A stretch of 64,000 nt of DNA from Acetobacter okinawensis (GTDB lineage: Bacteria > Pseudomonadota > Alphaproteobacteria > Acetobacterales > Acetobacteraceae): positions 1-64,000 of the forward strand of contig NZ_JOPJ01000007.1 in assembly GCF_002153655.1 (NCBI RefSeq), in the 5' to 3' direction. The notes beneath the pieces are model-generated. The model was not told the DNA's origin, did no database searches, and saw nothing but the letters and a program-made list of their open reading frames with translations. Shown here piece after piece: positions 1 through 64,000 of the stretch. Within the stretch, counting starts at the first letter, position 1, and the number at the start of each line of letters is the position of its first letter. Position numbers and translations under genes: made by a program.

Positions 1-111
1 GGCTTTGCGCCCGCCAAGCCACAACCTGCGGCCGGGGCGGGCCAGAGTCTGGGCCAGTGCGCGCCCCAGGCCCGAGGATGCACCGGTAATAAGAATACTG
101 TCGTGTTTCAT
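1..111 (-). CDS. Short-chain dehydrogenase/reductase, N-terminal fragment
   Basis: Only the first 37 codons lie in the window; the gene continues off the left edge. Reading from an ATG at 111 on the minus strand gives MKHDSILITGASSGLGRALA, then further Rossmann-fold sequence. TGASSGLG is the TGxxxGxG dinucleotide-binding loop of classical short-chain dehydrogenases, placed at residues 9-16 as expected. The family uses NAD(P)H to interconvert alcohols and ketones. Substrate cannot be told from this fragment. It is transcribed divergently from gmk. Confidence 0.75.
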   Translation of the reverse strand, partial: MKHDSILITGASSGLGRALAQTLARPGRRLWLGGRKA

Positions 112-219
112 GGTGGTGTCCGCCTTCCTTTGGCATAAAGCGCGGTGGCGCAGCATGGCCGCTTCTGGCATGAAGGGGCAAGATCGTCAGTTTGAACAGA
201 CAGGGTGTGAAAGAGCAGC

Positions 220-873
220 ATGGCGCACAATGGAAAGGCTCATCCGGGGCACACAACACGGCGGGGTGTATGCCTTGTTATTTCCGCCCCATCGGGTGCT
301 GGCAAATCGACCATTGCCAATGCGCTGCGCGCATCGGACACAAAACTCAAGCATTCTGTTTCCGTCACCACACGCCAGCCCCGACCGGGGGAAAAGGAAG
401 GCGTGCATTATTATTTTCGGACCATGGAACAGTTTGAGGCCATGGCGCAGGCGGGCGAGCTGCTGGAGTGGGCCATTGTGTTTGGCCGTGGCTATGGCAC
501 GCCCCGTGCGCCGGTGGAGCAGGCGCTTGCCGCAGGGCATGACATGGTGTTCGACATAGACTGGCAAGGCCACAGGCAGATACGCGAGGCCCTGCCGGAT
601 GATGTGGTCGGCCTGTTTGTGCTCCCCCCATCCCTTGAAGAACTTGAACGTCGGCTAACGGGCCGTGGTTCCGACCACCCGGACGAAATTGCCCGCCGCA
701 TGGCCGCGGCACGTGATGAAATTTCGCACTGGCAGGAGTTTGATAGCGTTATTGTCAACACCGAGCTGGACAGGGCAGTCACCGAGGCACGCTCCGTTCT
801 GGTGGCGGCACGGCTGTTAACGCGCAGGCAGACCGGCCTTGCCGACTTTGTAGCGACTTTTGATGCCAGCTAA
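220..873 (+). CDS. gmk: Guanylate kinase
   Basis: Guanylate kinase phosphorylates GMP to GDP with ATP in cytoplasmic purine nucleotide metabolism. The 217-aa protein has the P-loop SAPSGAGKST at about residues 22-31. The GMP-binding region follows (SVTTRQPRPGEKEGVHYYF), then the region around FDIDWQGHRQI that is conserved in bacterial Gmk. Length fits the family, with about 15 extra residues at the N-terminus. The ATG at 220 follows a weak purine-rich stretch (aaagagcag). A start a few codons later, close to RRGVCLVIS, cannot be excluded. Confidence 0.95.
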   Translation: MAHNGKAHPGHTTRRGVCLVISAPSGAGKSTIANALRASDTKLKHSVSVTTRQPRPGEKEGVHYYFRTMEQFEAMAQAGELLEWAIVFGRGYGTPRAPVEQALAAGHDMVFDIDWQGHRQIREALPDDVVGLFVLPPSLEELERRLTGRGSDHPDEIARRMAAARDEISHWQEFDSVIVNTELDRAVTEARSVLVAARLLTRRQTGLADFVATFDAS

Positions 874-935
874 ACCGCAGCCCCAGCCTGCACGCTGGCC
901 ATGCGCCAGCCCCGCCCCCGTAACAGGCCCATGAT

Positions 936-2438
936 GTGAGCATGACAACACAGACCGACAAACCAAAAGAAGATGGCCTGCTGGGTTTAACCCTGCGCCA
1001 GCCCCCGGCCAATATTGAGGCCGAACAGGCCCTGCTTGGGGCCTTGCTGACCAACAACCGTGCGTATGACCGCGTATCCGACTTTCTGGCGGGTGAGCAT
1101 TTTGCCAACCGGGTAAATGGCCAGCTTTATGCAGCTATTGCCCGCAGGGTGGAAAACGGCCAGCTGGCCGACCCGGTGACCATGCGCGCGGAGCTGGAAA
1201 ACTCGGGCATGCTCGATAGCGTCGGCGGCATGGCCTATCTGGCCAAACTGCTGACATCCATGGTCGGGATTATCAACGCAGGGGATTACGGGCGCGCGAT
1301 CCATGATGCGTGGATCCGCCGCCAGTTGATTGATATTGGCGAGACCGTTGTTAACAACGCCTTTGGCGCGACAGGTGACCTGTCCGGCCCGGACCAGATT
1401 GAAGCGGGGGAAGAAGCCCTGTTCAGACTGGCGACCGAAAAAGGCAAGGACGGAGATTTTGTCGCCTTTAACAAAGCGCTGACCGGAGCGCTGAATGTTG
1501 CAGCCCTTGCCTTCCAGAGTGCAGGGCATGTGACGGGCCTGACATCGGGGCTGCGGGATCTGGATAAAAAGACCGGGGGGCTGCACCCATCCGATCTGCT
1601 TATTCTGGCAGGGCGCCCGGCCATGGGCAAAACGGCGCTGGCTACCAAAATTGCGTTCTCGGCTGCGCGCGCCATTATGGACGAGGCAGAGGAAAAAGGG
1701 GGCAAACCCAATGGGTCTGTTGCCATTTTCTCGCTCGAAATGTCGGCCGAGCAGTTGGCAACCCGTATTTTGTCCGAACAGGCAGAAGTCTCGGGCGAGC
1801 GGATCCGCCGGGGGGACATCGGGCAAAAGGAGTTTGACCGCTTTGTAAGGGTCAGCCACGAACTGGCCCGCCTGCCCCTGCTGATTGATGATACGCCCGC
1901 CATCTCGCTCTCGGCCATGCGCACCCGGTGCCGCAGGCTCAAGCGCACACAGGGTCTGAGCCTGATTGTGGTGGATTACCTGCAGCTCATGCGGCCCTCC
2001 GTCGGCACGCGCCCAGAAAGCCGCGTGCTGGAAATTTCCATGATTACGCAGGGTCTCAAGGCCATTGCCAAGGAACTGGAAGTGCCGGTTATTGCCCTTT
2101 CCCAGCTTTCACGTCAGGTGGAAAGCCGTGAGGACAAGCGGCCCATGCTCTCCGACTTGCGTGAATCAGGCTCCATTGAGCAGGACGCGGATGCGGTCAT
2201 GTTTGTCTATCGTGACGAATATTACCTGCAACAGCGTATGCCCAAGGAAACAGCCTACGATTCCATGGACAAATACTCAGTGGCCATGGACGAGTGGCAG
2301 CGCAAGATGGGGCTGGTCCACAACAAGGCCGAACTTATTCTGGAAAAGCAGCGTCATGGGCCAACCGGCACCATCAACCTGTTCTTTGAAGGGGAATACA
2401 CGCGCTTTGCCGATCTGGACAATATCCACGAGCAGTAA
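936..2438 (+). CDS. dnaB: Replicative DNA helicase DnaB
   Basis: DnaB is the hexameric 5'-3' helicase that unwinds DNA at the replication fork and loads primase. The 500-aa product has the N-terminal DnaB domain (about residues 24-130, starting PPANIEAEQALLGALL) and a RecA-like C-terminal ATPase domain. Walker A is GRPAMGKTA at about 226-234, Walker B is LIVVDYLQLM near 345, and the sensor/DNA-loop segment ALSQLSRQVE follows. No intein interrupts the ATPase. A GTG at 936 and an ATG at 942 are both possible starts. The gene ends close to the convergent MscS gene, with no clear terminator between them. Confidence 0.96.
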   Translation: MSMTTQTDKPKEDGLLGLTLRQPPANIEAEQALLGALLTNNRAYDRVSDFLAGEHFANRVNGQLYAAIARRVENGQLADPVTMRAELENSGMLDSVGGMAYLAKLLTSMVGIINAGDYGRAIHDAWIRRQLIDIGETVVNNAFGATGDLSGPDQIEAGEEALFRLATEKGKDGDFVAFNKALTGALNVAALAFQSAGHVTGLTSGLRDLDKKTGGLHPSDLLILAGRPAMGKTALATKIAFSAARAIMDEAEEKGGKPNGSVAIFSLEMSAEQLATRILSEQAEVSGERIRRGDIGQKEFDRFVRVSHELARLPLLIDDTPAISLSAMRTRCRRLKRTQGLSLIVVDYLQLMRPSVGTRPESRVLEISMITQGLKAIAKELEVPVIALSQLSRQVESREDKRPMLSDLRESGSIEQDADAVMFVYRDEYYLQQRMPKETAYDSMDKYSVAMDEWQRKMGLVHNKAELILEKQRHGPTGTINLFFEGEYTRFADLDNIHEQ

Positions 2439-2458
2439 CGTGTATTCCGGGGTGGGGC

Positions 2459-4891
2459 TTACGGTGCGCGCACGGTCTGGCGGAAGGTGACGGGAATTTC
2501 GTTTTCCTGAAACGCCTGCCAGATTGCAAAAAGCGCGCTGCTGCGAGCCGTTTTGATTTCCACCCCATCGCGCGCCTTGGCCGAGCCGGTCAGCACGGCG
2601 GAGCCATCGGCAACCGATGTCATGCTCACGGTAGGGGGGCTGTCGGGGTCTGTATCCTCGCACGCGCTTAAGGTGGCAATGACCACGCTGCTGGCCTTGT
2701 TCAGGTCCGAGGCAAAGGGCAGGTCCAGTTCCACGGTAAAAACACCGGGTTTTTGCGCCCGTGTTGCGTTTTTGACCGCCGATGTAATGAACTGCGAGTT
2801 CGGGATAATCATGGTCGATTTGTCATCGAGCCGTATGTCCGTGGAGCGTACGCTAATGCGTTCCACCTTGCCGGTCACGCCTGCAATGGTCACCACATCC
2901 CCGACCGATACGGGGCGTTCGGCCATAAGAATAATGCCTGAGACAAAGTTCTGCACAATGGATTGCAGGCCAAAGCCGATCCCCACGGACAGGGCGCTGA
3001 CAACCCATGTCATGCTTTTGAGTGTCACCCCAAGAGCTGCAAACATGGCCAGCCCGATCAGGATCCATGCGGCATAACCCAGTATGCTCAGGATGGAGGC
3101 CTGCGCCCCGATATCCAGCGACGTTGCGGGGAAAAACCTTTGCTGGAACCATGACTTTACAATTTTAATCGCCTGATACCCTACAAGAGGGAGGGCAATG
3201 CACAGCAAAATGGCGTCAAGCGAGACGGAGGAGGCATTGCTGTCCTCCGTGCCGTGGAACAGGGAGTAGAGTTGCTGCCATATCTGGGGTGGGTCAAAAT
3301 TAGCACCCGATGTGGCCACGGCATACGCCACTGCCAGCAAAAGAACATTGACCAGACCGGGGATAAGAATACTGGCCTGGTTAATCAGCCGCGGTGGCAG
3401 CCCCAGCTCCACCAGATGGCGACCCAGAGGCGCGCGTGAGGCAAATAATGCGCCCCCGGCAGCCGTAACAAGCATGGACAGCAGCAAAAGCGTTGTCATG
3501 CTCAGGGCCATAACACTCACCCACGAGATAAGCGTGTAGGCAAGGGGGATGTAACCCGTCAGAACCGCAATCCAGCAGATAATGGAAATGCCCATGGCCA
3601 GACTGCGCAGGAACTGTGCAAGAGGGGGCGTCTGCTCGGTGCCGGTCTGTTCCGCATCCTCATCCTGTGCTGCAGTCAGGCGCAGCTTGCGCGGGATGGC
3701 AAACAGCAGCGGGCTGACCGCCAGAGTGTAAAGTCCATCCATCAACTGCACACTCAGCAGGGAGAGGCCGCTCTGCGTATCCACATAACGCAGGATTCCA
3801 CGCACGATCATGGCAATGGCCAACCATGATGGGAACAGGCGCAGGTTGCGCGCCAGATCGTCCGACATGGTAAAAATGCGCCATTCCGCGTGGCGGCTGA
3901 GAAAACAGAACCCAAGCTCCAGCACCAGCCCGCACAGGGGGGCCTGTGTTGCCACCATGCTGGCAAGCTGGTCCAGATCATCCCCCACGGCGGGGTTGTC
4001 AAAAGCCAGCGTGTTCCAAAAAACCTGAAACGAAATGGCGCAGGCCAGCACACTCACAAGCCCACACACGACTGTTGCAGCAATGGGGCGTATGCGCCCC
4101 TGCGGCAAAAAGCGGGTTGTCAGCAGGCGGATGGGTTTGCGCGCACACAGCCACCCGACCAGCAGCAGCACGGAGCCACATAGACCGGCGAATGTGATAA
4201 AAATGCGCTTGCCAGTCATGGCGACGGCCAGCATGGCCAGTGTTTCCGCCCCAAGAGCGTGCAGTCTGCGGCCATCTTGCGGTACGGCCTGAATGAACTG
4301 GGACCAGAAGTTGATCCCCAGTGGGGAGGGCAACTGCTGCCACAGCGTTGCCTGCTGGATTGCGCTGTCATGCTGGCGCAGTTCGTTAACCAGTTGCTGT
4401 GCTTCCACCTGATAAAGCTTCAGCCGTGTCATGCGGGCGGAAATATCTTTTTGCCGCCTGTTCAGGCTTTCGCGCTGTTCGGTAATGGAGGCAACTTCGG
4501 GTGGATCGTCCTTGGTGGGGGGCTTGCCCAGAATGTCCACAAAGCTCTGGTACACATCCTGATAAGGCTTGATGCGCGCCATGAGCTTGTCAGTCCGGGT
4601 GGAAACGGCCGCTGCGCGCTGGAGCAGTGTGCTCAGGTCAATAGCGCTCTGCCCGGCATGTTCAGCCACACCACTTTTGTAGATGGAGCGTATTTCTGCC
4701 CCGATGTCATCCAGTGTTTTGTCAGAGACAATATCCTGCGCGCTGATAATCAGCGGGGAGGAGACGTTGCCTGCATTCAGGGCCGCTCTGGGCTGCTCCG
4801 TGGTCTGTGCCGTGCCCGGCTCTGCCAGCAGGGGAGTGGAAAAGAAAAAGAGCGAGAGCACAAATAATACGCGAGCAGGCATACGAAGCAT
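2459..4891 (-). CDS. MscS-family mechanosensitive channel with DUF3772-type periplasmic domain
   Basis: A large (810 aa) member of the small-conductance mechanosensitive channel family, which releases solutes when the inner membrane is stretched by osmotic downshock. A signal peptide (MLRMPARVLFVLSLFFFSTPLLA) is followed by a helical periplasmic region of about 200 residues resembling DUF3772. Many membrane segments come next, then the MscS core: the pore-helix region VSALSVGIGFGLQSIVQNFV, followed by SGIILMAERPVSVGDVVTI and the beta domain. The architecture resembles MscK/YbdG-like long channels rather than minimal MscS. A second possible start lies at 4882. The gene converges on dnaB. Confidence 0.9.
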   Translation of the reverse strand: MLRMPARVLFVLSLFFFSTPLLAEPGTAQTTEQPRAALNAGNVSSPLIISAQDIVSDKTLDDIGAEIRSIYKSGVAEHAGQSAIDLSTLLQRAAAVSTRTDKLMARIKPYQDVYQSFVDILGKPPTKDDPPEVASITEQRESLNRRQKDISARMTRLKLYQVEAQQLVNELRQHDSAIQQATLWQQLPSPLGINFWSQFIQAVPQDGRRLHALGAETLAMLAVAMTGKRIFITFAGLCGSVLLLVGWLCARKPIRLLTTRFLPQGRIRPIAATVVCGLVSVLACAISFQVFWNTLAFDNPAVGDDLDQLASMVATQAPLCGLVLELGFCFLSRHAEWRIFTMSDDLARNLRLFPSWLAIAMIVRGILRYVDTQSGLSLLSVQLMDGLYTLAVSPLLFAIPRKLRLTAAQDEDAEQTGTEQTPPLAQFLRSLAMGISIICWIAVLTGYIPLAYTLISWVSVMALSMTTLLLLSMLVTAAGGALFASRAPLGRHLVELGLPPRLINQASILIPGLVNVLLLAVAYAVATSGANFDPPQIWQQLYSLFHGTEDSNASSVSLDAILLCIALPLVGYQAIKIVKSWFQQRFFPATSLDIGAQASILSILGYAAWILIGLAMFAALGVTLKSMTWVVSALSVGIGFGLQSIVQNFVSGIILMAERPVSVGDVVTIAGVTGKVERISVRSTDIRLDDKSTMIIPNSQFITSAVKNATRAQKPGVFTVELDLPFASDLNKASSVVIATLSACEDTDPDSPPTVSMTSVADGSAVLTGSAKARDGVEIKTARSSALFAIWQAFQENEIPVTFRQTVRAP

Positions 4892-5114
4892 CAGGCAACC
4901 TTGCGCCGTGGGAGGGAATACAACAGCTTAATACGGTTATGGTGGGTCACGGGTTGCGTGCCACCGTGGCGTAAAGCCAGAGTGCTTTATACCATGCCGC
5001 TATACTGTCGGAAAAGTTTATCGGTCTTTAAAATGCGGCGCAGGAGTTGGCATTGCCGGTTGAACGCAGCAGCAATGCCGGGGGTTTTGCGCATATATTG
5101 CCCCAGTAGGGGTG

Positions 5115-5258
5115 CTAGTTTTCGTTGCTGCTCAGGTGGTCATGGTAGCCCAGAGGCTCCCACTGTGCGGGTTTGGTCAGGTGGCGCGGCGGGTGGTGGA
5201 ACATTCCGCAGGCGGAAAGCCCAAGTGCGCATGTCAGCAGCAGAACCGCACGTTTCAT
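5115..5258 (-). CDS. Very small lipoprotein, 47 aa
   Basis: An ATG at 5258 on the minus strand opens a 47-codon frame ending in TAG at 5115. The protein begins MKRAVLLLTCALGLSACGMF: a positively charged start, a hydrophobic stretch and the lipobox LSAC with the lipidated Cys at residue 17. The mature part is only about 31 residues and rich in His and Pro. A good ribosome-binding site (gtggag) lies 8 bases upstream. It follows mlaF by 87 bases on the same strand, so it may be the last gene of the mlaE-mlaF transcript. No family is recognised; small entericidin-like lipoproteins have a comparable size. Confidence 0.6.
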   Translation of the reverse strand: MKRAVLLLTCALGLSACGMFHHPPRHLTKPAQWEPLGYHDHLSSNEN

Positions 5259-5345
5259 TGTGTGTTTTTCTCCACAGTATGGATCATCGTGTTTCTATCT
5301 CATCCGTGTTTGTTGCGGGCAAGAAAATTAGGGATATTGCGGCCT

Positions 5346-6149
5346 TTAACGCCTTAATTCCATGGTAATCGGGCCTTCGCGGCGGCCATGGGTAAACTGG
5401 TCCACGTAATCGTTCCCGCTGTGCATCAGCGATGCGGCAGCACCCTGCCAGACCAGCCTGCCTTTGTAGAGCATGGCGGCCTCATCCCCGATCCGCTGTG
5501 CGGAGGCCATGTCGTGCGTAATGGCTATGGCCGTAGAGCCCAGTTTTTTAACGCAGTCCACAATCAGCCCATCAATCACGGCCCCCATAATCGGGTCCAG
5601 CCCGGTTGTGGGTTCATCAAAAAACAGGATGTTGGGCTGGGCGGCAATGGCGCGGGCAAGCCCCACGCGCTTTTGCATACCGCCTGAAAGCTCGGAGGGG
5701 AACAGGTCCCCCACGGATGGGGCCAGCCCCACCTGCTCCAGAATGGCCCCAGCCTTGGCGCGCGCTGTAGTACGGGTCAGCTTGTTGAGTGCAAGCAGGC
5801 CAAAGGTCACGTTTTCCCAGACTGGCAGGCTGTCAAACAGCGCGCCGTTCTGGAACAGCATACCAATTTCGCTGCGGAGTTGGTCACGCCGTCTGGCAGA
5901 GGCTGCCAGAACATCCTCGCCATCAATTTCGATAGAGCCCGAATCCGGGGTCATCAATCCCAGAATACAGCGTAGCAGGACGGATTTGCCCGAGCCCGAA
6001 CCGCCAATAATGACAAACGACGTTCCCTTGGGCACATCAAGCGAAATGCCGTCGAGCACCTTTTTATCCCCGAAGGATTTGTGCAGGTCGCGGATGCGGA
6101 TTTTGGGGGGAGCACTGGTCATGCTCTGGTCCATGGCTGCGGCACTCAT
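5346..6149 (-). CDS. mlaF: ABC transporter ATPase, phospholipid trafficking (MlaF type)
   Basis: ATPase subunit of the MCE/Mla-type ABC transporter, which moves phospholipids between inner and outer membranes to keep the outer leaflet asymmetric. The 267-aa sequence has Walker A GGSGSGKS at about residue 50, the signature LSGGMQKR, Walker B ILFFDEPTTGLDP and the switch histidine in ITHD. The LSGGMQKR form and the TTGLDPIMG segment are typical of MlaF. Its start overlaps the end of mlaE by 4 bases (TCAT on the plus strand), showing translational coupling. Confidence 0.9.
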   Translation of the reverse strand: MSAAAMDQSMTSAPPKIRIRDLHKSFGDKKVLDGISLDVPKGTSFVIIGGSGSGKSVLLRCILGLMTPDSGSIEIDGEDVLAASARRRDQLRSEIGMLFQNGALFDSLPVWENVTFGLLALNKLTRTTARAKAGAILEQVGLAPSVGDLFPSELSGGMQKRVGLARAIAAQPNILFFDEPTTGLDPIMGAVIDGLIVDCVKKLGSTAIAITHDMASAQRIGDEAAMLYKGRLVWQGAAASLMHSGNDYVDQFTHGRREGPITMELRR

Positions 6150-6931
6150 TGTGAGAAAAACAGGTCTGTAATCAGGTAGTCAAAGGCAAGCAGCAGAATG
6201 GAGGCCACCACCACGGCCGATGTGGTGGCCGAGCCTACGCCCTCGGCCCCGCCTTTGCTGTTGTAGCCGTAATAGCAGCCCATCAGCGCGATCAGGAACC
6301 CGAACAGGGCGGCTTTGACCAGACCGACCGTGACGTCCATGACCTTAACGGAGTTCATTGTCGCCGTAATATAGGCCGTGGGTGAAAAACCGAGCTTGAC
6401 CACAGCAACCGTAAAGCCACCCGCAACCCCCAGTACGTCCGCTACCAGCACAAGCAGGGGCAGGGCGATCATGCCCGCCAGCAGGCGCGGTGCGACCAGA
6501 TACTTCATGGGGTTGGTGGAGAGGGTGCTCAGTGCGTCAATCTGGTCGGTCACGCGCATGGTGCCAATCTGTGCCGCCATGGCAGCCCCAACACGACCGG
6601 CGACCATAAGCCCTGCCAGCACCGGCCCCAGTTCGCGGGTTACGGCCAGCACCACAATGCCTGCAATAGCGCTTTGGGCATGGTACTGGGCAAAACCCGT
6701 ATAGGATTGCAACGCAATGACCCCACCCGAAAACAGGGCCGTAAGAGCCACGACCGGCAGGGAGAAGAACCCTGTCTCCATAAACGTGCGTATGAACACA
6801 CGTCCGTAGAACGGTGGCCGCATGATGTGGGACAACCCGGCAAGTGCAAAGAGCGCCAGAGCGCCCGCACTGCGGATGAGCGAGAGTGTGGCGCGGCCTG
6901 TGCGGGCCACAAGATCAAGCACCATATCCAT
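6146..6931 (-). CDS. mlaE: ABC transporter permease, phospholipid trafficking (MlaE type)
   Basis: Inner-membrane permease partner of MlaF, about 261 aa with five or six membrane segments. The MlaE family signature is visible in VVLAVTRELGPVLAGLMVAG and in GAAMAAQIGTMRVTDQIDAL. The frame stays open far upstream (to 7357), but that part is low in family similarity and runs into radA. The ATG at 6931 (MDMVLDLVARTGR) gives the usual family length. The substrate-binding partner MlaD and the periplasmic MlaC are not in this neighbourhood. Confidence 0.88.
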   Translation of the reverse strand: MDMVLDLVARTGRATLSLIRSAGALALFALAGLSHIMRPPFYGRVFIRTFMETGFFSLPVVALTALFSGGVIALQSYTGFAQYHAQSAIAGIVVLAVTRELGPVLAGLMVAGRVGAAMAAQIGTMRVTDQIDALSTLSTNPMKYLVAPRLLAGMIALPLLVLVADVLGVAGGFTVAVVKLGFSPTAYITATMNSVKVMDVTVGLVKAALFGFLIALMGCYYGYNSKGGAEGVGSATTSAVVVASILLLAFDYLITDLFFSQ

Positions 6932-7140
6932 GGGTTCGGGCTGTCTGTTCCTGTTGTGTGTGGTCTGGGTCTGCTGTGGTGTGAGCCGTAACCCGTTCGG
7001 GCCGGGTTCGTCAAAGCATGGTTTTGTTCTGTCTGCTTTAATGGGGTGTTCCAGCGCTGTGGGGTGGTCTGGAGTGGGTCTTGAGTTTGTTCTTGTTTTA
7101 TTCCATTTATGGGGTTCCAGAGCAAGGCAGGAACAGGGGA

Positions 7141-8538
7141 ATGTCCGTGGCCAAAAAAACCTCCCGCCAGTATGTGTGCAGAGCCTGCGGGGCTGCCCAT
7201 GCCAAATGGGCAGGCCAGTGCGATGCCTGCCAGGAATGGAACACGCTGGAGGAAATGGCGGTAGAACCCCTGGCCGCGTCTTCTGCCACAACCCGCGCAG
7301 GCAAGGGGCGGCGGGTGCAGTTGCATGGGCTGGGGGGCAAGGTGGAACTGCCACCACGCACGGGAACAGGCATTGCAGAGCTGGACCGCGTGCTGGGTGG
7401 GGGGCTGGTGCCAGCCTCGGTGGTGCTGGTGGGGGGGGACCCCGGCATTGGCAAATCCACCCTGCTGTTACAGGCAGCCAGCAGGCTGGCGGGCAAGGGG
7501 GAGCGGGTTCTCTATATTTCAGGCGAAGAGGCGGTGGACCAGATTCGGCTGCGCGCCATGCGGCTGGGTGTGGTGGAGAACAGCCTTGATCTGGCAGCCT
7601 CCATTAATGTTGCGGATATTGTGGCAACGCTGGAGGCCGAACCAGACGTAAAAGTTGTTGTGATCGATTCCATCCAGACCATGTGGCTTGAGACGGTGGA
7701 TAGTGCGCCCGGCACGGTCTCGCAGGTGCGGGCCTGCGCGTTTGAGCTGATCCGGGCTGCCAAGCGGCGGGGCTTCAGCCTTATTCTGGTCGGGCATGTG
7801 ACCAAGGAGGGCGCACTGGCTGGCCCGCGTGTGCTGGAGCACATGGTGGATGCGGTCATGTATTTTGAAGGGGATCGGGGGCACCAGTTCCGTATTCTGC
7901 GGGCTGCCAAAAATCGTTATGGCGCCACGGACGAAATTGGGGTGTTTGCCATGACAGACCGTGGGCTGGAGGAGGTGAGCAACCCTTCCGCCCTGTTTTT
8001 GGCGGAGCGGCGGGGCAACATAGCGGGCTCTGCCGTATTTGCAGGGCTGGAGGGGACACGCCCCGTTTTGCTGGAAGTGCAGGCGCTGCTGGCCCCCAAA
8101 GGGGGAGATGGCGCGCCCCGCCGGGCTGTGGTGGGGTGGGATACAGGACGGCTGGCCATGTTGCTGGCGGTGCTGGAGACCCGGTGCGGGGTCAAGCTCT
8201 CTGGCATGGATGTGTATCTGAATGTGGCGGGTGGGCTTAAAGTGGCCGAGCCTGCGGCTGATCTGGCGGTGGCGGCGGCTTTGGTTTCTGCGGCCACCGG
8301 GGTGCCGACCAGCCCCGGCGAGGTGTATTTTGGCGAAGTGGGTCTGTCGGGCGAGGTCCGGCAGGTTGCACAGGCGGATGCGCGGCTCAAGGAGGCTGCC
8401 AAGCTTGGCTTTACGCAGGCCGTTCTGCCGCGCCGCATAGCACGTGGCAACGCGCGCTCACGCCCCCCTGAGGGCATGAGTCTGCGGGAGCTTGGCCATA
8501 TTTCCGATCTGGTTGGCCCGGATGTGGAGGCGGAATAA
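7141..8538 (+). CDS. radA: DNA repair protein RadA (branch-migration ATPase)
   Basis: RadA is a RecA-like ATPase that drives branch migration of recombination intermediates. The 465-aa protein has the N-terminal C4 zinc finger (Cys13, Cys16, Cys27, Cys30), Walker A GGDPGIGKST at about 97-106, and the RadA-specific KNRYG motif near residue 257. A C-terminal Lon-protease-like domain (LNVAGGLKVAEPAADLAVAA) lacks protease function in this family. The ATG at 7141 directly precedes the zinc finger and follows caggggaatg. Longer upstream starts would overlap the divergent mlaE leader. Confidence 0.96.
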   Translation: MSVAKKTSRQYVCRACGAAHAKWAGQCDACQEWNTLEEMAVEPLAASSATTRAGKGRRVQLHGLGGKVELPPRTGTGIAELDRVLGGGLVPASVVLVGGDPGIGKSTLLLQAASRLAGKGERVLYISGEEAVDQIRLRAMRLGVVENSLDLAASINVADIVATLEAEPDVKVVVIDSIQTMWLETVDSAPGTVSQVRACAFELIRAAKRRGFSLILVGHVTKEGALAGPRVLEHMVDAVMYFEGDRGHQFRILRAAKNRYGATDEIGVFAMTDRGLEEVSNPSALFLAERRGNIAGSAVFAGLEGTRPVLLEVQALLAPKGGDGAPRRAVVGWDTGRLAMLLAVLETRCGVKLSGMDVYLNVAGGLKVAEPAADLAVAAALVSAATGVPTSPGEVYFGEVGLSGEVRQVAQADARLKEAAKLGFTQAVLPRRIARGNARSRPPEGMSLRELGHISDLVGPDVEAE

Positions 8539-8605
8539 TTGCCAGCCCTGCCGGTAAGGCATTGCACGTCGGGCGGGGGCACGCTATAAGCCGCCCACGC
8601 GCTAT

Positions 8606-8679
8606 GCGGATGTAGTTCAATGGTAGAACGGCAGCTTCCCAAGCTGCATACGGGGGTTCGATTCCCCTCATCCGCTCCA
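8606..8679 (+). tRNA. tRNA-Gly, anticodon CCC
   Basis: A complete cloverleaf can be drawn. Acceptor GCGGATG pairs with CATCCGC, the D arm contains AGTTCAATGGTAGAA, and the anticodon stem GCAGC/GCTGC encloses the loop TTCCCAA (anticodon CCC). The T arm GGGGG-TTCGATT-CCCCT follows. The discriminator base is T and the CCA end is encoded (8677-8679). It lies about 70 bases after radA on the same strand. Confidence 0.96.
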
Positions 8680-9122
8680 TGCGCTTTTCCCCCTTATGGC
8701 CATTCATGCTTCTGCTGCGCTGCTCTGGCGTGCCGCATGTATATTTTGTTGCCATTTGCTCCGGGTTCTTTGCTGCAACCGTAATAAAAATGCGGAGCAC
8801 ATGCGTGCAATGTATCCGTTTGGGCATGGTTGGCGGCACATGCCCAAAAGGGTGCAATTTGTTGCCGTATATATTATTTCGATCTCGGTACATTTAATCT
8901 GTTTTTCAGTCGAGAACGGAAAAGAAATGATATAAAATTCAATAATTACTTGTCTGTATAGCAATATAATTTAAAGAATACATAAAAGCATGGTAGGCAT
9001 ATTTTTCGTTATATAACCTTGAACATATTATAATATAATGCAATTATTATAAATAATTGCTCCATCCCTACAGTGGGGAGCGCAGGCTCTATAGCTTATT
9101 TTGGAGGGGAGTGCTTCTGAGC
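8680..9122 (+). other. Long non-coding AT-rich region before the porin
   Basis: No convincing gene in either strand over about 440 bases. The first part holds a hairpin (TTTGGGCATG at 8819-8828 with CATGCCCAAA at 8839-8848) without a T-run. From about 8880 to 9060 base composition turns strongly AT-rich, unlike the flanking genes. This ends in two stacked palindromes just before the porin. Most likely it is the promoter and operator region of the porin-permease operon. Confidence 0.6.
9019..9059 (+). promoter_or_regulatory. Candidate porin promoter with palindromic operator
   Basis: A possible sigma70-type promoter has TTGAAC at 9019-9024, a 17-base spacer and AATTAT at 9042-9047 (4 of 6 matches each). 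The perfect 12-bp palindrome ATATTATAATAT (9025-9036) fills the spacer. A second inverted repeat, CAATTATT-ATA-AATAATTG (9041-9059), covers the -10 box. Such placement fits repressor binding. The 12-mer also occurs upstream of putA at 16955-16966. Promoter strength and use are inferred. Confidence 0.4.
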
Positions 9123-10781
9123 GTGAATGGTCTGCTAAAAAAAACCAAAAATCATAATGGACTGTTCTGTAACCCCATACGCCGGATGCAGCGTCCCGCG
9201 CCGGGGCGTAGGGTGGGGGAGCGTTGGTCTGCCCATGTCGGGGGCCGGGTTACTGGCGCATTCAGGTTTGGGGTCTGCTCCTTGTTGCTGGGCACAGCAG
9301 GGGAGGTTCTGCCCGCTAGGGCGGAGCAGACTCTTATCTCCGTCAGTGGGGTCAAGATTCAGAGTGGGCTGGATATTGGCGGCGCTGCTTTTCATCTTCC
9401 CAACACCAACTTTGGGGGTGGGTCCTATACCGCTCATCCATCGGGTGGGTACACGCGGCACGCAAACACCACCTATGGCGAGTTGTATGCCAAGCCCATG
9501 CTCAAGGGGGAGTGGCAGACCGGATGGGGGTTTGACGTAATCGGCAGCGCCTCGGCAATCGGGGCGACGACCCTTGGGGATGGGGATGCGCAGCAGGTCT
9601 CGCAAACATCTGGCACGCCGCGTTCAGTGTATCTGGAGGAGGCTTATGCCGGTGTTCGGGTGCCGGTCAGTCTGGTGGGAGGGCATCAGGTGCTCACCGT
9701 ACAGGGCGGACGGCAGGCGTTTGCAGTGGATGACGGCTTCCTGATTGGTAAAGGCACGTATAGCGCCGGGGAGCGTGGGGCATGGTGGTACGCACCACGT
9801 TTTGCCTTTTCTGGTCCCGGTGTCATCAAGCTGGAGGGGGACCCCGTCCGTGCGGATGTGTTTATGCTCGAAAGCAATGCGGACAACAGCATTGACCGTG
9901 GTTACGACCGGCCCAAAACCAGCTTTGTCGGGTTTGACGTAACATGGTTTGTCAATAAATCGGGCGGGCATGGCGCTTCTGTTTATGCCGACCGTGCTGC
10001 CTATGTGACGCTCACCTATTTTCATGTACGCGACGCCGATACATCGGCCCATTATAACTATTCAACCCGCGCGGACCGTGACGGCATGAATGTGGCCGCC
10101 CTGAGCTGGGGCGGTACGCTGCTGCCGGTCAAGGCTTTGGGTATTTCCAAGAACTTTACGTTCTATGGCAATTTTGTCTCGGAACAGAATAGCCATCCGG
10201 GCAATGGGTACACGGGTGTTTCGGCTTTTGGTATGTATTTTGAGCCGGGGTACACGTTTTCCACACTGCCGTGGGCGCCACATCTTTTCTACCGGTACAC
10301 CCGCTTTGGTGGTGGCAGCAATGCCGAAGGCGGCGTCAAGCATAACTATGACACGTTCTTTCTGTACGATGGCAAACGCTACACCTATGGCGGTTACTGG
10401 CCGGGCGAAATTGTGGGCATGTACCTTGCCCCCCTGTCAGACCTTGAGGACCACCAGATTGATCTGACGGTCATTCCCCCTGTGCATCTGTTCCGCCCTA
10501 AGGATTCGCTCAAGCTGGGGCTGCATTTTTATGACCTGTCCCTTATCCATGCCTCTGGCATGGGGCTGAAGAACACTGGCCGCCATGTCTCGGACGAGCT
10601 GGATGCCTCGGTTGAATACACGCTGGATGAAAACACATCCGCAGCCCTTGCCGGGGGGGCAGCTTTTGCCGGGCCTGCCGGTCGGGCGCTGTCCAAGGCC
10701 GGGGTGCCGGGGGACCAGCCCATGCCAAATATCAGCCGCCATGCCGGGGTGATCGAGGCTTATTTTTACAAGCATTTTTAA
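9123..10781 (+). CDS. Outer-membrane beta-barrel porin (alginate-export-like)
   Basis: A secreted protein of about 550 aa that ends in an aromatic residue (AYFYKHF), as expected for an outer-membrane barrel. It contains many alternating aromatic/polar strands. Parts such as VQGGRQAFAVDDGFLIGKG resemble the alginate-export/OprD-like porin superfamily, so passive uptake of small solutes is likely; the substrate is unknown. A cleavable signal (FGVCSLLLGTAGEVLPARA) begins about 60 residues into the open frame. The start is uncertain: the frame is open from 9057, a GTG at 9123 follows ggagggga, and an ATG at 9186 has no clear ribosome-binding site. The permease follows 69 bases downstream without a terminator. 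Confidence 0.7.
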   Translation: MNGLLKKTKNHNGLFCNPIRRMQRPAPGRRVGERWSAHVGGRVTGAFRFGVCSLLLGTAGEVLPARAEQTLISVSGVKIQSGLDIGGAAFHLPNTNFGGGSYTAHPSGGYTRHANTTYGELYAKPMLKGEWQTGWGFDVIGSASAIGATTLGDGDAQQVSQTSGTPRSVYLEEAYAGVRVPVSLVGGHQVLTVQGGRQAFAVDDGFLIGKGTYSAGERGAWWYAPRFAFSGPGVIKLEGDPVRADVFMLESNADNSIDRGYDRPKTSFVGFDVTWFVNKSGGHGASVYADRAAYVTLTYFHVRDADTSAHYNYSTRADRDGMNVAALSWGGTLLPVKALGISKNFTFYGNFVSEQNSHPGNGYTGVSAFGMYFEPGYTFSTLPWAPHLFYRYTRFGGGSNAEGGVKHNYDTFFLYDGKRYTYGGYWPGEIVGMYLAPLSDLEDHQIDLTVIPPVHLFRPKDSLKLGLHFYDLSLIHASGMGLKNTGRHVSDELDASVEYTLDENTSAALAGGAAFAGPAGRALSKAGVPGDQPMPNISRHAGVIEAYFYKHF

Positions 10782-10850
10782 GGGACATTTCCCAGTTTGT
10801 TCCTCTTGAGTTATGAACGCACCAAGCCAACAAGAATAAAGGACCTCTCC

Positions 10851-12221
10851 ATGGCCGAGCCGAATACCAAGTCTGTTGTTAAACCCGCGACAGGTCTGCG
10901 TAGCCGACACATCGCGATGATCGCACTGGGCGGGACAATTGGCGCAGGGCTGTTTGTGGGGAGCGGAGCTGCCATTCAGGCCACAGGGCCCGCAGTTCTG
11001 CTGGCTTTTTTGCTGGTAGGGCTGCTGGTTATTCTGGTCATGCGCATGCTGGGCGAAATGGTGGTGGCGGACCCCGGCCGTGGGTCATTTGTGGAATATA
11101 TCCGTGCAGCACATGGGGACAGGCTGGGCTTTACCTCGGGCTGGCTGTACTGGTTTTTCTGGGTTGTGGTGCTGGGCAGTGAGGCAATAGCCGGTGCAAT
11201 TCTGCTACAGGACTGGATTCACCTGCCTATATGGGTTTTGTCCATTGGGTTGATTGTGCTGCTTAAGCTGGTCAATTTTGCCGCCCCGCGCGTGTTTGGC
11301 GAGTGCGAGTTCTGGCTTTCTGCCATCAAGGTTTTCAGCATTCTGGCGTTTGTGGCCATTGGCGCGCTGTATGTGGTGCATGTGTTTGGCCCCGGTGTAC
11401 CCGTGTGGCACAACCTGATCGGCCATGGTGGGCTGATGCCGCATGGCATTGTGGCTGTTCTGTCCATCATTCCCACCATTCTGTTCACCATGATGGGGTC
11501 GGAAATTGCAACGGTAGCTGCCGGGGAATCCCCCGAGCCAGACAAAAACGTGGCGCGGGTTACGCGTAGCCTTGGTACACGTGTAACCCTGTTCTATCTG
11601 GCCTCCGTTGCCATGATCCTGCTTGTGGTGCCGTGGAGCAGCATTGTTGCTGGTCGCTCTCCGTTTGTCACGGCCATGGACACAATGGGTATTCCCGGTG
11701 CGGGTATGATGATGCGCATTGTGGTGCTGAGCGCCATTCTGTCGTGCCTTAACTCCGCGATGTACATTACTTCACGCGTGTTGACCGAACTGGCCACACA
11801 GGGGGATGCCCCTGCCTTTCTGACCCGTCGCTCGGCCAGTGCGGCCCCTCGCATGGCCATTACGGTCAGCAGCGTGGCGGGTACGCTGGTGGCGTTCTCG
11901 TCCATTCTGGCGCCGCAGACCATTTTTGCGTTTCTGCTGAGCTGTAGTGGTGGGGTTATCCTGCTGATTTATAGCCTGATTGTAACGGCCTACATCACAA
12001 CCCGCTTTGCAGCCCGCCGCAACGGGACGGAAAAAGACAACTACACGCTGTTCCTTTTTCCGCTGTGCAATTACGCAACCCTTGTGGGTGTGGTGCTGGT
12101 GTTTGTTGCCATGCTGATCAACCCCGCAGAGCGCATGACCGCGCTGGCCACATTGGGCACCTCGGTTGTCTGTTATGCCATGGCCTCGTATTTTGCGGCG
12201 CAGAATAAGCGGCAGGCCTGA
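10851..12221 (+). CDS. Amino-acid permease, APC superfamily (AAT family)
   Basis: An inner-membrane proton/amino-acid symporter of 456 aa with about 12 membrane helices. The first helix has the family motif IALGGTIGAGLFVGSGAAI, followed by MRMLGEMVV; NSAMYITSRVL in the middle is also typical of the GabP/CycA/ProY branch. The substrate cannot be read from sequence; proline, GABA or aromatic amino acids are candidates. The ATG at 10851 (MAEPNTKS) is preceded by aaagga. It probably shares a transcript with the upstream porin and ends at the strong terminator at 12245-12279. Nearby putA makes proline an attractive guess. Confidence 0.88.
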   Translation: MAEPNTKSVVKPATGLRSRHIAMIALGGTIGAGLFVGSGAAIQATGPAVLLAFLLVGLLVILVMRMLGEMVVADPGRGSFVEYIRAAHGDRLGFTSGWLYWFFWVVVLGSEAIAGAILLQDWIHLPIWVLSIGLIVLLKLVNFAAPRVFGECEFWLSAIKVFSILAFVAIGALYVVHVFGPGVPVWHNLIGHGGLMPHGIVAVLSIIPTILFTMMGSEIATVAAGESPEPDKNVARVTRSLGTRVTLFYLASVAMILLVVPWSSIVAGRSPFVTAMDTMGIPGAGMMMRIVVLSAILSCLNSAMYITSRVLTELATQGDAPAFLTRRSASAAPRMAITVSSVAGTLVAFSSILAPQTIFAFLLSCSGGVILLIYSLIVTAYITTRFAARRNGTEKDNYTLFLFPLCNYATLVGVVLVFVAMLINPAERMTALATLGTSVVCYAMASYFAAQNKRQA

Positions 12222-12244
12222 TTTTTTGTAACGCCTCACGTATC

Positions 12245-12279
12245 AAAAAAGGCCCGCCAGATTCTGGCGGGCCTTTTTT
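12245..12279. terminator. Bidirectional intrinsic terminator
   Basis: The stem GGCCCGCCA/TGGCGGGCC (12251-12273 with a short loop) is followed by TTTTTT and preceded by AAAAAA, so it can work on both strands. It sits between the converging permease and DUF1275 genes. Confidence 0.9.
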
Positions 12280-12313
12280 GTTTGTATGTTCAGGTCCGCT
12301 TACAGCCAATGCA

Positions 12314-12997
12314 TCAGGGGATGCTCATCCGGTCCAGATGGAAGGCCAGTGGGTGTTTGCGCAGGAGCAGCAGGCCGCCTGCAACAACAATGGTGCCCCC
12401 CGCCAGCGCAATACCAAGCGAGACACTCCTGCTGGAAACCAGCGTGCCAATGGCTGCCCCCGCAAACAGGCTGAAAATGGCAGCCACGCGGCGCAGGGTG
12501 CCTGAACTGCTCCCCCCGGCGGCAGAGCTGTTGTGGGCCAGCCCATGCAGCACCATGGTTGCGGCGGGCAGAACCATGTCGGGCAGTTTGGCGTGCCGTG
12601 TGGCTGATGTCTGCAATCCCATGGCGCAGGACAACAGGGCGAGGGTTACGTAAATGTCGCCCGGAATATTGGTCGACCAGATCCATGCGGCAATGCCAAC
12701 CATTGCGCCTACGCCAAGCAGAATATCGCCTACGGTCGCTCGTATGCTGCGCTGGCGGCGCACAAGCCGCCCCCCGACCATAGCACCCAGAAAGTAAAAA
12801 CCAATTGCCTCAAGCCCCGACAGCACAATGGCCTGGGAAGTAGCGATGTTGACAGCCATCAGAATAATGGTGGCGGTCATGTAGCCTGCAAAAATCTTGA
12901 GATGCAGCAGAGAAATGGCGTCCAGCATGCCCATGGCCATGGTTACAAGCAAAATGGCGATGACCAGTTTGGCATCATGCCCCGCGCGGGTTGTCAT
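12314..12997 (-). CDS. DUF1275 (YoaK) family membrane protein
   Basis: A 227-aa integral membrane protein with about six helices, matching the DUF1275/YoaK family: an early GMLDAISLLHLKIFAGYMTA segment followed by ATRHAKLPDMVLPAATMVLH. The molecular function of the family is unknown. The ATG at 12997 has a very good ribosome-binding site (ctcaggagata). The frame extends to 13150, but the extra residues are not membrane-like. It converges on the permease and shares its terminator. Confidence 0.8.
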   Translation of the reverse strand: MTTRAGHDAKLVIAILLVTMAMGMLDAISLLHLKIFAGYMTATIILMAVNIATSQAIVLSGLEAIGFYFLGAMVGGRLVRRQRSIRATVGDILLGVGAMVGIAAWIWSTNIPGDIYVTLALLSCAMGLQTSATRHAKLPDMVLPAATMVLHGLAHNSSAAGGSSSGTLRRVAAIFSLFAGAAIGTLVSSRSVSLGIALAGGTIVVAGGLLLLRKHPLAFHLDRMSIP

Positions 12998-13152
12998 TGT
13001 ATCTCCTGAGAACAAGGGAAGAAAAAAATGGACCTGCGGCTTACGCCATAGTGTCCGTCTGGTGTTGTAACACTCTGCACGCTCACGGAAAAATGATCTT
13101 AATTGGATGGTGCCATGCTCCATGCCCAGAACATGGGCATGCAGGGTCAAAC

Positions 13153-13179
13153 AAAAAAGGCCCGGCGGAAGGCCGGGCC
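13153..13179 (-). terminator. Intrinsic terminator after putA
   Basis: On the minus strand GGCCCGGC-CTTCC-GCCGGGCC is followed by TTTTTT (13153-13158 on the plus strand is AAAAAA). It lies just beyond the putA stop codon. Confidence 0.9.
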
Positions 13180-13202
13180 AGTAACAGGGTTTATGCGCTC
13201 TG

Positions 13203-16200
13203 TCAGTTCAGGGTCATCAGGCTGGCGTTGCCGCCTGCCGCGGTTGTGTTGATGCTGCGTGACTGCTCCTCCAGCACGGCTTCAATCGAAGGCAGGCCAC
13301 TGCCTGTAATATAGGCCGATACAATGGGGCCGTTCCCGGTGCTGAGCAGGGCACGCGTTGCGCAAAATGCGCTGTTGTCCTCCTCACTCAGGAGAATGCT
13401 GCACGTAACCGACTGGGCGGAGGAGACCGGGCGGACAAACTGCCCGATGGATGCAGGCAGGCTTGCAACGGCGGCAAGGAGTGTGGCGTCGGCCATAATG
13501 GCCGCGGTATTTCCCCCCGCCAGTGCGAGCGAGATCTGGTCATACAGACCAGCCTTGGTCTGGGCCATGCACAGCACGGTGCCACGGGCACCCAGCCTGT
13601 ACAGGTTCTGCTCACCAACCGGGCCGGGCAGGGTGATCTGCCCGTTAACAACCGGCTGGCTGGCAAGGGTGTGGGCGCGTTGGGCGGCCTCGCTCTCGCC
13701 CTGTGTCCGCAGCCAGTCGGTCCAGCCTGCCATGGCCTGCGGGGTGCTGCCCCGTACAATCTGTGCTAGCGGTGGCACCTGCGCCAGCAGGCGGCGCAGA
13801 ATAAGCGGGCCACCAGCCTTTGGTCCTGTCCCGGACAGGCCACGCCCGCCAAAGGGCTGCACGCCTACAACCGCGCCAATGGTGTTGCGGTTCACATACA
13901 GGTTGCCAGCATGCACATGCTCCAGAACGCTCTGTACGGTGGTGTCCAGACGTGTGTGCAGGCCAAAGGTCAGGCCGTAGCCGGTTGCGTTAATGTCTTC
14001 CAGCACTGTGGCCAGTTGCGCGCGCGGGTAGCGCAGAACATGCAGGACCGGGCCAAACACCTCCTGCCCGACTTCCCGAATGGACGTGACCTCAATCAGC
14101 GTTGGCGGCACAAAGCTGCCGTTGGCGCAGCTATCTGGCAGAGGTAGGGCATGGACCGGCGCATTTTTGCTACGGAATGCCTGAATATGCGCTGTAATGC
14201 CAGCCGCCGCTTCGGGGGTGATAACTGGCCCCACATCAGTTGCCAGTATGGACGGGTTGCCCAGCCGCAGTTCGGCCATGGCCCCACGGAGCATGGCCAG
14301 AATATGGTCTGCGCAATCATCCTGCACGCACAGGATGCGCAGCGCGGAGCAGCGCTGGCCTGCACTATCAAAAGCAGAGGCCAGCACATCGGCCACAACC
14401 TGTTCAGCCAGCGCGGACGAATCCACGATCATGGCGTTCTGGCCCCCGGTTTCGGCCACAAAGGGAACTGGCTGGCCCGTGGCTGTCCGGCGGTCCTGAA
14501 GCTGGCGGTTGATAAGCTGGGCAACGGCTGTGGAGCCGGTAAACATGACCCCCATAATCCGCGCATCACCAACCAGGGCCGCCCCTACATCGCCCTCTCC
14601 GGGCAGCAGGTGCAGCGCGGTGGCGGGCACGCCTGCTTCATGCAGGATGTTGACTGCTACGGCCGCGATCAGGGGTGTTTCTTCCGCCGGTTTGGCAATG
14701 ACCGCGTTGCCTGCGGCCAGTGCTGCGGCAATCTGGCCGATAAAGATGGCGAGCGGGAAGTTCCACGGGCTGATACAGGCCACAACACCAAGGGGGATGT
14801 GGGTGGTGTTGGCAAAATCGCGGCGGATGGTGGCTGCATAATAGCGCAGGAAGTCCACAGCCTCGCGGATTTCGGCCACGGCATTGGGCAAGGACTTGCC
14901 CGCCTCGCGGCAGATCAGGGCCATAAGGGCGGGGTGGCGTTCTTCCAGCAGGTCGGCGGCGCGGAGCAGGCAGTCCGCCCGTGCGGCGGGGGAGGTGCTG
15001 GCCCAGTCTGGCTGCCCCTGCTGTGCGCTCTGTGCTGCCAGTGTTACGGTTTCGGGTGTTGCGTAGGTCACGTGGCCGACCACATCACGCCGGTCGGCAG
15101 GGTTGGTAACCGGGCGTGCCGTGCTCTGCACTGGTGCGCCCGGAACAATGGGGGCGGCCGTCCACTGCTGCGGTGCGGAGGCCATGCCCGCGGCCAGAGA
15201 GTCCAGAACACTGTCATCGGCCAGATCAAGCCCGGCGGAGTTCTGGCGTTCTGGTGCAAACAGGTCAAGCGGCTTGCGGATTTCGGTATGGGGTGCGCCA
15301 AAAGGGGTGTAGCGCTGGGCCGATGTTACGGGGTTTTCAATCAGCGAGGAAATGGCAATGGCATTATCCCCGATCTGGTTGACAAAGGAGGAGTTGGCGC
15401 CGTTTTCCAGCAGGCGACGCACCAGATAGGCCAGCAGGGTTTCATGCGTGCCAACAGGCGCGTAAATGCGGGCCGGGCGGTTGAACCTGTCTGCCCCGAC
15501 GACCTGACGGTACAGGGGCTCGCCCATGCCATGCAGGCACTGGAACTCGTAAGACCCGATCTTATAGTCCTGCCCGGCCAGCGTGTAGATGGTGGAGAGG
15601 GTGCGTGCATTATGCGTGGCGAACTGTGGAAAAATCACATCCCGTGCGTCCAGCAGTTTGCGAGCACAGGCAATGTAGCTGATGTCCGTGTGGCATTTGC
15701 GGGTATAAACGGGATAATCCGCCATGCCCTCAACCTGCGCCTTTTTAATTTCGCTATCCCAGTAAGCGCCTTTTACAAGGCGGACCATAATGCGGCGGCT
15801 TGTGCGCCGTGCGAGGTCAATAATGTAATCCAGCACAAACGGGGCGCGTTTGCCGTAGGCCTGCACAACAAAGCCAATGCCGTTCCAGCCTTTCAGCCCC
15901 GGTGTGGCGCACAGGGCCTCCAGCAGGTCGAGCGACAGGTCAAGGCGCTCGCTTTCTTCGGCGTCAATGTTGATGCCAATGTCATACTGGCGGGCCAGCA
16001 GGGTGAGTTCTTGTACAATGGGCAGCAACTCGCCCATAACCCGTGCATGCTGGGCGCGGGCGTAGCGTGGGTGCAGGGCGGAAAGCTTGATGGAAATGCC
16101 GGGACGCTCGTAAACATTGGCCCCCTGAGCGCTGCGGCCGATCACGTTAATGGCGTTAATATAGTCCTGCCGGTAACGCTGGGCGTCTGCTGCAGTGTAG

Positions 16201-16850
16201 GCGGCCTCGCCCAGCATGTCGTAGGAATAGGAGAAGCCGATATCTTCGAGCTTTTTGCTGTTCTTGCGGGCCTGCTCAATGGTCTGGCCCAGCACAAACT
16301 GTTCGCCCATCAGGCGCATGGCCGCATCGACTGCCTTGCGGATAACGGGGCGGGTGCTCCGTTCCACAAAACCCATAAGGGCGCCACTCAGGGTTTTGTC
16401 ATTATGTTCGGCGACAACACGGCCAGTCAGGGCCAGCCCCCATGCGGCGGCATTGGCAAACAGCGGTTTGCCCCGCCCGGCGTGGGCAAGCCAGTCACTC
16501 TCCCCGATCTTGTCCTGAATAAGCGCATCGCGCGTTGCCATGTCGGGAATACGCAGCAGGGCTTCTGCCAGACACATGAGCGCCACACCCTCGGCGGAGG
16601 ACAGGGCAAATTCCTGCACCAGTGTTTCCACCAGTCCGGGGTTGCGCTGGTTGCGCAGGGTCTGGGCCAGTTGGGTGGCCATGTCCGCCACGGCACTGTC
16701 CTGTGCCGGGCTTAGGGTGGCGGCGGGGGCCAGAGCGTCCATGCATGTCTGCTCGGGGCGACGGATGGCTTGGATAATGGCTTTGCGCAGCGGGGTGCGG
16801 GATGCGAAGTCAGGAGCAAATGTGTTGGTGGAGGACATGGCGTTGTTCAT
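13203..16850 (-). CDS. putA: Bifunctional proline dehydrogenase / delta-1-pyrroline-5-carboxylate dehydrogenase
   Basis: PutA oxidises proline to glutamate in two steps (FAD-dependent, then NAD-dependent) at the inner membrane face. The protein is about 1,215 aa. The proline dehydrogenase barrel covers roughly residues 60-480, with RPGISIKLSALHPRY, VRLVKGAYWDSEIK and the C-terminal part of the barrel. The aldehyde dehydrogenase part has ISPWNFPLAIFIG, AETGGQNAMIVD and the catalytic Cys in SAGQRCSALR. A further C-terminal domain after GLSGTGPKAGGP marks a long (type B) PutA. The N-terminal ribbon-helix-helix DNA-binding domain found in self-regulating PutA proteins is absent. The start is ATG 16850 or 16838. 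Confidence 0.95.
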   Translation of the reverse strand: MNNAMSSTNTFAPDFASRTPLRKAIIQAIRRPEQTCMDALAPAATLSPAQDSAVADMATQLAQTLRNQRNPGLVETLVQEFALSSAEGVALMCLAEALLRIPDMATRDALIQDKIGESDWLAHAGRGKPLFANAAAWGLALTGRVVAEHNDKTLSGALMGFVERSTRPVIRKAVDAAMRLMGEQFVLGQTIEQARKNSKKLEDIGFSYSYDMLGEAAYTAADAQRYRQDYINAINVIGRSAQGANVYERPGISIKLSALHPRYARAQHARVMGELLPIVQELTLLARQYDIGINIDAEESERLDLSLDLLEALCATPGLKGWNGIGFVVQAYGKRAPFVLDYIIDLARRTSRRIMVRLVKGAYWDSEIKKAQVEGMADYPVYTRKCHTDISYIACARKLLDARDVIFPQFATHNARTLSTIYTLAGQDYKIGSYEFQCLHGMGEPLYRQVVGADRFNRPARIYAPVGTHETLLAYLVRRLLENGANSSFVNQIGDNAIAISSLIENPVTSAQRYTPFGAPHTEIRKPLDLFAPERQNSAGLDLADDSVLDSLAAGMASAPQQWTAAPIVPGAPVQSTARPVTNPADRRDVVGHVTYATPETVTLAAQSAQQGQPDWASTSPAARADCLLRAADLLEERHPALMALICREAGKSLPNAVAEIREAVDFLRYYAATIRRDFANTTHIPLGVVACISPWNFPLAIFIGQIAAALAAGNAVIAKPAEETPLIAAVAVNILHEAGVPATALHLLPGEGDVGAALVGDARIMGVMFTGSTAVAQLINRQLQDRRTATGQPVPFVAETGGQNAMIVDSSALAEQVVADVLASAFDSAGQRCSALRILCVQDDCADHILAMLRGAMAELRLGNPSILATDVGPVITPEAAAGITAHIQAFRSKNAPVHALPLPDSCANGSFVPPTLIEVTSIREVGQEVFGPVLHVLRYPRAQLATVLEDINATGYGLTFGLHTRLDTTVQSVLEHVHAGNLYVNRNTIGAVVGVQPFGGRGLSGTGPKAGGPLILRRLLAQVPPLAQIVRGSTPQAMAGWTDWLRTQGESEAAQRAHTLASQPVVNGQITLPGPVGEQNLYRLGARGTVLCMAQTKAGLYDQISLALAGGNTAAIMADATLLAAVASLPASIGQFVRPVSSAQSVTCSILLSEEDNSAFCATRALLSTGNGPIVSAYITGSGLPSIEAVLEEQSRSINTTAAGGNASLMTLN

Positions 16851-16954
16851 CCGGATCAGCCGCCAAACCCATGGTCCTGCGGGTATGCAGGTTGGTTTTG
16901 GCTTCATAATGATTTTTTCGCTCTGACACGATAATATACGATTTGCAATAACAT

Positions 16955-16966
16955 ATATTATAATAT
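16955..16966. promoter_or_regulatory. 12-bp palindrome upstream of putA
   Basis: The perfect palindrome ATATTATAATAT stands in a short AT-rich stretch about 105 bases before putA. It is identical to the palindrome in the porin promoter at 9025-9036. It is a candidate binding site for the neighbouring GntR/FCD regulator. AT-rich palindromes arise by chance more easily in AT-rich promoters, so the assignment is tentative. Confidence 0.35.
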
Positions 16967-17033
16967 CAGCCGTGCGATGGAGCGCCCTTGAGTAAGCCCC
17001 TGTAAATTATGGTTTTTTAAGTGCTGAAAATGC

Positions 17034-17738
17034 TTAACAGACAGTCAGGCCAGCGTGCCTGCGCCGGAAGACCTCTACCGAGATTCTGGATGCTTCCATA
17101 ATATGTGCGCGGGTCAGACTGGCGCACAGGTCGGCATCGCGGTTGCGGCAGGCGTCCAGAATGGCCTTGTGCTCGTCGTGGGTTATCTCTGTGCGACCTT
17201 CAATAATCAGGTGGCCGCGTATGTAGCGGTCCAGTCTGGTGTTCAGGTCGGCTATCATTTCCAGCAGGCGGGGGCGGGGGGCTGCCGCGTAAATGGAATG
17301 GTGGAAAGCACGGTTGAGCGCTCCGGAGCGGACCATTCCCTGTGGTCCTTCCACGCCAGCTACAAAGGCCTCGTAGGCGTCTTCCACCCGGGCAAAGTCC
17401 ACGCGGGTCATGTGGCGCACCCCTTCGGCTGCGGCCTGTTCCTCCAGCATTGCGCGGATCTGGGAGTATTCCAGAATATCGGCTTCATCCAGCCCGATCA
17501 CCAGCGCGCCCTTGTTGGGCATGAACGCGACCAGCCCTTCCGCCTCCAGGTGCTTTAGCGCCTCACGCACGGGAATGATGCTGACCCCAAACCCCGCAGC
17601 AAGTTCTGATTGTGGCAGGGCGCGCCCCGCAGGCAACAGGTCTTCCAGAATAGCCTTGCGCAGGGCGGTACAGATATTTTCCGACGCGGTGCCGTGTGGC
17701 GCGGTCTCAACACTCATAAAAAGGCTGGCAGGTAGCAT
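17034..17738 (-). CDS. GntR-family transcriptional regulator with FCD ligand domain
   Basis: A 234-aa one-component regulator. The N-terminal winged helix (about residues 18-85) contains SELAAGFGVSIIPVREALKH, followed by LEAEGLVAF. The C-terminal all-helical FCD domain has the expected metal-binding histidines in NRAFHHSIY, ITHDEHKAIL and SLTRAHI. FCD proteins usually repress or activate genes for uptake and breakdown of organic and amino acids, with a metabolite as ligand. The gene lies upstream of putA on the same strand, about 180 bases away. Because this PutA has no DNA-binding domain of its own, this protein is the natural candidate regulator. Confidence 0.9.
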   Translation of the reverse strand: MLPASLFMSVETAPHGTASENICTALRKAILEDLLPAGRALPQSELAAGFGVSIIPVREALKHLEAEGLVAFMPNKGALVIGLDEADILEYSQIRAMLEEQAAAEGVRHMTRVDFARVEDAYEAFVAGVEGPQGMVRSGALNRAFHHSIYAAAPRPRLLEMIADLNTRLDRYIRGHLIIEGRTEITHDEHKAILDACRNRDADLCASLTRAHIMEASRISVEVFRRRHAGLTVC

Positions 17739-18302
17739 GTTGGTTATAAGCTCCCGCTTAGATTGTTACGGACTCGTTAAGGTTGTTATAGGATGGAAGG
17801 CCAAACTGTTCAATCGGCCAGCCTGTTTGTGGCCTGCGTGCAGGGGGCTGCGCATGGGCCAGAGGCATGTGTGGCGTTATATCACCTGATCGTGATTACG
17901 GGAGAGGCGGGTGGTGTAAATCCATGTCCGGCGTGCGTGATGGTGCCTGTAAACGGCTGTGTGGGGCTGCTGGGGCAGGGGCGTAATGCTGGGGGCAGGG
18001 GTGCCATATGCAAGGTGGCGCGGGTGGCTGGAGTTACAGAAGACAAAGATAATACCGTAATGTTTCAACACCCTATATTTATGCAACGCGGGTTGTGCGG
18101 GTGTTTGCAGCCTGTTTGTGCAGGCGTGTTGGGGGGCATGTTGGCGTGTGGTTGCGCTGGTGTGTTTTTGTTATGACAGCCCTCCCGCTTCCCCATATGG
18201 ACAAGGCTGTGGTCTGCCATGTTTTTTGCGCGCGTGGGGGCTGCTTGATCTTTGTCGGGGTTACGGGGCAGTTTGGCGCATATTCCGTTTGGGAGATTCT
18301 GA
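17739..18302. other. 564-base intergenic region, no gene seen
   Basis: This stretch separates the divergent GntR and DUF2501 genes. Several short open frames exist on both strands, but none has good codon structure, a ribosome-binding site or a recognisable product. Two promoters facing outward must lie here. No known riboswitch was recognised. It could hold a small RNA. Confidence 0.4.
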
Positions 18303-18743
18303 ATGAAACTGTTTGCCGTGCGTGCCCTGTCGGCGCTAGCCCTTACCACGTCCGTGCTGGCATCCGTGCCCGTACTTGCTCATGCCGAGGACCAGACCCT
18401 CAATATGCCGGTTATCCGCGGGGGGGATACGTCTCTCCTCTCCACCGTGGACCCATCGGGGTATGTGGCCTCCGTTGACCCGAAGGAAAATGCAGGTCTG
18501 CTGAACTACTGTGTGCAGAATGAATACGTCCCTGATTATGACGATGCCTTCCGCACGTTGCAGGAATACAACAAGAAGACCAACGCCGTCTCCGATGGTG
18601 CTGACGGCAACATGTTCTATGCCATCGGCTCTGCTGGTCAGATTCGCCTGAACGACCATACATACACCGTGGCAATGGCAACCCTGCCGCTGCGCCAGAA
18701 GACCTGCAAGGCTGTTCTGGAACGCGCCAAGGCTGCTCTGTAA
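18303..18743 (+). CDS. Secreted DUF2501-like periplasmic protein
   Basis: A 146-aa exported protein. The signal peptide MKLFAVRALSALALTTSVLA is followed by a cleavage site near AHA-ED (residues 28/29). The mature part has one Cys pair, in GLLNYCVQNEYV and in QKTCKAVLERAKAAL. This GLL-YC-N ... C--VL--AK layout is that of DUF2501 (E. coli YjjA relatives), whose function is unknown. It stands alone and ends at the terminator at 18811-18844. Confidence 0.75.
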   Translation: MKLFAVRALSALALTTSVLASVPVLAHAEDQTLNMPVIRGGDTSLLSTVDPSGYVASVDPKENAGLLNYCVQNEYVPDYDDAFRTLQEYNKKTNAVSDGADGNMFYAIGSAGQIRLNDHTYTVAMATLPLRQKTCKAVLERAKAAL

Positions 18744-18810
18744 TACAGGGGCTGGCCCTTATTTCCGCGCCGACCGGATTTAAGGCTGAGGCGTAAAACG
18801 GCATTATGGA

Positions 18811-18844
18811 AAAGGCTGGTCATGTCTGTGACCAGCCTTTTTTT
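18811..18844 (+). terminator. Intrinsic terminator
   Basis: The perfect stem AAAGGCTGGTCA/TGACCAGCCTTT (18811-18822 and 18829-18840) is followed by further T residues. It ends transcription of the DUF2501 gene before the acetyl-CoA synthetase. Confidence 0.9.
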
Positions 18845-18950
18845 ATGCGCGATCTGGCACATTTGTGCATGGGGGGGATGGACGCACCTTTCCTCGGGCC
18901 GCGCGATATGGTCAAAGACCATCTGGTTCGGGTGCAAAATAAGAACGTAA

Positions 18951-20891
18951 ATGAAAGGACCAGTCCAAGTGGAAAACAGTGTTCCCTGCACAATGGAGAC
19001 AGGCGTCTCCGATCGCTATGTTGAGCAAGTGCAGCGCGCGCAACGTGACCCGGAAGCTTTCTGGCTGTCGCAGGCGCGCCGACTGGTCTGGCACAAAGCG
19101 CCTTCCCACGCCTCCCGCTCCGATTTTGGCGGTGATGTGCGTATTGCATGGTATGAGGATGGACAGCTCAATGTTGCCCAGAACTGCCTTGACCGGCATG
19201 TTCTGACCCAGCCCGACAAACCCGCCCTGATCTGGGAAGGGCAGGAGGACGGGCAAAGGCTGGTCCTGACTTACCGCGAACTGCACGCTCAGGTCTGCCG
19301 TCTGGCCAACACGCTGCGCAGGCTGGGTGTGGGCAGGGGCGACCGCGTGGCCATCCATCTGCCCATGGTGGCGGAGGGTGTGGTCTCCATGCTGGCTTGC
19401 GCGCGCATTGGCGCAATCCATGTTGTGCTGTTTGGCGGCTTCTCGGCCGAGGGGCTGGCCGAGCGACTGGTGGACAGCGGCGCTGTTGTGGTGATTACGG
19501 CAGATGTGGCCCGCCGTGGCGCCAAGGCCATTCCCAGCAAAGTGACCATGGACGAGGCTCTGCTGGCCTGCGGGGCATCTAGCCATGTGCGCCATGTGCT
19601 GGTGGTGCCTGTAACCGGCACGGATGTACCCATGCAGCCCGGTCGGGACCTGTCCTACGCTGCTGAGGTGGCTATGGAAATACCCGACTGCCCGCCCGAG
19701 GTCATGGATGCATGCGACCCGTTGTTCCTGATGTACACCTCAGGCAGTACGGGGCGGCCCAAGGGCGTTGTGCATGGCACAGGCGGGTATCTGGTCTGGG
19801 CGTCCTATACGCATGAGCTGGTGTTTGCCGCCCAGCCGGGGGATGTGTTCTGGTGTACGGCGGATACAAGCTGGATTACCGGGCACACTTATGTTGTGTA
19901 CGGCCCGCTGTGTAATGGTGCGACAATCCTGATCTATGAGGGCCTGCCCTCATGGCCCCAGCCGGGCCGCTGGTGGGATGTGATCGACCGTAACAATGTG
20001 AGCGTCTTTTATACCTCTCCCACCGTGGTGCGTGCGGCCATGCGTGAGGATGCAGACGTGGTGCGCAGCCGCTCGCTGAGCAGCCTGCGGGTGCTGGGCA
20101 CGGTGGGCGAGCCGATCAGCCCCGAAGCGTGGCAGTGGTTCCATGATGAGGTGGGCAAGGCCTGCTGCCCGGTAGTAGATACATGGTGGCAGACTGAAAC
20201 AGGCGGTGTCATGCTCACGGCCAGTGCCGGGCAGGTCCCGGGCCGGCCGGGGGCTGCTGGCCTGCCACTGCCGGGGATTGATGCCGTGCTGGTGGATGCG
20301 CAGAGCCAGACCGTGGTCGAAGGTGCCGGCGATGGTCTTTTGTGCATGGCCCGCTCATGGCCCGGTCAGGCCATGACCTTGTGGCGCGACCATGAGCGTT
20401 TCCGTCAGACCTATTTTACCACATGTCCGGGCCGTTACTTCTCGGGGGATGGCGCACGCCGGGAGGCGGACGGGTATTTCTGGATTACTGGCCGCGTGGA
20501 TGACGTGGTCAATGTCTCCGGCCACCGCATTGGCACGGCGGAAATAGAAGATGCCGTGGCAACGGATGCAGAGGTGGTGGAGAGTGCAGCCGTTGGCGTG
20601 CCGCATGACCTGAAGGGGCAGGGGCTGGTTGTGTTTGTGGTGCCCCGCACCGAGGGGAGCCTGGACCCTGCTGCGGTGCGTCGCGCTATTGCCGAAGGCG
20701 TGGGCCGCTATGCGGTGCCTGAGCAGATTTATGTTGTGCGTGACCTGCCCAAAACCCGCTCTGGCAAAATTGTCCGCCGTCTGCTGCGCAAGATTGCAGC
20801 GCATGACCTGAGCAATCTGGGTGACCTGTCCACCCTGTCTGATCCAGACATTGTGGAGGACATTATTGCTCAGGTCGCGGCTCAGGCCTGA
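18951..20891 (+). CDS. acsA: Acetyl-CoA synthetase (AMP-forming)
   Basis: Converts acetate, ATP and CoA to acetyl-CoA via acetyl-AMP; in acetic acid bacteria it belongs to acetate assimilation. The 646-aa protein has the adenylate-forming P-loop MYTSGSTGRPKGVVHG, then ADTSWITGHTYVVYGPL. The acetate-pocket tryptophan is in DTWWQTETGG, which favours acetate over longer acids. YFSGDGARRE, GRVDDVVNVSGHR and the C-terminal lysine motif PKTRSGKIVRRLLRK (the site of regulatory acetylation in this family) follow. Length is normal. The ATG at 18951 has no strong ribosome-binding site; an ATG at 18993 is an alternative. Confidence 0.93.
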   Translation: MKGPVQVENSVPCTMETGVSDRYVEQVQRAQRDPEAFWLSQARRLVWHKAPSHASRSDFGGDVRIAWYEDGQLNVAQNCLDRHVLTQPDKPALIWEGQEDGQRLVLTYRELHAQVCRLANTLRRLGVGRGDRVAIHLPMVAEGVVSMLACARIGAIHVVLFGGFSAEGLAERLVDSGAVVVITADVARRGAKAIPSKVTMDEALLACGASSHVRHVLVVPVTGTDVPMQPGRDLSYAAEVAMEIPDCPPEVMDACDPLFLMYTSGSTGRPKGVVHGTGGYLVWASYTHELVFAAQPGDVFWCTADTSWITGHTYVVYGPLCNGATILIYEGLPSWPQPGRWWDVIDRNNVSVFYTSPTVVRAAMREDADVVRSRSLSSLRVLGTVGEPISPEAWQWFHDEVGKACCPVVDTWWQTETGGVMLTASAGQVPGRPGAAGLPLPGIDAVLVDAQSQTVVEGAGDGLLCMARSWPGQAMTLWRDHERFRQTYFTTCPGRYFSGDGARREADGYFWITGRVDDVVNVSGHRIGTAEIEDAVATDAEVVESAAVGVPHDLKGQGLVVFVVPRTEGSLDPAAVRRAIAEGVGRYAVPEQIYVVRDLPKTRSGKIVRRLLRKIAAHDLSNLGDLSTLSDPDIVEDIIAQVAAQA

Positions 20892-20936
20892 ATGTGGGTG
20901 GCATTGTGGCGCGTTGGCCTGCCTGCGCGCCCGTGC

Positions 20937-21185
20937 CTAGCTGCCCTGCCCGGGTAAGGGCGTGCTGACAAAAGCAAAGCGCGGCGTGCCGTCAACACTT
21001 TGCTGCCACATGCTCAGGGGGCGTACCCAGTAGGTTCCCTGAGCGTCACACCTGTAGGTGACCAGCCATTCCTCTGTCTCGCTGTGGCGTCCCACGCACA
21101 GGAGTGTGTACAGTCCTCCCTTGTAATGGCGGTAGAGGCCGGGCTTGGGGTGCTGGGGGTTATTTGGGCTTGTCTGTTCGGACAT
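20937..21185 (-). CDS. DUF1653 family protein
   Basis: A small cytoplasmic protein of 82 aa. PGLYRHYKGGLYTLLCVGRH, SETEEWLVTY and YWVRPLSMW followed by PRFAFV form the DUF1653 pattern almost completely. The family is widespread and its function is not known. It is a single gene that converges on acsA. Confidence 0.88.
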   Translation of the reverse strand: MSEQTSPNNPQHPKPGLYRHYKGGLYTLLCVGRHSETEEWLVTYRCDAQGTYWVRPLSMWQQSVDGTPRFAFVSTPLPGQGS

Positions 21186-21238
21186 GCTTGGGGTCTACTC
21201 CGGTTTGGAACGTCTGGTTCGGATAAAACACAGGGAAT

Positions 21239-21811
21239 GTGCGCTTGAAGCATCGTGTGGGGTTGTATTGCGTGTTGGCGGGGTTGTCTGCCCTGTCCAG
21301 CGGTGTTTCCGCTCATGCGGGGGCGCATGGTGCAAAATCTGCGGCGCATGGTCGGGGGGAGGTCGTGGCTTTGACTGACCAGCGTGGCAGCGCGCTGGAC
21401 AGTGCTGCACGGGAGCTGAACGCGGACGACCTTGCCGCCGCCGCACGACATAACGACAAACCACTGGTGCTGGTGGGGTCCGCCCCGTTGTCGGCACATG
21501 GCAAAAACACGGGGCTTTTTGTTCAGGTACAGGCCGCCAGCCTGTGTGGTTCCGCAGGCTGTTCCACCGATGTGTATCTCCAGCGTGGTGGTGCATGGAC
21601 CAAGGTGCTGGATTCTGTCAGCGGGCCTGTGGAGTTACTGCCCACAAGCCACGGAGGGTACAGGGATATTCTGGTCGATGGGTCAGACCGATGGGTGTGG
21701 AAGAACAACACCTATGTGGACACGCTGGCTGCACAGGATGTGCCTGACCTTAAGTCCTCGGTGCGGGAGCATCAGGCGCATACGGGCGAGCAAGCCCACG
21801 GTTGGCGTTAA
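21239..21811 (+). CDS. Secreted protein of unknown function
   Basis: A 190-aa exported protein: a signal peptide ends near residue 27 (SGVSAHA), followed by a Gly/Ala/His-rich stretch. A globular part contains two close cysteines (SLCGSAGCSTDVYLQ) and the strand-rich segment GGAWTKVLDSVSGPVEL. No family is recognised. The start is unclear: GTG at 21239 is used here, and TTG at 21245 is better spaced from caggga. The following small membrane protein starts 6 bases after the stop, so the two are probably co-expressed. Confidence 0.65.
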   Translation: MRLKHRVGLYCVLAGLSALSSGVSAHAGAHGAKSAAHGRGEVVALTDQRGSALDSAARELNADDLAAAARHNDKPLVLVGSAPLSAHGKNTGLFVQVQAASLCGSAGCSTDVYLQRGGAWTKVLDSVSGPVELLPTSHGGYRDILVDGSDRWVWKNNTYVDTLAAQDVPDLKSSVREHQAHTGEQAHGWR

Positions 21812-21817
21812 ACGGCC

Positions 21818-22111
21818 ATGGCGCAGAATGATGGTAGTATCCGCCTGACCTTGCTCAAAACCGGGGCGACAGTGGGGCTGAGTGCCCTGCTGGTTCTGCT
21901 GTTGCGGTGGGTTCTGGGTTTTCTCCCCCGACTGGATGCCATGACCGGGGGGCACGCTGGGGGCGATGTGCTGCGCTTTCTGGCCTCTAACGGGCAGGCG
22001 CAGGCCCAGCAGACAGTCTCCATTGTCATGATTGTTGTGTGTTTTGCGCTTGCGGTTCTTGTGGTGCATGGCACCGAGCGCCTGCTCCAGCGCAGGCGGA
22101 ACCGCAGGTAG
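21818..22111 (+). CDS. Small two-helix membrane protein of unknown function
   Basis: A 97-aa protein with two clear membrane helices, roughly residues 15-37 (VGLSALLVLLLRWVLGFL) and 65-87 (TVSIVMIVVCFALAVLVVHG), and a basic C-terminus (LLQRRRNRR) that should stay in the cytoplasm. No family is recognised. It lies 6 bases behind the secreted 190-aa protein. Confidence 0.6.
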   Translation: MAQNDGSIRLTLLKTGATVGLSALLVLLLRWVLGFLPRLDAMTGGHAGGDVLRFLASNGQAQAQQTVSIVMIVVCFALAVLVVHGTERLLQRRRNRR

Positions 22112-22143
22112 AAGTTGCTGAGTAGTCCCGGCCCCCGCAGGGT

Positions 22144-23109
22144 TTAGGGCAAGATGGTGCCAGATAAGGGAGATACGCCCAGAAGGGCAGCTTCTTGCGA
22201 CCAGAAAAACGTCAGCTCGTGCTTGTTGTGCGCCAGATGGGCTAGAGCCCCGCCGGGTATGGCCTCAAAGGCTGCCACGGTTTCGTGGTCGGTTTCGCCT
22301 TGGAATTTGACTGTCAGCACAATGTTTTTGGTCTGCCCGGCCTCAATCCATGCACGGGTCAGGCGCAGCAGGCGCTGGGGGTAGGCAATAATGTCAGAAA
22401 AAACCCAGTTAGCCGCAGGGAGTTGCTTGGGGTCCAGCCCAAACGCGCTGGCTTGCTGAAAGCTGACACCGGGCATGGCGGCAACTGATGGCGCAAGGGG
22501 CGCGCGGTCAAATGCAGTAACCTCTGCACCAAGGCTTGCCAGCGCCCATGTCCAGCCGCCCGGTGTGGCCCCCAGATCGTAGCATCGCTCCCCTGCCGCA
22601 GGCCACCGGCCCAGACGGGTGCAGGCCTCCCACAGTTTAAGGTAGGCGCGGGAGGGCGGGTCTGTCCGGTTTTCCACAAACTCGGGCGCGCCATTGACAA
22701 ACGGACTGGTTTTTGTGGCCGAGAACAGCAAGGTGGAGGTGTCCAGCAGGGTCCATGCCCCCAGCGGGCTGGCTGGTGCCGGGGTGGGGAATACCAGAGG
22801 TGCCGCTTTGACCGGGGGCAGCTTTTGCACAATCAGCCCGGCCCGGCGGAAGTTATCTGCCGCGTACAGGCTCCAGTTGCGCTGGATGGCGCGCAGCGTA
22901 TCTGACGCATTGCGGATGGAGGTAATGCCCGCACGCTGTGGGGCGGTCCATATATCCAGCGCCCATGGGGAATAGACAGGGCGTTGTGTGGAAAGGGCGA
23001 GCATGCCGTGCCAGTTCACACTCTCCACGCCACGGAGCAGCAGATCTTCTTGCAAGACGTGCTTTAGACCGTCTGCGGCAAGCCATGCGCCCTGTATGGA
23101 GGTGCTCAT
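22144..23109 (-). CDS. RlmM-like SAM-dependent RNA methyltransferase
   Basis: A 321-aa protein with an N-terminal RNA-binding-like half and a C-terminal FtsJ/RrmJ-type Rossmann methyltransferase. The SAM-binding motif is YDLGATPGGWTWALASLGAE. Further signatures are VTAFDRAPLA, the acidic DIIAYPQRLL and the lysine in VLTVKFQGETDHE, matching the K-D-K-E catalytic arrangement of 2'-O-methyltransferases. E. coli RlmM methylates C2498 of 23S rRNA, so that role is likely here. The start at 23109 overlaps the upstream DUF423 gene by 4 bases. Confidence 0.8.
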   Translation of the reverse strand: MSTSIQGAWLAADGLKHVLQEDLLLRGVESVNWHGMLALSTQRPVYSPWALDIWTAPQRAGITSIRNASDTLRAIQRNWSLYAADNFRRAGLIVQKLPPVKAAPLVFPTPAPASPLGAWTLLDTSTLLFSATKTSPFVNGAPEFVENRTDPPSRAYLKLWEACTRLGRWPAAGERCYDLGATPGGWTWALASLGAEVTAFDRAPLAPSVAAMPGVSFQQASAFGLDPKQLPAANWVFSDIIAYPQRLLRLTRAWIEAGQTKNIVLTVKFQGETDHETVAAFEAIPGGALAHLAHNKHELTFFWSQEAALLGVSPLSGTILP

Positions 23110-23492
23110 GCCCGGAGCACCCAGCCCACGGCCAGAACCAGCCACGAAAGAATAAGAAAGCTGCCGCCAACTGGGGCAATATGGCTCCCGTGGATACCGG
23201 TAAAGGCGGTGTTATAAACGCCACCACAGAACATGATGGTCCCTACCAGCACCCCGCAGCCGCCCAAAAGCAGCAGGCGGCTGGTGCGCTCGCGCAGCCC
23301 CAGACCAAGGGCAAGCAGGGCAATGCCCTGCCACATCTGCATATCCATGGCGCTGCGTGCCATGACCCGCCCGCCTTCGGCAAAGTGGGGGTCTGGCAGA
23401 TGTGCGGTCAAAGCGCCCATAATGGTACCCGTGGCAATAAGAAGCGCACCACAGATCCGCCACAGACGTGTAAGAAAAGGTCCAGTCAGCAT
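23106..23492 (-). CDS. DUF423 family small membrane protein
   Basis: A 128-aa protein with four membrane helices. The family hallmarks are GALLIATGTIMGALTAH, a central MWQGIALLALGLG helix and GVLVGTIMFCGGVY followed by the conserved GSFLILSWLVLAVG. Function is unknown. The ATG at 23492 is chosen because it begins just before the first helix; the open frame upstream is not protein-like. Its last 4 bases overlap the start of the methyltransferase gene. Confidence 0.85.
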   Translation of the reverse strand: MLTGPFLTRLWRICGALLIATGTIMGALTAHLPDPHFAEGGRVMARSAMDMQMWQGIALLALGLGLRERTSRLLLLGGCGVLVGTIMFCGGVYNTAFTGIHGSHIAPVGGSFLILSWLVLAVGWVLRA

Positions 23493-23627
23493 AGGGGCGT
23501 GTATAGGCGTGTCTGTGGCAAACGGGAATAGTGCAGGCGGCTGGCGCACCAATTTTAGTGCAGGAAACGCCGGGAGCCGTGGTGCGTTTGCATCAGATAA
23601 TCCAGAACCGGGGTGGGGAGTCGGGGT

Positions 23628-24206
23628 ATGAGCATACGGATTGATAAGGTTGTCACGCGTGGCGGGGATGGTGGGCAGACATCTCTGGGGGATGGTACGC
23701 GTGTTGCCAAGGATCAGGCCCGGGTGGAGGTGCTTGGTACACTTGATGAGATCAATGCCCTTGTTGGGCTTGTGCAGGCCCACACCCCAGCGGGGGATGA
23801 TGTGGTGCACCAGTTGACCATGGTGCAGAACCTGCTGTTCGATATGGGGGCGGATATCTGCCTGCCAGAGGATGGCCCCATGGCTGAACGTGCAAACCGC
23901 GTGGAGGAAGCCGCCCTGCTGGTGATCGAGAGCAGGCTGGAGGAACTCAGGAGCCGCCAGTCACCGCTTGCGGGGTTTGTGCTGCCCGGCGGTTCCGTGG
24001 CTGCGTCATGGGCGCATCTGACCCGCACACAGGTCCGCAGGGCCGAGCGCCGCATGGTGGCCCTGTCACGGCAGGAGCGTGTTAATCCTGTTCTGCTTAA
24101 AATACTGAACAGATTATCTGATTACTTTTTTGTGCTGGCCCGTCACTTTAACCATGATGGTCAGAGCGATGTTGTGTGGCAGCCCGTGCCAAAAGGCGAA
24201 AAATAG
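23628..24206 (+). CDS. Cob(I)alamin adenosyltransferase, PduO type
   Basis: Transfers the adenosyl group of ATP to cob(I)alamin, making the coenzyme form of vitamin B12. The 192-aa sequence shows the ATP-binding motif TRGGDGGQTSLGDGTRV at the N-terminus, VLGTLDEINALVGL, and the C-terminal helix with NRLSDYFFVLARHFNHD. These identify the PduO-type trimeric enzyme. The ATG at 23628 follows a gggg-rich ribosome-binding site; a GTG at 23613 is possible. A hairpin with C- and G-runs follows the stop (about 24214-24248) but lacks a T-run. Confidence 0.92.
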   Translation: MSIRIDKVVTRGGDGGQTSLGDGTRVAKDQARVEVLGTLDEINALVGLVQAHTPAGDDVVHQLTMVQNLLFDMGADICLPEDGPMAERANRVEEAALLVIESRLEELRSRQSPLAGFVLPGGSVAASWAHLTRTQVRRAERRMVALSRQERVNPVLLKILNRLSDYFFVLARHFNHDGQSDVVWQPVPKGEK

Positions 24207-24456
24207 CCAAAACCCACACAACCCCTTGGAAAAAGGGGGGGCGTGTGGTATGAACAGCCACAGCAGACATTGCCTGCGCGGTAATGTGTAAAATACCCTG
24301 CTGCCGGTGCTGCGGCCATATTTCTGTTTTTATTCTGTTGTCTGGTTGCAAAGCATTTGCCTGGCATCTGTTTTGCCCCAATGTATAAAAACACACTTGG
24401 CTTTCTGGCAGCGTTTAAACAGACCATAAAATATCTGAAACGTGACATCTGAATTC

Positions 24457-25119
24457 ATGAATACATCATCTTTTCTGTCTTCCCCCGTAGCAGACAGGGA
24501 TAATGAGGAAGGGCTTGAAGAAGCCTCCATGCGCAACGCTCTTGAGCGCCTTGGACATTCTGCCCGCTCCCGCCAGCCCGCCCCTGCACCTCAGTCCCGC
24601 CCTGTAGCCGAAAGCGCCAATAACAAGCGCCGTCGCTTTGTGCGCGACGGAGAGGTGCAGGTGGAAAAACATTCGCTTGCACGCACAACACCGCGCACCG
24701 TGGCCCTGCCGCGTGTAGCGGGGTCCTCCCGCGCTGTGCATTTTAATGAAGAGGACAACAGCGAACTTTCCCGCCTGCGCCGCCATCTGGCAGAAGAAAA
24801 ACTGAAGGTGGAAGACAGTGAGCGCCAACTGGCTGACCTTCAGGCCGCTCAGCGTGGGTTGACCACACGCATGGGCCACGCGGATGCCCTGATTGCTGAG
24901 CAGAAGGGTAAGCTGGCCGAGCGTGAGGCAGAACTGGCGCAGGCAGGGCGCGAAATCCGTGCCGGTCGCCGCCAGATGGAGGTGCTGGAAGCAGAGGTGG
25001 CAGACCTGCGCCGCCAACTGGAAGCCAAGCCCCGTGGCCGCCCCCGCAAGGAGCTGGAGGTGGCTGAGGATGCTACTGCCGAGGCAGAACCCCAGCCCGT
25101 TAAATGGTGGAAGGACTGA
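24457..25119 (+). CDS. Coiled-coil protein with AT-hook-like C-terminus
   Basis: A soluble 220-aa protein. The first 80 residues are disordered and basic (NNKRRRFVRDGEV). A long coiled coil runs over about residues 95-195, with heptads such as LRRHLAEEKLKVEDSERQLA and LAEREAELAQAGREI. The segment KPRGRPRKELE matches an AT-hook (core GRP with flanking basic residues), and the protein ends in the unusual PVKWWKD. A role in binding AT-rich DNA or in chromosome organisation is inference. The ATG at 24457 is used; a GTG at 24442 is in frame. Confidence 0.65.
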   Translation: MNTSSFLSSPVADRDNEEGLEEASMRNALERLGHSARSRQPAPAPQSRPVAESANNKRRRFVRDGEVQVEKHSLARTTPRTVALPRVAGSSRAVHFNEEDNSELSRLRRHLAEEKLKVEDSERQLADLQAAQRGLTTRMGHADALIAEQKGKLAEREAELAQAGREIRAGRRQMEVLEAEVADLRRQLEAKPRGRPRKELEVAEDATAEAEPQPVKWWKD

Positions 25120-25152
25120 GCCCGCGGAGCATATGGTACGGGAGTGCCGCGT

Positions 25153-25620
25153 ATGACCGGTAAAACCGCAACACCTGCACTTGCTTTTCTGGTTCTGGAT
25201 GTTGTGGTGGGGGTGGCGTGCATGCTCCTGCCACCGGTGGTCATGGGCTTTGTTGGCCTGCTGCGGGATGTGTTTGGTGTGCTTGTGCTGCCATTCAGCT
25301 TTCTGTTCGGGCTGGCCGGCTGGTCATCCGACCTTTCTACCCTCTCCAGCGTGCAGGATGGTCTGGCACCACAAGCGGGTGGTTACCCGCTATACGCCAT
25401 TATGGCAGCAGCGCTGCTCGGCGTTGGGGGTGTATGTTCCGTTCTGGCCTGCAACACACCCAATGGGGCGCGGGTAGAGCGGGCAGCGGCCCCTATTCTG
25501 ACCGGCCTTGCCATGATTATGGCGGGGTGGGACCCCGGGCTTATTGTTTTGCCAGCATTTATTTTACAAATACTGTGTTTTTGGCGGCCAACTCTGGCAT
25601 TTTCTGCTCGCGGGCAATAA
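25153..25620 (+). CDS. Membrane protein of unknown function
   Basis: A 155-aa protein with four predicted membrane helices (about residues 10-30, 33-60, 80-102 and 115-145). The ATG at 25153 lies 8 bases after ggtacgggag. It follows the coiled-coil gene by 33 bases on the same strand and may share its transcript. No family is recognised. Confidence 0.6.
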   Translation: MTGKTATPALAFLVLDVVVGVACMLLPPVVMGFVGLLRDVFGVLVLPFSFLFGLAGWSSDLSTLSSVQDGLAPQAGGYPLYAIMAAALLGVGGVCSVLACNTPNGARVERAAAPILTGLAMIMAGWDPGLIVLPAFILQILCFWRPTLAFSARGQ

Positions 25621-25713
25621 AGCCCACATCTGTATTGGGGCAGTATTGTGCCAGATGCCGGGTGGTCTGGCCAAAGGCGCGCTGAACTGCGCCCGGCCAG
25701 TACCATGGTGTGC

Positions 25714-27147
25714 TCAGGCTGGGGGAAGCACCTTGCCGGGGTTCATGAGGTTCTGCGGGTCAATGGCAGCTTTAATCTGGCGCATGGTTTGCAGCTCGGC
25801 CCCACCCCGCCAGGACGGCATCATGTAGGTTTTGAGCTGCCCCACGCCATGCTCGGCCGAAAAAGACCCACCCAGTTTGCGCACAATGGCTGCTACTGTA
25901 TCCATCATGGCATGGTCCTGCGCCAAAAACGCGGCTGGGTCGGCTCCTTCGGGCTGCACAAGATTGAAGTGAATATTGCCATCACCAATATGGCCAAAGG
26001 GTGCCACCCGAATACCCGGAATCAGCGCCTCGCAAGCCTTGGTGGCATCTGCAATAAACTCCGGTATGGCTGCCAGTGGGACAGAAACATCGTTTTTGAC
26101 CGATGCCCCGGCACGTTTCTGGGCTTCGGCGTGTTCCTCACGGATCATCCACAGGCTCTGGCGCTGGCTTTCACTCTCAGCCAGTACGGCGTCTGTTACC
26201 AAGCCCTCTTCCAGTGCGCTGCCCAGAATATCTTCCATAAGGCTGCGCAGGCTGTCATCTGCGCGGGGGCTGGCCAGTTCCACCAGAACATAGGCGGGAG
26301 CAGGGGCTTCCAGCGGCAGGCTGGCACCCTCGATCAGGTTGTTCACCAACGCCATGGACGTGCCGGACATGAACTCGAACGCATGAATGGCGGATGGGTC
26401 CTGCTTGCGGAACGCCGCAAACAGATTGAGCGCGCCCTGTGGGTTTTCTACCGCGCATAACGCAGTCTCGCGCGAGCGGGGAGCAGGCTGGAGCTGGATA
26501 ACGGCCTGCGTAATCAGGCCCAGCGTCCCCTCCGAGCCGACCAGCAGCTGGCGCAGGGCATAGCCTGTATTGTCCTTGCGCAGCTTGCGCATCAGATCAA
26601 GTACACTGCCGTCGGGCAGAACCGCTTCCAGCCCAAGGGCCAGCTCACGCGCATTGCCGTAGCGCACGGTATTGTTGCCGCCTGCGTTGGTGGCCAGAAT
26701 GCCGCCAATGTCGGCCGAACCTTCGGACGAGATGGACAGCGGGAGCAAAAGCCCCTGTGCACTTGCCGCATCCTGAGCGGCTTTAAGAGTGACCCCGGCA
26801 TCCACGGTCATGGTCAGGTCAGCATGATCAATGCTGTGGATCTGGTTCATGCGGGTGGTGGAAATAACAACTGCAAGCCCGCTTGAATCCGGGGTGGCCC
26901 CCCCAACCATGCTGGTGTTACCCCCCTGCGGCACCATGGGCACATTATGCGCATGGCACAGGGCAACGGCTTGTGCACATTCTGCTGTGTTGGCCGGACG
27001 CAGGACAGCAGCGCATTTACCGTGGTAGAGGGCGCGCCAGTCCACGCAGAACGCTTCCGTATCCGCCGGATTGGTCAGTACGCCAGATGGGCCAAGAAGC
27101 TGCACCAGCGCATCATGTAGGGGCGGGGGAAGGGGCGTTTGTGTCAT
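25714..27147 (-). CDS. FAD-linked D-2-hydroxyacid dehydrogenase (D-lactate / D-2-hydroxyglutarate type)
   Basis: A flavoenzyme of 477 aa related to GlcD, Dld and D-2-hydroxyglutarate dehydrogenase. The FAD-binding domain carries VPQGGNTSMVGGATPD and the SADIGGILATNAGGNNTVRY loop. The C-terminal FAD-oxidase domain has the metal-site histidines in APFGHIGDGNIHFN and SAEHGVGQLK. Such enzymes oxidise D-2-hydroxyacids and pass electrons to quinone or a flavoprotein. Which acid is used cannot be told from the sequence; lactate oxidation is common in acetic acid bacteria. It stands alone, convergent with the membrane-protein gene at 25153. Confidence 0.88.
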   Translation of the reverse strand: MTQTPLPPPLHDALVQLLGPSGVLTNPADTEAFCVDWRALYHGKCAAVLRPANTAECAQAVALCHAHNVPMVPQGGNTSMVGGATPDSSGLAVVISTTRMNQIHSIDHADLTMTVDAGVTLKAAQDAASAQGLLLPLSISSEGSADIGGILATNAGGNNTVRYGNARELALGLEAVLPDGSVLDLMRKLRKDNTGYALRQLLVGSEGTLGLITQAVIQLQPAPRSRETALCAVENPQGALNLFAAFRKQDPSAIHAFEFMSGTSMALVNNLIEGASLPLEAPAPAYVLVELASPRADDSLRSLMEDILGSALEEGLVTDAVLAESESQRQSLWMIREEHAEAQKRAGASVKNDVSVPLAAIPEFIADATKACEALIPGIRVAPFGHIGDGNIHFNLVQPEGADPAAFLAQDHAMMDTVAAIVRKLGGSFSAEHGVGQLKTYMMPSWRGGAELQTMRQIKAAIDPQNLMNPGKVLPPA

Positions 27148-27207
27148 GGCTCTGGTTTTCCCTGCAAAAGCACAAAAGACAAGGGGGAGGGCAGTCTGTT
27201 CTACCCT

Positions 27208-27771
27208 TTAGTAAAGGTAGTGGGTGTTATCGGCCAGAGTGTGGGGGGGGATGGGCGTTGGCCACAGGGCATGAACAGCCTGCGAGCCCGCAACCCCCAC
27301 CAGCAGGCCGACAAGCAGGCTAATGGCAATGGTGAGCGGTTTTTTCTGGCTCTTGCTGGCCTGAAGCGTTGCCAGATGGGTCTGGAGTTCGGCGCGTGAC
27401 TTCTGGGTCAGGTAGAGTTCGGATTTAAGTGTTTCATTCTGCGAGTGGGCAACCCGCAGGTTGCGGTCCAGCCGGGTGATGCTGTCGGCCATTTCGCGCA
27501 GTTGTACGCGGTACTGGTCCGGCATGTCCGTTGTTTTGGACCTGCTGGCCGAAGCCCGCGTGCCTGTCTGGCGGGTTGTGGTGCGGGCCTTGGAGGGATT
27601 GACCGCAATGGTCTGGAACAGGTTTTTAAGCGCGCCGCCTGTTGTGCTGTTTTTGCGCGCCCGGTTGCGCAGGGCCTGCAGGGCCGTATCTGACTGGCCG
27701 GGATGGTCTTCAAGCACCAGAGCCAGAATGTCTGACAGGATCTTGAGTTCCTTGGGGTCAATCTCGCTCAT
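27208..27771 (-). CDS. Tail-anchored coiled-coil protein of unknown function
   Basis: A 187-aa protein. The N-terminal 50 residues are soluble (MSEIDPKELKILSDILALVL) and are followed by a basic, flexible linker. A coiled coil spans about 90-140 (RLDRNLRVAHSQNETLKSEL). A single membrane helix near the C-terminus (PLTIAISLLVGLLVGVAG, about 144-162) leaves a short tail outside. The start overlaps the end of the tsaC/sua5 gene by 4 bases, so the two are translationally coupled. No family is recognised. Confidence 0.6.
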   Translation of the reverse strand: MSEIDPKELKILSDILALVLEDHPGQSDTALQALRNRARKNSTTGGALKNLFQTIAVNPSKARTTTRQTGTRASASRSKTTDMPDQYRVQLREMADSITRLDRNLRVAHSQNETLKSELYLTQKSRAELQTHLATLQASKSQKKPLTIAISLLVGLLVGVAGSQAVHALWPTPIPPHTLADNTHYLY

Positions 27772-28769
27772 GGTGCAGCGTCTTCCACGCCGTCTTGCGG
27801 GCGGGGGGCGGCGGCACGGTTCAGGCGGTCCTGTATGGCGCGGCCCAGACCATGCTGGGGTATGGGGCTGACGGCAATCCGCTCCAGCCCAAGAGCCCGG
27901 GCCTGATGGTCCAGTGTGCGCAGGCCGGTAAACAGTCTGGCCGCAGCCTCTTCCAGATTGCCATTTTCACTCAGGTTCCACACCAGCGGTGCCTCGGTGG
28001 GGCGGGGGGCGCCAAATGCCAGCAGGGCCTCGTCCGCCTGTGCGTGCAGGGCATTCAGCCGCACCGGCAGATGGGGGGCGTAATGCGAGATCAGGCGACC
28101 GGGCGAATGGGGGAGCACGTCACTGTTGGTCTGCGGCAGGCGGATATGGGGGCAGATGGCCTGCAACTCCTCCAGCGTCACACCACCCGGCCTGAGCAGG
28201 CAGGGGGCCTGCGGGTCGGTCAGGTCCACCACAGTGCTTTCCACCCCGACCATGCAGGGGCCGCTGTCCAGCACCGCGTCTATGCGGCCTTCCAGCTCTT
28301 CCAGCACATGGGCGGCATCTACCGGGCTTATGCGGCCCGAGCGGTTGGCCGAGGGCGCGGCTATGGGGCGGTCCACCTGCTCCAGCAATGCACGGGCCGC
28401 AGCATTGGCGGGCACGCGTACCGCAAGGCTGGAAAGACCATCTGCCGCCAGATCGCTGATGCAGCATGCCGGGGCGCGGGGAAGGATGAGTGTGAGTGGC
28501 CCCGGCCAGAATGCCTGCGCCAGCCTGTGGGCCATGGCATTGGGCACAACCTGCGTAAAAGCGGCCTGAGCATGGGCAAAGTGGCTGATAAGCGGGTTGA
28601 AGCGCGGCCGGTTTTTGGCCTCAAAAATACGGGCAACGGCCTGCGGCTGGCTTGCATCTGCCCCAAGGCCGTAAACGGTTTCCGTGCCAAACGCCACAAG
28701 GCCCCCAGCACGGAGAATGCTGGCGGCTGTGGCAATGCCGCTTGGAGTGGCATCCAGACGTCTGGTCAT
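27768..28769 (-). CDS. L-threonylcarbamoyladenylate synthase (Sua5/TsaC)
   Basis: Makes threonylcarbamoyl-AMP from threonine, bicarbonate and ATP for the t6A modification at position 37 of ANN-reading tRNAs. The 333-aa protein has the YrdC domain, with GTETVYGLGADASQPQAVAR and FEAKNRPRFNPLISHF, then PSANRSGRISPVDAAHV, plus the C-terminal Sua5 domain. Its length identifies the long Sua5 form rather than short TsaC. The ATG at 28769 (MTRRLDATP) is the best start; the frame is open further upstream but not protein-like. Confidence 0.92.
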   Translation of the reverse strand: MTRRLDATPSGIATAASILRAGGLVAFGTETVYGLGADASQPQAVARIFEAKNRPRFNPLISHFAHAQAAFTQVVPNAMAHRLAQAFWPGPLTLILPRAPACCISDLAADGLSSLAVRVPANAAARALLEQVDRPIAAPSANRSGRISPVDAAHVLEELEGRIDAVLDSGPCMVGVESTVVDLTDPQAPCLLRPGGVTLEELQAICPHIRLPQTNSDVLPHSPGRLISHYAPHLPVRLNALHAQADEALLAFGAPRPTEAPLVWNLSENGNLEEAAARLFTGLRTLDHQARALGLERIAVSPIPQHGLGRAIQDRLNRAAAPRPQDGVEDAAP

Positions 28770-28877
28770 GGTCTTCTCATGGCAACAGGGTGCAATCCGT
28801 AGGCCGATCGGTGGGGCAGGCAATGTTTTGGCAACAGGCAAACCCTGCGTAAAGGGGCTACGGGTGGACTGCGCTGG

Positions 28878-29648
28878 TCATAGTGTTCCGGTACAGACAA
28901 ATGGCGGATTTTTCCAGCCCGTTTTGCCATAAACGAGGGGCGACCCGTCCAGCAGTGTAATGTGCCCGCCCGCAGCCTCCACAATGGCCTGCGGGGCGGC
29001 GGTATCCCACTCCATCGTCGGGCCGAGGCGGGGGTACAGGTCGACCAACCCCTCTGCCACGCGGGCAAATTTTACGGCTGAACCGATGTTGCCCAGATGC
29101 GCGATTTTTTTGCCGTTCAGGTATTCGGCCAGACGTGTGTCATCCGCATGATGGCGGGAGGCCAGAACACTCAGCCCCTCCTGCGGGGCCGTGCGGACAT
29201 GAATGGCCTGCACGCCGTTTTTGTCCTCGCGGTAGGCGCCAAGGCCCACGCCGCCGGTGTAAAGCTGGTGGTAGGCAGGCAGGGCCATAGCTCCCAGTGC
29301 TGCGCGGCCATTGCGTACAAGGCCGATATTAACGGTAAAGTCGTCCCGTCCTGCGGCAAACTCACGCGTGCCGTCCAGCGGGTCGACCAGCCAGTACGCC
29401 GGGGTTGCGTAGGCTTGCAGGCCCGCAGCCACTTCCTCTTCCGCAATAACGGGTATGTCGGGTGTGGCCGCGCGCAGGCCCCGCAGAATATGCGCTTCCG
29501 CTGCGTGGTCCGCCTCCGTTACGGGGGAGGAGTCGGTTTTGGTCACGGTCTCAAACCCCCGCGCGCGAATGGTGCGGATGATTTCGGCGGCTTCGTTGGC
29601 CAGTCTGGCGGCAAGGGCCAGCAGGTCCGTATCTGCAAAGGTGCTCAT
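28878..29648 (-). CDS. cysQ: 3'(2'),5'-bisphosphate nucleotidase CysQ
   Basis: A magnesium-dependent phosphatase of the inositol monophosphatase superfamily, 256 aa. CysQ hydrolyses 3'-phosphoadenosine 5'-phosphate left over from sulfate activation. Metal ligands are visible in KTDSSPVTEADHAAE, VIAEEE and WLVDPLDGTREFAAG; the REF form after DGT is typical of CysQ. WDTAAPQAIVEAAGG near the C-terminus completes the site. The ATG at 29648 is used, since longer starts add unrelated sequence. It is divergent from pepA. Confidence 0.88.
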   Translation of the reverse strand: MSTFADTDLLALAARLANEAAEIIRTIRARGFETVTKTDSSPVTEADHAAEAHILRGLRAATPDIPVIAEEEVAAGLQAYATPAYWLVDPLDGTREFAAGRDDFTVNIGLVRNGRAALGAMALPAYHQLYTGGVGLGAYREDKNGVQAIHVRTAPQEGLSVLASRHHADDTRLAEYLNGKKIAHLGNIGSAVKFARVAEGLVDLYPRLGPTMEWDTAAPQAIVEAAGGHITLLDGSPLVYGKTGWKNPPFVCTGTL

Positions 29649-29807
29649 GCACCTAGCATACGCCAGCTTGGGGCCGCCGTCATGCCCTGTGGTGCGGTGT
29701 TGGTGTTTATCATGCAATCGGGTTGTGCTGGGGGTGTGGCTATTGCCAAGACGGGGTGGGGGACTTAGGCAGAAAAGATGTGGTTTTCAGGGAGATCGGT
29801 CAGAACC

Positions 29808-31280
29808 ATGCTACAGATTTCATTTTCCACCCACACACAGCCTACGGCTGGCGCGCTGGCTATTCTGGTGCCCGAAGGAGACGCGCAGTCTGCGGCTTTT
29901 CAGGCGTTTGACGCGGCAACACATGGTGCACTTGGCCGTGCCGCCAAGGCCGAGGGGTTTAAGGGCAAGGATGGCACAAGCTGTGTCGTGCTCGCCCCAT
30001 CGGATAGTTTTGAGCGCATTGTACTTGTCGGGATCGGCAAGGCGGACGACGTGGATGCATGGGCGGCCGAAAAGGCAGGCGGGCTTGCCGCGTCCCTGCT
30101 GGCGCGCGCACCCAAGGCTGCGCTGGCCGTAGGTGCACTGTCCGGCGTGCTGGCAGCGCATGTGGCGCTGGGGGCCGTGCTGGGGGCTTATCATTTTGGC
30201 CTGTACCAGACCGAGGACAAGGACGATAAAAAGCGTGCTCTGGCCGAACTGAGCGTGCTGAGCGCACACAGCGCCGAGGCACAGGAGGTCTGGCCCTCTC
30301 TGCTGGCCGTTGCGCGCGGTGTTGTGCTGACGCGCGACCTGGTAAGCGAGCCAGCCAATGTGCTGACCCCGGTTGAATTTGCCGAGCGGGCGACAACCCT
30401 GCGTGCCCATGGGGTAGAGGTGGAGGTGCTGGACCGCGCCGCCATGACTGCGCTGGGCTTTGGTGCGCTGCTGGGTGTGGCACAGGGAAGCGCCAACGAG
30501 CCGCGCACGGTTGTCATGCGCTGGAACGGCGGCAAGGAAGGGGACGCCCCGATCGCCTTTATTGGCAAGGGCGTCACCTTTGATTCGGGTGGTATCTCCA
30601 TCAAGCCTGCCGCGGGCATGGAAGACATGAAGTGGGACATGGCCGGGGCCGCAACGGTAACCGGGCTTATGGCGTCACTTGCATTGCGCAAGGCTGCGGT
30701 GAATGCTGTGGGTGTGGTGGGTCTGGTGGAGAACATGGTCTCCGGCACGGCCCAGCGTCCGGGGGATGTGGTGCGCAGTGCCTCTGGCCAGACCATTGAG
30801 GTGCTGAACACGGATGCCGAAGGCCGTCTGGTTCTGGCCGATGTGCTCTGGTATGCGCGTGACCGTTTTGCCCCCCGGCTTATGGTCGACCTGGCAACCC
30901 TGACGGGGGCCATTATTGTGGGTCTTGGCCACGAATATGCGGGTCTGTTCTCCAATGATGATGCGCTGGCCGTGGGGCTGGCCGATGCCGGGGCGTTTAC
31001 AGGGGAAAAACTGTGGCGCATGCCCTTGGGCAAGGAATATGACGCCCTGCTGAAGTCCGATATCGCAGATATGCAGAACATCAGCGGTGGTCGTGCTGGC
31101 GGTTCCATTACTGCGGCACAGTTCCTCAAGCGGTTTGTGGGTGAAACCGCATGGGCGCATCTGGACATTGCCGGGGTTGCATGGGCCTCCAAGGCCAAGA
31201 ACGGTCAGCCCAAAGGGGCTACCGGCTTTGGTGTGCGCCTGCTTGACCGGTTTGTGCGTAACGGGTTTGAGCAGGGCTGA
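29808..31280 (+). CDS. pepA: Leucyl aminopeptidase (cytosol aminopeptidase, M17)
   Basis: A di-metal hexameric peptidase that removes N-terminal residues from peptides; in some bacteria PepA also binds DNA at recombination sites. The 490-aa protein has the catalytic-domain motifs FIGKGVTFDSGGISIKPA, the KWDMAGAATV segment and the M17 signature NTDAEGRLVLAD. Metal and catalytic residues (Lys, Asp, Asp, Glu, Arg) are intact. The ATG at 29808 (MLQISFSTH) is used; an ATG at 29778 is in frame. A strong terminator follows. Confidence 0.95.
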   Translation: MLQISFSTHTQPTAGALAILVPEGDAQSAAFQAFDAATHGALGRAAKAEGFKGKDGTSCVVLAPSDSFERIVLVGIGKADDVDAWAAEKAGGLAASLLARAPKAALAVGALSGVLAAHVALGAVLGAYHFGLYQTEDKDDKKRALAELSVLSAHSAEAQEVWPSLLAVARGVVLTRDLVSEPANVLTPVEFAERATTLRAHGVEVEVLDRAAMTALGFGALLGVAQGSANEPRTVVMRWNGGKEGDAPIAFIGKGVTFDSGGISIKPAAGMEDMKWDMAGAATVTGLMASLALRKAAVNAVGVVGLVENMVSGTAQRPGDVVRSASGQTIEVLNTDAEGRLVLADVLWYARDRFAPRLMVDLATLTGAIIVGLGHEYAGLFSNDDALAVGLADAGAFTGEKLWRMPLGKEYDALLKSDIADMQNISGGRAGGSITAAQFLKRFVGETAWAHLDIAGVAWASKAKNGQPKGATGFGVRLLDRFVRNGFEQG

Positions 31281-31296
31281 CGCCCGGCCAGACCTT

Positions 31297-31330
31297 TGCC
31301 TGCCCGAACAATCGGGCAGGCATTTTTTTT
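31297..31330 (+). terminator. Intrinsic terminator after pepA
   Basis: The perfect stem TGCCTGCCCGA/TCGGGCAGGCA (31297-31307 and 31312-31322) is followed by a run of eight T. No A-run lies before it, so it works for pepA only. Confidence 0.93.
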
Positions 31331-31352
31331 ATCCTGCTTGCTATTGCCGGGG

Positions 31353-31799
31353 CTAGCGGGCGCGCTTCCAGCCCCTGTCCTCCTGCCGCCAGTAGGCCAG
31401 GTCGTGCCCGGCTTTGTGTGCCTGTGCCCAGCGCTCCCGCGCAGCGGCTACGGCGGTCTCATCATGCCCGTCAAACAGGTCGAATATCCGCTCAAAACGG
31501 GTGGGGTCCGTGCACTGCCTGTTCTGTGTCAGAAAAAGAAAGCGGGCCTCGTTGGGGCAATCCTCCCCGGTGCTGAGCCAGACAGGTTGCAGGTCGGGGC
31601 AGGCTATGCCCGCACTGCCATGGGGGAGCCATCTGGGCGTTGCAACCTGCCAGAGTGTTTTGTCCAGCTCTTCCAGCAAGGGTTTGTCGGCACACCAGAC
31701 CACGGCCTTTTGCCCACTGTCCAGCGTGCGGGTCAGCAACTGTGGCAGGGCTTCGCTCAGGCTGGTGCGGGTCAGGTGGTAAAAGCCGATCTGGGTCAT
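31353..31799 (-). CDS. holC: DNA polymerase III chi subunit
   Basis: Chi links the clamp loader to single-strand binding protein at the replication fork. The 148-aa protein begins MTQIGFYHLTRTSLSEALPQ and includes KAVVWCADKPLLEELDKTLW. It ends with the family's C-terminal pattern RERWAQAHKAGHDLAYWRQ. Length is normal. It converges on pepA, as is common in alphaproteobacteria. Confidence 0.9.
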   Translation of the reverse strand: MTQIGFYHLTRTSLSEALPQLLTRTLDSGQKAVVWCADKPLLEELDKTLWQVATPRWLPHGSAGIACPDLQPVWLSTGEDCPNEARFLFLTQNRQCTDPTRFERIFDLFDGHDETAVAAARERWAQAHKAGHDLAYWRQEDRGWKRAR

Positions 31800-31893
31800 A
31801 TATCAACCATAACAGTTTTGCCCTGAGGTGGAACAAAGCAGGGAGCAGGCCTGTTTTATGCTGTCTGATGGTGCAAGGACACAAGGAGTTAAA

Positions 31894-32754
31894 ATGGTCA
31901 TGACCAGAACCATATCTCTGCCAGATGGAACATGCCTGCCAGCACTGGGCGTGGGCACATGGAATATGGGCGATTCCACAGTCCGTAGGGAGGAGGAGAT
32001 AGCAAGTCTGCGCTACGCCGTAGAGCAGGGTGTGCAGGTGGTGGACACGGCGGAAATGTACGGCAATGGCCGCTCGGAACATCTGGTGGGGGAGGCCATA
32101 GCCCCCCTGCGCAAACAGGTTTTTCTGGTCAGCAAGGTTCTGCCCAGCAATGCATCGGCCAAGGGTGTTGCGCAGAGTTGCCGCCAGTCACTCCGGCAAC
32201 TGGGAACAGACAGGCTGGACCTGTACCTGCTGCATTGGCGTGGCAACGTACCGCTGAGCGAGACGGTGGAGGCCTTCCGCACCCTCCAGCAGGAGGGGCT
32301 GATCCGCTACTGGGGAGTCTCCAACTTTGATACCGATGACATGCATGACCTTGAGCGCTGCACCCACTCCGGAGAGTGCGTGGCCAATCAGATACTCTAC
32401 AGTCTGGAGCATCGGGGCGTGGAGTATGACCTGCTCCCCGCAGACAGGCAGCGCCGGGTTGTCAGCATGGCTTATTCTCCCATTGGTCAGGGTGGTGCGC
32501 TGCTCCACAACCCGGTGCTGGGGCGGGTGGCGGCGCGGCATACGACATCACTGGGGGTGGCAACGCCTGCACAGGTGGCGCTGGCCTGGGTGTTGCGCCA
32601 GCCCAATATGCTGGCCATTCCCAAGGCGGGAACGGTTGCGCATATGCGGCTCAATCTGGCCGCGCAGGAGCTTGTGCTGAGTGCGCAGGATTTGGCGGAA
32701 CTGGACGGCGCTTTTGCGCCCCCCCGGCGCAAGGAGCCACTGGCCATGATTTGA
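31894..32754 (+). CDS. Aldo/keto reductase
   Basis: An NADPH-dependent carbonyl reductase of the AKR superfamily, 286 aa. The catalytic residues are in DTAEMYGNG (Asp and Tyr), VFLVSKVLP (Lys) and LYLLHWRG (His). The cofactor site at AIPKAGTVAHMRLN completes the family pattern. The ribosome-binding site is excellent (aaggag, 5 bases before ATG 31894). The closest functional class by pattern is the YeaE/2,5-diketogluconate reductase type, but the substrate is not identifiable. Confidence 0.92.
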   Translation: MVMTRTISLPDGTCLPALGVGTWNMGDSTVRREEEIASLRYAVEQGVQVVDTAEMYGNGRSEHLVGEAIAPLRKQVFLVSKVLPSNASAKGVAQSCRQSLRQLGTDRLDLYLLHWRGNVPLSETVEAFRTLQQEGLIRYWGVSNFDTDDMHDLERCTHSGECVANQILYSLEHRGVEYDLLPADRQRRVVSMAYSPIGQGGALLHNPVLGRVAARHTTSLGVATPAQVALAWVLRQPNMLAIPKAGTVAHMRLNLAAQELVLSAQDLAELDGAFAPPRRKEPLAMI

Positions 32755-32874
32755 CCAGCCGCACGGGCACCATGCCTGAGGGCCAGTGTATTCTGCCATT
32801 TGCGGCTGGCTGCCTGTTATGGTTCAAGCCGCGTTTTTAAGAGCCAGATTTCACACCCGCAGGTTGGGTGGACC

Positions 32875-34014
32875 TTAATGGAAGCCCCCATCCTCGGACA
32901 GGGGGCGCAGGCCCACGCGTATGCTCAGTGTCTGGGGGTGGGTGTTGCGCAGGATGGCCAGAGTGGCCTCACTCCCCGGTTTGGCCGCAGCTATGGAGCG
33001 GATCATGGCACGGGCGGTATCCACATGCTCCCCGTTCAGCATGGTAATAATGTCCCCCTTGCGCAGCCCCCCACGGGCTGCGGGACTGTCACGGTCCACC
33101 TCGGTCACTTTTGCGCCGTTATGGAGTGTGATGTCGTCCAGCGTTGCGCCCAGCCAGCCCCGGTCTATGTGCCCGGTCTGGCGCAGGGTCTGCACAATGG
33201 GGATGACAATTTCGGACGGAATGGAAAACCCCAGCCCAACGGACCCTCCGGTGGGGGAGACAATGGCGGTGTTAAGGGCCACAACCTGCCCGGCAAGGTT
33301 AAAGGTCGGGCCGCCGGAATTGCCGGGGTTTATAGGCGCATCAAGTTGTAGAAAATCATCAAACGGGCTCGCGCCAATATCGCGCCCACGGGCGGATACA
33401 ATGCCAGCCGTTACGGATGAGCCCAGACCAAACGGGTTACCTGCCGCCATGATCCAGTCGCCCACCTGCACCTGTCTGCTATCCCCCCATTCCACATAGG
33501 GCAGGGGCTGGGGGCTGATGATCTTGATAACCGCAATATCGGTCAGCGGGTCCATGCCCACCAGTGTTGCGGTAAACTCCTTCCCGCTGGCAAGGGATAC
33601 GGTAATGGTGTCCGCGTCTTCCACGACATGACCATTGGTTACAATAACGCCGCCGGGGTCGATTAAAAAACCCGACCCGGCCTCCAGCAGTTCATCCCCA
33701 TGGTGGCGCATGCGCTCGCGGTAGCGCCGTTCCAGCGGTGTGCCTTTGACCGAGGATGGCAGCCTGTGGTGGCTGTCGGCGGCAGAATCATCGCGCGTTA
33801 CGGCAATATTGACCACGGCGGGAACAACCTTGCGCACAAGTGGGGCAAAGCTGACTGGACCGGTAGTTACAAGGGGCGCTGCCGGGGTGGAGGGTGTATC
33901 GGCCCATGCAGCGTTTGCGCCGTGGAGCGGCGCACAGCACAGGTAGGCCAGTGCCATGGAGGGCAGGCCTTGTAGCAATCTGTTCATCAAATGTGGTGCC
34001 ATGGAGCCAAGCAT
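32875..34014 (-). CDS. Periplasmic HtrA/DegP-type serine protease
   Basis: A trypsin-like protease/chaperone that degrades misfolded envelope proteins. A signal region (LLQGLPSMALAYLCCAPLHG, cleavage near NAAWA-DT) is followed by the protease domain with His in VTNGHVVED, Asp in DPLTDIAVIK and Ser in NPGNSGGP. It has one C-terminal PDZ domain (GWLGATLDDITLHNGAKVTE) instead of the two in DegP/DegQ, so it resembles DegS or short HtrA. Three Met codons (34014, 34002, 33987) could be the start. It converges on the aldo/keto reductase. Confidence 0.92.
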   Translation of the reverse strand: MLGSMAPHLMNRLLQGLPSMALAYLCCAPLHGANAAWADTPSTPAAPLVTTGPVSFAPLVRKVVPAVVNIAVTRDDSAADSHHRLPSSVKGTPLERRYRERMRHHGDELLEAGSGFLIDPGGVIVTNGHVVEDADTITVSLASGKEFTATLVGMDPLTDIAVIKIISPQPLPYVEWGDSRQVQVGDWIMAAGNPFGLGSSVTAGIVSARGRDIGASPFDDFLQLDAPINPGNSGGPTFNLAGQVVALNTAIVSPTGGSVGLGFSIPSEIVIPIVQTLRQTGHIDRGWLGATLDDITLHNGAKVTEVDRDSPAARGGLRKGDIITMLNGEHVDTARAMIRSIAAAKPGSEATLAILRNTHPQTLSIRVGLRPLSEDGGFH

Positions 34015-34173
34015 ATAAACTTTAGGCCATGTTTGGCGGGCTTGTGCAACCTTGTGCTGTGCCGGGGTGTGTTCTGGCGTGGGTAAAACCCTGTGGGAGG
34101 TCGCGCAACATGGGCAGGGCCACTGGGCAGGCAAGAGCCCGCCCGTGGTGTGGGGGGAGTACGGCTGGCCCGC

Positions 34174-36756
34174 CTAGCCCGGGCGCGGGCGTGGCTTGGC
34201 GGGGGCAAGGGCGGGGTTTTCCGGCCAGTCATGGCGGGGGTAGCGGCCGCGCATGTCCCGCCGCATGTCTGCCCAGCCCCCCTGCCAGAACCCGCCCAAA
34301 TCTGCCGTAATGGCCTGTGGCCGCCCGGCGGGGGACAGGAGCGCCAGCCGTAGCGGCACCTGCCCACCCGCCAGTAACGGCGTGCGCTCCGTGCCATAAA
34401 ACACCTGCGCGCGGGCAGAGGCTACGGGCACGGGTTGTGTATAATCCACCTCCGCGCGGCCACCGGGGAAGGGGAGATGGGTCGGCAGTTGGCTCTCCAG
34501 CCACTGGCATTGGGCGTAGGTCAGCAGGTTGCGTAAAAGGGCATGGCAGTCCAGAGCCTTGAGGGTGGCAACAGAGGTGCAGCCTGCCATGTAGGGGGCC
34601 AGCCACTCGTCCACACGCGCAGCCAGCGCGGGGGAGGAAAAATCGGGCCATGCCTGTGTCTCTTCCACTGCGCCGGTATGGGGTGCGGTGGGGGCGGATA
34701 TGCTGCGGGCCAGTGCAACGCGGGCCTGCAACTGCTTTACGGCGTCTGTCCAGTTCAGGGCGGTTTCCATCGCATCGCGCGCATGGAGCAAAAGGAGGGA
34801 TGCCGCTTCCTCTGGTTTGACCTTTTCGGTCCGGTCCTTGAGCACAAGGCAGCCAATGCGTGTGCGCCTGCGTGCAAGAATATTGCCCGATACAGGGTCT
34901 AGCGTGGTTTCCACCTGCTCATGTGTGCGTGCCAGCAGGGTGGGGGGCAGGTCGTTCAGGTCCAGCGGGGCAGCCAGCCGGATTTCGGCTGCTGTGCGCA
35001 GGTGCAGCCCGGCTACGGCCAGCAGGCGGTGGGGGGCGAGTGTGTCATCTCGTTTCAGGCGTGCGTTGCTGCCGTTAGCCAGCCGGTAACTGCCCGGCTC
35101 GCCCCGGCACAGGGCAATACGGTCGGGAAAGCCAGCCGCCAGCAGGGCCGCAGCATTCCCCTGTGCACGCAGGTGCTGGGGAACATTCAGCCGGGCACGA
35201 AAGCGCTTGGCAGCCAGTCTTATGCGGCTGAGTGCGGCCCGGTCTGCATCGGGGTGGTCCTCTCCCGCGATCAGGTCCAGCCTTAGCCCGATATCGGCAG
35301 GGGGCGTTACAGGGGGGCGGCCCTGTGCGCTGTGGCGTGGCCGCAGGGGGTCGCGCTCTTCCAGCAGGGCGGCCATGTCTGCGGCCAGTGCGGCTTCCTC
35401 CGCTGTGCGCGCGGCCAGTAACATGGCGGCAAGGCGCGGGTGTGTGCCAAGCTGGGCCATCTGTTTGCCAAGCGGGGTAATGTCTCCCGCGCCGTCAAGC
35501 GCTCCAAGGTGTTCGAGCAGTTCCCGCGCTGCGGCCAGTGCGCTGCCGGGGGGCTGGTCTGGCAGGGGCAGGGGGTCGGTGCTCCCCACAGTGTCGGCCC
35601 ACAGGGCTGTAGCCAGAACGTAATCCGCCAGATCAGCCTCTAAAATTTCGGGGCGGTCATGCTGGGGCATGGCGCGTTGCGTGTTCGCACTCCACAGGCA
35701 GTAGGCCGTTCCCGGAGCCTCGCGCCCGGCACGGCCTGCGCGCTGGCGTGCTGCTGCCTTGGAAATGCGTAGCGTATCCAACCGCGAAAGCCCGGCTCCG
35801 GCATCAAACCGGGGGGCGCGGCGGTACCCGCAGTCCACGACCACACGTACCCCCGGTACGGTGAGCGATGTTTCCGCAATGGAGGTGGCCAGAATAACCC
35901 GCCGCTCGCCAGCGTCTGCCGGGCGGAGCACGCGGGCCTGTTCTGCCGGGTGCAACTCGCCATGCAAAGGCAGGACCGTGGCCGCTATCCCGTCCAGCAA
36001 CTGGGCGGTGCGCCTGATTTCACCCGTGCCGGGTAAAAAGGCCAGAATGTCGCCCTGTGTTTCTGCCAGTGCGAGCCGAATACCCGTAGCGGTAGCTGGC
36101 GCAATGTCACGCAGGGTGGGGATGTCTTTTTTGGCGTGGTGCACCTCCAGCGCAAACATGCGGCCCTCGCTGGTCAGGACGGGTGCGTTCATCAGGCTGG
36201 CCAGCCGCTCGGTCTCGGCTGTGGCAGACATGGCGACAAGCCGCAGGTCCGGCCGCAGGGTGCGTTGTAGGTCCAGACAGAAGGCAAGAGCCAGATCGGC
36301 CTCAAGCGAGCGCTCGTGAACCTCGTCCAGAATAACGCAGGCCACGTCCTCCAGCATGGGGTCTCCCAGCAGGCGGCGCAGGAACAGCCCTTCTGTCAGC
36401 ACCTCTATGCGTGTCCGGGCCGATACGGCGCTGTCTATACGTGTGCGGTAGCCTGCAAACCCGCCAACCTCCTCCCCCATAAGGGCTGCAATGCGCTGCG
36501 CGGCAGCCCGGGCAGCCAGCCTGCGGGGTTCGAGCATAATAATCCGCCCGCTCTCCCCCCGCCACGCGCAGGCTGCAAGAACGGGAGGGATGGAGGTGGT
36601 TTTGCCTGCCCCCGGCGGGGCGACAACTATGGCGCTGGCCGGGCGCTGGGGCGTTGGGTCCGCGGCCAGAAGAGCGCGCAGTTGTGGCAGAATGTCTTTG
36701 ACCGGCAGGCCATCGGCAATCTGGTCAGGGTCGGTGGGATTGGGCAGGGGCGTCAT
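34174..36756 (-). CDS. hrpB: ATP-dependent helicase HrpB
   Basis: A DEAH-type RNA helicase of 860 aa whose cellular role in bacteria is poorly defined. Walker A is VVAPPGAGKTT at about residues 44-54, the DEAH-like box is ILDEVHERS, motif III is MSATAETERL and motif VI is RQRAGRAGR. The long C-terminal half ends with the HrpB-specific domain (ITADLGGFWQGGWADMRRDM, then GRYPRHDWPE). The ATG at 36756 follows aaaggcgg. Length is typical for the family. Confidence 0.93.
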   Translation of the reverse strand: MTPLPNPTDPDQIADGLPVKDILPQLRALLAADPTPQRPASAIVVAPPGAGKTTSIPPVLAACAWRGESGRIIMLEPRRLAARAAAQRIAALMGEEVGGFAGYRTRIDSAVSARTRIEVLTEGLFLRRLLGDPMLEDVACVILDEVHERSLEADLALAFCLDLQRTLRPDLRLVAMSATAETERLASLMNAPVLTSEGRMFALEVHHAKKDIPTLRDIAPATATGIRLALAETQGDILAFLPGTGEIRRTAQLLDGIAATVLPLHGELHPAEQARVLRPADAGERRVILATSIAETSLTVPGVRVVVDCGYRRAPRFDAGAGLSRLDTLRISKAAARQRAGRAGREAPGTAYCLWSANTQRAMPQHDRPEILEADLADYVLATALWADTVGSTDPLPLPDQPPGSALAAARELLEHLGALDGAGDITPLGKQMAQLGTHPRLAAMLLAARTAEEAALAADMAALLEERDPLRPRHSAQGRPPVTPPADIGLRLDLIAGEDHPDADRAALSRIRLAAKRFRARLNVPQHLRAQGNAAALLAAGFPDRIALCRGEPGSYRLANGSNARLKRDDTLAPHRLLAVAGLHLRTAAEIRLAAPLDLNDLPPTLLARTHEQVETTLDPVSGNILARRRTRIGCLVLKDRTEKVKPEEAASLLLLHARDAMETALNWTDAVKQLQARVALARSISAPTAPHTGAVEETQAWPDFSSPALAARVDEWLAPYMAGCTSVATLKALDCHALLRNLLTYAQCQWLESQLPTHLPFPGGRAEVDYTQPVPVASARAQVFYGTERTPLLAGGQVPLRLALLSPAGRPQAITADLGGFWQGGWADMRRDMRGRYPRHDWPENPALAPAKPRPRPG

Positions 36757-36849
36757 ACCGCCTTTTATGGCGCTGCGGTGGGCACGCTGCAATGCCTGAG
36801 CCCGCCTCACATGCCCAGTGTCTGGGCCGGAGGCGGGGTAAAACGGGAG

Positions 36850-37764
36850 TTAGTGCGCTGTTTTTGTGCTGGAGGGGAGGGTGAGAAAACCAGCTTTGGG
36901 GGAGAGGGTCTTCTTGGCTGGTGCCTGCGTGGCACCATCGTCCATTCCGGCGGGGAAGATGGCACTGGGTTCACTGTCTTGCGCAGTGGGTGCGGCGGTC
37001 GGTGCGTTGGTGCTGGACGCTTCCGTGCTGGCAGGGTCCACAGTGGTTGCGGCTGTTGTTCCTGCGCTGCTGGCAGCAGTGGTGCCGGAGGGGGCGCTCA
37101 GGCCGCTTGCATCCGATGTTGTGGCCGCGGCTGGCTGGGCATCGGGCGTGCCAGTCAGGGACTGGGTCTGGATGGCGTTGTTCATGGGGGTGCCACCAGC
37201 ATCCACCAGCCATTTGTTCAGGGAATGACGGACCTGATACTCGAACTCGACATTGATGGTCTGCATCATGTCTTTTGTAATTTCGTACAGATTGGCCGGG
37301 CTTTCCACATCCTGCGACGGGTCAGGGTGTAGGGTCTGGGTTGCCTGGGCTGATGCCGTGGCCACGCGTTTGCCCTCGGGGTTGAGCAGGTCCAGATGAA
37401 TGTCCATCTGTCCGTCCAGCGTGCCGCCGGGCTGGTGGAGGATAAACGCCCGGTCAATAACAAAATGGGCTGTGGTTGCTGCTGCGGTGTTCCCTACCGC
37501 GACCAGCCTGTCCGATGCCATCTGCCGCAGGGTGTGGTCTGGCGGGGAGGGGGATTTGTAGCCAATATCGCCCGGTTCGGGGTTGGTTACGGAATTGTCC
37601 ACAATATCCAGCGTTGCGACATTGAGGTGGATTTTGCCCAGATAGTCATAGTTCAGCGGGGCAAACTGGGTTGGCTGTGGCTGCCCCGCGCACCCTGCAA
37701 GGGCTACGGGCAGAACAAGGGCCGTGACCAGATGGGAGAGACGCATACGGGGGAACAGCATCAT
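36850..37764 (-). CDS. Lipoprotein of unknown function with Ser/Thr/Ala-rich tail
   Basis: A 304-aa lipoprotein. The lipobox LAGC places the lipidated Cys at residue 25. The first 190 residues are globular and include KIHLNVATLDIVDN and MDIHLDLLNPEGKRV. The remaining 100 residues are a low-complexity Ala/Ser/Thr/Pro stretch followed by a basic end. No family is recognised. ATG 37764 and 37761 are equally good starts, behind agaggtt. It is the last gene on the strand of hslO, 126 bases away. Confidence 0.75.
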   Translation of the reverse strand: MMLFPRMRLSHLVTALVLPVALAGCAGQPQPTQFAPLNYDYLGKIHLNVATLDIVDNSVTNPEPGDIGYKSPSPPDHTLRQMASDRLVAVGNTAAATTAHFVIDRAFILHQPGGTLDGQMDIHLDLLNPEGKRVATASAQATQTLHPDPSQDVESPANLYEITKDMMQTINVEFEYQVRHSLNKWLVDAGGTPMNNAIQTQSLTGTPDAQPAAATTSDASGLSAPSGTTAASSAGTTAATTVDPASTEASSTNAPTAAPTAQDSEPSAIFPAGMDDGATQAPAKKTLSPKAGFLTLPSSTKTAH

Positions 37765-37890
37765 GGCACAACCTCTTTGCAGCCGACTTGTAACGATCCA
37801 GCACAGCGCCCTGTGCAGGGGGTATTTTATGGCCCCGCCAATCTGCTCCGGAGCAGGTGGGGCGTCAACCATGTGGCAGGCAGGAGCGCC

Positions 37891-38859
37891 TCAGCCCATG
37901 GCCGAGGCAATATCCTTGCGCGGGAAATGAAAGTCCTTGTTACAGAACTCGCATGTCATGACGATTGTGTCATTGTTCACGCACATGTGGTCCAGATCAT
38001 CCTCGGGGAAGCGTTGGAGCACGTCCACCAGCCGTGCGCGTGAGCAGCGGCAGCCAAAGGCCAGTGCGCGGGACTGGCTGACATGGAGGTCTTCCTCGTG
38101 GAACAGGCGGTGCAGCAACTGGGGGGCTGGCAGGTTGTCATCGAGCAGTTCGGCTACGGTGAGCGTGGTGGCCAGAATGGTTGCGGTTTCCCATGTGCTG
38201 TCATCATGTGCTGCGCCGTCGGGGGTGCTCAGTTCTGTATCAGCCAGTCCGCCTGCCCCGGCAATGCGTTCAAGCACCAGCGCTCCGGAGCGCCAGCCCG
38301 CATCGGTCAGGGTACAGGCCAGCATAATCCAGCAGGCATGCTGCTCGCTGGTGGCAAAGTAATGTGTGGCCATGGCGGACAGGTCATCGCCTGCAATTTC
38401 CACAATGCCCTGATGGCGCTCCATGTCCGCCCCTTGATCAACGGTCAGGGCAAGGTAGCCATTCCCCAGCAGTTCGCGGTCGGTGGGGGCGGGGTTGCTG
38501 GCCAGCAGGCTGTCCAGTGCTGCATCGTCCTTGCGGGCATAAAAGCGCAGAGCACCATCATGCGTGCAGTCTGCCACCAGCATGGAAACGGGGCCGTCCC
38601 CCTTGATTTGCAGGGAGAAGGAGCCCTGAAATTTAAGGGCTGAGGCCAAAGCCGCAACAAGGGCGAGCGCCTTGCCTGCAAGGGCTGTGACCTGTGCCGG
38701 GTTGTCATGGCGGGTGAGCATGGCGTCCGCCAGTATGCCTGTGCGGATCAGCCGCCCGCGCACGGGACGCCCTGCCAGATAGAAGGGCGTTACACCGCCC
38801 GGAACCACCAGACCGGGCACATCGGGGCGGTCACGGTCGAGAAAAGCCGGTTTTTCCAT
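37891..38859 (-). CDS. hslO: Redox-regulated chaperone Hsp33
   Basis: Hsp33 is a cytoplasmic holdase switched on when oxidation releases its zinc. The 322-aa protein has the family core (FQGSFSLQIKGDGPVSMLVA) and the C-terminal redox switch with four Cys as CRC and CEFC (GCRCSRARL and MTCEFCNKDFHF). It lies downstream of argD-argF, an arrangement common in alphaproteobacteria. It starts at ATG 38859, 34 bases after the 105-aa gene. Confidence 0.94.
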   Translation of the reverse strand: MEKPAFLDRDRPDVPGLVVPGGVTPFYLAGRPVRGRLIRTGILADAMLTRHDNPAQVTALAGKALALVAALASALKFQGSFSLQIKGDGPVSMLVADCTHDGALRFYARKDDAALDSLLASNPAPTDRELLGNGYLALTVDQGADMERHQGIVEIAGDDLSAMATHYFATSEQHACWIMLACTLTDAGWRSGALVLERIAGAGGLADTELSTPDGAAHDDSTWETATILATTLTVAELLDDNLPAPQLLHRLFHEEDLHVSQSRALAFGCRCSRARLVDVLQRFPEDDLDHMCVNNDTIVMTCEFCNKDFHFPRKDIASAMG

Positions 38860-38893
38860 AAAAACGTTCTATCCTGCCAAAAACAAAATCAGG

Positions 38894-39211
38894 TCAGACC
38901 TGAGCGGAAATATCCAGCTCAAGCTTTTCAAGCTGCTGCTCAAGGGTGCGCGCTGCGGCGGGGGCAAGGCCCAGAGTGTCTGTCAGGGCGCGGAGCAGGC
39001 CCTTACGGCAGGCATCGTGCTCCATGTCCAGATCTTCCGCACGACCACACCCGGCCAGACAGTCCAGATAAGAGGCGCGCAGCGGTGCCAGCTTCTCGCG
39101 CTCAATGGGGAGTGTCGCCAGAATATCATCCAGTGCGGGTTCCACCCAGCCGGGAACCGACGGGGTTTCTTCCGTAGTGGTGGGGGTGGCGCCTTTTTGC
39201 ACGTTTGTCAT
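38894..39211 (-). CDS. 105-aa protein of unknown function in the argD-argF-hslO operon
   Basis: A small, probably cytoplasmic acidic protein lying 4 bases after the argF stop codon. It has a disordered start (about residues 1-22, Thr/Pro/Glu-rich) and a helical rest with three cysteines (SYLDCLAGCGRAED and EHDACRKGLL). The end looks like a coiled coil (AARTLEQQLEKLELDI). The ATG at 39211 has the ribosome-binding site aaggaa. No family is recognised. Confidence 0.65.
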   Translation of the reverse strand: MTNVQKGATPTTTEETPSVPGWVEPALDDILATLPIEREKLAPLRASYLDCLAGCGRAEDLDMEHDACRKGLLRALTDTLGLAPAAARTLEQQLEKLELDISAQV

Positions 39212-39215
39212 TGGC

Positions 39216-40214
39216 TTATTCCTTGCCAAAGGAGGTCCAGTTCGTCCCTCCCATTGTCCATGCCAGAATACCCTTTTGGGCGTGCAGGCGGTTTTCGGCT
39301 TCGTCAAACACAACGGAATGGGGGCCTTCAAACACATCCTGCGTGACTTCCTCCCCAATATGGGCAGGCAGGCAGTGCATGAACAGGGCATCGGGGGCGG
39401 CAAGGGCCATAAGCCCTGCATCCACACGGTAAGGCTCAAGCCGTGCCATGCGCGATGCAGCCTCCTCGTGTGAGTCGGACATGCTGACCCATGTGTCGGT
39501 AACAATGCAGTCTGCTTTTTCTACGGCTGCGCGGGGGTCTTCCATCCACTCCACATTGCCGCCTTCCTGCTTTGCCCAGTCGAGCACGTCCTGCGGGGGT
39601 TTCATTTTTGCAGGTGTTGCCGCCCGGAGGGTAAAGCCAAAGCGCACTGCCCCTTCAATGAGCGAGACCAGCACGTTGTTGCCGTCCCCCGTCCATGCAA
39701 AGGTGCGGCCACGCACGGGGCCGCGGTGCTCCTCAAAGGTCATGATATCGGCCAGAATCTGCACGGGGTGGGAGTGCGGGGTCAGGCCGTTGATAACCGG
39801 GCTTGTGCTCCAGCGTGCGAGTTCATGCAGGTTTGTGGTGTTGCCTGTGCGCAGCACAATAGCGTCCACAAAGCGTGAGAGCACACGTGCCGTATCGGCC
39901 AGAGTTTCCCCCCGTCCGATCTGCATGTCCTGCGGGCTGAGCACCACGGCATCGCCCCCAAGCTGGCGCATGCCCACTTCAAAGGAGACGCGTGTGCGCG
40001 TGGAGGGCTTGGACAGAATAAGCCCAAGCTGCCGCCCGGCCAGAGGCTGGCGTGGGTGTAGCGGAAAGCGGCGGTTCTGCTGCATCCGCTTCATGCTGCT
40101 GGCAACGTCCAGAATCTGCCGCAGGGTTGCCCCGTCCAGGTCCCGGAGGTCAAGAAAATGGCGAAGACCCGTCTGCACCGGTGTTATGGATGAGGTGGAA
40201 AGGGCAGCACTCAT
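39216..40214 (-). CDS. argF: Ornithine carbamoyltransferase
   Basis: Makes citrulline from ornithine and carbamoyl phosphate in arginine biosynthesis. The 332-aa protein has the carbamoyl-phosphate motif SKPSTRTRVSFEVGMRQLGG, the ornithine loop DTWVSMSDSHEEA and the Cys motif FMHCLPAHIGEEV. The start overlaps argD's stop by 4 bases, so it is coupled to argD. Confidence 0.96.
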   Translation of the reverse strand: MSAALSTSSITPVQTGLRHFLDLRDLDGATLRQILDVASSMKRMQQNRRFPLHPRQPLAGRQLGLILSKPSTRTRVSFEVGMRQLGGDAVVLSPQDMQIGRGETLADTARVLSRFVDAIVLRTGNTTNLHELARWSTSPVINGLTPHSHPVQILADIMTFEEHRGPVRGRTFAWTGDGNNVLVSLIEGAVRFGFTLRAATPAKMKPPQDVLDWAKQEGGNVEWMEDPRAAVEKADCIVTDTWVSMSDSHEEAASRMARLEPYRVDAGLMALAAPDALFMHCLPAHIGEEVTQDVFEGPHSVVFDEAENRLHAQKGILAWTMGGTNWTSFGKE

Positions 40215-41425
40215 GGGGTTGTCTCCAGCACGGGCTTGTTTTTGTTATCAGGTGTGCCGCGCAGGGCTGTTACCGCCTGCACCAGCATGGCCACGGCCTT
40301 GCGGCAGTCTTCCTCCGTTACGGTCAGGGGCGGGACAAGGCGCAACACGTTGTCCCCCGCTGTAACGCACAGGAGTCCGGCCTGCTGGGCTGCGGCCTGC
40401 ACATCCCCCACGGCAGGGACGCAGCGCAGGCCAATAAGCAGGCCAAGGCCACGGCGCTGCGCAAAAATATCCGGTGCATCGGCTACAAGGCTGTCAAGCA
40501 GTGTGTCCAGTAATGCGGCACGGGTGCATATCTGGTCCATAAAGCCCGGAGCCAGCAGCACGTCCAGCACGGCATTGGCGGCAGCACAGGCCAGCGGGTT
40601 CCCGCCAAAGGTGGTGCCATGCGTGCCTGCGGTCATGGCCTGGGCCACGGTCTCGGTCGCCAGAATGGCCCCGATGGGGAACCCCCCGCCCAGCCCTTTG
40701 GCCGTGCTCATGACATCGGGGGTAATACCTGCCCACTGGTGGGCAAACAGGCGACCGGTACGGCCAACACCACTCTGCACCTCGTCAAGGGCGAGCAGTA
40801 CGCCGGTCTGGTCGCACAGGGCGCGCAGGGCGCGCAGGTAGTCCACGCTGGCGCATTTAATGCCGCTTTCGCCCTGCACGGGTTCAAGCATAACGGCTGC
40901 GGTACGCGGGGTTATGGCGGCCTTTACGGCCTCAATGTCATTAAAAGGCACATGCACGAAGTCGCCTACCGGCGTGCCAAAGCCTTCCAGATATTTCGGG
41001 TTGCCCGTGGCGGAGAGCATGGCCAGCGTACGGCCATGGAACGCACCGTCCATGCAGATGATTTCGGTCCGTTCCGGGTGGCCTGCCAGCATTTGCGCGC
41101 GGCGGGCCATTTTGACCATGCCTTCGTTGGCTTCCGCGCCGGAATTGCAGAAGAACACGCTATCGGCAAAGCTGTTGGCCACGAGCCGCTCGGCCAGTTT
41201 TTCCGCCTGCGGAATGCGGAACAGGTTTGAGACATGCATGACCCGCCCGGCCTGCTGGCTTATGGTTTCCACCAGATGGGGGTGGGCATGGCCAACGGAG
41301 CAGGTGGCAATGCCTGCTGCAAAATCCAGGAATCGTCGCCCGTCCGATGCGTACAGCCAAGAGCCTTCGCCCCGCTCAAAGGCGAGGTCGGCACGCTTAT
41401 AGGTCGGCATCAGGGGAGGAATCAT
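40211..41425 (-). CDS. argD: Acetylornithine aminotransferase
   Basis: A PLP enzyme converting N-acetylglutamate semialdehyde to N-acetylornithine. The 404-aa protein has CNSGAEANEGMVKMAR, FHGRTLAMLSATG, LDEVQSGVGRTG and the PLP lysine in MSTAKGLGGGFPIG. First gene of the arg operon. The ATG at 41425 has a poor ribosome-binding site; an ATG at 41410 (MPTYKRADL) is an alternative. Confidence 0.95.
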   Translation of the reverse strand: MIPPLMPTYKRADLAFERGEGSWLYASDGRRFLDFAAGIATCSVGHAHPHLVETISQQAGRVMHVSNLFRIPQAEKLAERLVANSFADSVFFCNSGAEANEGMVKMARRAQMLAGHPERTEIICMDGAFHGRTLAMLSATGNPKYLEGFGTPVGDFVHVPFNDIEAVKAAITPRTAAVMLEPVQGESGIKCASVDYLRALRALCDQTGVLLALDEVQSGVGRTGRLFAHQWAGITPDVMSTAKGLGGGFPIGAILATETVAQAMTAGTHGTTFGGNPLACAAANAVLDVLLAPGFMDQICTRAALLDTLLDSLVADAPDIFAQRRGLGLLIGLRCVPAVGDVQAAAQQAGLLCVTAGDNVLRLVPPLTVTEEDCRKAVAMLVQAVTALRGTPDNKNKPVLETTP

Positions 41426-41490
41426 GGAATCTGGTCTTTACGTTGGTGGTTATCAAACCTGAATGAGGGAGTCTGGAGCAGCGCAAAACA

Positions 41491-41526
41491 AAAAACGCCC
41501 GCTACCGTAAAAGGGTGGAGCGGGCG
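41491..41526 (-). terminator. Intrinsic terminator inside the argD leader
   Basis: On the minus strand the stem CGCCCGCT/AGCGGGCG (41519-41526 and 41496-41503) is followed by TTTTTT. It lies 66 bases upstream of argD and downstream of the promoter at 41546-41575. No minus-strand gene lies behind it, so it most likely acts on the operon's own leader. Confidence 0.75.
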
Positions 41527-41545
41527 GCCCGTTGCGCATCTGGGT

Positions 41546-41575
41546 ATAATGCCGCGTTCATGTTGTGGGTGTCAA
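41546..41575 (-). promoter_or_regulatory. Candidate promoter of the argD operon
   Basis: On the minus strand a perfect -35 box TTGACA (41570-41575) is followed after 18 bases by CATTAT (41546-41551, 4 of 6). Transcription would start near 41539, only about 13 bases before the terminator stem. The plus strand at 41545-41550 reads TATAAT, but without a -35 box. Confidence 0.5.
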
Positions 41576-41657
41576 ACTTCTGCATTGAACAATTTGCATA
41601 CCTCATATGCGGTTCTGAACTTTAAAGTGTGGGGGCGTAGTGGTGTGGAGGGGCAAC

Positions 41658-42326
41658 ATGGGCATAGTATCCGTTCCCATGGACAAGACCGTGCCCCTTT
41701 CCTTTACCTGCCCGCCGCCGCAGCGTTCCACTCTGCGGGAGGCGGCTTTGGCGCATCTGGCCCGTTTTGGCACGACCCGGCAGGGGCTTGAGCAGGTTCT
41801 GCTGCGCCGGGTAGCCCGCTGGGCACAAAAGGCCCAGCGCGCAGGCGACTGTGCGGAGGCCGTGGCCGAACATGCGGCGGAACTGCGCCCTGTTGTTACA
41901 GGTATTGTGGATGACATGGTGCGCCTTGGCGCGGTGGATGACGCGGTATTCGCCCGCTCACGCGTACGCAGGCTTGTGCGCTCGGGGCGCTCGGGGCGTG
42001 CTGTGGATGCGCATCTGGCAGCAAAAGGTGTGGCCTCCACCGTGCGGGATGAGGCGCTGGAGACAGCGGTAGGCACGCTCGGCCCCGCAGAGCGGGAGGT
42101 CTGTGCGGCTCTGGTGCTGGCGCGCAAACGCAGGCTCGGCCCTTTTTGCCCTGCCGACATGATGGATATGGATCATGAGGGCGAGGCCACAGCCATGGCC
42201 GCGCGGCACCGGGCGCTGGGGGTTCTTGCGCGTGCAGGCTTTGCGCGTGACGTAGCCCAACGTGTGCTGGACATGCAGGCTGAGGAAGCGGAGGCGTGGA
42301 TGGATCGTTTGAGGGCCGAGTCGTGA
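41658..42326 (+). CDS. RecX-like regulatory protein
   Basis: A 222-aa, Ala/Arg-rich all-helical protein with three-helix repeats (VVTGIVDDMVRLGAVDDAVF, RRHRALG-like ARHRALGVLARAGF). This is the architecture of RecX, which blocks or modulates RecA filament growth. Sequence identity to E. coli RecX looks low, as usual for alphaproteobacterial members. The ATG at 41658 is preceded by ggagggg. The end overlaps the next gene by 4 bases. Confidence 0.75.
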   Translation: MGIVSVPMDKTVPLSFTCPPPQRSTLREAALAHLARFGTTRQGLEQVLLRRVARWAQKAQRAGDCAEAVAEHAAELRPVVTGIVDDMVRLGAVDDAVFARSRVRRLVRSGRSGRAVDAHLAAKGVASTVRDEALETAVGTLGPAEREVCAALVLARKRRLGPFCPADMMDMDHEGEATAMAARHRALGVLARAGFARDVAQRVLDMQAEEAEAWMDRLRAES

Positions 42327-42793
42327 AAGGCGGGCGCTTCTGCCTTGTCCTTCCGTTGCTGCTGTCGGCCTGCGCGGGTTCGGGTAGCGGGCATGGTAGC
42401 TGGCATGGGGCCGTGCAGTGCGCGCCCTACGCCCGTGCGCATTCGGCCATCAACCTGCGGGGGGATGCCGCAACATGGTGGTGGCAGGCGCGTGGGCAGT
42501 ATGCGCGTGCGGCCAGCCCAAGGGAGGGGGATGTGCTTGTCTTCCGCTCTTCACACCGTTTGCCTTCTGGGCATGTCTCTGTTGTCCGGGAAGTGCGTAG
42601 CAGCCGTCTGGTGCTGGTAGACCATGCCAACTGGGAGCCGGGGGAGGTTACGCGCCACGCCCCGGTGCAGGATGTCTCCCCCAGTAATGACTGGACGCGG
42701 GTGCGGGTGTGGTGGTCGCCCGTCCATGCGTTTGGCAAGACGGTTTATTCGACCTACGGGTTTATAGAGCCCTACGCGCCGGGAAATAGCTGA
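42323..42793 (+). CDS. CHAP-domain lipoprotein, putative cell-wall hydrolase
   Basis: A 156-aa lipoprotein with lipobox LLSAC (Cys17). The CHAP-like domain has the catalytic Cys in VQCAPYARAHS, the His in LPSGHVSVVREV and an Asn/Glu segment in DHANWEPGEV. CHAP enzymes usually cleave peptidoglycan amide bonds; activity here is inferred. The GTG at 42323 overlaps recX's stop (GTGA), a typical coupled start; a longer GTG start at 42296 would remove the normal lipoprotein signal shape. Confidence 0.8.
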   Translation: MKGGRFCLVLPLLLSACAGSGSGHGSWHGAVQCAPYARAHSAINLRGDAATWWWQARGQYARAASPREGDVLVFRSSHRLPSGHVSVVREVRSSRLVLVDHANWEPGEVTRHAPVQDVSPSNDWTRVRVWWSPVHAFGKTVYSTYGFIEPYAPGNS

Positions 42794-42922
42794 AAAGGCG
42801 GTTTGGGCGCGGCTGAAAAGGAAAGACTTGCATCCCGGCGTGTTCGCCCTCATGTAAAACAGCAAATTCAGGTCATGCAGACTGGCCGCATCACGCGCGC
42901 CGCAAGGTTAAGGAAGAGTGGA

Positions 42923-43174
42923 ATGGGCAGCTTGAGCATCTGGCACTGGCTTATTGTTCTGGTGGTCGTGCTGGTGTTGTTTGGTGGCGGCGGCAAGATC
43001 AGCACCATCATGGGGGATATGGCCAAAGGCATAAAATCCTTCAAAAAACATATGGCTGATGACGAGCCAATGGATGATGCCCCCCCGCGTGCGGGCTCTG
43101 CCCACATTGCTCCTCCTCCGGCCTCCACCGCCGAGCGGACCACCGCTCCGGCGGACAAGCCGGTCCAGCACTGA
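42923..43174 (+). CDS. tatA: Twin-arginine translocase subunit TatA
   Basis: An 83-aa membrane protein. A single helix ([20 protein letters not shown]) is followed by an amphipathic helix ([15 protein letters not shown]) and an acidic, Pro-rich tail. This is the TatA layout, and TatA multimers form the export channel for folded proteins. The ATG at 42923 follows aaggaag. TatB and TatC are not in the window, so this gene is apart from its usual partners. Confidence 0.92.
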
Positions 43175-43201
43175 CCACCGCCGGGGAAGGCCATTACCAT
43201 C

Positions 43202-43825
43202 ATGACGGATAACGCCACCACGGATCTTGTCCGCGGCGCGCAGGATATTGTCCATGCCGGACAGCGGATGGACGCGCGCGGCTGGGTGCCCGCCACGGCT
43301 GGCAACATCAGTTGCCGGTTGCCAGACGGGCGCATCGCCATTACCCGCTCGGGCTGCCACAAGGGGTTCTTGACCGAGGCGGATGTTATTACCGTGGATC
43401 TGGCAGGCCAGCCCCACCAACCGCAAAACAAACCGAGTGCAGAAACTCTGCTGCACTGTCAGGTTTACCGTCTGCTGCCCAATGTGGGGGCCGTACTGCA
43501 TGGCCATTCCGTGGCGTCCACCGTTCTGTCCATGACCGAACCTTCGCCTGCACTCATGTTGCAGGATTACGAAGTCCAGAAGGTGTTTGAGGGCCAGACC
43601 ACGCATGACGCCAGCGTGCGTGTGCCGCTTTTTGCCAATGATCAGGATATTGCCCGTCTGGCGCGTGAGGTTGAGCCGCATTTTGCGGACATGCCCGCAG
43701 GCTACATTATTCGTGGCCATGGTGTGTACGTGTGGGGCAAGAACATGGCCGCAGCCCTTGCCCGGCTGGAAGGGCTGGAGTTCCTGCTGGCCTGTGTTCT
43801 GGAGAGAAGGAAGCTGGGCATATGA
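43202..43825 (+). CDS. mtnB: Methylthioribulose-1-phosphate dehydratase
   Basis: A class II aldolase-family zinc enzyme that dehydrates methylthioribulose-1-phosphate in methionine salvage. The 207-aa protein has KPSAETLLHCQVYR, the zinc histidines in VLHGHSVAST and the third in IRGHGVYVWG. The stop overlaps the mtnD start by 4 bases. MtnA and MtnP, needed earlier in the pathway, are not in this window. Confidence 0.93.
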   Translation: MTDNATTDLVRGAQDIVHAGQRMDARGWVPATAGNISCRLPDGRIAITRSGCHKGFLTEADVITVDLAGQPHQPQNKPSAETLLHCQVYRLLPNVGAVLHGHSVASTVLSMTEPSPALMLQDYEVQKVFEGQTTHDASVRVPLFANDQDIARLAREVEPHFADMPAGYIIRGHGVYVWGKNMAAALARLEGLEFLLACVLERRKLGI

Positions 43826-44367
43826 GCAGCCTGAGTGTGTTTGAGGACACCCGCCCCGGGACCCCCCTGTTACAGACGCATGATGCCGCCGAAATTGCGG
43901 AGGCGCTTGCCCCCTTTGGCATCCGCTTTGAGCGGTGGGACGATGTGCAGCCCCCACCCAAAGAGGCGGACGAGGCGACGGTTCTGGCAACCTACCGCCC
44001 ATGGCTGGACAAGCTGATGGGGGAGACCGGGGCAGGTTCGGCCGATGTGCTGCGCGTTAATGCCCAGACCCCCAACAAGGAGGCCCTGCGCAGCAAGTTC
44101 CTGTCCGAACATACGCATAGTGAGGACGAGGTGCGGTTTTTTGTGCATGGGGGTGGTCACTTCATCATGCACATCAATGACCGGGTGTATGATGTGGAAT
44201 GCACACAGGGTGACCTGATTTCCGTGCCCGAAGGGTATAAGCACTGGTTTGATGCAGGCCCCACGCCCGATATGGTGACGCTGCGCATATTCACCCACAA
44301 GGAAGGTTGGGTGGCGCAGTACACGGGGGCGGACATTGCCCGCCAGTTCCCCTCCTTTTCCAGCTAG
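43822..44367 (+). CDS. mtnD: Acireductone dioxygenase
   Basis: A cupin metalloenzyme of 181 aa that oxidises acireductone to the ketoacid precursor of methionine. Metal ligands are visible in SEHTHSEDEVRFFV (His, His, Glu) and GYKHWFDAG (His). The ATG at 43822 overlaps mtnB by 4 bases. mtnC follows 13 bases on. Confidence 0.94.
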   Translation: MSSLSVFEDTRPGTPLLQTHDAAEIAEALAPFGIRFERWDDVQPPPKEADEATVLATYRPWLDKLMGETGAGSADVLRVNAQTPNKEALRSKFLSEHTHSEDEVRFFVHGGGHFIMHINDRVYDVECTQGDLISVPEGYKHWFDAGPTPDMVTLRIFTHKEGWVAQYTGADIARQFPSFSS

Positions 44368-44380
44368 GCGAAGAACAACC

Positions 44381-45094
44381 ATGACGCAGAACCCGGGTTC
44401 ACCCACGCCACGCGTGGTGCTGCTGGATATTGAGGGCACAACGCTGCCAGTCGCCTTTGTGCACAAGGTGCTCTTCCCCTATGCGCGCGCGCATCTGCCT
44501 GCATTGCTGGTGCAGCAGCATGATAATCCGGTGGTTGTGCAGGCTCTGGCGGAAACGGCGCAACTGGCCCCCGGCGTGCCAGCAGCCGAACAGCTGGAGC
44601 GCTGGATGGACACGGACGCCAAGGTTGCGCCGCTCAAAAGCCTGCAGGGGCTGTGCTGGGAGCAGGGCTACCGTCAGGGTGAACTGGTGGCGGATTTATA
44701 TGCCGATGTGGTGCCCACCCTGCAGGCATGGAAAGCCGCCGGGCTTACTCTGGCTGTCTATTCCTCTGGCTCGGAAGCAGCGCAGAAGCTGATTTATGGT
44801 TATACCGAGCAGGGGGATGTCACGCCCCTGTTCAGCGCGTTTTTTGACCTGAAGGTCGGCGGAAAAAGAGAGAGCGCGAGCTACCGGGCTATTGTGCAGC
44901 AGGCAGGCTGGGTTGCAGCGGATGTGCTGTTCCTGTCCGATGTTGTTGCCGAGCTGGAGGCAGCGGAGCAGGCTGGCTTGCAGGTCTGCCAGATCGCCCG
45001 GCCGGAGGATGGTACGGTCTGTGGTGTCCGCCACCGGGTTGCGGCCTCTCTGCCGCAGGCTGCCCGCCTGTTTGGCCTGCCCGAAGGAGCGTAA
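44381..45094 (+). CDS. mtnC: Enolase-phosphatase E1
   Basis: A HAD-family enzyme that enolises and dephosphorylates 2,3-diketo-5-methylthiopentyl-1-phosphate. The 237-aa protein has the nucleophile motif LLDIEGTTLPVAFV near residue 14, LAVYSSGSEAAQKLI (motif II), KVGGKRESASYR (motif III) and VLFLSDVVAELEA (motif IV). It is the third gene of the mtnBDC run. Confidence 0.94.
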   Translation: MTQNPGSPTPRVVLLDIEGTTLPVAFVHKVLFPYARAHLPALLVQQHDNPVVVQALAETAQLAPGVPAAEQLERWMDTDAKVAPLKSLQGLCWEQGYRQGELVADLYADVVPTLQAWKAAGLTLAVYSSGSEAAQKLIYGYTEQGDVTPLFSAFFDLKVGGKRESASYRAIVQQAGWVAADVLFLSDVVAELEAAEQAGLQVCQIARPEDGTVCGVRHRVAASLPQAARLFGLPEGA

Positions 45095-45101
45095 TGGGGC
45101 A

Positions 45102-46046
45102 ATGACGATCAGCCTGCACACCAACTGGCGGGATATTCCCGCAGCGGCCCACGGCTGCGCTGCCGCACTGGGCAATTTTGATGGTGTGCATCTGGGGCAT
45201 GCGCATCTGCTGCGGTCTGTGTTTGCCGCCCGCCCGGACCTGCCGCCTGCTGTTGTCACTTTTGAGCCGCACCCGCGTGAGCTTTTCCGTCCGCAGGACC
45301 CGCCATTCAGGCTGACCCTGTGCACCGAGCGGCTGGAGGCCCTGCGTGCGCTAGGTGTGCGCCATGTGTTCCAGATCGGGTTTGACAGGGCTTTTTCCGA
45401 GCTGACTGCCGAACAGTTTGTGGATGATGTTCTCCATAACGCCCTGCACCTGCGCCATGTTGGCTGTGGTCCGGACTTTGCCTTTGGGCACCGGCGTGGT
45501 GGGCATGTCGGGTTTTTGGCCGAGCGTACCCACCAGCTTGGCATGGGGTTTACCGCCGTGCAGGCGCTGGCTGATGAGGGCGGGCCTTTTTCCTCCTCCC
45601 GTATCCGCCGGCTACTCCAGGATGGCTACCCGAGCGAGGCTGCGGGTGAACTGGGGCGGCCATGGTGCATCCGTGGCGTTGTGCAGCACGGGGACAAGCG
45701 CGGCAGGCTGCTTGGCTTCCCCACCGCCAATATACCACTTGGCCGTCACCTTGAGCCCGCACGCGGTGTGTATGCGGTGACAATCCGCCTGCCAGATGGG
45801 CGCAGCCATATCGGTGTTGCCAACATAGGCCGCCGCCCTACCATAAATGATGGGCAGCAAAGCAGGCTGGAGGCGCATCTGTTTGACTTTGAAGGGGACC
45901 TGTACGGCCAGGAACTCTCGGTCTGCCTGCACACCCTGCTGCGTGAGGAAAAGCGGTTTGACGGGCTGGATGCGTTAAAAAACCAGATTACGCTGGATGC
46001 CGCACTGGCGCGTCAGGCGCTGGGCGCAGCCCCTTCGTCCCACTGA
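45102..46046 (+). CDS. ribF: Bifunctional riboflavin kinase / FAD synthetase
   Basis: Converts riboflavin to FMN and FAD. The 314-aa protein has the N-terminal nucleotidyltransferase HxGH-like motif ALGNFDGVHLGH at about 23-34, SSSRIRRLLQDG, and the C-terminal kinase with GRLLGFPTANIPLG. The start is 7 bases after mtnC, so it may be on the mtn transcript. ileS follows, an order widespread in bacteria. Confidence 0.95.
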   Translation: MTISLHTNWRDIPAAAHGCAAALGNFDGVHLGHAHLLRSVFAARPDLPPAVVTFEPHPRELFRPQDPPFRLTLCTERLEALRALGVRHVFQIGFDRAFSELTAEQFVDDVLHNALHLRHVGCGPDFAFGHRRGGHVGFLAERTHQLGMGFTAVQALADEGGPFSSSRIRRLLQDGYPSEAAGELGRPWCIRGVVQHGDKRGRLLGFPTANIPLGRHLEPARGVYAVTIRLPDGRSHIGVANIGRRPTINDGQQSRLEAHLFDFEGDLYGQELSVCLHTLLREEKRFDGLDALKNQITLDAALARQALGAAPSSH

Positions 46047-46201
46047 TCAGGAGAGCGCAGGCAGGGCGGGGTTGAACCCTGCTGCCCGGTTTGGCGCTTG
46101 ACCCTGAGCTTTTCCTTTTTGATAAGACAGTAACGACCAAGGTGGCGTGGGGGTAAAACCCCATATGCCATGAACCCGAACCGAAGTGACCTTAGCCTCC
46201 C
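46047..46201 (+). promoter_or_regulatory. ileS leader with two hairpins
   Basis: Two potential stem-loops lie between ribF and ileS. One has outer stem GGCAG/CTGCC and inner GGGT/ACCC (46060-46086). The other is GGC-TGGGG/CCCCA-GCC (46144-46169). Neither is followed by a T-run. Their position suggests a ribosome- or transcription-linked role, but no known regulatory RNA is recognised. Confidence 0.35.
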
Positions 46202-49120
46202 ATGACCTCATCGAGCAGCGAACCCGACAAGACATCCCTGGCCGATCAGTATCGCGATACGGTGTTTCTGCCACGGACCACGTTTCCCATGCGGGGCAAC
46301 CTGCCCCAGCAGGAGCCAAAATGGCTTGAAAAATGGCGTGCAGGCGGGCTGGATGAGCGGTTGAAGCAGCAGGCACAGGGCCGCCCAGTCTTTACCCTGC
46401 ATGATGGCCCGCCCTATGCCAACGGGCACCTGCACATTGGTCATGCGCTCAACAAGATCAACAAGGATGTCATCAACCGCGCCCACCGCATGGCGGGTTA
46501 CGCGGTGCGGTACGTGCCGGGCTGGGACTGCCACGGCCTGCCGATTGAATGGAAGGTGGAGGAAGGGTACCGTAAGGCCAAGCGGGACAAGGATTCCGTT
46601 CCCGTTCTGGAGTTCCGTGCGGAGTGCCGCAGCTATGCAGGCAACTGGCTGAACATCCAGATGGAGGAGTTCCAGCGTCTGGGCGTTCAGGCGGAATGGC
46701 AGAACCGTTACGCCACCATGGATTTTTCATCCGAGGCGGCGATTGCGGAAGAAATTGGCCGGTTCCTGCTCAATGGCAAGCTGTACCGTGGCCTGCGCCC
46801 GGTCATGTGGAGCCCGGTTGAAAAAACCGCGCTGGCTGAGGCCGAAATCGAATATCACGACCACACCTCCACCACCATTCTGGTCGCTTTTCCCGTGGTC
46901 AAGGACCCCACACCAGCGCATGCGCTGGCCGATGTGTCTGTCGTGATCTGGACCACAACGCCGTGGACCATTCCGGGCAACCGCGCACTGGCATATGGGC
47001 CGGAGATCACCTACGTGGTCCTGCGGGTGGACGAAACGCGTGAGGGCGCGATGCTCGAACCCGGCGCGCGGGTACTGGTGGCCGAAGCACTGGTCGAGTC
47101 CTTCTGTGCCGAGGCGCATGTCAGCGCGCATCATATTCTTTACACCCTGCCCGGTAGTGCGCTGGCGGGGGCAGTCTGTGCCCATCCGCTGCGGGGTGCG
47201 GGGTATGATTTTGACGTGCCTATGCTGGCGGGCGAATTTGTGACCACCGATGCCGGGACCGGCCTTGTGCATCAGGCCCCTGCTCATGGTGAGGATGACT
47301 TCATGCTCTGCCGCGCCAATGGCGTGGATGTGCCCGAAACGGTGCTGGATGATGGCACATACGCGCCGTGGGTTCCCGGTTTTGCGGGCGTGCATGTGTT
47401 CAAGGCGGCCGATGTGGTCTGCACGACCCTTGCCAGTGTGATGGAGCGGGCCAATGCTGCGGGTACGGCCCCGGCAGGGCTTGTGGGCCGGGGGCAGATT
47501 GTGCACTCCTACCCGCATTCATGGCGTTCGCGCGCGCCGATCATCTACCGCGCTACCCCGCAATGGTTCATCCGCATGGATGGGGAAAACGCGCTGCGTG
47601 AGAACGCGCTCAAGGCGCTGGATAACGTGACCTTTGTGCCCGCACAGGCCCGCAACCGCCTGACCTCCATGATCCGCACCCGCCCGGACTGGTGCATCAG
47701 CCGCCAGCGTGCATGGGGCGTGCCCATTGCCGTGTTCGTGGAAAAGCGCACGGGTGAAGTGCTGCGTGACCCCGCCGTCATGCAGCGTGTGGTGGATGCC
47801 TTCCGCTCCGAAGGGGCCGATGCATGGTACACCTCCGAGCCATCGCGCTTTCTGGGCGAGGGGCGTAACCCGGATGATTATGAGCAGGTGTTCGATATTG
47901 TGGACGTCTGGTTCGAGAGCGGGTCAACCCACGCCTTTGTTCTTGGACGTCCGGGGCTGAGCTTCCCCGCTGATCTGTATCTGGAAGGTTCGGACCAGCA
48001 CCGTGGCTGGTTCCAGTCCTCTTTGCTGGAAAGTGTTGGCACACGTGGTGTCTCGCCTTTCAAGGCCGTGGTCACCAATGGCTTTGTGCTGGACGAGCAG
48101 GGGCGCAAGATGTCCAAGTCCCTGGGCAACGTGATTGCCCCGCAGGACGTAAACGACAGCATGGGGGCAGATGTTCTGCGCCTGTGGGTCATGAACTCCG
48201 ACACCAACGATGACCTGCGGATTGGCAAGGAAATTCTCAAGCAGCAGGGTGAACTCTACCGCCGCCTGCGCAACACGCTGCGCTGGTTGCTGGGTGGGCT
48301 GGACGGCTTTACCGATGCCGAAGTGGTCCCCTATGCCGAACTGCCCGAACTGGAACGCTGGGTGCTGCACCGCCTGAGCGAGCTGGGCGGGCTTGTGGCC
48401 CGTGCGGTGGAAACGCATGAGTGGGTTGGTGTTTACCCCGCGCTGCACGGCTTCTGCACCACTGATCTGTCCGCTTTCTACTTTGATATCCGTAAGGACG
48501 CGCTGTACTGCGATGCACCATCCAGCCCCACGCGCCGTGCTGTGCGTACGGTGCTGGATGTGTTGCACCGCTGCCTGAGCACATGGCTGGCCCCGGTGCT
48601 GGTCTTTACGGCGGAAGAGGCATGGGCAGCGCGGTTTGGCGAGCAGGCCAGCGTGCATGAGCAGGCCTTCTTTGACCTGCCAGCAGAATGGACCGATACC
48701 GATCTGGACGAACGCTGGGCGCGTATCCGCTCCGTCCGCCGCATTATCACAACCGAGATCGAGGGTGCGCGCCGTGCGGGCACTATTGGTTCCTCGCTTC
48801 AGGCGCAGGTCGAACTGACCTTCTCGGAAGAAGAAGCCAGCATTTTTGCGGGTGTGAACTGGGGCGAACTGGCCATTGTCTCCCATGTTGAGGTGGTGAT
48901 CGACCCCACGTCCTCCTCCATTTATGTGGATGGGGATGAAGGGGGAGACCTGCATGGGGCTCCCGTGGTTCGGGTGGCAGAGGGCGAAAAATGCGCCCGC
49001 TGCTGGAAAGTCCTGCCCGAAACCGGGTCGAATCCAGCATACCCCGGTGTGTGTCCGCGCTGTGCGGATGTGGTGGCCCAGAACGGCTTTGCCAGTGTGT
49101 CCGCACAGGCGGGCGCGTGA
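46202..49120 (+). CDS. ileS: Isoleucyl-tRNA synthetase
   Basis: Class I synthetase of 972 aa charging tRNA-Ile. The HIGH motif is in PYANGHLHIGHALN (near residue 77) and the KMSKS motif in GRKMSKSLGNV. The editing domain contains WTTTPWTIPGNRALA. A C-terminal zinc finger is CARCWKVLP and CPRC. This is the bacterial-type enzyme. The stop overlaps the lspA start by 4 bases. Confidence 0.97.
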   Translation: MTSSSSEPDKTSLADQYRDTVFLPRTTFPMRGNLPQQEPKWLEKWRAGGLDERLKQQAQGRPVFTLHDGPPYANGHLHIGHALNKINKDVINRAHRMAGYAVRYVPGWDCHGLPIEWKVEEGYRKAKRDKDSVPVLEFRAECRSYAGNWLNIQMEEFQRLGVQAEWQNRYATMDFSSEAAIAEEIGRFLLNGKLYRGLRPVMWSPVEKTALAEAEIEYHDHTSTTILVAFPVVKDPTPAHALADVSVVIWTTTPWTIPGNRALAYGPEITYVVLRVDETREGAMLEPGARVLVAEALVESFCAEAHVSAHHILYTLPGSALAGAVCAHPLRGAGYDFDVPMLAGEFVTTDAGTGLVHQAPAHGEDDFMLCRANGVDVPETVLDDGTYAPWVPGFAGVHVFKAADVVCTTLASVMERANAAGTAPAGLVGRGQIVHSYPHSWRSRAPIIYRATPQWFIRMDGENALRENALKALDNVTFVPAQARNRLTSMIRTRPDWCISRQRAWGVPIAVFVEKRTGEVLRDPAVMQRVVDAFRSEGADAWYTSEPSRFLGEGRNPDDYEQVFDIVDVWFESGSTHAFVLGRPGLSFPADLYLEGSDQHRGWFQSSLLESVGTRGVSPFKAVVTNGFVLDEQGRKMSKSLGNVIAPQDVNDSMGADVLRLWVMNSDTNDDLRIGKEILKQQGELYRRLRNTLRWLLGGLDGFTDAEVVPYAELPELERWVLHRLSELGGLVARAVETHEWVGVYPALHGFCTTDLSAFYFDIRKDALYCDAPSSPTRRAVRTVLDVLHRCLSTWLAPVLVFTAEEAWAARFGEQASVHEQAFFDLPAEWTDTDLDERWARIRSVRRIITTEIEGARRAGTIGSSLQAQVELTFSEEEASIFAGVNWGELAIVSHVEVVIDPTSSSIYVDGDEGGDLHGAPVVRVAEGEKCARCWKVLPETGSNPAYPGVCPRCADVVAQNGFASVSAQAGA

Positions 49121-49614
49121 GCAGGCCGTTTATGCTCCGCCCAGCAGGTATTGGCCTGCTGGTGCTGATGCTTGTGCTGAGCGCTGACCAGCTCAGCAAG
49201 TTCTGGATTTTATATGGGCTGGACCTGCCTGCGCGTGGTTCCGTGGCTGTGCTGCCCTTCCTCAACTTTACCATGGTCTGGAACCATGCCGTGACATTTG
49301 GCATGTTTGGCGGGCTTGGTGGGGCGGGGCGGATTGTGTTTTCCGTCGTGGCAATGGTAGTAGCGTGTTGTCTGCTTGTGTGGATGGCCCGCACACCCAG
49401 CAGGCTGACGGCAGCATGTGTGGGGGCCGTGACCGGCGGCGCCATAGGCAACGTTATTGACCGTGTGCGCTATGGGGCGGTGGTAGATTTTTTGCACGCA
49501 CATGCTTTCGGGTGGTCTTGGTATGTATTCAACGTCGCAGACTCCGCTATAGTGTGCGCGGTCTGTGTGTTGCTGTTGCAGAACTTTCTGTCCGATGGGC
49601 AGCAGACATCTTAG
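49117..49614 (+). CDS. lspA: Lipoprotein signal peptidase
   Basis: An aspartic protease in the inner membrane that cleaves lipoprotein signal peptides after lipidation. The 165-aa protein has four helices, with the catalytic aspartates in NVIDRVRYGAVVDFL and YVFNVADSAI. Translation starts with GTG 49117 coupled to ileS (an ATG at 49132 is also possible). The following gene encodes one of its probable substrates. Confidence 0.95.
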   Translation: MSRPFMLRPAGIGLLVLMLVLSADQLSKFWILYGLDLPARGSVAVLPFLNFTMVWNHAVTFGMFGGLGGAGRIVFSVVAMVVACCLLVWMARTPSRLTAACVGAVTGGAIGNVIDRVRYGAVVDFLHAHAFGWSWYVFNVADSAIVCAVCVLLLQNFLSDGQQTS

Positions 49615-49667
49615 GCATAAGGCAGCCCGCGCCAGAGCGCGCGGTTTTCAGGATGAGTGGAAGGCAG

Positions 49668-50192
49668 ATGATAGTGCGCCGTGTTTCGACCCTGATTTCT
49701 CCGGTGCTGCTGGTAGGCGGCTGCATGATGCTGAGCGGCTGCTCCGGGCATGAGGCCGCACAGGCATTCGGCCTTGAACGGAGCATGCCTGACGAATACA
49801 CGGTCACAACCCGTGCACCGTTGTCCATGCCCCCTTCGGACGAACTGGTTAAGCCCGGCAAGGGCGATGACCGCAGGCAGGATGAGAGCGAGCGCCTGCA
49901 GGCACTCGAAACCCTCTCCCCCGACGTGGCCCTGCGTGGCACCAATGGGGACACCAGCGAAGGCCAGACCATTCTGGTGAACGAGGCAACGGCTGCGGCG
50001 GATGAACCCGATCAGGGCGAACTCGGTGCCGCAGGGTCGGGTTTTGTGGAACAGTTGATGTTCTGGAAAGGTGGCAAGGCTGGAGGCGTTGTGAATGCGG
50101 ACGAGGAAAATCGTCGGCTCAAGACCAATGCCGCCCTCGGCGCCCCCCCCACCAAGGGTGTGACCCCCACCCAGCACCCCAAAAAGAAGTAG
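49668..50192 (+). CDS. DUF3035-like lipoprotein
   Basis: A 174-aa lipoprotein, with the lipidated Cys probably at residue 25 (MMLSGC). Just after it, RSMPDEYTVTTRAPLSMPPS matches DUF3035, a family usually found beside lspA in alphaproteobacteria and of unknown function. The rest is hydrophilic and ends in a lysine cluster. The start is chosen as ATG 49668, after ggaagg; ATG 49653 is possible. Confidence 0.82.
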   Translation: MIVRRVSTLISPVLLVGGCMMLSGCSGHEAAQAFGLERSMPDEYTVTTRAPLSMPPSDELVKPGKGDDRRQDESERLQALETLSPDVALRGTNGDTSEGQTILVNEATAAADEPDQGELGAAGSGFVEQLMFWKGGKAGGVVNADEENRRLKTNAALGAPPTKGVTPTQHPKKK

Positions 50193-50207
50193 GATACGGG
50201 TCTGACC

Positions 50208-52172
50208 ATGTCAGACCGGTCTGATCAGGTGAGTATGCCGGGGAATGTTCCCGTGCAGCCGCATGTACGGCGGCTGCCGGAGGTTATTGTCAACCGCATT
50301 GCTGCGGGTGAAGTGATCGAGCGCCCGGCCGCTGCGGTCAAGGAACTGATAGAAAACGCCATAGACGCCGGGGCCCGCCGGTTGGACATCTCGCTCGATG
50401 GGGGCGGGGTGGAACGCATGATCGTGACTGACGATGGTGTGGGCATGTCCCCCGATGACCTGACGTTGGCGGTCGAGCGGCATTGTACCTCCAAGCTGGG
50501 GGACGAAACGCTGGTGCATATCAACACTCTGGGCTTTCGGGGGGAGGCGTTGCCTTCTATCGGGGCTGCGGCACGCCTGAGCATTACCTCCCGTCCGAGG
50601 GGGGAAAGCGGGGCGTGGCGCATCCGGGTTGAGGGCGGCAAAACCTACGCGCCCGAACCTGTGGCGGGGGCGTTTGGCACCAGCGTTGTGGTGGAAGACC
50701 TGTTTTTTGCCACGCCAGCACGCCGCAAATTTTTAAAAAGTGCCCGGGTGGAAGGCCGCCACGTGGAAAGCGTTGTGCGCCGTCTGGCTCTGGCCGTGCC
50801 CCAGACTGCCTTCCGTTTTGTGCTGGATGGGCGCGAGGTGCTGGACCTGCCAGCACAGGACATGGCCGCGCGTGCCGCCGCCCTGCTGGATGCAAGCGAG
50901 GCAGATGGTTTTTTAAGCGTTGACGGCGTGCGCGATGGCATGACCCTGAGCGGCTTTATCTGCCCGCCGTCGGTCCACCGTTCCACCGCCAACGGGCAGT
51001 TCATGCTGGTCAATGGCCGCCCTGTGGTGGATCCGGTGCTTAAAACTGCTGTGCGCGTGGCGTATCGCCGGGTGATAGAACCCGGTCGCCACCCCGTTGT
51101 GGCCCTTATGCTCAGTGTGCCGCCAGAACAGGTGGACGTGAACGTACACCCGGCCAAAACCGAACTGCGCTTTGCAGATGAAGCGGCCGTGCGCTCCCTT
51201 GTGATTGGCACACTCCAGCGCGCGCTGGAGCATGGGGCGGGTGTTGCGGGTGTGCGCCCTGTCCTGTCCTCCGCACCGCGGGCAAGCCGCATCTGGTACC
51301 CGCCAGAGCAGGGGCAGGGTGCTCCCTCGCCCGCTCCGGCCTATCCATCTGCTCCGCAGGCCTCTGGCATGGCTGAGCCGAGGCTGATGTTTGGGGATAC
51401 ACCGTCCGCCAGAACCCTGCCCCCGGTATCTCCGGCCATGTCTTTTTCGTCCATGAGTGAGCAGGATGTCAGTGCGTTTGGCATGGGTGCCCAGCAGGCG
51501 GCGGGGCAGGCGGGTGCCGGGGCCAGCATGCCCGCGCCACCGCAGATGGGTATGGCCGCCCCCAGCGGGCCGGACCACCCTTTGGGGGCGGCTGTGGCGC
51601 AGGTGCTCGATACGTATATTCTGGCCGTGGCGGCAGATGGCGCACTGGTGCTGGTTGACCAGCACGCTGCCCATGAGCGGCTGACACATGAGCGGTTGCG
51701 GGAGCAGTATCTGGGCGGGCGGGTGCAGGCCCAGCGCCTGCTTGTGCCAGATGTGGTGGAACTGCCCCGTGTACAGCAGGACCTGCTGCTGGCGCGCCAG
51801 CCCATGCTGGAAAAACTGGGTGTGGAAATAGAAGAGTTTGGTGCAGGCTCCATTCTGGTCCGCGCCTTGCCAGCCATGCTGGGCCGGAGTGATGCGGTCA
51901 GCCTGTTGCGCGATCTGGCCGATGAGCTGGAAGCGGATGAAAACGGCGCTCCGGATGAGATGGCATCCCTTGATGGCAAGCTGGATGCGGTGATCGCGCG
52001 GATGGCGTGCCACGGCAGTATTCGGGCAGGAAGACGCCTGACGCCGGAGGAAATGAACGCCCTGCTCCGCCAGATGGAGGCGACGCCGCGGGCAGGCACC
52101 TGCTCGCATGGACGGCCCACATGGCTGCGGCTCAGTCGCAATGATCTCGAAAAATTGTTTGGTCGGCGCTAG
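50208..52172 (+). CDS. mutL: DNA mismatch repair protein MutL
   Basis: A GHKL ATPase linking mismatch recognition to strand removal. The 654-aa protein has IAAGEVIERPAAAVKELIEN, DDGVGMSPDDL and the GFRGEALPSI loop in the N-terminal ATPase. A Pro/Ala-rich linker covers about 370-460. The C-terminal domain carries the endonuclease motif DQHAAHERLTHE, so this MutL should nick DNA itself, as expected in bacteria without MutH. The C-terminal CHGSIRAGRRLT and GRPTW motifs are intact. Confidence 0.96.
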   Translation: MSDRSDQVSMPGNVPVQPHVRRLPEVIVNRIAAGEVIERPAAAVKELIENAIDAGARRLDISLDGGGVERMIVTDDGVGMSPDDLTLAVERHCTSKLGDETLVHINTLGFRGEALPSIGAAARLSITSRPRGESGAWRIRVEGGKTYAPEPVAGAFGTSVVVEDLFFATPARRKFLKSARVEGRHVESVVRRLALAVPQTAFRFVLDGREVLDLPAQDMAARAAALLDASEADGFLSVDGVRDGMTLSGFICPPSVHRSTANGQFMLVNGRPVVDPVLKTAVRVAYRRVIEPGRHPVVALMLSVPPEQVDVNVHPAKTELRFADEAAVRSLVIGTLQRALEHGAGVAGVRPVLSSAPRASRIWYPPEQGQGAPSPAPAYPSAPQASGMAEPRLMFGDTPSARTLPPVSPAMSFSSMSEQDVSAFGMGAQQAAGQAGAGASMPAPPQMGMAAPSGPDHPLGAAVAQVLDTYILAVAADGALVLVDQHAAHERLTHERLREQYLGGRVQAQRLLVPDVVELPRVQQDLLLARQPMLEKLGVEIEEFGAGSILVRALPAMLGRSDAVSLLRDLADELEADENGAPDEMASLDGKLDAVIARMACHGSIRAGRRLTPEEMNALLRQMEATPRAGTCSHGRPTWLRLSRNDLEKLFGRR

Positions 52173-52289
52173 GCGCTTCCGTGCGGCAGAGCGTGTGATC
52201 GGCGGAACGTGAACAGCCCCCTGCTGGCCTCATGCGGTAAAAAGGCGCACTCTTAAAAAAGTGTCATTAAACCCGGATGGTGAGAAGCC

Positions 52290-53810
52290 GTGCAGCCAAT
52301 CCTGCTTTCGCTGGTAACCTATCTTCCTCTTGCAGGCGCGGTTGCGGCCTTTCTCTGTCCCGGTCAAGGGCCGGAGCGGGACCGTACTGCCCGCTGGCTG
52401 GGGCTGTGGACAACGCTCCTGACATTTGGGTTGAGCGTGTTGATGTGGGTCGGTTTTGACCCGAACCAGCCCGGCCTGCAATTTGAAACGCGGCTGAACT
52501 GGCTGTCCGACTACGGTATTTCTTACCATACCGGGGTGGATGGGATCAGTCTGGTCTTTATTCTGCTGACGGCTTTCCTTACGCCATTGGCGCTGGGGGC
52601 GGGCTGGCGCAGCGTGCAAACACAGGGGCGGGATTTTGTGGCGGCCATGCTGCTGCTTGAAACTGCCCTGTTTGGCCTGTTCTCCGCGCAGGACCTGGTG
52701 CTGTTTTACGTCTTTTACGAGGCAACGCTTATTCCGGGCAGCCTGATGATTGGTATATGGGGGGGCAGCCGGCGGGTCTGGGCATCGTTGCAGTTCTTCC
52801 TGTTTACCTTTGGCGGCTCGCTGTTCATGCTGGTCGGGCTGATTACCATGTGGCTGCATGCGGGTACGACTGATATTCCCGCGTTAATGCATGCTGGTTT
52901 TTCCCACTCGCTGCAGGGCTGGCTGCTTTTGGCCTTTCTGCTGGCTTTTGGCGTCAAACTCCCGCTTTTTCCGCTCCACGCCTGGTTACCCGATGCTTAT
53001 ACGGAGGCCCCAACTCCTGCCTCGGCCATGTTGTCGGGCGTTCTGTCCAAAACAGGAGCTTACGGGTTGCTGCGTTTTGGGGTGCTCATGTTCCCCGATG
53101 CAGTGCGTACATTTGCTCCCTATGTGCTGGCACTGGGTGTTGTGGCCATTCTGTACGCAGCCTTTGTGGCCTTTGCCCAGACGGATATGAAGCGCCTTAT
53201 CGCCTATTCCTCCTTCTCCCACATGGGCATGATTGCGGTGGGGCTGTTTACACTCACAGCCGAGGGGATTGATGGCGCCATCTTTCAGATGCTCTCCCAC
53301 GGTGTGGTGATCGCGGCCCTGTTCTTCTGTGTGGCGGCTGTGGCATGGCGGGCGGAAACGCGCGATATTGATGCACTGGGTGGGGTTGCGCGGCAAATGC
53401 CAGTGCTGGCTCTGCTGGCCATGCTGTTCACCATGGCCAATGTGGGGTTGCCGGGCACAGGGGCCTTTGTGGGCGAACTGCTGGTGCTTATGGGGGCAGT
53501 GCATGTGTCCATCTGGGTGGCGTTGCTGGCTGGTGGCACCATGATTATGGGCGCGGTTTACATGCTCTCGCTTTATCGGCGCGTTCTGTTTGGCAGCGTG
53601 CGCGGCACAGTGGGCCTGCTCCGTGACCTGACCGTGGGGGAACTTGCCGTGCTTGCGCCGCTGGCCGTGGTAACAGTGTGGATGGGGGTGCACCCCGGTA
53701 CCTTCACCCGGCTTTTTGACCCCATGATCATGCAGGCCGTGCATGGCGACACGGTCAACGTGGCCTCTTCTTCCGTGCATGACACGGTGCTGCATCTGGC
53801 CAGCAGGTAA
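52290..53810 (+). CDS. nuoM: Complex I NuoM-like proton-translocating subunit, orphan
   Basis: An antiporter-like membrane protein of 506 aa with about 14 helices, homologous to NuoM. The key charged positions are visible: Glu in FYVFYEATLIPGSL, Lys in FGVKLPLFPLHAWLPDAYTE, and AFAQTDMKRLIAYSSFSHMG. The C-terminal GLPGTGAFVGELLVL segment completes the family pattern. No other nuo gene is adjacent: mutL precedes it and an EamA exporter follows. The start is GTG 52290 behind ggatggtgag. It could serve complex I from a distance, or be part of another ion-pumping complex. Confidence 0.85.
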   Translation: MQPILLSLVTYLPLAGAVAAFLCPGQGPERDRTARWLGLWTTLLTFGLSVLMWVGFDPNQPGLQFETRLNWLSDYGISYHTGVDGISLVFILLTAFLTPLALGAGWRSVQTQGRDFVAAMLLLETALFGLFSAQDLVLFYVFYEATLIPGSLMIGIWGGSRRVWASLQFFLFTFGGSLFMLVGLITMWLHAGTTDIPALMHAGFSHSLQGWLLLAFLLAFGVKLPLFPLHAWLPDAYTEAPTPASAMLSGVLSKTGAYGLLRFGVLMFPDAVRTFAPYVLALGVVAILYAAFVAFAQTDMKRLIAYSSFSHMGMIAVGLFTLTAEGIDGAIFQMLSHGVVIAALFFCVAAVAWRAETRDIDALGGVARQMPVLALLAMLFTMANVGLPGTGAFVGELLVLMGAVHVSIWVALLAGGTMIMGAVYMLSLYRRVLFGSVRGTVGLLRDLTVGELAVLAPLAVVTVWMGVHPGTFTRLFDPMIMQAVHGDTVNVASSSVHDTVLHLASR

Positions 53811-53817
53811 GGGCGGC

Positions 53818-53840
53818 GTAACGGGGCAAGCCCCCGTTAC
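53818..53840. other. Hairpin between convergent genes
   Basis: A strong stem GTAACGGGG/CCCCGTTAC with a 5-base loop separates nuoM and the EamA gene; it reaches the latter's stop codon. It has no T-run, so it may slow transcription without being a classical terminator. Confidence 0.5.
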
Positions 53841-54739
53841 TACTCGGGAAGGGCCGGTCCGTCGGGTGCTGTGGCTTTGGTCCGTTGGGGCATAAGCACG
53901 GTACCCACAGACGCCAGAACAACACATAAAATACCGCATAAACGCAGCAGGGACGGTGCCTCGTGCAGCAGTATTGCGCCTGCTAGCGAGGCGGAAACGG
54001 GTTCGAGGCTGCACAGCACGCCAAATTCACGGGCCGAGAGTTTTTGCATCGCCTGCATTTCCAGCGTGTAAGGCAGGGCGGACGAGCAGAGTGCAACAAT
54101 AACGCTCACACCCAGCAGCAGCGGGGCCTGTATGCCCACCCAAAGGGCAGGGATGGTGCAGGGCATAAAAACAGCGGCTCCCCCGCACAGCATACCAAGC
54201 GAACATGCCTGCCCGGATGGGAGCTTACCGGCAATGTTGCGCGCAAAAATAATATACAGCGCCCAGCACAGGGCTGCCAGCAGGGCAAAGACAATGCCAA
54301 TGGGGTCTGGCCGTACAGCAGATTCGGGGCGCAGCAGCAGCACAAGCCCCAGCACGGTCAGGCTGGTCCACACCACATCGGTCCAGCGGCGGGTATGGAT
54401 AAAGGACAGGGCCAGCGGGCCGGTAAATTCGAGTGCTACGGTCGTGCCCAATGGCAACCGCCCTAGCGAGAGGTAGAAAAAATAGTTCATCGCCGCCAGC
54501 GACAGCCCATAGGGCAGAACCAGCCAGAGCACCCTGCGTGACAGGCTGTGCCACGAGCGAAAAAACAGCATGAGCATAATGGCGGCAAAAAAAGTGCGCA
54601 GCCCCACCATGCCCGCAGCCCCAAAAGTGGGGAACAGCATTTTGGCGTAGGAGGAGCCAAACTGCAGGCAGAGCATGCCACCTACAACCTGCACGAGTGC
54701 TGTAAAACGCTCCCGTGCCGAAAAAACAGCAGTGCTCAT
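53840..54739 (-). CDS. EamA-family exporter (RhtA-like)
   Basis: A 299-aa inner-membrane transporter with ten helices in two EamA repeats. The N-terminal half has GGMLCLQFGSSYAKMLFP and the second half VIVALCSSALPYTLEMQAMQ, followed by LSAREFGVLCSLEPVSASLA. This pattern fits the RhtA branch, which exports threonine, homoserine and related amino acids. The true substrate is not known. It is followed by parE on the same strand's upstream side. Confidence 0.85.
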   Translation of the reverse strand: MSTAVFSARERFTALVQVVGGMLCLQFGSSYAKMLFPTFGAAGMVGLRTFFAAIMLMLFFRSWHSLSRRVLWLVLPYGLSLAAMNYFFYLSLGRLPLGTTVALEFTGPLALSFIHTRRWTDVVWTSLTVLGLVLLLRPESAVRPDPIGIVFALLAALCWALYIIFARNIAGKLPSGQACSLGMLCGGAAVFMPCTIPALWVGIQAPLLLGVSVIVALCSSALPYTLEMQAMQKLSAREFGVLCSLEPVSASLAGAILLHEAPSLLRLCGILCVVLASVGTVLMPQRTKATAPDGPALPE

Positions 54740-54796
54740 GAACGGCTCACTTTATGGCCCTGTGCGTGGCGGAACCGAAGGCTATAGGCTGGTGGG

Positions 54797-56821
54797 TCAG
54801 ATATCCAGCAGTTCATCAACCGAGCGGGCATGTTCCTGAATAAAGGCAAACCGGAGTTCGGGTTTGCGGCCCATCAGACTTTCCACCCGCTCGCGCGTGC
54901 TCAGCCGGTCTTCTGGCGGGGCAATAACGCGCAGCAGGGTGCGGCTGCGCGGGTCCATTGTGGTTTCCTTCAGGTCCGCCGGGGGCATTTCCCCCAACCC
55001 TTTAAAGCGGGAAACGTCAATTTTGCCGCGTTTTTTGCTCAGTGCGGTCATTTTGCGTTCGCGGTCCGCATCGTCCATGGCGTACACGCTGTGCGCGCCC
55101 TGTGTCAGGCGGTACAGGGGAGGCTGCGCCAGATACAGATGCCCGTTGCGAATAAGCTCGGGGAGTTCGCGGTAGAAAAACGTCATGAGGAGCGATGCAA
55201 TATGCGCTCCATCCACGTCTGCATCGGTCATGATAATGACGCGGCCATAACGCAGTTTGGTCAGATCGAATCGCTCACCCGACCCACAGCCCAGTGCTTC
55301 AATCAGGTCACGGAGTTCCTGATTGGCGCGCAGCTTTTCCGTTGTGGCGCTGGCCACGTTCAGAATTTTGCCGCGTAGGGGGAGCACGGCCTGTGTTTCG
55401 CGGTTGCGGGCCTGTTTGGCAGACCCGCCTGCCGAGTCCCCTTCCACCAGAAAAATTTCGGTGTCGGGGGCGTGCTCTTTTGTGCAGTCGGTCAGCTTGC
55501 CGGGTAGGCGCAGGCGGCGGGTGGCACTTTTACGCGGTGTGTCCTTGAGCTCGCGGCGGCGCAGGCGTTCTTCTGCCCGGTCAATGGCAAAGCTGAGTAG
55601 CGAGTCCGCCTGTGGCGGGTTTTGGGCAAGCCAGTGGTCAAAGCGGTCTCGCAAGGCAGTCTCTAGCAGTTTGCTGGCTTCTGCCGTCGTCAGTTTTTCT
55701 TTTGTCTGGCCCTGAAACTGCGGGTCGCGGATAAAGGCGGACAGGCGGGCGGCAATCATGCCCAGAATGTCCTCGGCGGTAATGCTGGCCGCTTTTTTTA
55801 TGGACCGCTGGTCCCCCCATGCGCGCAAGCCCTTGAGTAGCGCATTGCGGAACCCGGTCTCATGCGTGCCGCCAAGTGGAGTCGGAATAGTGTTGCAGTA
55901 GGAGATCAGCGATGCCGGGCCGCTCTCCAAAAAAGCGACAGCCCATTCCACCTTGCCGTTATCCGTCCCGTCCGCCTGAGGGGGCAGTGGGGCTTCCCCC
56001 GACCAGAAGGGGGTCAGCAGGGGGGCGTTGGGGCCAAGCTCATCAGCCAGACTGTCGGCCAGCCCACCGGGGAAGTGCAGAACAGCTTCTGCTGGCGTGT
56101 CATCCCCAGCCTTGATTAGGGAGGAGTCGCAGGACCAGCGGATGGTTACCCCACGGAACAGAAAAGCTTTGGAGCGGCACAGCTTGTACAGGCGTGCGGG
56201 CACAAAAACATGCGTGCCAAAAATTTCCGGGTCGGGCTGAAAAGTAATCTGGGTGCCGCGCCTGTTTGGGGCTGCCCCTGCTTTTTCCAGCGCGGTTACG
56301 GGTTTGCCCCGCTCGTAGGACTGCTGCCACAAGGTGCGGTCACGCGCGATTTCCACATCCATGCGAGAGGAGAGGGCATTGACCACGGATGACCCCACGC
56401 CATGCAGACCGCCCGAGGTCGCATAGGCCTTGCCCGAAAACTTGCCGCCTGCGTGCAGGGTGGTCAGGATGACTTCCAGCGCGGAACGGTCGGGAAAACG
56501 CGGGTGCGGGTCTACGGGAATCCCCCGCCCGTTGTCGCGTATGGCAAGCCGGTTGCCGGGAGCCAGATGTACGTCAATGGTGTTGGCGTGGCCTGCCACG
56601 GCCTCATCCATTGCGTTATCCAGAATTTCGGCGGCCAGATGGTGCAGAGCACCTTCATCTGTTCCACCAATATACATCCCCGGCCTGCGGCGGACTGGTT
56701 CCAGCCCTTCCAGCACCTCAATGGCGCTGGCGTCATACGCCTCGGCCTCCTGCCCTTTTGGGCGGGCTGCTGTGCTGGCGGGTTTGCGGGGCGGTGTGGG
56801 GGCGGAAAACAGATCGCTCAT
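54797..56821 (-). CDS. parE: DNA topoisomerase IV subunit B
   Basis: ATPase subunit of the enzyme that separates replicated chromosomes. The 674-aa protein has VRRRPGMYIGGTDEGALHHL, ILDNAMDEAV and GRGIPVDPH in the GHKL domain. The TOPRIM motifs are EGDSAGGSAKQARNRETQAV and IIMTDADVDGAHIASL. Length and the SAGGSAKQ-RNRETQA form distinguish ParE from the larger GyrB. It starts at ATG 56821. Confidence 0.93.
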   Translation of the reverse strand: MSDLFSAPTPPRKPASTAARPKGQEAEAYDASAIEVLEGLEPVRRRPGMYIGGTDEGALHHLAAEILDNAMDEAVAGHANTIDVHLAPGNRLAIRDNGRGIPVDPHPRFPDRSALEVILTTLHAGGKFSGKAYATSGGLHGVGSSVVNALSSRMDVEIARDRTLWQQSYERGKPVTALEKAGAAPNRRGTQITFQPDPEIFGTHVFVPARLYKLCRSKAFLFRGVTIRWSCDSSLIKAGDDTPAEAVLHFPGGLADSLADELGPNAPLLTPFWSGEAPLPPQADGTDNGKVEWAVAFLESGPASLISYCNTIPTPLGGTHETGFRNALLKGLRAWGDQRSIKKAASITAEDILGMIAARLSAFIRDPQFQGQTKEKLTTAEASKLLETALRDRFDHWLAQNPPQADSLLSFAIDRAEERLRRRELKDTPRKSATRRLRLPGKLTDCTKEHAPDTEIFLVEGDSAGGSAKQARNRETQAVLPLRGKILNVASATTEKLRANQELRDLIEALGCGSGERFDLTKLRYGRVIIMTDADVDGAHIASLLMTFFYRELPELIRNGHLYLAQPPLYRLTQGAHSVYAMDDADRERKMTALSKKRGKIDVSRFKGLGEMPPADLKETTMDPRSRTLLRVIAPPEDRLSTRERVESLMGRKPELRFAFIQEHARSVDELLDI

Positions 56822-56915
56822 GCGGGAAGTCTGTCCCGCTTTGGCGTTGATTCGTCAAGCACCAGAGGCGGCCTGAGCGTTAAAAGCCCGGCATGCCGCC
56901 TGTGGTCGCCTGTCA

Positions 56916-57434
56916 TTACGCGCCTTTGTGGGCTGCCCGGCGGCGGACTGGTGCGCGTGTGGTGGTGGGGGCTGCGCAGCTTTCAAACGATGCAGGCTGG
57001 GTGACATCCTTGGCATCGGAATAATTGGAGAGGTCTTCCCCGGTATCCAGTGCATTCACCTCATCAAACATGGCCATGCGCTGCTGGCAGAAGATGGTGC
57101 CTGATTGCAGGCCACGCTCGGACTGCACATTGGCAAGCTGGGTGATGTAGTCATCATGCTCACGCTGTGCGCTCCGGCCAAAGGTGGAGCGGAAGTAGCC
57201 ATTCAGCTTGTCTTCCTCGTTGAGCAGCACGGTGCGGAACTTGGCTACAAACGCATTGTAGCGGTCCTGCGCACTGCACGAGAGAGCGGTTACCATCAGC
57301 TCGCTTTTGAGCCCCTGCACGTTGAAGGCTTCATGCGCGGGGGAATGGCCGCAGGGACTTGCGGCAAAAGTAACGGAACTATGCAGAATGCCCGCGGTAA
57401 GAACACCCGCGGCAAGAAGACGGGAAAGGAACAT
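56916..57434 (-). CDS. Secreted protein of unknown function
   Basis: A 172-aa exported protein; the signal peptide ends near residue 24 (SVTFA-A). The mature part is mainly helical and holds four cysteines (SPCGHSPAH, ALSCSAQDRYN, TIFCQQRMAM, ESCAAP), enough for two disulfides. It ends in a basic tail (RRRAAHKGA). No family is recognised. It lies upstream of parE on the same strand, about 95 bases away. Confidence 0.65.
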   Translation of the reverse strand: MFLSRLLAAGVLTAGILHSSVTFAASPCGHSPAHEAFNVQGLKSELMVTALSCSAQDRYNAFVAKFRTVLLNEEDKLNGYFRSTFGRSAQREHDDYITQLANVQSERGLQSGTIFCQQRMAMFDEVNALDTGEDLSNYSDAKDVTQPASFESCAAPTTTRAPVRRRAAHKGA

Positions 57435-57797
57435 ACGGTAGGACCTCCGACAGATGCTGCTGAACGCAATAGCCTATTCGTGCAGGAAAGGAACGGCCTA
57501 ATTTGTCATACCGTCATTTCCGGGGAGGGGGGCACATGGCCGTATTATGCATACATGGCCTTTTTCCCCCTGCTGATCGTGGAGTTGTGTTGTGGCAAAA
57601 TCCTGTTTTTGCCGCGACCTGTCTGGAAACAGAGAGGCAGGGGTGCCAAAAGGTGCGAGCGCTGCCTCTTCCTTCCTGCTGCGGGATGATTTAAAGGCAG
57701 GGACGACCCATGCGGTCCTGTGGCGTGTTATTACGGGGTGTTCCCGTGAGTGCGCTACGGAATGGAACGTACCGGGTTTATGGTTGTATTAACAGGA
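57435..57797. other. Intergenic region, no gene seen
   Basis: Open frames here are short and lack ribosome-binding sites; none encodes a recognisable protein. The region must contain the divergent promoters of the two envelope-protein genes. Confidence 0.4.
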
Positions 57798-58355
57798 ATG
57801 AAGCGGAGCTGTGGAGTGCGCTTACGAGGAATTGCCGGGCTGACGCTAACTGCTGGCATGCTTGCCGGCTGCGCGACAACCGTGGGCCCTGTCCATGTCG
57901 GATCTCCCAATCCGTTTGGGTATCTCAAAAAGTCTGCCGTGTGCAGCACAACCCCTATCAAGAAAGAGGCCGACGGCCAGCTTTCCACTACCATGACGGT
58001 CCGCTCGGATGACGGGCTGTGCGAGGTGCTTGTCTCCCAGCCCGATGGCAAGCCTTACATGTCCTTTGGAGTGGCGCCCGCTCCCGAGCATGGCAAGGCG
58101 TTCCTTTACTCGCTGGATAACGATACACACGTAACCTACACGCCTACACTCGGTTATGCCGGGCAGGACAAGTTTACGGTTATTCTTATCCCCGGTCCCG
58201 GCCAGCAGCGTACCCGCCTGACCGTTACCGCGCAGGTTGATGCTACGGGTGTGTATATCCCACGCCCTGCGGTCACGGCGCCCGTTCCTGCCGCACCGGA
58301 AAAGAAAACCGCTACCAAGCGGGCGGCACGTCCGGCCAAGACCAGCAAGAACTGA
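57798..58355 (+). CDS. Lipoprotein of unknown function
   Basis: A 185-aa lipoprotein with lipobox LAGC (Cys25 from the ATG at 57798; ATGs at 57780 and 57762 are in frame). Two cysteines (KSAVCSTTP and DDGLCEVLV) may pair. A region with THVTYTPTLGYAGQDKFTV resembles Ig-like/cadherin-type beta repeats that contain Y-P--G--G-D-F-. The C-terminus is Ala/Lys-rich (KKTATKRAARPAKTSKN) and may interact with peptidoglycan or membrane. A strong terminator follows. Confidence 0.75.
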   Translation: MKRSCGVRLRGIAGLTLTAGMLAGCATTVGPVHVGSPNPFGYLKKSAVCSTTPIKKEADGQLSTTMTVRSDDGLCEVLVSQPDGKPYMSFGVAPAPEHGKAFLYSLDNDTHVTYTPTLGYAGQDKFTVILIPGPGQQRTRLTVTAQVDATGVYIPRPAVTAPVPAAPEKKTATKRAARPAKTSKN

Positions 58356-58373
58356 GCAGGTCACACAGTTTGT

Positions 58374-58416
58374 AAAAAAAGAGCGGCACCGTGGCATACG
58401 GCGCCGCTCTTTTTTT
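58374..58416. terminator. Bidirectional intrinsic terminator
   Basis: The stem AAAAAAAGAGCGGC/GCCGCTCTTTTTTT (58374-58387 and 58403-58416) serves the lipoprotein gene on the plus strand and the Rrf2 gene on the minus strand. Confidence 0.93.
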
Positions 58417-58451
58417 GCCTGCCCCAGACCGGCTGGAGCGGGGCGAATAAC

Positions 58452-58901
58452 TCAGATGGAAAAAGTAATGGGTTCGCTCTGCGGGCGCTTGAGCCCGGCC
58501 TCTTCTGCCTGACGGACCAGTTCGTCCAGCGTGGTCTGGCGCATCTGCTCGGTCAGTTCGGTGTCAAACCCACCCCAACAGGGCTCAATGACTTTGTGGA
58601 AGAGTGGTCCCTGCGGGCCATCGCTGCTCTCGGGGTCGTCGTTGAGAACGGCTTCAATAATATTGATCAGCGACACATCACGCCGTGGGCGGCCTAGCCG
58701 GTAACCACCACGGGGGCCACGAATACTTTCGAGCAACCCTGAGCGTGAGAGGGCTTGGAGGAGCGGTTCAATCCCCCGGCGGGCCAGGCCGGACCGTTCG
58801 GCAATATCCGCAGCACTGACTGCATTGGAGCGTCCGGCATGGAAAGCCACGTCCAGCATGATGAGAACAGCGGTCATTGCTCTGTCACGGCGGAGAATCA
58901 T
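58452..58901 (-). CDS. Rrf2-family transcriptional regulator
   Basis: A 149-aa winged-helix regulator. It starts MILRRDRAMTAVLIMLDVAF and has the Rrf2 helix-turn-helix and wing (VSAADIAERSGLARRGIEPL, SIRGPRGGYRLGRP). Only one cysteine lies in the sensor region (VIEPCWGG), so it lacks the three-Cys iron-sulfur site of IscR. The CymR type, which responds to cysteine metabolism through CysK, is a better comparison. It is divergent from cysK, 154 bases away. The ATG at 58901 is used; the frame is open to 58940. Confidence 0.88.
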   Translation of the reverse strand: MILRRDRAMTAVLIMLDVAFHAGRSNAVSAADIAERSGLARRGIEPLLQALSRSGLLESIRGPRGGYRLGRPRRDVSLINIIEAVLNDDPESSDGPQGPLFHKVIEPCWGGFDTELTEQMRQTTLDELVRQAEEAGLKRPQSEPITFSI

Positions 58902-59024
58902 GCACGAAGTCCTTCCTGCTTGGCTTACGGTCTGGCCCATGCTGTGCCAGCCTTGCTGTGTTGAGTGCTTTATAGCAGGGGAATGCCTGTTTATCTACGT
59001 TGGAAATTCGTATTATAAGGCAGT

Positions 59025-59043
59025 TGAACATATAAACAGTTCA
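59025..59043. promoter_or_regulatory. Inverted repeat before cysK
   Basis: TGAAC and GTTCA (59025-59029 and 59039-59043) form an inverted repeat with a 9-base AT-rich spacer, 13 bases before the cysK start. It could be an operator for the divergent Rrf2 regulator, but the arms are short. Confidence 0.25.
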
Positions 59044-59055
59044 GGTAGGGACCAA

Positions 59056-60042
59056 ATGCCATCAACAACGCACGATAACGAGGAATACGGCTTTGCAGCG
59101 CCTCGTGGGAGAGTTTACGACTCGGTTTTGAATGTGGTGGGTGGAACGCCTCTGGTCGCCCTGCCGCGTATTGCCCAAGAAGATCAATTGAAAAGCCGCG
59201 TGCTGCTCAAGCTTGAGTTCTTTAACCCTCTTGGCTCGGTCAAGGACCGAATCGGCACGGCCATGGTGCTTGATGCCGAACGTAGGGGGAAGATTGTGCC
59301 CGGGCGCACCCTGCTGGTGGAACCAACATCGGGCAATACCGGTATTTCTCTTGCTTTTGTTGCTGCGGCCCGTGGGTACAGGCTGATTGTCACCATGCCA
59401 GAGGGCGCATCCATTGAGCGGCGGCGCATGGTGCGGCTGATGGATGCACAGGTGGAACTGACCCCCGCACGCCTTGGCATGGCAGGCGCCATTGCCCGCG
59501 CAAACGAAATTCTGGCGGAAACACCGGATGCGTGGATGCCCGACCAGTTTGATAACCCGGCCAACCCCGCTGTACATGCCGCCACCACAGCGGAGGAAAT
59601 CTGGGCCGATACCCAAGGCAAGGTCGATATTGTTGTTGCGGGTGTAGGCACTGGCGGTACCGCTACAGGCATTGCAGAATCGCTCAAACCCCGCCGCAAG
59701 GGCATACAGGTGTTTGGTGTGGAACCGGCCGAAAGCGCGATTTTGAACGGGGATGAACCCGGCCCACACGGTATTCAGGGCATTGGTCCGGGCTTTTGCC
59801 CCGCAACCCTGCATGTCAAATCTCTGGATGGGGTTCTGACCGTCTCTGAGCGCGAGGCCATTGCCGCGGCCAGACGCTGCGCGCGGATAGATGGTATTCC
59901 TGTTGGTATTTCTTCTGGGGCCGCACTCCATGCAGCCTTGCTGCTGGCCAAGAAGAAAGAAAATGCAGGCAAAACCATTGTGGCCATTGCTCCGTCTTTT
60001 GCAGAGCGTTACCTGTCCACCTCTCTTTTTTCCGGCCTGTAA
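59056..60042 (+). CDS. cysK: Cysteine synthase (O-acetylserine sulfhydrylase)
   Basis: A PLP enzyme making cysteine from O-acetylserine and sulfide. The 328-aa protein has the PLP lysine in NPLGSVKDRIG, the substrate loop EPTSGNTGISLAFVAA, the phosphate-binding GVGTGGTATGI and PVGISSGAA. About 20 extra residues precede the usual N-terminus. The ATG at 59056 follows ggtaggg. Orientation next to an Rrf2 gene suggests local regulation. Confidence 0.93.
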   Translation: MPSTTHDNEEYGFAAPRGRVYDSVLNVVGGTPLVALPRIAQEDQLKSRVLLKLEFFNPLGSVKDRIGTAMVLDAERRGKIVPGRTLLVEPTSGNTGISLAFVAAARGYRLIVTMPEGASIERRRMVRLMDAQVELTPARLGMAGAIARANEILAETPDAWMPDQFDNPANPAVHAATTAEEIWADTQGKVDIVVAGVGTGGTATGIAESLKPRRKGIQVFGVEPAESAILNGDEPGPHGIQGIGPGFCPATLHVKSLDGVLTVSEREAIAAARRCARIDGIPVGISSGAALHAALLLAKKKENAGKTIVAIAPSFAERYLSTSLFSGL

Positions 60043-60073
60043 GGCAGCTCACCCGCAGGGGTTTGCCGCGCAT

Positions 60074-60107
60074 AAAAAAAGCCCGCCTCCAAAGGGCGGG
60101 CTTTTTT
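60074..60107. terminator. Bidirectional intrinsic terminator
   Basis: The stem AAAAAAAGCCCGCC/GGCGGGCTTTTTT (60074-60087 and 60095-60107) lies between the convergent cysK and OmpA-family genes and serves both. Confidence 0.93.
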
Positions 60108-60129
60108 GGGCAGGCTGAAAAGCTGCCAG

Positions 60130-61293
60130 TTAGCGGAAGATAATTTCCACCCGTCGATTCTGGGCTTCCTTGGTGTTGGGGGCAGTCTGCACCAGCGGGT
60201 GTGTCTCCCCATAACCATGAATATCAATGGTGGAACCTGCAATGCCATCACGCATCAGTTCGGCCTTAACAACCGTTGCGCGGCGGAGCGAGAGCTTCAT
60301 GTTATACTCTTCGCCTGCCTTTTGGCCGGGATGTGCGGAGGAGCTGTCCGTGTAGCCCGAAACGGTGATGCGGGTCAGCGCCACATGCGCTGCAGCCTGT
60401 GCTGCCTCGTTGACAATGGAACGCGCCCTGTCGGTCAGGTCGGCCTTATCCCAGTCAAAGAATACAAGATAGCTGCGTGCGGCCTGCGGGGCAGGGGCAA
60501 CGGCATTGGTAACCGGGGGAGGCGGGGGCGGTGCCGGATTAAACTCGTAGCGCAGACCCAGCATCATGGAGTGGTTGAAGTCTGTTACGGTCTTGTGGGT
60601 GCCGCTCATGGTGGAGGACACGCCCGCAGCGGCCGCTGTGGTGCCGCCAATATCCCCGGTGGAGGTCACACCATGGGACTGCGGGCCAAACATGGTCCAG
60701 AAGCGGTATTCCGCTGTGGCGGACAGGCCAACAACCCAGGGAACGGGGAAGGACAGACCAAAGATACCCTGATAGGTCGCGTTGCCGTACGTACCGCCCA
60801 TACGCTGCGTTGTGGTGCCACCCGCTGCGTTATGCCCGACCAGAGAGGCCGTGGTGGATGTCCAGCCATAGCCGACACCTGCCCCAAAATAAGGGAACAG
60901 CCATGGCTTGCCGATATCCAGATCAAACAGGGCATTGACCATCACGCCATAGGTCTGGCGTCGGCCATCCCCTTTTGTGGTCATGGTGTTGGTCACAAGA
61001 CGGTTATAACCCATGTTGCGGTAGTCGCCTTCGACTTCAACACGGAAACCATTGCCAAGCCCCCAGCCGACAGAGCCGATTCCCACAGCGCCTGTCTTCC
61101 AGCGGTCCCGGCCATCGGGGAAGTTGGCCGAGCTTTTGACCCGCTGGTCCTGATTAAGGGATGCACCGCCTTCTCCGGCAATATACAGGCCCTGAACGGG
61201 CTGCGCATGCGCAATAACGGCGGACAGCAGGAGGCCAGCCGCAAGCGGCGCAGAAAGCAGCGTTTGCGCAAGCAGTATCTGGCGCGGCTTCAT
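60130..61293 (-). CDS. OmpA-family outer-membrane protein
   Basis: A 387-aa outer-membrane protein. The signal peptide ends at AVIAHA-Q (residue 30/31). An eight-stranded barrel (about 31-270) has strands such as YFGAGVGYGW and ATAEYRFW. A Pro-rich hinge (NPAPPPPPPVTN) joins it to the C-terminal peptidoglycan-binding OmpA domain, with VFFDWDKADLTDRA, TVSGYTDSS and EAQNRRVEIIFR. It ties the outer membrane to the cell wall. The ATG at 61293 is used because it directly precedes the signal peptide. Confidence 0.93.
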   Translation of the reverse strand: MKPRQILLAQTLLSAPLAAGLLLSAVIAHAQPVQGLYIAGEGGASLNQDQRVKSSANFPDGRDRWKTGAVGIGSVGWGLGNGFRVEVEGDYRNMGYNRLVTNTMTTKGDGRRQTYGVMVNALFDLDIGKPWLFPYFGAGVGYGWTSTTASLVGHNAAGGTTTQRMGGTYGNATYQGIFGLSFPVPWVVGLSATAEYRFWTMFGPQSHGVTSTGDIGGTTAAAAGVSSTMSGTHKTVTDFNHSMMLGLRYEFNPAPPPPPPVTNAVAPAPQAARSYLVFFDWDKADLTDRARSIVNEAAQAAAHVALTRITVSGYTDSSSAHPGQKAGEEYNMKLSLRRATVVKAELMRDGIAGSTIDIHGYGETHPLVQTAPNTKEAQNRRVEIIFR

Positions 61294-61495
61294 GGTCTTC
61301 TCCCTGCTGTGGCAAAGGTTGTGCGATACATCACGTATGGCGTCTGATGGTACGAGGGCACACATGCCTGCCTTCTTTGCTGTAAAGTTGTGTATGACGC
61401 AACAGGCAGAAGCCAGAGTTTTCCCAAAGATATGGATTTTATGCGTCATAAATACCGCAGGCGTGTGGGTTAAGCCACAATACCTGCCTTTCTTG

Positions 61496-61843
61496 TCAGA
61501 TCAGTATTGCTTCAAACGGAGGGCTGAAGTCCGTGGTTTCAATTTCCAGCACCCATAAGTCAGGGTCGTACTGGAGCTGGCGGTCAATGTAGGTCTGAAT
61601 CTGCTCAGGTGGGACCGGGTCTGTGCCTGTTCCGCGTCGCCAGGCGGGTTCTCCCGCATCCGTACGGGTCTGGGAGAGAACAATACCCTCCCCATTACGC
61701 CCGGCCAGCACAACCAGAATCCCCCCTGCATCGGGGTCTCCCTTGCGCAGCAGCATGGCTGAGCGGCCATCCAGCCCGGACTGGCGCAGCAGTGCGCGGG
61801 CAACAAGGTCGGTGCGCAGGCGCGGAGGTGTGTCCGAACTCAT
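61496..61843 (-). CDS. DUF1491 family protein
   Basis: A 115-aa protein matching DUF1491: LRTDLVARALLRQSGLDGRS, AMLLRKGDPDAGGILVVLAG and the end of the domain at YDPDLWVLEIE. Function is unknown. The ATG at 61843 overlaps the S41 protease stop by 4 bases, so it is translated from that transcript. Confidence 0.85.
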   Translation of the reverse strand: MSSDTPPRLRTDLVARALLRQSGLDGRSAMLLRKGDPDAGGILVVLAGRNGEGIVLSQTRTDAGEPAWRRGTGTDPVPPEQIQTYIDRQLQYDPDLWVLEIETTDFSPPFEAILI

Positions 61844-63648
61844 GGCGCGGCAGACACCTGCGGGACGGAGGCCACGTCGTCGGGTATGGCGGTCGTGGCG
61901 GTTTTGTACCACGCAGGGTGGTTGATAAGCTCACGCGCAACGCTGACATCCCGGTCATTGCCCAAGGCCGCAGGGCATGCCTTGCGAATGGCCAGAATAC
62001 TGGGAACAGTGAGCGGGTAGCGTGCCGCGCGGGAGGCGGTAATGGCTGCCTGATTGGCCAGCTTGCCACTGGCGAGCATGTGCAGGGCGTGGTTTGTATC
62101 GGCCTCGCCCAGACTGGTGCAGATCTGGGGCATGACGCCAAGTCCCTGCAAGGGCCAGTGCAACGGGGCTATTACACGGCTCCATGTGACAAACAGTTCG
62201 CCCTCGTCGGGGAGTTGGGCCACGGTTTGCACCAGCCCTTTGCCCAGTGTTTCGCTGCCAATCACAACTGCGCGCCTGTGGTCAGCCAGAGCGGCTGCCA
62301 GAATTTCGGCCGCACTGGCGGTGCGTCCATCCACAAGAACTGCAATAGGCAGGCCGTTGGTCATGTCCCCCCCCTGTACCGCCCAGATGTGGTTGGACTG
62401 CGGGTCCCGCCCGCTTGTTACGGCGGCCACGCCGTGGTCAAGCAGCAGGGCTGCGGCGGTAACTGCCTGTTGCAGCACACCACCCCGGTTGCCGCGCAGG
62501 TCAATAATAAGACCGCGCAGGTTTTTGTCCTGCGTGGCCTGATCCAGATACTGGCTCATCTCCTCCGCCGTGTCGGAGGAAAAAGCGGTGACTTTGAGAA
62601 CAACAATCGGCCCGCTAGCAAAGGCGAACACCGTCTCCGGCGGAACCTTGGCGCGCCGCAGGGTAACGGTATGTGCTCGCCGCCGCCCCGGTGAGAGCAG
62701 GCGCAGGATAAGGGCGCTATCCTCTGGGCCACGGAGCCAGTCGGTTACGGTTGCGGCTGACTGGCCCGCCGTCAACTGGTTGTTGACGGCGATAATCCGG
62801 TCACCTGTATCAATTTCAGAGGTCCAGGCAGGGCCATTGGCGTTAATGGCGGAAACCACAACGTAGCGCCCGCTCTGGGCAAGCGTAATGCCAGCATCTG
62901 CTTCGCCCCCGGTCCGGGCTTCCCGGTCGGTGCTGGCTGATGAGGGGCCAATATAGCGCGAATAGGGGTCCAGATGATTGAACAGCTCGTCAAAAAAAGC
63001 CTGCAACAGATCATCGCGCCCGGCTGAGCGTACGGCAGCGGAATGGGCGCGTGCGGCTTCTAAAAAATCGGTGGCCAGTCTGGCCCACTCTTCCGTGCTG
63101 TCGGCTGGGGGAGCCGGGCGGGAGAGCAGGGGCTGCGGGCCTGCGAGCAACTGAATGCTGGCTCCACGGGAATCGAAGGTCAGCGTCGGGTCCAGAGCGC
63201 TCAGGCACCCCAGCCCCCATAGGGTAAAGTCCCGGCTGCTATGCGGCTCAAGGGTGCGTGGCCCCAGAAATTCCAGTGCTGTGGTAATGACCGAATGAAC
63301 AAGCGACATGTCCACCACAGGTGCCGGGGGCGGGGCAGGAGTCTCTGCCTGTGGTTGCGGCGTGGGCACAGGCGGTGGTGCACTATTGCCCGTCTGGGTG
63401 GTGCTGGTTGCGTCCGTGCCAGCGGGTATGCTGGCTGGTGCAGGCACCTGTGCGCTGGCGGGGGCACTGGCCGGGGCAGGTTGTGGTGTTGCTGGCGGGG
63501 GGCTGGGCACAGGGGCCGCGCTGCTGCTCTGGGCATGCAGCGTGGTGGGCTGGCACAGCAGCAGAATGGCCAGCACAACGCCGGGCAGGTGCAACTGGTG
63601 TTGCACAATGGCACGGACGTAGCCGCGTAAAGGCAGGTCATTACGCAT
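61840..63648 (-). CDS. S41-family C-terminal processing peptidase
   Basis: A periplasmic serine protease of 602 aa. An N-terminal signal/anchor helix (VVLAILLLCQPTTLHAQ) is followed by an about 60-residue Ala/Pro-rich linker. A PDZ domain (ADAGITLAQSGRYVVVSAIN) precedes the catalytic domain, with the nucleophilic Ser in RTASAAEILAAALADHRRA and the Lys in ETLGKGLVQTV, both intact. CtpA-type enzymes trim envelope proteins and hydrolases. Its start overlaps the RNase R stop by 8 bases. Confidence 0.9.
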   Translation of the reverse strand: MRNDLPLRGYVRAIVQHQLHLPGVVLAILLLCQPTTLHAQSSSAAPVPSPPPATPQPAPASAPASAQVPAPASIPAGTDATSTTQTGNSAPPPVPTPQPQAETPAPPPAPVVDMSLVHSVITTALEFLGPRTLEPHSSRDFTLWGLGCLSALDPTLTFDSRGASIQLLAGPQPLLSRPAPPADSTEEWARLATDFLEAARAHSAAVRSAGRDDLLQAFFDELFNHLDPYSRYIGPSSASTDREARTGGEADAGITLAQSGRYVVVSAINANGPAWTSEIDTGDRIIAVNNQLTAGQSAATVTDWLRGPEDSALILRLLSPGRRRAHTVTLRRAKVPPETVFAFASGPIVVLKVTAFSSDTAEEMSQYLDQATQDKNLRGLIIDLRGNRGGVLQQAVTAAALLLDHGVAAVTSGRDPQSNHIWAVQGGDMTNGLPIAVLVDGRTASAAEILAAALADHRRAVVIGSETLGKGLVQTVAQLPDEGELFVTWSRVIAPLHWPLQGLGVMPQICTSLGEADTNHALHMLASGKLANQAAITASRAARYPLTVPSILAIRKACPAALGNDRDVSVARELINHPAWYKTATTAIPDDVASVPQVSAAP

Positions 63649-64000
63649 GGGTGGAGGACGCCAGTACGCACACGCCACGTGCCGGGCAGGTTGCCAGCAG
63701 ATCTGCCATAAGCAGAGCCCCGTTCTGGACAGGGGGCGTGTAGCGGTCGGCAATGCTGCCGTGCAGCGAGTCGTCATTCATCCTTGCGTAATCCGGAAAA
63801 GCAGACCACGGCAGCAAAGACGGAGTTCCAGTTTTCGTCAATCGCACGCAAAGGCCATGCCGTGTTGTTGTGGTGACATGGATGTTCACGTTTTGCCCTA
63901 TGTCTGGGCGCAAAAAGGCCGCTGCCAGCCGATTTTGGCTGTCCTGAGCACTTCTGGCGGCCCTGCGTTCGGTAAAATTAAGGTGCGACGCCAACGTACG
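63641..64000 (-). CDS. Ribonuclease R family exoribonuclease, C-terminal part
   Basis: The frame is open to the right edge, so only the last about 120 residues are seen. SHLNFTERRAARSAQDSQNR matches the end of the RNB catalytic domain (consensus H-S-TERRA). GLCVRLTKTGTPSLLPWSAF and PDYARM match the S1 RNA-binding domain of RNase R, where G-FV-L-ETGADGLVP is usual. RNase R degrades structured RNA from the 3' end. The basic tail seen in many RNase R proteins is missing. It overlaps the S41 gene by 8 bases. Confidence 0.72.
   Translation of the reverse strand, partial: RTLASHLNFTERRAARSAQDSQNRLAAAFLRPDIGQNVNIHVTTTTRHGLCVRLTKTGTPSLLPWSAFPDYARMNDDSLHGSIADRYTPPVQNGALLMADLLATCPARGVCVLASSTHA

Follow-up and report, generated by a model that had tools for sequence, protein, structure and literature searches.

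The window considered here, the whole 64,000-nucleotide stretch of DNA that was analysed, comes from contig NZ_JOPJ01000007.1 of Acetobacter okinawensis and carries the overlapping arginine genes argD and argF, which are preceded by a short leader and, beyond it, by a divergent recX-like gene (Table 1). A sequence-only reading of this region had proposed that a TTGACA/CATTAT promoter starts minus-strand RNA near 41539 and that a GC-rich hairpin with a T6 run follows about 13 nt further on, and both features are where it placed them: the two hexamers (41575-41570 and 41551-41546) are separated by an 18-nt spacer on the minus strand, and the hairpin with its T run is found at 41526-41490. Its arms are CGCCCGCT (41526-41519) and AGCGGGCG (41503-41496), and the T6 run is followed by GTTTTGCGC, again on the minus strand. 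The hairpin was also rightly positioned before argD, the distance from the T run to the argD start (41425) being 64 nt by our count and not the 66 nt given earlier. The remark that no upstream minus-strand gene needs a terminator is likewise correct, as no sizeable minus-strand gene was found just upstream of the promoter in the window, where the neighbour is the recX-like gene on the plus strand. A role as terminator of an upstream gene was thus rejected, and it was rejected as well for Gluconobacter and Asaia, where a same-strand gene seems to end upstream, yet the promoter is located between that gene and the hairpin.

Table 1. Features of the argD-argF leader and its neighbours (positions of the window)
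Feature	Position	Strand	Basis or remark
-35 hexamer TTGACA	41570..41575	-	promoter scan; TTGAC kept in 45 of 49 Acetobacter genomes
-10 hexamer CATTAT (relatives: CATnAT)	41546..41551	-	promoter scan; start ~41539 predicted from the promoter match
P1 5' strand GCGCAACGGG	41528..41537	-	predicted RNA 5' end; covarying outer helix, alignment A4
P2 hairpin CGCCCGCT/AGCGGGCG, bulged U 41504, CC/GG, loop	41496..41526	-	same hairpin by RNAalifold on alignment A2
T6 run after P2	41490..41495	-	terminator-like; in the P1-P2 fold it forms the internal loop's 3' side
P1 3' strand, CGUUUUGC-like in relatives	41480..41492	-	overlaps the end of the T run
argD, acetylornithine transaminase	40211..41425	-	NCBIfam NF002325/TIGR00707 over cut-off
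argF, ornithine carbamoyltransferase	39216..40214	-	overlaps the end of argD; NCBIfam TIGR00658 over cut-off
recX-like divergent gene, outside the leader element	41640..42326	+	RecX models below cut-off, best E 3e-16

Scores taken from the window are ordinary. The promoter scan gives 2 sites in 8 kb versus 1.8 in shuffles, so that the promoter match alone is unremarkable; the hairpin is absent from the terminator-scan list for the window region because its loop exceeds 8 nt; and the 115-nt leader folds slightly better than shuffles (z -1.24, with 22 of 200 shuffles equally good). Conservation was therefore needed to decide on significance. When the 215-nt intergenic region was used as a query, matches were obtained in 15 of 41 genomes, all 15 congeneric, and most of the remoter matches span little beyond query positions 105-158, that is, the hairpin RNA (window 41536-41483). 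Among 49 Acetobacter genomes, 45 keep the promoter (TTGAC-N18-CATnAT, the spacer invariably 18), 45 have a terminator-like site at the argD leader, and 43 have a match at argD to R1, a model built from 8 leaders; these 43 comprise 30 loci, 10 further genomes, and G007, G240 and G011, which were assigned by coordinates, the best match in G007 and G240 lying elsewhere in the genome than at argD. All 30 of the 30 loci are directly before argD, and of 20 R1 sites that were fetched, 8 are not at argD and are mostly ordinary hairpins such as that of dnaK-dnaJ. No R1 match was found in the other 6 of the 49 genomes: G254 and G251 retain the promoter and have a hairpin with a different P2, the small, AT-rich genomes G012 and G016 have lost the leader hairpin and retained argD, and G256 and G020 have, close to the 5' end, just a plain hairpin that is not followed by a U tract. 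The hairpin is conserved across relatives; a lack of such conservation was one of the two grounds that the sequence-only reading had named for giving it up. Three side observations belong to these searches. The leader L051, from an Acetobacter metagenome-assembled genome (MAG) of sheep abomasum, has lost the hairpin, with argD kept, and L293 (from G012) is the same leader sequence. In the Acetobacter sequences L171 and L175 a hairpin whose arms are the same, CGCCCGCTCC...GGAGCGGGCG, is located between dnaK-like and dnaJ-like frames (named by eye from the translations). The second-best leader-model match in the genome of the window (12236-12291, plus strand) is a symmetric ordinary terminator, GGCCCGCCAGATTCTGGCGGGCC with T6, which sits after an amino-acid permease-like ORF ending at 12221.

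The conserved unit is larger than a terminator and has three parts: P1, an outer stem that extends from the predicted 5' end; an internal loop rich in U; and P2, an inner hairpin with a one-base bulge on its 3' side. P1 is about 2 nt from 41539, its closeness to the 5' end being that to the predicted start only. The P1 consensus in Acetobacter is GNAA-CGG with C(G/U)G-UU-UUNC, and 5 of its pairs show double-sided changes, with 23 such cells versus 10.8 +/- 4.3 in shuffles (0 of 500) in an alignment of 31 rows (29 distinct) that was fitted to the structure model, so that the counts lean towards the model; slid versions of P1, which served as the control, give 0 to 14 double-change cells. Within the genus P2 is invariant at 7 of its 10 pairs, which exceeds the need of a mere stem, and selection may be acting on a specific binder or on the terminator. 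As P1 and P2 are mutually compatible helices, P1 would not act as an antiterminator. A DNA operator was considered and rejected, since the distance between the two arms of P2 is not constant (most Acetobacter have loops of 10 to 16 nt) and the changes in P1 are compensatory.

Folding stability was followed along 154 argD leaders gathered without picking, two of them Rhodobacteraceae-like and a few from MAGs of uncertain family. TTGAC is found 85-175 nt before the start codon in 120 of these, and 74 leaders were left after similar ones had been collapsed; the 34 that were left out have no TTGAC in this range (e.g. L021, L026 and L034) or, in many cases, TTGAC only 55-80 nt before argD, where the element does not fit, and the element is accordingly not universal in argD leaders. 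Across the 74 leaders, 60-nt windows reach a mean z of -2.16 at TTGAC+30 (36 of 74 below -2), compared with -1.17 and -1.49 when the window is shifted by 10 nt in one or the other direction, and with -0.21 to +0.61 in windows at least 30 nt away; the stability peak coincides exactly with the predicted transcription start, and the mean z is near zero elsewhere. At TTGAC+30, 22 of the 74 have a z above -1. A further observation concerns eleven leaders (L206, L212, L216, L218, L219, L226, L227, L230, L234, L242 and L256) in which TTGAC is just 57-65 nt before argD, too close for the element to fit between them, a placement that would reflect its gain or loss within the family.

Elsewhere in the Acetobacteraceae, Asaia, Swaminathania, Brytella, Gluconobacter, Neokomagataea, Bombella and further members have a TTGAC promoter at argD that is directly followed by a hairpin with different bases. 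In three of these leaders (L057, L058 and L059, from Gluconobacter, Asaia and Neokomagataea) a same-strand frame ending in ...CWLARDL.Y is found upstream of the argD promoter, where Acetobacter has the divergent recX-like gene. In other family members, which we label the 'non-acetous' or 'deep' group (the split being our own), the architecture of the Acetobacter leader recurs at argD with compensatory changes and no U tract; a covariation set of 12 diverse leaders has a consensus of about CUUCCCGGAACCGYCCGCGCA-N-GGGCGCG...CGGCGG..CAA..CCGGGAA; 10 of 19 pairs are double-changed, with 21 cells versus 10.6 +/- 2.4 (0 of 500 shuffles) and 4 to 14 cells in slid versions of the structure. Both strands of the internal loop and the tetraloop are strongly conserved in this group while the helices covary, and alignment A5 contains clade-specific conserved bases (AACCG, the ANGG loop and CAA). 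Without structure input, RNAalifold returns the outer helix, the internal loop, the inner helix and the 3' bulge in three separate clade alignments; it predicts no pair on 29 mixed acetous leaders (A1), which we put down to misaligned 5' halves.

Searched in 200 family genomes with E up to 0.1, model R3 gives 28 matches, spread over 27 genomes; 21 of these matches lie just before ArgD. Eleven of the 28 come from genomes of the training set, 8 others have E<1e-3 and 9 are weaker; 7 of these 8 are at argD, and the eighth, from one of the same genomes, is truncated where its contig ends; the 9 weaker ones divide into 3 at argD and 6 elsewhere. All matches with E<1e-3 that lie fully within their contig are just before ArgD (18 of 18, 7 of them from genomes outside the training set). 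Among 289 genomes of the class R3 has 2 weak matches only (E 0.003 and 0.008), which is near chance. The Acetobacter model R2 did not find the argD leader outside the genus, its weak matches resembling chance or ordinary hairpins. The Acetobacter model misses the non-acetous group and R3 misses the acetous group, and the loop bases conserved in the former are not common to the latter; homology of the two elements is suggested by position and architecture. The model searches of Acetobacter, family and class genomes never found the element at other arginine genes.

Terminator character has a narrower distribution. The window hairpin has a GC stem and a U tract (8-bp stem, T in 7 of the first 8 bases after it), and a rule requiring a stem of at least 5 pairs with at least 3 G-C, a loop of 3-16 and at least 5 T in 8 picks out 29 of 29 Acetobacter leaders versus 2.3 in mononucleotide shuffles, 13 of 25 leaders from other acetous genera versus 2.0, 4 of 6 acetous leaders without TTGAC versus 0.0, and 2 of 37 non-acetous leaders versus 1.0. 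In L054, L057, L058, L060 and L061 the terminator-like site is nearer to P1 and is not P2. Judged from these leaders, almost all Acetobacter would have the terminator-like character, other acetous genera would have it here and there, and it would be missing from the rest, the 5'-end structure being the wider feature. Because the same leader structure occurs without a terminator outside the acetous genera, termination is not the conserved core; because the U-rich tract is kept in Acetobacter, early termination with an RNA of about 50 nt is plausible there. The suggestion of the sequence-only reading that the hairpin insulates a second promoter close to argD finds no support in the promoter scan, which lists no promoter between the hairpin and argD.

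ArgR (PF01316) was not found over the cut-off in any of 60 Acetobacteraceae genomes, with 8 of 14 controls over the cut-off. In a family without recognisable ArgR, the leader RNA is a candidate for the control of the arginine genes. The promoter match, the two helices with their conservation and covariation, their position and their restriction to argD are directly supported. The reading to which we incline, by a small measure, is that of a structured leader RNA, specific to this gene and acting in cis, which occupies the very 5' end of the argD-argF mRNA and is overlaid with a terminator in Acetobacter. In the proposed model, transcription would begin at the conserved promoter, from the match to which we infer the start, and the first bases would pair with the strand just past P2 to form P1, so that the message would open in a closed stem-loop. 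The basic action would be on the 5' end of the message, by way of its half-life, its handling by ribonucleases or the capture of an RNA-binding protein, and this would set the amount of ArgD and ArgF made. A U tract would have arisen in Acetobacter from the stretch that separates P2 from P1, and P2 would there also let go some of the polymerases at about 50 nt past the start, yielding a short RNA.

Alternatively, the element could be a pure 5'-terminal stabilising stem-loop, without termination and without a signal, which we regard as possible, though unlikely. Such stabilisers are known, the ompA and papA leaders of E. coli being among those cited in PMC3997798, P1 starts within a few nt of the predicted RNA start across genera, and G256 and G020 have plain 5' hairpins in place of the element; this explanation does not account for the invariant P2 and the U tract in Acetobacter, nor for the clade-specific conserved bases of A5. 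Somewhat less probable still is an arginine-responsive attenuator, in which P2 and the U tract would form a terminator under regulation, opened by a shortage of arginine. The terminator-like sites of the Acetobacter leaders and the lack of ArgR over the cut-off speak for it, and of the compact arginine attenuator proposed in the sequence-only reading the conserved promoter, hairpin and U tract in Acetobacter stand. A leader peptide and room for a sensor before the hairpin do not: with about 13 nt before P2, neither a leader peptide nor a sensor domain could be accommodated 5' of the terminator, so that attenuation of the classical kind is unlikely. No start codon precedes the hairpin in L004, L010 and L011, and an ATG in the window leader is not conserved in relatives, so that leader-peptide attenuation was rejected. 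The one alternative pairing found by eye in the sequences, CGG(G)/(C)CCG, is 3-4 bp long, and the short stretch before the stem gives no room for a strong antiterminator. Several Acetobacter leaders (L158-L167), moreover, have a weak U tract, and outside the acetous genera there is none.

That the leader is a riboswitch or an autoregulatory site, binding a metabolite or an enzyme of the arginine pathway, appears improbable to us. The strongly conserved internal-loop strands and tetraloop between covarying helices in the non-acetous group would suit a binding site, and the single-gene distribution fits autoregulation, yet the element was never found at another arginine gene, the conserved loop bases are not shared by the acetous group, and there is no Rfam match. 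Equally doubtful is the more far-reaching proposal that, in a family lacking ArgR, the arginine pathway is sensed, through a metabolite or an arginine enzyme, at this small 5'-terminal RNA as a class of RNA regulator not described so far, the internal loop of which would have turned into a terminator in Acetobacter. A stand-alone small RNA of about 50 nt acting in trans would have its own promoter and, in Acetobacter, a terminator-like end, but nearly every base is paired, leaving no free seed, and the element is always directly before argD (all 30 loci), which makes this very improbable. Chance matches of a promoter and a hairpin, for which the ordinary single-window scores could be cited, are ruled out for practical purposes by conservation and covariation over dozens of species.

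Turning to known systems, no match to an Rfam covariance model fell on the leader in the window region up to E 5, and ten further loci had none up to E 1. A literature search, which covered titles and the beginnings of abstracts mainly outside the subscription journals, returned no argD leader of such a kind. Promoter-proximal intrinsic terminators and amino-acid attenuators combine a GC stem with a U tract. The Acetobacter argD leader resembles them in having both about 50 nt past the promoter, and differs in that it has no leader peptide and no visible antiterminator and in that the terminator is missing from most non-acetous members examined. Among 5'-terminal stabilising stem-loops, those of the E. 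coli ompA and papA leaders, cited in PMC3997798, are similarly placed, the argD stem-loop likewise taking up the bases with which the message is predicted to begin; the argD leader differs by its conserved internal loop, its bulge, its clade-specific bases and the terminator overlay in Acetobacter, and any effect of it on half-life is putative. For Gluconobacter oxydans, SAM-II, glycine and other Rfam leaders have been reported, with seven predicted elements, and transcription start-site data exist, the primary and whole transcriptome of strain 621H being public as ENA PRJEB18739 (PMC5756330). Like these, the argD leader is structured and belongs to a biosynthetic gene of an acetic acid bacterium; unlike them it matches no Rfam family, and in the accessible part of that study argD is not among the seven elements and arginine is not named (PMC5756330). 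We read the argD leader RNA as a gene-specific structured 5' leader, which is not listed in Rfam and could be added as a family. One lineage appears to have turned the structural leader into a terminator-like one, and for arginine control in the Acetobacteraceae a covarying RNA with which the argD transcript is predicted to begin, found at no other gene, provides a small and directly testable candidate.
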